From: Syntrophaceae bacterium
Lineage (GTDB): Bacteria > Desulfobacterota > Syntrophia > Syntrophales > UBA2210
Direction of reading: 5' to 3'
DNA: 15,841 nucleotides
NCBI GenBank assembly: GCA_030619435.1
Contig: JAUXBI010000006.1
Coordinates: 1-15,841 of the forward strand
The translations under genes and the position numbers were made by a program. Shown in pieces: positions 1 through 15,841 of the stretch. The notes under the pieces are model-generated. The model saw only the letters and a list, made by a program, of their open reading frames with translations. It made no database searches and was not told the DNA's origin. Positions within the stretch are counted from its first letter, which is position 1. Every line of letters begins with the position of its first letter.

Positions 1-1
1 G

Positions 2-871
2 ATATTTCTGGACTGTTTTCCCTGCTTTCTGAGGCAGGCGCTGGAGGCAAGCAGAATTTCAGGCGCCGACGAAGAGACTCAGAGAACTGTTTTGAACTGT
101 GTGATGGCAAAACTGCTTGAGATTAACAGGGAAGAGACACCCCCGCAGATCGGCAGTATGATTCACAACACTATCAGAGAAGCGACCGGCAAAAGTGACC
201 CCTACAGAGATATAAAACGTCTCCACAATGAGCAGGTGCTTGACATGGAAGAGAATCTTGCCGGTATTATTGACGGATCATCCTCGCCCCTGCCCGACGC
301 ATTAAAGCTGGCTGCCGTGGGAAATCTCATTGACATGGGGCCTGAGCGGAAATGGAACAGCATGCAGGATATATTCCGGGATTTCACGGAGAAGGATCCG
401 ACGCACTTTGATTACGCGTCATTTGAAAAGTCTCTCAAAAAAGCCGGCACGCTTCTCTATCTGGGTGACAATGCCGGAGAAATCGTGCTGGACAAGATAC
501 TTACAGGGGTTCTCCTGAGAGAGACAAATCTTGATATAACCTATGCTGTAAGGGGTGGCCCTGTTATCAATGATGCCACCATGGAAGACGCAAGATTTGT
601 CGGCATGACCGATATAGTAAGGGTAATCGATACGGGAGTTGATTTTCCAGGCGTAGTGCCGGAGGCATGCTCCGGAGAATTTCTCGATTATTATAACGGG
701 GCGGATATGATCCTTTCAAAGGGTCAGGGGAACTATGAGTCGCTGAGTGAAGAGAACAAAAATATATTCTTCCTGCTCCAGACAAAATGCCACGTAGTAG
801 CCGAGAAAATAGGATGCAGGGTCGGAGACATAGTCCTGAAATCGCAGTACGCACAGATGATGGCTTCATAG
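2..871 (+). CDS. DUF89 / ARMT1-like metal-dependent phosphatase family protein (5' partial)
   Basis: The reading frame is open to the left edge, so the true start lies outside the window; 289 residues are visible. The first residues read IFLDCFPCFLRQALEA. This is the N-terminal DCxPCxxxQ signature of prokaryotic DUF89 proteins, so only a few residues are missing. The C-terminal half carries the family's metal-site motifs: DNAGEIVLDK, a GGPVINDAT segment, and KGQGNYE near the end. Known relatives are metal-dependent phosphatases proposed to hydrolyse damaged or unwanted phosphometabolites. The substrate here cannot be told. The gene ends with TAG, and the radical SAM gene begins 25 bases later on the same strand, so the two are probably co-transcribed. 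Internal TTG or ATG codons near position 92 are not the real start, because homologous sequence continues upstream of them. Confidence 0.88.
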   Translation: MFLDCFPCFLRQALEASRISGADEETQRTVLNCVMAKLLEINREETPPQIGSMIHNTIREATGKSDPYRDIKRLHNEQVLDMEENLAGIIDGSSSPLPDALKLAAVGNLIDMGPERKWNSMQDIFRDFTEKDPTHFDYASFEKSLKKAGTLLYLGDNAGEIVLDKILTGVLLRETNLDITYAVRGGPVINDATMEDARFVGMTDIVRVIDTGVDFPGVVPEACSGEFLDYYNGADMILSKGQGNYESLSEENKNIFFLLQTKCHVVAEKIGCRVGDIVLKSQYAQMMAS

Positions 872-896
872 AAGGTCGGAATCAGGCTTGAAAACC

Positions 897-1835
897 ATGA
901 AGGCAAAGGAAAAAAAGATATACACGTTTGGTCCTGTGCCATCGAGGCGCTTGGGGAGGTCTCTGGGAATTGACTTTGTCCCCTTTAAGGCCTGTACTTA
1001 TGACTGTATCTATTGTCAACTTGGGAGAACAACCACAAAGACAATGGACAGACAGGAATACTTTCCGGTCGGCGACGTGCTGAGAGAAATAGAGGAAAAG
1101 CTGAAAAGGGTTTCGCGCCCGGATTATATCACCCTGTCGGGATCGGGAGAACCTACGCTTCACAGCCGCATCAGTGATATTATTTCAGGCATTAAGGAGT
1201 TTTCGGATATCCCCGTGGCGGTTCTCACGAACGGATCTCTGCTCTGGATCGGTGAGGTGCGCGATGCCGTTTCAGGAGCAGACCTTATCATTCCGTCACT
1301 GGACGCCGGCAGTGAAGAAACTTTTTTGCGTGTAAACCGTCCTCACAGTGGAATTCGTTTTAAAGAGATGGTAGAGGGGTTACGCTCGCTCCGGGAAGAA
1401 TTTGTGGGACCTGTATGGCTGGAGGTTTTTATAACGGGTGGCGTGACCGACACGGAAGACGAAATTTCGAAAATAAAGAATCTGGTGGATTATATCGCGC
1501 CGGAGCGTATCCAGCTTAATACGACAGTAAGGACACCGGCTGAAGAATTTGCGGGTCTGGTGAACAGGGAAAAAATGGAGGAAATTTCGGCCTTTTTCGG
1601 CCGGAATTGTGAGGTTATCGCGGACTATACCAAAGTGCATAGCCTTGGCGAATTTTCTTCCACCAGAGAAGATGTCCTTGAATTGGTGAAGCTGCGTCCC
1701 TGTTCCATAGATGACATATCCGCGGGACTGGGACTCCACCGGAATGAAACAGTCAAATACGTACAGGAACTTGTGGACAAAAAACTGATAAGCATGGAGA
1801 GGCGCCACGGGAAAAGGCTCTACTCCGGACACTGA
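897..1835 (+). CDS. Radical SAM protein, COG0731-like, with C-terminal winged helix
   Basis: The N-terminus has the PSRRLGRSLGID stretch followed by CTYDCIYC, the CxxxCxxC triad (Cys33, Cys37 and Cys40 from this start) that holds the SAM-binding [4Fe-4S] cluster. A GSGEPTL motif follows, which is the glycine-rich SAM-contact region of the radical SAM barrel. The last 60 or so residues (from about STREDVLELV) look like a winged helix-turn-helix, an accessory domain also found in this subgroup. COG0731 is often annotated after the archaeal wybutosine enzyme TYW1. Bacterial members such as this lack the usual tRNA context and are best called radical SAM proteins of unknown substrate. The start is uncertain: ATG at 897 is preferred, but an in-frame TTG at 888 is possible and neither has a strong ribosome binding site. 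It lies between DUF89 and Mrp genes, which suggests cofactor or metal-cluster work. Confidence 0.88.
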   Translation: MKAKEKKIYTFGPVPSRRLGRSLGIDFVPFKACTYDCIYCQLGRTTTKTMDRQEYFPVGDVLREIEEKLKRVSRPDYITLSGSGEPTLHSRISDIISGIKEFSDIPVAVLTNGSLLWIGEVRDAVSGADLIIPSLDAGSEETFLRVNRPHSGIRFKEMVEGLRSLREEFVGPVWLEVFITGGVTDTEDEISKIKNLVDYIAPERIQLNTTVRTPAEEFAGLVNREKMEEISAFFGRNCEVIADYTKVHSLGEFSSTREDVLELVKLRPCSIDDISAGLGLHRNETVKYVQELVDKKLISMERRHGKRLYSGH

Positions 1836-1874
1836 ACCAGAAAAAATCAATGATCGAAGGGGAGAACAGAGAAA

Positions 1875-3104
1875 ATGAGCGAAGAAAAAGATAAGGCTGC
1901 CGAAAGTCTGAAGGCATTTACAGAAAGCAAGGAGCTTTCTGATCGTATGGGTAAGATAAAGCACAAGATCATGGTACTCTCGGGCAAAGGAGGTGTGGGA
2001 AAGAGCACAGTAGCCGCCAATATCGCAGTATCACTGGCGATGGAGGGGAACAAGGTTGGGCTCCTGGACACCGATTTCCACGGCCCGAGTATTCCAACAT
2101 TACTCAACCTTGAGGGCAGGCAACCCGGAAGTGACGGTAAGACCATTCTGCCCATAGAGTTTAGCGAAGGACTCAAGGTTATGTCCATAGGTTTTCTCCT
2201 TCCGAACAAGGACGACGCGATTATCTGGAGAGGCCCGATGAAGACGAAGGTAATCAAGCAGCTCCTGACTGAAGTAAACTGGGGAGAGTTGGATTACCTG
2301 ATTATAGATTTTCCTCCCGGGACGGGGGATGAGCCCCTTTCGGTGGCCCAGCTTATTCCGGGCATGGACGGAGCAGTCATTATAACCACCCCGCAGAACC
2401 TGTCTCTCAATGACGTAAAAAAATGCATCAATTTCTGCAGGCAACTCAGCGTTCCTGTACTGGGAGTTGTGGAAAACATGAGCGGCCTTGTATGTCCCAA
2501 CTGCAAAACGATAATCAATGTATTCAAGACAGGGGGAGGAAAAAAGATGGCCGGTGAGATGGGAGTCCCCTTCCTGGGTACAATTCCCATAGACCCGCAA
2601 ATTGTTGAGGCCTCCGACAGCGGCAAACCCTTTGTCTATCATTACGGCAAGACAGAGGCCGCAAAAGCATTCGCCGGGGTGGTTCAGCCCCTTCTACAGA
2701 TGGGCGACAAAACCAAACCTGAAACCAAAATTGTTTTATCCAAAGAAGAGGAGAAAAAAGGCATGCATAAGATAGCCATACCGGTCGTAGAAGGACATCT
2801 TTCCGCGCACTTTGGTCATTGTGACGAATTTGCCATCTTTGATGTTGATCTTGAGAATAAAAAGATTGTCGGACAGGAAAAGGCTCCCTCTCCTCCGCAT
2901 GAACCAGGCCTTCTTCCCCGGTGGCTTGGCGAAAAGGGTGTGAATGTAATCATAGCGGGAGGAATGGGAACACGTGCTCAACAGCTTTTTGCTGAGAGTG
3001 GTATTACCGTTTCCGTAGGTGCCCCCGCTGATGATCCCGAAAAACTGGTTATATCTTACATGGATAACGCTCTTGAACTGGGAAGTAATATCTGCGACCA
3101 CTGA
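1875..3104 (+). CDS. Mrp/NBP35-type P-loop ATPase fused to a NifX/NifB-like cofactor-binding domain
   Basis: The protein has 409 residues in two parts. Residues about 30-280 form an Mrp/ApbC/NBP35 ATPase: a deviant Walker A SGKGGVGKS at 36-44, DTDFHGPSIP, the FPPGTGDEP motif, and the MSGLVCPNC loop whose CxxC can bridge an Fe-S cluster between two subunits. A charged linker follows. From Met297, IAIPVVEGHLSAHFGHCDEF and a terminal GMGTRAQQLF region mark a dinitrogenase Fe-Mo cofactor biosynthesis (NifX/NifB C-terminal) domain. Mrp proteins carry and transfer Fe-S clusters; NifX-like domains bind metal-sulphur cofactors. The fusion probably delivers or stores such a cofactor in the cytoplasm. 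No nif genes are present here, so nitrogen fixation is not implied. It starts at ATG after a GGGGAGA-type site 39 bases downstream of the radical SAM stop. A good internal ribosome binding site lies before Met297. Confidence 0.92.
   Translation: MSEEKDKAAESLKAFTESKELSDRMGKIKHKIMVLSGKGGVGKSTVAANIAVSLAMEGNKVGLLDTDFHGPSIPTLLNLEGRQPGSDGKTILPIEFSEGLKVMSIGFLLPNKDDAIIWRGPMKTKVIKQLLTEVNWGELDYLIIDFPPGTGDEPLSVAQLIPGMDGAVIITTPQNLSLNDVKKCINFCRQLSVPVLGVVENMSGLVCPNCKTIINVFKTGGGKKMAGEMGVPFLGTIPIDPQIVEASDSGKPFVYHYGKTEAAKAFAGVVQPLLQMGDKTKPETKIVLSKEEEKKGMHKIAIPVVEGHLSAHFGHCDEFAIFDVDLENKKIVGQEKAPSPPHEPGLLPRWLGEKGVNVIIAGGMGTRAQQLFAESGITVSVGAPADDPEKLVISYMDNALELGSNICDH
2748..2765 (+). promoter_or_regulatory. Internal ribosome binding site and ATG at the NifX-like domain boundary
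   Basis: GAGGAG at 2748-2753 stands nine bases before an in-frame ATG at 2763. That is exactly where the ATPase linker ends and the NifX-like domain begins. The spacing is ideal for initiation, so a free C-terminal domain of about 113 residues could also be made. The purine run also encodes the charged linker (EEEKKG), so the match may be only a by-product of those codons. Confidence 0.4.
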
Positions 3105-3128
3105 TCAAGTTGTTTTTCAGTAAAAGTT

Positions 3129-3171
3129 TGGCGGGATTTCAGATACCTGGAATCCCGCCATTTCCTCTTTT
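3129..3171. terminator. Rho-independent terminator, probably bidirectional
   Basis: The arms TGGCGGGATT (3129-3138) and AATCCCGCCA (3151-3160) are perfect complements. Four more pairs (one G-U) extend the stem to 14 base pairs with an ATAC tetraloop. On the plus strand the stem is followed by TTTCCTCTTTT, ending the DUF89 to Mrp block. On the minus strand it is followed by a weaker T stretch (CTTTTA), and it lies downstream of the convergent membrane-protein gene, so it may stop transcription from both sides. Confidence 0.85.
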
Positions 3172-3225
3172 ATAAACAAATCACCATTCAGTCTATCTTC
3201 CCTAAGTAAAATTTATCGGTGGCGA

Positions 3226-4143
3226 TTAGTCATCCGCCATATTGAGTTGTTGAACATCTTCGTTCTTCGATGATCGTGAATGGTGCAATACTGTTGGGAT
3301 GTTTGTGAGAAAAAGTGAGTTTGCTACTTTCACAAAAATCCAGAATACTAACAAAGGCAAAATAATAACCTGAATCAGAAAAATTCCAACATAGAGAAAT
3401 GTGAGCGTGAGCAGATTTTCTACTATACCTCCCATGTTGCTCACTGTGGTAACGAGGGCATTTTTAAGTTCCATGGATTTCCGTTTAAGAAACGAAGAGC
3501 TTTTGCTTATAGTATCCAGAACACCGTCAACTTCAGGAAGAGAATATTCTTTGAGCCTGTCAAGGTCAGCAGTGCTTAGCGCGAGTTCTTCTCTTGCTTC
3601 TGATATCTGTTCCGCGAAGAAATGTTGATAGATAAACTCATTTGCAACAGATGATACCGGGAGACAAAAACGGGCAATGATAATAATCACTGAAAATCGT
3701 ATTATGAATTTCTGAAGATATCGTATTCTTTGATTCTTGAACCACACCAAAACAGAGAGAATAAGCAACAATATCGAGAGGATGGGAGGGACAAGAGACA
3801 CGCTCATTTCATATATCAGTTTTTGAATACCCAGTGACGCGATTGCAGTTACAAGAACATCTGATAAGCGCTCCGTCATATCGTCAATTGGATCTAAAGC
3901 CTGTCCAACTGCCAGTGAGATACCAACTCCTGCGGGTTCCAACTGGAGATGTGAATCTTTTATGATAGAGACTGAAGCGTTAATAACCCTGCATGTCGCG
4001 TACGCAATTCCGGCTTTACTTATTGCCTCCCGAAAGTATACGTCAGTTGTTTTATCAAGAAATGGGAGCCTGAGCCCGGAGGAGAAAAGTAAAAGTATAG
4101 CTACCGTGATGCCAATTGATGATTTTATTATTTTTTCTTTCAT
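3226..4143 (-). CDS. Membrane protein of unknown function
   Basis: I do not recognise the family. The product is about 305 residues from ATG at 4143. Upstream in-frame alternatives reach only a TTG at 4185, inside a hairpin, so the ATG is preferred despite a weak ribosome binding site. An N-terminal hydrophobic segment (IGITVAILLLF) may be a signal anchor. Two more segments follow near the middle (ILSILLLILSVLVWF and FSVIIIIARFCLPV), and there is a long one close to the C-terminus (FLYVGIFLIQVIILPLLVFW). A roughly 90-residue loop lies between the first two. A helical, charged stretch rich in Glu, Leu and Lys, possibly coiled coil, lies between the third and fourth. The C-terminal tail is hydrophilic. 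The gene is visibly richer in A+T than the ilv genes upstream of it, which may mean separate origin. It lies 78 bases beyond the HD gene on the same strand. Confidence 0.7.
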   Translation of the reverse strand: MKEKIIKSSIGITVAILLLFSSGLRLPFLDKTTDVYFREAISKAGIAYATCRVINASVSIIKDSHLQLEPAGVGISLAVGQALDPIDDMTERLSDVLVTAIASLGIQKLIYEMSVSLVPPILSILLLILSVLVWFKNQRIRYLQKFIIRFSVIIIIARFCLPVSSVANEFIYQHFFAEQISEAREELALSTADLDRLKEYSLPEVDGVLDTISKSSSFLKRKSMELKNALVTTVSNMGGIVENLLTLTFLYVGIFLIQVIILPLLVFWIFVKVANSLFLTNIPTVLHHSRSSKNEDVQQLNMADD

Positions 4144-4176
4144 TTTTATTATGTCCAAATGTAGTGCGTAACCGGC

Positions 4177-4203
4177 TGGCAACAACGCACAACGTAGTTG
4201 CCA
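4177..4203. repeat. Inverted repeat between the HD gene and the membrane-protein gene
   Basis: TGGCAAC (4177-4183) and GTTGCCA (4197-4203) are perfect complements. Inside them, after one A-A mismatch, ACG and CGT pair around a CACAA loop. A further outer pair, TGCGT (4165-4169) with ACGCA (4214-4218), encloses it. No T run follows on either strand, so it is not a standard intrinsic terminator. It may be an mRNA-stabilising or processing hairpin, or the edge of an inserted segment. Confidence 0.5.
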
Positions 4204-4221
4204 ATTCGCATTGACGCATTG

Positions 4222-4797
4222 TCAGAGCATAATGGCATGGCTGAGGACCACTTCTTCGAGTGATTGTCCTATGCTGCCGCTGATTTGATCCATGAAATGG
4301 ATCGCGGCTTTCTCAGCCCGATCCAGCCTGGAATAGAAAAACTCGTTGTCAGCGTTACGCTTGCGCAAAGACGAGAATCGTGCCGTCAATGTGACAGGCC
4401 TGTCATGTTCAATCAGATAGTCGATCAATGTAACGAGGATTTCTTCCGTCCTGCACGGCACGAAGCTCTCTCGGGGAAGACCGAAGTCTGCGGCCTCGTC
4501 CGCTCTTAGTCCAAAGAGGATATGACTCGCACACACATACGCTTCTTCGGAGTGACCAAGTTCCATCATCAAGTTGTATCCAGCTACACCGTGCTCCACC
4601 GGGCCATGCGTCACACACCGTCCGATATCATGGAGGAGAGCGGTTGACCACAGAAAATCTGTGTCAATACGGTAGCTTCTGCTTATCAACGGAGCCAGGT
4701 AGTCCGCCATGGCAGCTACAGCGATGCAGTGCTCAACCCACCTCGCTTCTGCGCCATATTTTACCAGTATTTGGCTAGCTTCAGTACGTGACAACAT
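4222..4797 (-). CDS. HD-domain phosphohydrolase, TIGR00295-like
   Basis: The product has 191 residues. The HD metal site is clear: VEHCIAVAAMAD supplies the first His, LLHDIGR is the HD pair, and THGPVEHGVAGYNLM adds further histidines. A later HILFGLRADEAADFGLP segment follows. This pattern matches the small HDIG family known as TIGR00295 from archaea and some bacteria. Members are presumed metal-dependent phosphohydrolases with no proven substrate. The ATG at 4797 is chosen because AAGGAAG (4802-4808 on the complement) lies just ahead. An upstream in-frame GTG at 4818 would abut the ilvD stop. Only 21 bases separate it from ilvD, so it is very probably the last or next-to-last cistron of the ilv operon. 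What an HD hydrolase does for branched-chain synthesis is not known to me. Confidence 0.82.
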   Translation of the reverse strand: MLSRTEASQILVKYGAEARWVEHCIAVAAMADYLAPLISRSYRIDTDFLWSTALLHDIGRCVTHGPVEHGVAGYNLMMELGHSEEAYVCASHILFGLRADEAADFGLPRESFVPCRTEEILVTLIDYLIEHDRPVTLTARFSSLRKRNADNEFFYSRLDRAEKAAIHFMDQISGSIGQSLEEVVLSHAIML

Positions 4798-4801
4798 TGA
4801 T

Positions 4802-4808
4802 CTTCCTT
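4802..4808 (-). promoter_or_regulatory. Ribosome binding site that sets the HD gene start
   Basis: On the minus strand AAGGAAG precedes the ATG at 4797 with normal spacing (AAGGA plus six bases). It favours this ATG over the GTG at 4818, which has no comparable site. Confidence 0.7.
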
Positions 4809-4818
4809 GCGTACGCAC

Positions 4819-6480
4819 CTATTCTTTGAAGATTGCTCCCGTGCTGGCTGATGTAACCATCTTCGCGTACCTTCCAAGGTAGCCATGCCTTATCGCGGGT
4901 GGACGGGGAACATATGTCTTTCTCCTTGCATCCATTTCCTTGTCGCTTATCTTCAACTCGATAGTTTTGTTCGGGATATCGATGGCTATTCTGTCGCCCT
5001 CTCTGACAAGGCCGATAGGTCCTCCGTCAGCGGCCTCAGGAGATATATGCCCTATGGCAGCCCCTCTTGTGCCGCCGCTGAATCTTCCATCCGTCAGAAG
5101 AGCCACCGATTTATCAAGCCCCATCCCCGCGATGGCGGATGTGGGTGAAAGCATTTCACGCATCCCTGGCCCCCCTTTGGGACCCTCATAGCGTATGATC
5201 ACAACATCTCCGGGTTTTATTTCGCCTCCCATGATCGCGCTCATCGCCTCTTCCTCGGAATCGAACACACGGGCGGTTCCCTCATTTGTCATCATGTCGG
5301 GAGACACGGCCGACTGTTTGACCACAGCACCGTCGGGGGCAAGATTTCCCCTGAGTATCACGATACCTCCCTGCGTGCTGTAGGGATCTTTGACGGAACG
5401 TATTACATCCCGATTCTTGACCGAGGCAGTTTTAATATTGTCCCCCACGGTCTTTCCGGTCACTGTCGGACATTCAAGATCGATAACACCCAATGTACTT
5501 ATTTCCTTCATGACACCCTGTATGCCACCCGCCTCGTCAAGGTCTTCGAGGTGATGATGCCCGGCAGGGCTTAAATGGCACAGGTTGGGTGTTCTGCTGC
5601 TGATATCATTAAACAGGTCGAGATCCAGATCAATCCCGGCCTCATGAGCGATCGCCGGAATATGGAGAACGGTATTGGTAGAACAGCCAAGCGCCATATC
5701 AACGGCTATGGCATTCTTGAAGGCCTGAAACGTAGCTATATCTCTCGGTTTGATATCCTTTTCTACAAGATCCATCACCTGCATTCCGGCCTGTTTGGCA
5801 AGGCGCACGCGTGCGGCAGAGATGGACGGTATCGTCCCGTTTCCGGGCAGGCCTAACCCCAGAGCCTCGGTAACACAGTTCATGGAATTTGCGGTGAACA
5901 TGCCGGAGCAGGAACCGCTTCCGGGACACGCGCAATCCTCTAATGATTTGAGAGATTCCTCACTCATTTTGTTGGATTTTACCTCACCTACTCCTTCAAA
6001 AACGCTTATCAGGTCCACGGGCTTTCCGTTTAATTTTCCGGCCATCATCGGCCCTCCACTCACGACAATGGTCGGAATGTTAAGGCGAAGAGCCGCCATG
6101 AGCATTCCGGGAACAATCTTGTCGCAGTTGGTTACCATAACGAGACCGTCAAAGGGATGTGCCGTAGCCATAATTTCAATGGAATCGGCTATCAGTTCCC
6201 TGCTGGCAAGAGAGTATTTCATCCCGATGTGTCCCATGGCGATGCCGTCACACACCCCGATAGTAGGAAATGTCACCGGTGTGCCACCGGCCATCCTTAT
6301 GCCCGCCTTGACAGCCTCCGCAATCGTGTTGAGGTGGATATGTCCGGGAATAACTTCATTCGCGGAATTTACAACCCCTATCATGGGTCTGGCAAGTTCT
6401 TCATCGGTATATCCCATGGCTTTGTACAGGGAGCGGTGAGGAGCCCTCTCCAGCCCCTTTTTCATCAGATCACTTCTCAT
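4819..6480 (-). CDS. ilvD: Dihydroxy-acid dehydratase
   Basis: IlvD dehydrates 2,3-dihydroxy-isovalerate and 2,3-dihydroxy-3-methylvalerate to the 2-oxo acids, the third common step to valine and isoleucine. The 553 residues are full length for the short bacterial form. Family signatures include [11 protein letters not shown] with Cys119, and [18 protein letters not shown] with Cys185 and Cys191. Near the C-terminus are [13 protein letters not shown] and GHISPEA. At the N-terminal site where [2Fe-2S] dehydratases have a cysteine (PCNxHL), this protein reads PGHIHL, as in Escherichia coli. It therefore probably carries the oxygen-sensitive [4Fe-4S] cluster. The ATG at 6480 follows AAAGGTGA on the minus strand. 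It lies 61 bases downstream of ilvC in the same operon. Confidence 0.97.
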
Positions 6481-6541
6481 GCGGTCACCTTTCTTTGTGG
6501 AAGATCAATTATGGTGCTATGGGTACTGGCTGTTTTCGATA

Positions 6542-7597
6542 CTACTTCTTCCGCCGCTCGGGTCTGAGCTCGCGGAGTACTCTACCGGCCTGCCACATCT
6601 CCATATTCCTCATTGTATCCAGCTCTTCCTGAAGACGCTCGCGGTAATCAGGGGCACTGTTTGTATCAAGTACAATCTGCGTTTCCTTTCCGGATTTTAC
6701 GCTTTCATAGAGCTCATCGAAAACGGGAACGACGGCTTCACGAAATCTACCCTTCCAGTCAAGAGCTCCCCTCTGTGCTGTCGTACTGCAGTTTGCGTAC
6801 ATCCAATCCATGCCATTCTCTCCAACCAGGCGGATAAGACTCTGTGTAAGTTCTTCAACGGTTTCGTTAAAGGCCTCACTGGGACTGTGGCCGTTCTTCC
6901 TGAGGCAATTATACTGAGCCTCCATGACGCCTGCCAGACATCCCATGAGGACACCGCGCTCACCGGTCAGATCACTGTAGACCTCGTCATCAAAAGTGGT
7001 GGGGAAAAGGTAGCCCGAACCGACAGCAATTCCGATTGCGCAGGTTCTGTCGTAAGCACGTCCTGTGTAATCCTGGAATACGGCAATACTGGAATTGATT
7101 CCGCTTCCGTCAAGGAAGTTTCTTCGAACCGTCAAGCCTGACCCCTTGGGTGCAACCAGGATAACATCGATGTTGTCGGGTGGTATGATGCCGGTCTGTT
7201 CTTTATACACAATGGAGAAACCATGGGAGAAATAGAGAGCTTTCCCTTCGGTCAGGTACGGCTTGATTGCAGGCCACACCACTGCCTGTCCGGCATCGGA
7301 AAGCAACATCATAACAATCGTTCCTCGCTGAGCCGCTTCCTCAATCGGGAAAAGGGTTTCACCGGGCACGAAGCCGTCGGCAATGGCCTTATCCCAGTAT
7401 TCTCTCTCGCTTTCACGCTGCCCGATGATAACCTTGAACCCATTGTCAAGCATATTGAGGGCCTGTCCCGGTCCCTGCACTCCATAACCGAGAATGGCTA
7501 TGGTTTCATCTTTCAGTACCTCTCTGGTCTTCTCCAGAGTAAATTCCTCAACTGTAATAACCTCTTCAACGACTCCTCCGATTTCCAGTTTTGACAT
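6542..7597 (-). CDS. ilvC: Ketol-acid reductoisomerase, Bacteroidetes-like type
   Basis: IlvC isomerises and reduces acetolactate or acetohydroxybutyrate with NAD(P)H and Mg2+, the second common step. The 351 residues include a Rossmann dinucleotide loop GYGVQGPGQALN (about 38-48). The metal-site and substrate motifs read LVAPKGSG, SDLTGERG, NETVEELTQS and YANCSTTAQRGALDW. The GYGVQGPGQ form and the NGMDWMYANCSTTAQRGALDW block are, from memory, characteristic of Bacteroidetes and yeast-like enzymes. Typical proteobacterial class I proteins read GYGSQGHAHA. Two in-frame ATGs occur, at 7603 and 7597. AAGGAG lies one base before the first but seven before the second, so 7597 is the likely start. 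It stands 17 bases after the ilvN stop. Confidence 0.96.
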   Translation of the reverse strand: MSKLEIGGVVEEVITVEEFTLEKTREVLKDETIAILGYGVQGPGQALNMLDNGFKVIIGQRESEREYWDKAIADGFVPGETLFPIEEAAQRGTIVMMLLSDAGQAVVWPAIKPYLTEGKALYFSHGFSIVYKEQTGIIPPDNIDVILVAPKGSGLTVRRNFLDGSGINSSIAVFQDYTGRAYDRTCAIGIAVGSGYLFPTTFDDEVYSDLTGERGVLMGCLAGVMEAQYNCLRKNGHSPSEAFNETVEELTQSLIRLVGENGMDWMYANCSTTAQRGALDWKGRFREAVVPVFDELYESVKSGKETQIVLDTNSAPDYRERLQEELDTMRNMEMWQAGRVLRELRPERRKK

Positions 7598-7604
7598 TCT
7601 CATG

Positions 7605-7610
7605 CTCCTT
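7605..7610 (-). promoter_or_regulatory. Ribosome binding site that sets the ilvC start
   Basis: AAGGAG on the minus strand is one base from the ATG at 7603 but seven bases from the in-frame ATG at 7597. Normal spacing therefore selects the downstream ATG and shortens the protein by two residues. Confidence 0.75.
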
Positions 7611-7614
7611 TTTA

Positions 7615-8088
7615 TTATAAAGTTACTATTCCCGATCTGCTTACATCGTCTATACCAATAGCATCAAGTCTGGTCAAGGCCAGATCGATTTCTTCCCTAT
7701 CACCTGTTATCTCAACAACACAATAATCAGACTTTTTTACCACTACTCTGCATTTAAGCTCCTCAATAATCTTTGCGATTTCGGCCATGGCGCCCTCACG
7801 AAGTTTCATTCTAACCAGCGCCATCTCCCTCTGCGCGTACCTGCTTTCTCTCGGACGCGAAACCTTGATCACATCCACCAGTTTCTTGAGCTGTTTCTGA
7901 ATCTGGGTAACTGTTGCCGTATTCCCCATCGTTACGATGGTTATCTTTGTAATCCTGGGATCCATCGTTACATTAGCGCTGATATTTTCAATATTATACC
8001 CACGCCCGCTGAATATTCCCGCGATCCTGGCGAGTACATCAGGCCTGTTGTTCACCAAAATTGAAATTGTATGATTTCTTATATCCAT
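7615..8088 (-). CDS. ilvN: Acetolactate synthase small (regulatory) subunit
   Basis: The 157-residue product begins with an ACT domain: ISILVNNRPDVLARIAGIFSGRGYNIENISA, here noted by its NRPDVLARIAGIF core and GYNIENI turn. It continues with the second regulatory domain typical of IlvN/IlvH proteins (ALVRMKLREG and the EITGDREEID stretch). The small subunit binds the large subunit, raises its activity and confers valine feedback control. In the family, the effector sits at the ACT dimer interface. The ATG at 8088 follows TAAGGAG. The gene lies 30 bases after ilvB, in the usual ilvBN order. The length is normal and nothing appears broken. The symbol ilvH would be equally acceptable. Confidence 0.95.
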   Translation of the reverse strand: MDIRNHTISILVNNRPDVLARIAGIFSGRGYNIENISANVTMDPRITKITIVTMGNTATVTQIQKQLKKLVDVIKVSRPRESRYAQREMALVRMKLREGAMAEIAKIIEELKCRVVVKKSDYCVVEITGDREEIDLALTRLDAIGIDDVSRSGIVTL

Positions 8089-8118
8089 ATATTTTCTCCT
8101 TATTCGGTTTTGTACTCA

Positions 8119-9798
8119 CTATCCAAGGCTTATATCCGTCAGGGAAGAACCCGGCGTAACCATGGGGAAAACCCCCTCTTCCGGATCTACCACAAAATCC
8201 ATTATTACGGGACCCGGTGTTTCCAGCCCTTTTCTGAGGATGGATTCCACCTCCTCTGGCTTGTCGGTCCTCAGACCTACAGCACCGTACGCCTCCGCCA
8301 CTTTCACAAAATCGGGTATCTGGCTGAGTTTTGAGTGGGAATACCTCTTGTCGTAGAAAAGTTCCTGCCACTGACGTATCATCCCAAGATATCCGTTATT
8401 AAGAATCACGATCTTAACAGGAAGCTTATAGTTAACGGCCGTGGCCAGCTCCTGTATATTCATCTGTATACTTCCGTCCCCGGCAATATCAACAACCGTC
8501 CTGTCCGGAAATGCCACCTGGGCACCGATAGCAGCGGGAAAGCCATAACCCATGGTACCCAGTCCCCCCGATGTAAGAAAATTATTCGGACGATCAATAT
8601 GATAATAATGGGCCGCCCAAATCTGATTCTGGCCAACTTCCGTGGCCACGATAGCATTGCCATTGGTAAGCTGATGCAATTTCTCTATTACGCTCTGGGG
8701 CTTTATTAACTCGCTCCTGCCATAGCGCAGAGGCGCTTCGGATTTCCACTTGTCTATTTGATCAAGCCACTCTTTTCTCTCTTTGTCTGAGACGGTGTAG
8801 CCATCCTTCATCTGTTTATTAAACCATTGGATGGCGGGCCGGCAGTCACCGACTATCGGCATATGCGTGGGCACAACCTTGTTGATTGATGCGGCGTCAA
8901 TGTCAACCTGGACAATCTTTGCATTTGGGGCAAATTCCGACAGTTTTCCCGTGATCCGATCTGAAAAGCGTACACCCAAAGCAATCAGAAGATCACAGTT
9001 ACCGATTGCCATGTTCGCGTAGAACGTTCCATGCATTCCCAATATGCCGAGCCACAGAGGATCAGTTCCCGGAAAACCGCCGATACCCATAAGGGTAGAG
9101 GCAACAGGGATACGCAGCATCCTGGCAAATTCTTTCAGCTCTTCAGAAGCACCGCCCAGAATAACGCCTCCGCCTGTAAGCACGAGGGGTTTTTTCGCCT
9201 CCTTTATAAGCTCCAGAGCCTGGCGTAACTGATCAGTATCCGGAACGACGGAATCCTGCAGATCCTGTTTGGGAGCGATTGTTGCTGTAAACTCTGTTTT
9301 CGCCTGCATGACATCCTTGGGCAAATCAACCAGCACCGGTCCCGGACGTCCGGACCGTGCTATGTGAAATGCGTCTCTTACCGTTTCGGCGAGGTCTTCA
9401 ACACGCCTGACCAGGAAATTATGTTTGGTGCAGGGTCTCGTTATACCGGTAATGTCGGCTTCCTGAAAGGCGTCGGTGCCTATATGTGATGTGGGAACCT
9501 GCCCGGTAAATATCACCATAGGAACGGAATCCATGTATGCCGTTGCTATGCCGGTAACGGTATTGGTGGCCCCCGGCCCGGATGTTACAAGACATACCCC
9601 CACTTTGCCCGATGCCCTCGCATATCCATCGGCAGCGTGCGCCGCACCCTGTTCATGACGAACCAGGATATGCTTGATATTCACCTTGTATATCTCATCA
9701 TATATATCGAGCACTGCACCACCGGGATAGCCGAAGATGGTATCCACCCCTTCCTCTAGCAATGTTTCCATAAGAATACGCGACCCTGTAAGTTTCAC
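8119..9798 (-). CDS. ilvB: Acetolactate synthase large (catalytic) subunit
   Basis: IlvB condenses two pyruvates, or pyruvate and 2-oxobutyrate, using thiamine diphosphate, FAD and Mg2+. This is the first common step of branched-chain amino acid synthesis. The 559 residues contain GYPGGAVLDIYD, the catalytic Glu49 in RHEQGAAHAADGYARA, and TSGPGATNTVTGIATA. The C-terminal thiamine diphosphate site reads GDGSIQMN...NNGYLGMIRQWQ. The start codon is GTG at 9798, supported by AGGAGGA about seven bases ahead on the minus strand; there is no better ATG. It is the first structural gene after an attenuator, so its expression is expected to respond to charged tRNA-Ile. The symbol ilvI would be an equivalent name. 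Confidence 0.97.
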   Translation of the reverse strand: MKLTGSRILMETLLEEGVDTIFGYPGGAVLDIYDEIYKVNIKHILVRHEQGAAHAADGYARASGKVGVCLVTSGPGATNTVTGIATAYMDSVPMVIFTGQVPTSHIGTDAFQEADITGITRPCTKHNFLVRRVEDLAETVRDAFHIARSGRPGPVLVDLPKDVMQAKTEFTATIAPKQDLQDSVVPDTDQLRQALELIKEAKKPLVLTGGGVILGGASEELKEFARMLRIPVASTLMGIGGFPGTDPLWLGILGMHGTFYANMAIGNCDLLIALGVRFSDRITGKLSEFAPNAKIVQVDIDAASINKVVPTHMPIVGDCRPAIQWFNKQMKDGYTVSDKERKEWLDQIDKWKSEAPLRYGRSELIKPQSVIEKLHQLTNGNAIVATEVGQNQIWAAHYYHIDRPNNFLTSGGLGTMGYGFPAAIGAQVAFPDRTVVDIAGDGSIQMNIQELATAVNYKLPVKIVILNNGYLGMIRQWQELFYDKRYSHSKLSQIPDFVKVAEAYGAVGLRTDKPEEVESILRKGLETPGPVIMDFVVDPEEGVFPMVTPGSSLTDISLG

Positions 9799-9829
9799 TC
9801 TAGTTCCTCCTGTACCTTTTTAATTCTCC

Positions 9830-9864
9830 AAAAAAAAACCGCTGCCGGGACCGGCAACGGTTTT
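9830..9864 (-). terminator. Intrinsic terminator (attenuator) of the ilv operon
   Basis: On the minus strand AAACCGTTGCCGG (9851-9863) pairs with CCGGCAGCGGTTT (9836-9848), with one G-U pair among 13. A run of nine T residues (9830-9838), which overlaps the 3' arm, completes it. This is a standard rho-independent terminator lying about 30 bases before the ilvB start and after the leader peptide stop. Termination inside the leader of an amino acid operon is the hallmark of attenuation. Confidence 0.9.
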
Positions 9865-9900
9865 GATGCTGAACGTATGTAAAAAAATCAAACCATTGCC
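9853..9900 (-). promoter_or_regulatory. Antiterminator pairing of the ilv leader
   Basis: Read on the minus strand, GGCAATGGTTT (9890-9900), the last codons of the leader peptide, is complementary over 11 pairs with one G-U to AAACCGTTGCC (9853-9863). The latter is the 5' arm of the terminator. The two structures exclude each other. A ribosome stalled upstream on Ile codons would leave the first segment free and form the antiterminator. A ribosome that reaches the stop at 9888-9890 would cover it and let the terminator fold. Confidence 0.8.
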
Positions 9901-9986
9901 CATCCCCCATATGCAAAGGAGGTAATTATAAGTACCCCTATAATTATAATTGCTATCTGGATATTTGCCGTTTTGATCTTTTCCAT
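9888..9986 (-). CDS. Ile-rich leader peptide of the ilv operon (attenuation peptide)
   Basis: This is a 32-residue open frame from ATG (9984-9986) to TGA (9888-9890). Ile is at positions 4, 9, 11, 13-16, 20 and 21, with Val18 and Leu19. Ten of the thirteen residues from 9 to 21 are branched-chain amino acids, and four of the nine Ile codons are the usually rare ATA. It plays the same part as ilvL of enterobacteria, although the sequence is not the same: the ribosome senses charged branched-chain tRNA while translating it. A weak GAGAG site stands just before the ATG. A promoter lies upstream and an attenuator follows the stop. The peptide is also hydrophobic enough to be a small membrane protein, but its position makes the leader role far more likely. 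Confidence 0.85.
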   Translation of the reverse strand: MEKIKTANIQIAIIIIGVLIITSFAYGGWAMV

Positions 9987-10004
9987 ATCTCTCACTTGGG
10001 CGAG

Positions 10005-10033
10005 CTTATATAACAGGCGAATCGCACTGTCAA
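10005..10033 (-). promoter_or_regulatory. Sigma70-type promoter of the ilv operon
   Basis: On the minus strand a perfect -35 TTGACA (10028-10033) is followed by exactly 17 bases and a -10 TATAAG (10005-10010, five of six consensus bases). Transcription should start near 9997-9999, about a dozen bases before the leader peptide ATG. It lies in the 84-base gap between the nrdD stop and the leader, so ilv expression need not depend on nrdD. Confidence 0.82.
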
Positions 10034-10070
10034 GGAAAGTTATTGTTGAGTCCACTTTTTTGCATATTTC

Positions 10071-12143
10071 TCAGAAACTGCCAAAAGCACGCCCCTGTTT
10101 TTTCCTGTCTCTCAGTTCTGCCAGTTTTCCCTTGTTCCAACTCGATACCCTGGAAAAATATCCCGCGACCCTGGTAATTCCCTCTACGTTTTCCGAGCCG
10201 CAATGAGGACAAGCGCTTTTGATGCCCCGGGATGTCCTGTTACAATCCAGGCAGGTGGTAAACTCAGGTGAAAACACGACATGCTGATTTTTGGTCTTTC
10301 TGAAAACCTTTGCAATAAACCCGGCCAGGGTTTCTTTATCCGGTTTTGTATTGCCCAACCATATACATGTTGCGGCATTCCCCTCTATGAAAGGATGAAG
10401 ATCACCTTCAAGCGCCACCCTTTCGAATGGATCCGTGGGAGAGGATACCGCAAGAAACGTTGAGTTAGTATAATATATCTCTCCCCTCGATATGTCACCT
10501 CTCACAAAATGTCCCGCCGTCGGAGAAAAATGTTTCAGATCCAGCCGGGCCAGCCTGTAAGGCATGCTCTCCGCGGGGGACTGCTCCAGGATAAACTTTA
10601 TTCCATGCTTCTCTGTCAGTCTGTCCGCAACATCTTTTATATACGCGACAATATCACGGCCAAATTTGCGTGCATCCTCTGATTCATGAAGCTGGCAGCC
10701 CTTATGCACCCAGACCAGTTCATTGAGACCAATCATTCCCATAAGATATGTGCACCGGCTCATCCTCAGGTATGGCGTATGATCATAATCCATTGTAAGG
10801 AGCGATAAGGGTCCCTCTTCGCCATGCGACAGGAGTTTCTCAATAAAAACTCTTTTCTGCAGATGGGCTTTTGCGGCAAGTTCCATAATATCTGAAAGCA
10901 TGGAGAAGAGCTTCTTATCATCTCCTCCTGCCTTATATCCCAGCCTGGGTAGATTTATTGATATATTCTGGATGGCAAAGTAGCGCATCTTCCATGGCTC
11001 GCCGGTATCCGCCTTCTCTTCTCTGCCTGTCATATTCAGATTACAACATTCGGACAGATTAAGGGTGTCATTCCGGTCAAAGATAAAGTGAGGATTCCCC
11101 TTCTCCGCCGCCACATCACAGGCAGAGCGAAGAAATTCCCCATGGCCGGATGTCTGAAAGAACTTCTCCGTTATATGCAAAAACGGTCTGGGAAAAACAA
11201 AGGGTTGGCCTGCGGCGTCTCCCTTCCTGAATGCCTCAAATAGTGCCCGGATAAATCTCTGGGCGTCCGCCTCATACTCCTTGTATGTCTTACCGGTATA
11301 TTTTCCACCCGGCCCTATGGCGGGAACATCTTCGAAGTGCCGGGGAACTTCCCAATAGAGGTGTACATCGGTAAATATCGTCTGCCCCCCTCTGCCGACA
11401 GCCTGCTGGGCAAATTCATAGATCAGCCTTTGCGCAAGCTGCATTACCTCCCGGTCGGTCAATTCCTCCAGATAGGGAGCAAAGAACAGATTAACGGCAT
11501 CCCATCCTATGGCCCCGGCAAAGTTTCCCTGAAGAGCAGCGGCAAATCTCACCATGTGTGACAGCAGCACATCCGCGTGTCTGGCCGGTTGGGCGACGGC
11601 GAGTGAATTGGGAAGATTCAGGCCGAATTTCTTTATATATTCGAGAGATTGACAGGAACAGTAGGGTCTGTCTACATATCCAAGGTTATGTATATGTACA
11701 TCCCCCGTCATGTGAGCATATCCAACATCCTCTGAAAAGACATTAAGGATTGCAAATTCTTTTTTGATACCCTGAGCCAGGGTAAGGTTTGTGCCCTCCG
11801 GACTATGGGGTATATTGGCGTTTTCCTTATTGCGGTACAGTATGAGCTGCCCCACGTCATAGAGAGGAAATCCCAGGCGGGCATGCAGCTTCGTCGCATT
11901 TTTCATACCCCTCTCGATAAGCCTCGCATCCACCAGTTCCCTTATCAGCGAGGCGGTAAGAATATCGATTCCTGACGCCGCTATCCGGGTTTCTACCTCC
12001 CTGCTTATCTCCTCCGCCGTATCAAGATCGACACCAGCCTCACGGATCAGGGCATCGACAATCTTCCGTCTGTCCCAACCGGTTATATCTTCTCCTGACG
12101 TCCTGACAAAGAGAGCTAGATCTGTTGTTTCATTTTTTACCAT
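10071..12143 (-). CDS. nrdD: Anaerobic ribonucleoside-triphosphate reductase
   Basis: NrdD reduces ribonucleoside triphosphates to deoxy forms by glycyl-radical chemistry, without oxygen. The 690 residues begin with an ATP-cone allosteric domain (about 8-90: LALFVRTSGEDITGWDRRKI). The catalytic barrel shows HIHNLGYVDRPYCSCQSLEY and DTLNLSECCNLNMTGR. A C-terminal zinc ribbon has CLDC at 631-634 and CPHC at 645-648. The glycyl-radical loop is RVAGYFSRVSSWNKGK, with the radical Gly at about 661. The length and the WNKGK ending fit the thermotogal/deltaproteobacterial type more than the Escherichia coli one. The ATG at 12143 has an AGGA site ten bases ahead. It is transcribed toward ilv but ends 84 bases before the leader, which has its own promoter. 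The activating enzyme gene nrdG is not next to it. Confidence 0.96.
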   Translation of the reverse strand: MVKNETTDLALFVRTSGEDITGWDRRKIVDALIREAGVDLDTAEEISREVETRIAASGIDILTASLIRELVDARLIERGMKNATKLHARLGFPLYDVGQLILYRNKENANIPHSPEGTNLTLAQGIKKEFAILNVFSEDVGYAHMTGDVHIHNLGYVDRPYCSCQSLEYIKKFGLNLPNSLAVAQPARHADVLLSHMVRFAAALQGNFAGAIGWDAVNLFFAPYLEELTDREVMQLAQRLIYEFAQQAVGRGGQTIFTDVHLYWEVPRHFEDVPAIGPGGKYTGKTYKEYEADAQRFIRALFEAFRKGDAAGQPFVFPRPFLHITEKFFQTSGHGEFLRSACDVAAEKGNPHFIFDRNDTLNLSECCNLNMTGREEKADTGEPWKMRYFAIQNISINLPRLGYKAGGDDKKLFSMLSDIMELAAKAHLQKRVFIEKLLSHGEEGPLSLLTMDYDHTPYLRMSRCTYLMGMIGLNELVWVHKGCQLHESEDARKFGRDIVAYIKDVADRLTEKHGIKFILEQSPAESMPYRLARLDLKHFSPTAGHFVRGDISRGEIYYTNSTFLAVSSPTDPFERVALEGDLHPFIEGNAATCIWLGNTKPDKETLAGFIAKVFRKTKNQHVVFSPEFTTCLDCNRTSRGIKSACPHCGSENVEGITRVAGYFSRVSSWNKGKLAELRDRKKQGRAFGSF

Positions 12144-12425
12144 GGATAAATTTCCTGCAGCAATGAGTTTGTTGATTTACGATTAAGCTTTCATGCATGC
12201 GATAGGTATTCTGTTTATATAAATTTTGCAAGTTTTCTGTACGGGAAGGGGCTTAATCTCTTAGTTGTAAAGTTCTTGCAAAAATGGCAAAAAAACTAAA
12301 TGGTAGCGTAACCGGATAATTTTCCTTGTTTCTTCAGGTAATTTACAGGTCTCCAATATTGACAGCCGGCTCTATCGTCTGTTACACTGTTAATCTGTCT
12401 GTAAAAATTCAGGAGATGCTATTTT
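12144..12425. other. Divergent control region between nrdD and the aminotransferase gene
   Basis: No gene is seen in these 282 bases, which must hold promoters for both directions. The side nearest nrdD is A+T rich and contains TATATAAA on the plus strand (TTTATATA on the other), a possible -10 region, but no convincing -35 pairs with it. A 9-base inverted repeat, TTTTGCAAG (12224-12232) and CTTGCAAAA (12275-12283), with 42 bases between, could be an operator for either gene. No full NrdR-box pair (ACACwATATwTwGTGT-like) was recognised. Confidence 0.55.
12359..12388 (+). promoter_or_regulatory. Probable promoter of the aminotransferase operon
   Basis: A perfect -35 TTGACA (12359-12364) is followed after 18 bases by TACACT (12383-12388), a four-of-six match to the -10 consensus. 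The start of transcription would be near 12395, about 30 bases before the ATG at 12426. An AGGAG ribosome binding site at 12411-12415 lies within that leader. Confidence 0.55.
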
Positions 12426-13682
12426 ATGAAAAACCCCGGCAATGACAGCAAAGAAGACATTATCTCCCGTTTCGGGAAATATGTATCCTCCGGAAAAGCT
12501 GAGTTTTTCAAGAGCGTCGGCATCGATTTTGTTTTCGGTCGCAGAGAAGGTCCTTATGTATGGGATGCAACCTCAGGGAAACGCCTCATTAACTGTCACT
12601 GTAACGGTGGCGTCTTTAACCTGGGACACAGAAATCCGAAGATCATCGATGTCCTTAAGAAGAGTCTCGATGAACTGGATATAGGAAATCACCATCTTAT
12701 CAGTGAACAGCGTGCCATTCTCGCCGAGAGGCTCGCGGAATTAATGCCCGGAGATATAACCTGCACGGTATTCGGCGTCGGAGGAGGAGAGGCGATAGAC
12801 CTTGCCATAAAGCTGGCAAGAGGCTACACAGGGAAACTGAAAATCATCTCTGCCGGTGGAGGCTATCACGGTCACACGGGGCTGGCTCTCGCCGCAGGTG
12901 ATGACCAGTACATGGCGCCTTTTGGGCCAAGACCTGAAGGTTTTATACAGGTACCCTTTAACGACAAAAAGGCCCTGGAGGAGGCAGTGGATGATAATAC
13001 GGCGGCGGTAATTTTCGAGACTGTTCCGGCGACCTTCGGGATACCCATCCCGGACGCGGATTTTTTTGCCTTCACCCATGATATCTGCAGGAAAAAGGGT
13101 GTACTTTTCATCATCGACGAGGTACAGACGGGTCTCGGGCGTACGGGGAAACTATGGGGCATAGAACATTTCAATGTGACCCCTGATATCATTGTGACAG
13201 GGAAAGGCCTGTCGGGCGGCATCTATCCCATGAGCGCGACATGTTTCAGGGCGGAATACGAATCATTCTTTCATGACCACCCCTTTATCCACATATCCAC
13301 ATTCGGAGGCGCCGAGGTCGGATGCCCGGCGGCGCTTGCCGTCCTTGAAGAATCCTCGCGCCCGGAATTTCTCGAAAACGTGAACAGGCTTGCAGGCATC
13401 TTTTCCGACGGCTTTGAAAATCTGAAGAAAAAACATCCCGAAATCCTTGTCGGGCTGCGTCAGCTCGGTCTCATGATGGGGATAGAGATGGTGAACGAGA
13501 GCTGCGGTCCCATAATGTCAAAAACATGCTACGACAACGGCATTCTCAGCATCTATTCCAACAATGACACAAAAGTAAGCCAGCTCCTTCCGCCCCTCAT
13601 CATCGACGAAAACACCGCCCGTGAAATCATGGAACGGGTCGACAGGGCTCTCGATGACGCAAAGAAATTCCTCAATCTGTAA
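12426..13682 (+). CDS. Class-III PLP-dependent aminotransferase
   Basis: The 418-residue protein is a fold-type I, class-III (ornithine/acetylornithine/GABA-like) aminotransferase. Visible signatures are GGYHGHTGLALAAG (145-158), IIDEVQTGLGRTG (229-241, with the Asp that binds the pyridine nitrogen), the PLP-binding Lys260 in VTGKGLSGG, and STFGGAEVGCPAALAVLE. The usual SGAEA or SGTEA phosphate-binding loop reads VGGGEAIDLAIKLAR (118-132), a variant that may mark a subgroup. The amino donor and acceptor cannot be told from sequence; annotation as ArgD or GabT would be over-reading. It is the first gene of a plus-strand series; the next ATG is 15 bases after its TAA stop, so tight co-transcription is likely. 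Confidence 0.92.
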   Translation: MKNPGNDSKEDIISRFGKYVSSGKAEFFKSVGIDFVFGRREGPYVWDATSGKRLINCHCNGGVFNLGHRNPKIIDVLKKSLDELDIGNHHLISEQRAILAERLAELMPGDITCTVFGVGGGEAIDLAIKLARGYTGKLKIISAGGGYHGHTGLALAAGDDQYMAPFGPRPEGFIQVPFNDKKALEEAVDDNTAAVIFETVPATFGIPIPDADFFAFTHDICRKKGVLFIIDEVQTGLGRTGKLWGIEHFNVTPDIIVTGKGLSGGIYPMSATCFRAEYESFFHDHPFIHISTFGGAEVGCPAALAVLEESSRPEFLENVNRLAGIFSDGFENLKKKHPEILVGLRQLGLMMGIEMVNESCGPIMSKTCYDNGILSIYSNNDTKVSQLLPPLIIDENTAREIMERVDRALDDAKKFLNL

Positions 13683-13697
13683 AAACGGGAAATCTGC

Positions 13698-14675
13698 ATG
13701 ATAGAAAAAACAATCAACATACAACTACTCAACGATTTTGAAAAGGGACTTGATCCTCGATATCCGGAAAGAAGCAAAATCCCGGCAACAATCATAGGAT
13801 ACGGGGAAATGAGCACCATCTTTGAAATTAATCTTCCCTCCCTCGACAACTACGCATTCAAACGCATGCCCATATTCCGGTCGACGGAAGAGATAGACCA
13901 TTACGAGATCCTCTACAGGGAATACAACCGTCTTATAAATGACGACATAGACGTCCGTATCCCCGAGAGCACATCTGTAAGAATTATCCCGAACGAGGGG
14001 AATATGGTGCTCTATATAGTTCAACGAAAACTCCCTGAGCAGTCGATCTGCGACCGCGTCATAAAAGTTCTTGATGATAATTCCATCGGTGAACTCGTTG
14101 TCCTTATCCTGAGGGAAATGAAAAAAGTCTTTGAATTTAATGCGTCAGGCGGGAACATTACCATAGGCTTCGACGGTCAGATTTCAAACTGGGCGATAAA
14201 AGATTACGACGGCTCCGGTCCGCCCCGTATAGACGAGGATACGCAATTCTACTATATAGACACAAGCACTCCCCTGATGAGTGAGAAGGGGGTGGAGAAG
14301 TTGAATCCCGACCTCTTCCTGCGCAGCGCCCCCTCTTTTATGGTATGGCTTATCAAGTGGTTTTTTCTCGAAGGCGTTATGACGCGCTACTACGATCTTC
14401 ACCTCGTAGCGGTTGACCTGATCGCAAACTTTTACAAAGAACAGCGGGCCGACCTCATTCCCTCCCTAATCGAAAGAGCGAATCGTTTCTTTGAAGAGGA
14501 GACACGGGAACTTGACATAGCTCCGATCACTCAGAAGGAAGTCCTTTCATATTACAGAGAGGATGCCCTGATCTGGAGTTTATATCTAAATTTACGGAAA
14601 CTCGACCGCTTGATCCATTCAAAAATCCTGAGAAAATCCTACGTTTATATCCTTCCAGGCAAGATAAAGCGCTAA
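13698..14675 (+). CDS. Uncharacterised protein with kinase-fold-like motifs (possibly DUF6206-like)
   Basis: The 325 residues match no family I can name with certainty; DUF6206 is a tentative memory. Several segments resemble a diverged protein-kinase or aminoglycoside-phosphotransferase fold. A glycine loop IIGYGEMSTIFEI spans about 32-44, and YAFKRM with Lys55 lies at the position of the ATP-anchoring lysine. An αC-like Glu (REYNRL) comes at about 75. GNITIGFDGQISNWAI (152-167) could be a catalytic loop, with Asp159 and Asn164. FYYIDTSTPLM has Asp188 where the DFG aspartate would lie. The C-terminal third is helical, with a hydrophobic patch (MVWLIKWFFLEGV) that need not be a membrane segment. 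No signal peptide is seen. It is translationally close to the aminotransferase (15-base gap), suggesting a shared pathway, perhaps phosphorylation of the same small molecule. The kinase assignment is inference. Confidence 0.75.
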   Translation: MIEKTINIQLLNDFEKGLDPRYPERSKIPATIIGYGEMSTIFEINLPSLDNYAFKRMPIFRSTEEIDHYEILYREYNRLINDDIDVRIPESTSVRIIPNEGNMVLYIVQRKLPEQSICDRVIKVLDDNSIGELVVLILREMKKVFEFNASGGNITIGFDGQISNWAIKDYDGSGPPRIDEDTQFYYIDTSTPLMSEKGVEKLNPDLFLRSAPSFMVWLIKWFFLEGVMTRYYDLHLVAVDLIANFYKEQRADLIPSLIERANRFFEEETRELDIAPITQKEVLSYYREDALIWSLYLNLRKLDRLIHSKILRKSYVYILPGKIKR

Positions 14676-14800
14676 AAAATCTTTACTTCTGCAAGGCAAT
14701 CTACTATCTTCTCATTTATCGAGATCTATTTCGAAAGCAATATGGATATGGTCGAGAATCCGAATGATTTCGAAGAACAAAACAACAAAAGAGGAGAAAC

Positions 14801-15841
14801 ATGACAGGGACAATTGCCTTTGACAACGAGAAGTATCTTGAAGAACAAACCGTCGCTATTCTGGACAGGGTCGAAAAATTTGGCGACAAGCTGTACCTTG
14901 AATTTGGAGGCAAGCTCTTTTACGACTACCACGCTGCAAGGGTGTTGCCCGGTTACGATCCGAATGTGAAAGTGAGGCTTTTGCGAAAGCTCAGCGACAA
15001 GGCCGGCATCCTCCTCTGCATTTATGCTGGCGATATTGAAAGAAAGAAAATAAGGGCCGATTTTGGAATTACCTATGATTCGGACGCGATGAGGCTGATA
15101 GACGATCTGAGAAGCTGGGGACTTGACGTCCTGGGTATCATCATAACCCGTTTTGAAAATCAACCGTCAGCTATACAGTTCAAGAATAAACTGGAACGCA
15201 GGGGTGTAAAGGTATACACGCACAGCTACACAAAGGGATACCCCACGGACGTGGATACTATCGTAAGCGATGAGGGCTATGGCGCAAATTCATATATCGA
15301 AACGGATAAGCCCCTTGTTATTGTTACCGGTCCGGGTCCTGGAAGCGGCAAACTCGCGACATGTCTTTCCCAGCTTTATCATGATTATAAGAGGGGTGTT
15401 AAATCGGGATACGCAAAGTTCGAGACATTCCCGATCTGGAACATACCACTGAAACACCCGTTAAATATAGCATATGAGGCGGCGACGGCGGATATCCGGG
15501 ACTTCAATCTCATCGACCCCTTTCACCTCGAAGCCTATGACCGGAAAGCGATCAACTATAACCGTGATGTGGAAACATTCCCGGTTCTCAAAAGAATTCT
15601 CGAAAAAATCACCGGTGGAGAGTCATTTTATAAATCGCCCACTGACATGGGGGTGAACCGTTGCGGTTTTGCGATAATAGATGACGAAGTCACACAGGAG
15701 GCTGCAAAGCAGGAGGTAATCAGACGTTACTTCAGATACAGGTGTGAATACGCGATGGGACTCACCGACAGGGAAACGGTCCAGCGGGTGGAGCTCTTTA
15801 TCAAAGACTTTCAGCTCGAACCCGAGTGTAGAGACGTCGTA
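14801..15841 (+). CDS. DUF1846 / UPF0371 family protein (3' partial)
   Basis: The frame is open from ATG at 14801 to the window edge, giving 347 codons with no stop. The family is usually about 500 residues, so roughly two thirds is present. GAGGAG (14791-14796) stands just before the ATG. The start ([13 protein letters not shown]), [20 protein letters not shown], the [16 protein letters not shown] stretch and SPTDMGVNR are typical of DUF1846. A glycine-rich GPGPGSGK (177-184), followed by [12 protein letters not shown], resembles a nucleotide phosphate-binding loop. Structures exist for the family but I know of no established reaction. The 125 bases before the ATG hold no terminator, so it may belong to the same transcript as the aminotransferase and kinase-like genes. 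The strong conservation argues for a basic metabolic role. Confidence 0.93.

Follow-up and report, generated by a model that had tools for sequence, protein, structure and literature searches.

The leader region of this ilv operon raises the question of how the operon is regulated and which amino acid is measured. The window, i.e. the whole stretch of 15,841 nucleotides analysed here, is derived from a Syntrophaceae bacterium whose assembly comprises 1.6 Mb and is 80.6% complete. Its minus strand encodes the large subunit of acetolactate synthase (ilvB, 8119-9798; TIGR00118 match, start GTG at 9798, ribosome binding site GGAGG read from the sequence at 9806-9810), the small subunit (ilvN, 7615-8088), ketol-acid reductoisomerase (ilvC, 6542-7603) and dihydroxy-acid dehydratase (ilvD, 4819-6480), in the order ilvB-ilvN-ilvC-ilvD. 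The next gene upstream (10071-12143, minus strand) resembles an anaerobic ribonucleotide reductase by eye, and its stop lies about 40 bases ahead of the -35 hexamer described below.

A preliminary description had proposed a ribosome-mediated attenuator in front of ilvB. Our comparison of related sequences supports this proposal, and we assign a probability of roughly 0.92 to the reading that the ilvBNCD element is a ribosome-mediated transcription attenuator measuring charged isoleucyl-tRNA. The feature is a classical attenuator in a little-studied group, and its interest lies in its regulon and in a traceable change of the measured amino acid.

Putative promoter, leader peptide and hairpins of the window

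The promoter hexamers given in the preliminary description are present base for base on the minus strand (10005-10033): TTGACA at 10033-10028, a spacer of 17 bases and TATAAG at 10010-10005. A consensus promoter scan of the window, which demands T as the last base of the -10 element, reported none, and we therefore regard the ilv leader promoter as plausible; TTGACA is also found upstream in 13 family rows by a script that searched for exactly that string, and the -10 is weak. Downstream lies an open reading frame of 32 codons plus stop (9888-9986, minus strand; ATG 9986-9984, TGA 9890-9888) with the product MEKIKTANIQIAIIIIGVLIITSFAYGGWAMV. As described earlier, it holds nine Ile codons (three ATT, two ATC and four ATA), and the main control-codon block IIIIGVLII (ATT ATA ATT ATA .. 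ATA ATT) occupies 9924-9950. Its ribosome site, AAGTGAG, is weak by eye.

The earlier reading of both hairpins was also reproduced base for base. An intrinsic terminator (9830-9864, minus strand) stands ahead of the first structural gene, with 13 pairs at 9864-9835 (-20.9 kcal/mol; z -5.5 against 200 shuffles) and a run of nine T at 9838-9830; a terminator scan finds one such site vs 0.1 expected. The antiterminator joins 9900-9890, running from the last leader codons to the first base of the stop, with 9863-9853, inside the 5' arm of the terminator, by 11 pairs including one G-U. The local fold lengthens it to 9903-9887 x 9867-9850, with interruptions.

The mechanism suggested by this arrangement is ordinary ribosome-mediated attenuation, for which we infer the transcription start, leader translation, stalling and termination. 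When isoleucine is plentiful, the ribosome would reach the stop codon and cover 9900-9890, so that the terminator at 9864-9835 forms. When isoleucine is scarce, the ribosome would stall at 9950-9924 and leave the strand 9900-9890 free to pair with 9863-9853, by which the terminator would be blocked and ilvBNCD transcribed.

The preliminary description had further suggested that, given the four ATA codons, a rare AUA-reading tRNA-Ile could be part of the sensor. This idea fails for the window genome, where ATA is the commonest Ile codon: among 3040 Ile codons from 96 open reading frames of the window and 20 contig stretches of the same genome, ATA makes up 39.6%, ATC 31.7% and ATT 28.7%, so that four ATA of nine in the leader equals background. 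A tRNA search of the 80.6%-complete assembly gave 26 matches, among which no tRNA-Ile was recovered and one CAT tRNA was called Met.

Conservation, covariation and folding model

The GTDB family of the window genome is represented by 19 genomes in our set, and the ilvB start with its upstream sequence could be obtained from 13 of them. An Ile-rich leader with an Ile-dominated block precedes the same terminator core in all 13, the leader frame being kept throughout; the loci L105 and L006 have the same leader. Among 119 genomes searched across the order, 88 contain an ilvB orthologue (E <= 1e-180), and 73 upstream regions from outside the family bring the total to 86 loci. At 79 of these (one, L139, is unreadable) we could assign a core together with a leader, and at seven we could not. 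Two cores occur in the order: an Ile-type core, AACCGTTACC..GGTAACGGTT with a 5' strand around GGTGATGGT, and a Val-type core, GAGCCGCGGGC..GCCCGCGGCTT with the 5' strand GGGGACCGCTGCTCG. Leaders were chosen as the open reading frame near the core richest in Ile, Leu and Val, a choice biased to branched-chain leaders and not to Ile over Val. Before the counts, we dropped L139 for an N in its leader region, L148 because of a contig end, L168 and L174 because their core lies so far upstream that the 420-base limit cut the leader off, four loci of family f19 without a leader before ilvB, and L332 (no Val leader found), whose genome nevertheless holds a Val core in the core-model search. L194 was left out of alignment A1 and L325 and L292 out of A2, and G029, which has two ilvB loci, was counted twice.

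The alignments bear out the check for covariation that the preliminary description had proposed, clearly for the terminator and more weakly for the antiterminator. In 42 distinct sequences with the Ile-type core before ilvB, 378 of 378 terminator cells and 358 of 378 antiterminator cells are paired, some core pairs being fixed by the search because the collecting motifs include part of the core. In 29 Ile-core sequences (of 30 references), 97.7% of 348 terminator cells are paired vs 21-58% in slid controls, with 22 compensatory cells, a number matched by none of 500 shuffles. For the antiterminator of the same sequences, the values are 89.9% of 377 cells (slid controls 26-62%) and 12 compensatory cells, a count reached by 8 of 500 shuffles, the covariation score being reached by 3 of 500. 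The 30 Val-core sequences behave similarly, with 94.0% of 300 terminator cells paired and seven compensatory (0 of 500 shuffles), and 93.6% of 390 antiterminator cells paired and eight compensatory (2 of 500). Both of these sets, too, come from searches with motifs that include part of the cores. Pairs changed on both sides are unexceptional in either antiterminator, 174 (Ile) and 210 (Val) of 500 shuffles being as high. The modest covariation of an antiterminator that shares the terminator 5' arm, taken together with conservation and geometry, supports the earlier claim that the two hairpins are mutually exclusive, and the element is real and conserved.

Three other readings of the region are much less probable. 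Since the upstream gene at 10071-12143 lies close by on the same strand, the hairpin could be a mere terminator of that gene or an insulation against read-through; we regard this as highly improbable, because promoter-like sequence and the leader separate that gene from the hairpin, and the element remains in front of ilvB at loci with other upstream genes. Little more can be said for a functional small membrane protein followed by a plain terminator. The window peptide is hydrophobic and, by eye, could span a membrane, but residues outside the Ile/Val block differ between families, peptide C-termini track the antiterminator sequence, and stop positions or the frame shift while the RNA strand stays (L111, L087, L021). 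A T-box, a riboswitch or a protein-bound leader is the least probable of all: such systems are generally known to use terminator/antiterminator pairs as well, but no Rfam family, T-box and amino-acid leaders included, exceeds its gathering cut-off in the window or in 12 relative loci. At a lax threshold, the lowest E-value in the leader region, 0.002, belongs to a rhizobial sRNA on the opposite strand, which scores 19.9 bits vs a cut-off of 40.

To model stalling in the attenuator, we masked a ribosome footprint codon by codon and folded the transcript to just past strand 3. In the window, every stall at a codon up to 24 gives a predicted antiterminator probability of 0.97, and every stall between codon 27 and the stop a probability of 0, in agreement with the earlier proposal that a finishing ribosome masks the antiterminator strand; a ribosome on the control codons would leave that strand free. 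Averaged over 44 Ile-core leaders, stalls on Ile codons give 0.83 and stalls on the last four codons 0.02, the former value being the higher one in all 44; for 79 Val-core leaders, the averages are 0.55 on Val/Leu codons and 0.08 on the last four, with the same order in 71. However, the Ile codons do not stand out in the model, because the untranslated leader and stalls on the first codons also favour the antiterminator: without a ribosome, the probability is 0.97 in the window and averages 0.64 (Ile-core) and 0.66 (Val-core), and stalls on the first three codons give means of 0.88 and 0.72. Control-codon stalls exceed the no-ribosome value in 36 of 44 Ile-core and 14 of 79 Val-core leaders. 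The equilibrium model thus speaks for masking at the stop; it gives no support to default termination of an untranslated leader.

Untranslated termination might be restored by the kinetic advantage of a long-range helix that is complete before strand 3 exists. In the fold of the window, the leader start region S1 (9972-9988, minus strand) pairs with the stop region at 9876-9892 (shuffle p 0.007), overlapping the 3' end of the antiterminator strand, as a possible anti-antiterminator. Among 13 Ile-core leaders, taken from family members and L005, seven give a shuffle p under 0.05; when start regions were exchanged, that of the window itself did better than only 9 of the 12 others. In the order-wide test, where L002 and L288 were skipped and several Val-core rows of f13 look misanchored, z falls below -2 for 21 of the 44 leaders with an Ile core and for 33 of the 79 with a Val core, and the own partner is preferred to one from another family with median ranks of 0.75 and 0.87 (p 1.7e-4 and 1.8e-8, kinship uncorrected). 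No sign of the helix was seen in f11, f16, f20 and f21 (Ile-core) or in f19 and f6 (Val-core).

Two local hairpins, which like the long-range helix are absent from the preliminary description, are further possible elements in the fold. H1 (9923-9946, minus strand) covers the Ile codons with 10 pairs. In a synonymous-arrangement test of the leader minus its last five codons, the mean z is -2.05 in the window's family and between -0.7 and +1.2 in other families; all 43 Ile-core leaders give -0.68 (p 3e-4), driven mainly by the window's family, and 79 Val-core leaders give no signal (0.01). H1 was therefore rejected as an order-wide element, clear support being confined to the window's family. 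H2 (CCUCC/GGGGG, 9904-9922, minus strand) lies right behind the control codons, and its fold in the window is no better than that of shuffles (139 of 200 equally good).

Probable sister attenuators at cimA and ilvB2N2

The ilvBNCD attenuator is probably one of three in a branched-chain regulon, in which cimA would be controlled by Ile, ilvBNCD by Ile or Val, and ilvB2N2 by Val/Leu. A covariance model of the Ile-type core matches in 102 of 155 genomes of the class, and in many of them a second site lies apart from ilvB. We picked 20 of these second sites, and 19 precede a citramalate synthase gene (63-75% identical to a citramalate synthase; L414 matches TIGR00977). The product of cimA catalyses the committed step to isoleucine from pyruvate, and the cimA leaders are Ile-rich, also in f5, f6, f9, f12 and f14, where the ilvBNCD leader is Val-type. 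The part of cimA in the regulon of the window organism is inferred from relatives, four of them in the same genus, because cimA was not found in the window's own assembly (80.6% complete; search without positive control). Between the two attenuators, strand exchange would cost about 5 kcal/mol in either direction, own duplexes giving -15.4 (cimA) and -14.7 (ilvB) and cross duplexes -9.7 both ways; the cimA value is favoured because its 5' strand was selected by best duplex.

In a phylum-wide sample of 297 genomes, the Ile-core model matches 29, of which 22 lie outside the order. Fifteen outside loci were fetched, with six matches at ilvD, six at cimA, one at ilvB, one at leuA and one, L411, elsewhere; seven of the loci yielded leaders of mixed Ile/Leu/Val type. 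The leuA-like gene, at L415, is 48% identical to E. coli LeuA. In L021 and L029, two delta-proteobacterial MAGs outside the family, ilvB is preceded by a mixed Ile/Leu/Val leader and a terminator whose sequence, CCGTTATC, is closely similar. These terminators and the phylum-wide matches suggest that the Ile-type core is older than the order. A terminator scan of 78 other genome-contig loci (besides L005 and L006) reported a terminator upstream of ilvB in two (L029 and L063), which is an undercount because the L021 terminator was missed.

The third member precedes ilvB2N2. The paralogue ilvB2, an acetolactate synthase about 46% identical to ilvB, was found in 51 of 119 genomes, and ilvB2N2 has a Val/Leu attenuator with the different, Val-type core. 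A leader stands beside the Val core at 49 of 50 ilvB2 loci, being Val/Leu-type at 45 and mixed at four of f19; the control regions of the 45 contain on average 0.62 Ile, 6.71 Val and 3.42 Leu codons. From 30 sequences we trained a Val-core model, which has matches in 129 of 155 genomes; 126 of these have exactly one match, and G147, G020 and G039 show weak second ones (E 1.6e-5 to 9.6e-5). In the window's own genome, the Val core precedes ilvB2 (C108). Upstream of ilvB2 in L002, L113 and L119-L121, a second terminator-like stem (AAAGCCGC..GCGGCTTTTTT or similar) directly follows the Val-core terminator, as a putative tandem terminator. In one genome of the genus, a gene resembling isoleucyl-tRNA synthetase by eye (L273:3009-5804) lies slightly downstream of ilvB2N2.

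Leader type, the duplicate gene and known attenuators

The leader type of ilvBNCD mostly follows the presence of ilvB2. Where ilvB2 is present, the leaders are Ile-dominated at 32 loci and Val-dominated at one (f7); where it was not found, 35 of 45 loci are Val-dominated, seven Ile-dominated and three ties (Fisher p 4e-13, kinship ignored). By family and state, with ties counted as Val, Ile:Val is 8:1 with ilvB2 and 4:8 without. For the seven Ile-dominated genomes in which ilvB2 was not found, searching at a looser threshold (E <= 1e-70) recovered ilvB alone, with an additional 33% match in G099; the assemblies of these seven are 78-98% complete, so that a few of the absences may be gaps.

Where ilvB2 was not found and the leader is Val-type, ilvBNCD is preceded either by a Val core, partly at the same tatC-PBP locus, or by an Ile-type core with Val codons. 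A class A penicillin-binding protein (PBP) gene lies upstream of Val core-ilvB2N2-ilvBNCD at eight of nine tandem loci examined (seven with an Ile core between, that of f19 without), upstream of Val core-ilvBNCD at 6 of 10 loci (in f10 about 1.25 kb away), and upstream of three of four f12 operons, which carry the Ile-type core with Val codons (one about 2 kb away). tatC precedes the PBP gene where the stretch reaches far enough (Pfam on L341). The arrangement PBP-Val core-ilvBNCD is what deletion of ilvB2N2 and the Ile core would leave; in f14, f6 and one f9 locus, the PBP neighbour that would point to such a deletion is missing. In the ilvB gene tree, f10 falls in a supported clade of mostly Ile-type operons (100/99), and the other Val-type families group with f7 and f12 in a weaker one (86/82). 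Since f10 stands apart, at least two changes of leader type are suggested.

The Val-core leaders that stand alone before ilvBNCD differ in Ile content from those before ilvB2. Their control regions hold 2.67 Ile codons on average in 33 leaders, compared with 0.62 before ilvB2, and the four f19 leaders preceding ilvB2N2 and ilvBNCD in one run hold 5.5. By family, the two Val-core sets do not overlap, although the margin is minimal (closest means both about 1.4; 9 vs 7 families, p 0.0005).

It therefore seems that the measured amino acid was reassigned upon loss of the duplicate enzyme gene. We give even odds to a more specific rule, by which each leader measures what matches the operons that it alone serves. 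In the ancestor, the arrangement tatC-PBP-Val core-ilvB2N2-Ile core-ilvBNCD would have been accompanied by an Ile core at cimA. On at least two occasions, ilvB2N2 would have been lost together with the Ile core, so that ilvBNCD came under the Val core; elsewhere, the Val core would have been lost and the Ile-type core would have taken Val codons (f12); sole or fused Val-core leaders would then have gained Ile codons. If this is true, sensor specificity was re-set by deletion or codon replacement inside a kept RNA switch, with no new regulator. With this set of relatives, the general question of how a regulatory switch changes its measured metabolite becomes approachable by sequence, since control codons, RNA core and paralogue content are each traceable over the 119 to 155 genomes searched.

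The window attenuator was not found described in the open-licence literature searched; what is new beyond it is the Ile-type core at cimA, the Val/Leu attenuator at ilvB2N2 and the shift of leader type without ilvB2. Proteobacterial attenuators were reportedly surveyed in 2004 by Vitreschak and others. Attenuation at E. coli ilvGMEDA and ilvBN is stated in a passage of PMC1183508. Compared by leader only, the E. coli ilvL attenuator (ilvXGMEDA; NC_000913) likewise has a branched-chain-codon leader before an ilv operon, although Ile, Val and Leu codons are mixed in it and isoleucine is encoded five times by ATT or ATC and never by ATA. In Corynebacterium glutamicum, the three-hairpin attenuator of ilvBNC, as described in part of PMC11857589, likewise comprises terminator, antiterminator and anti-antiterminator, with CUU and GUA as control codons; the likeness is one of description, its 15-residue mixed leader MTIIRLVVVTARRLP coming from another organism group. 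Short reading frames with Ile/Val/Leu runs and terminators at ilvB occur likewise in actinobacteria, where a section of PMC1262725 calls the mode of regulation unclear and reports that substituting possible regulatory codons of the Streptomyces coelicolor ilvB leader had no effect. By analogy, this negative result would count against the attenuation reading here. PMC2965389 provides a precedent for sensor exchange and for paralogues with leaders: it reports genes at which T-box and leader peptide have replaced one another, as well as His leaders at paralogues of hisS. What changes in those cases is the kind of sensor; in the order studied here, the kind is kept and the measured amino acid seems to change.

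Control codons themselves are chosen unevenly across the order. Relative to expectations derived from the open reading frames of the fetched ilv loci, the leaders contain 194 ATT, 173 ATC and 112 ATA (expected 135, 277 and 67), so that ATA is above expectation and still the least used of the three Ile codons. For valine, GTA occurs 385 times vs 79 expected and GTG 17 times vs 173. By these counts, it is GTA and not ATA that stands out as a control codon in the group, and this preference could serve to test the selective-charging theory of how control codons are chosen (PMC1183508). The E. coli ivbL attenuator (ilvBN) has a Val-rich leader before an acetolactate synthase operon, as at ilvB2N2 here, but its Val codons are GTG and GTC, whereas the leaders of the order prefer GTA.
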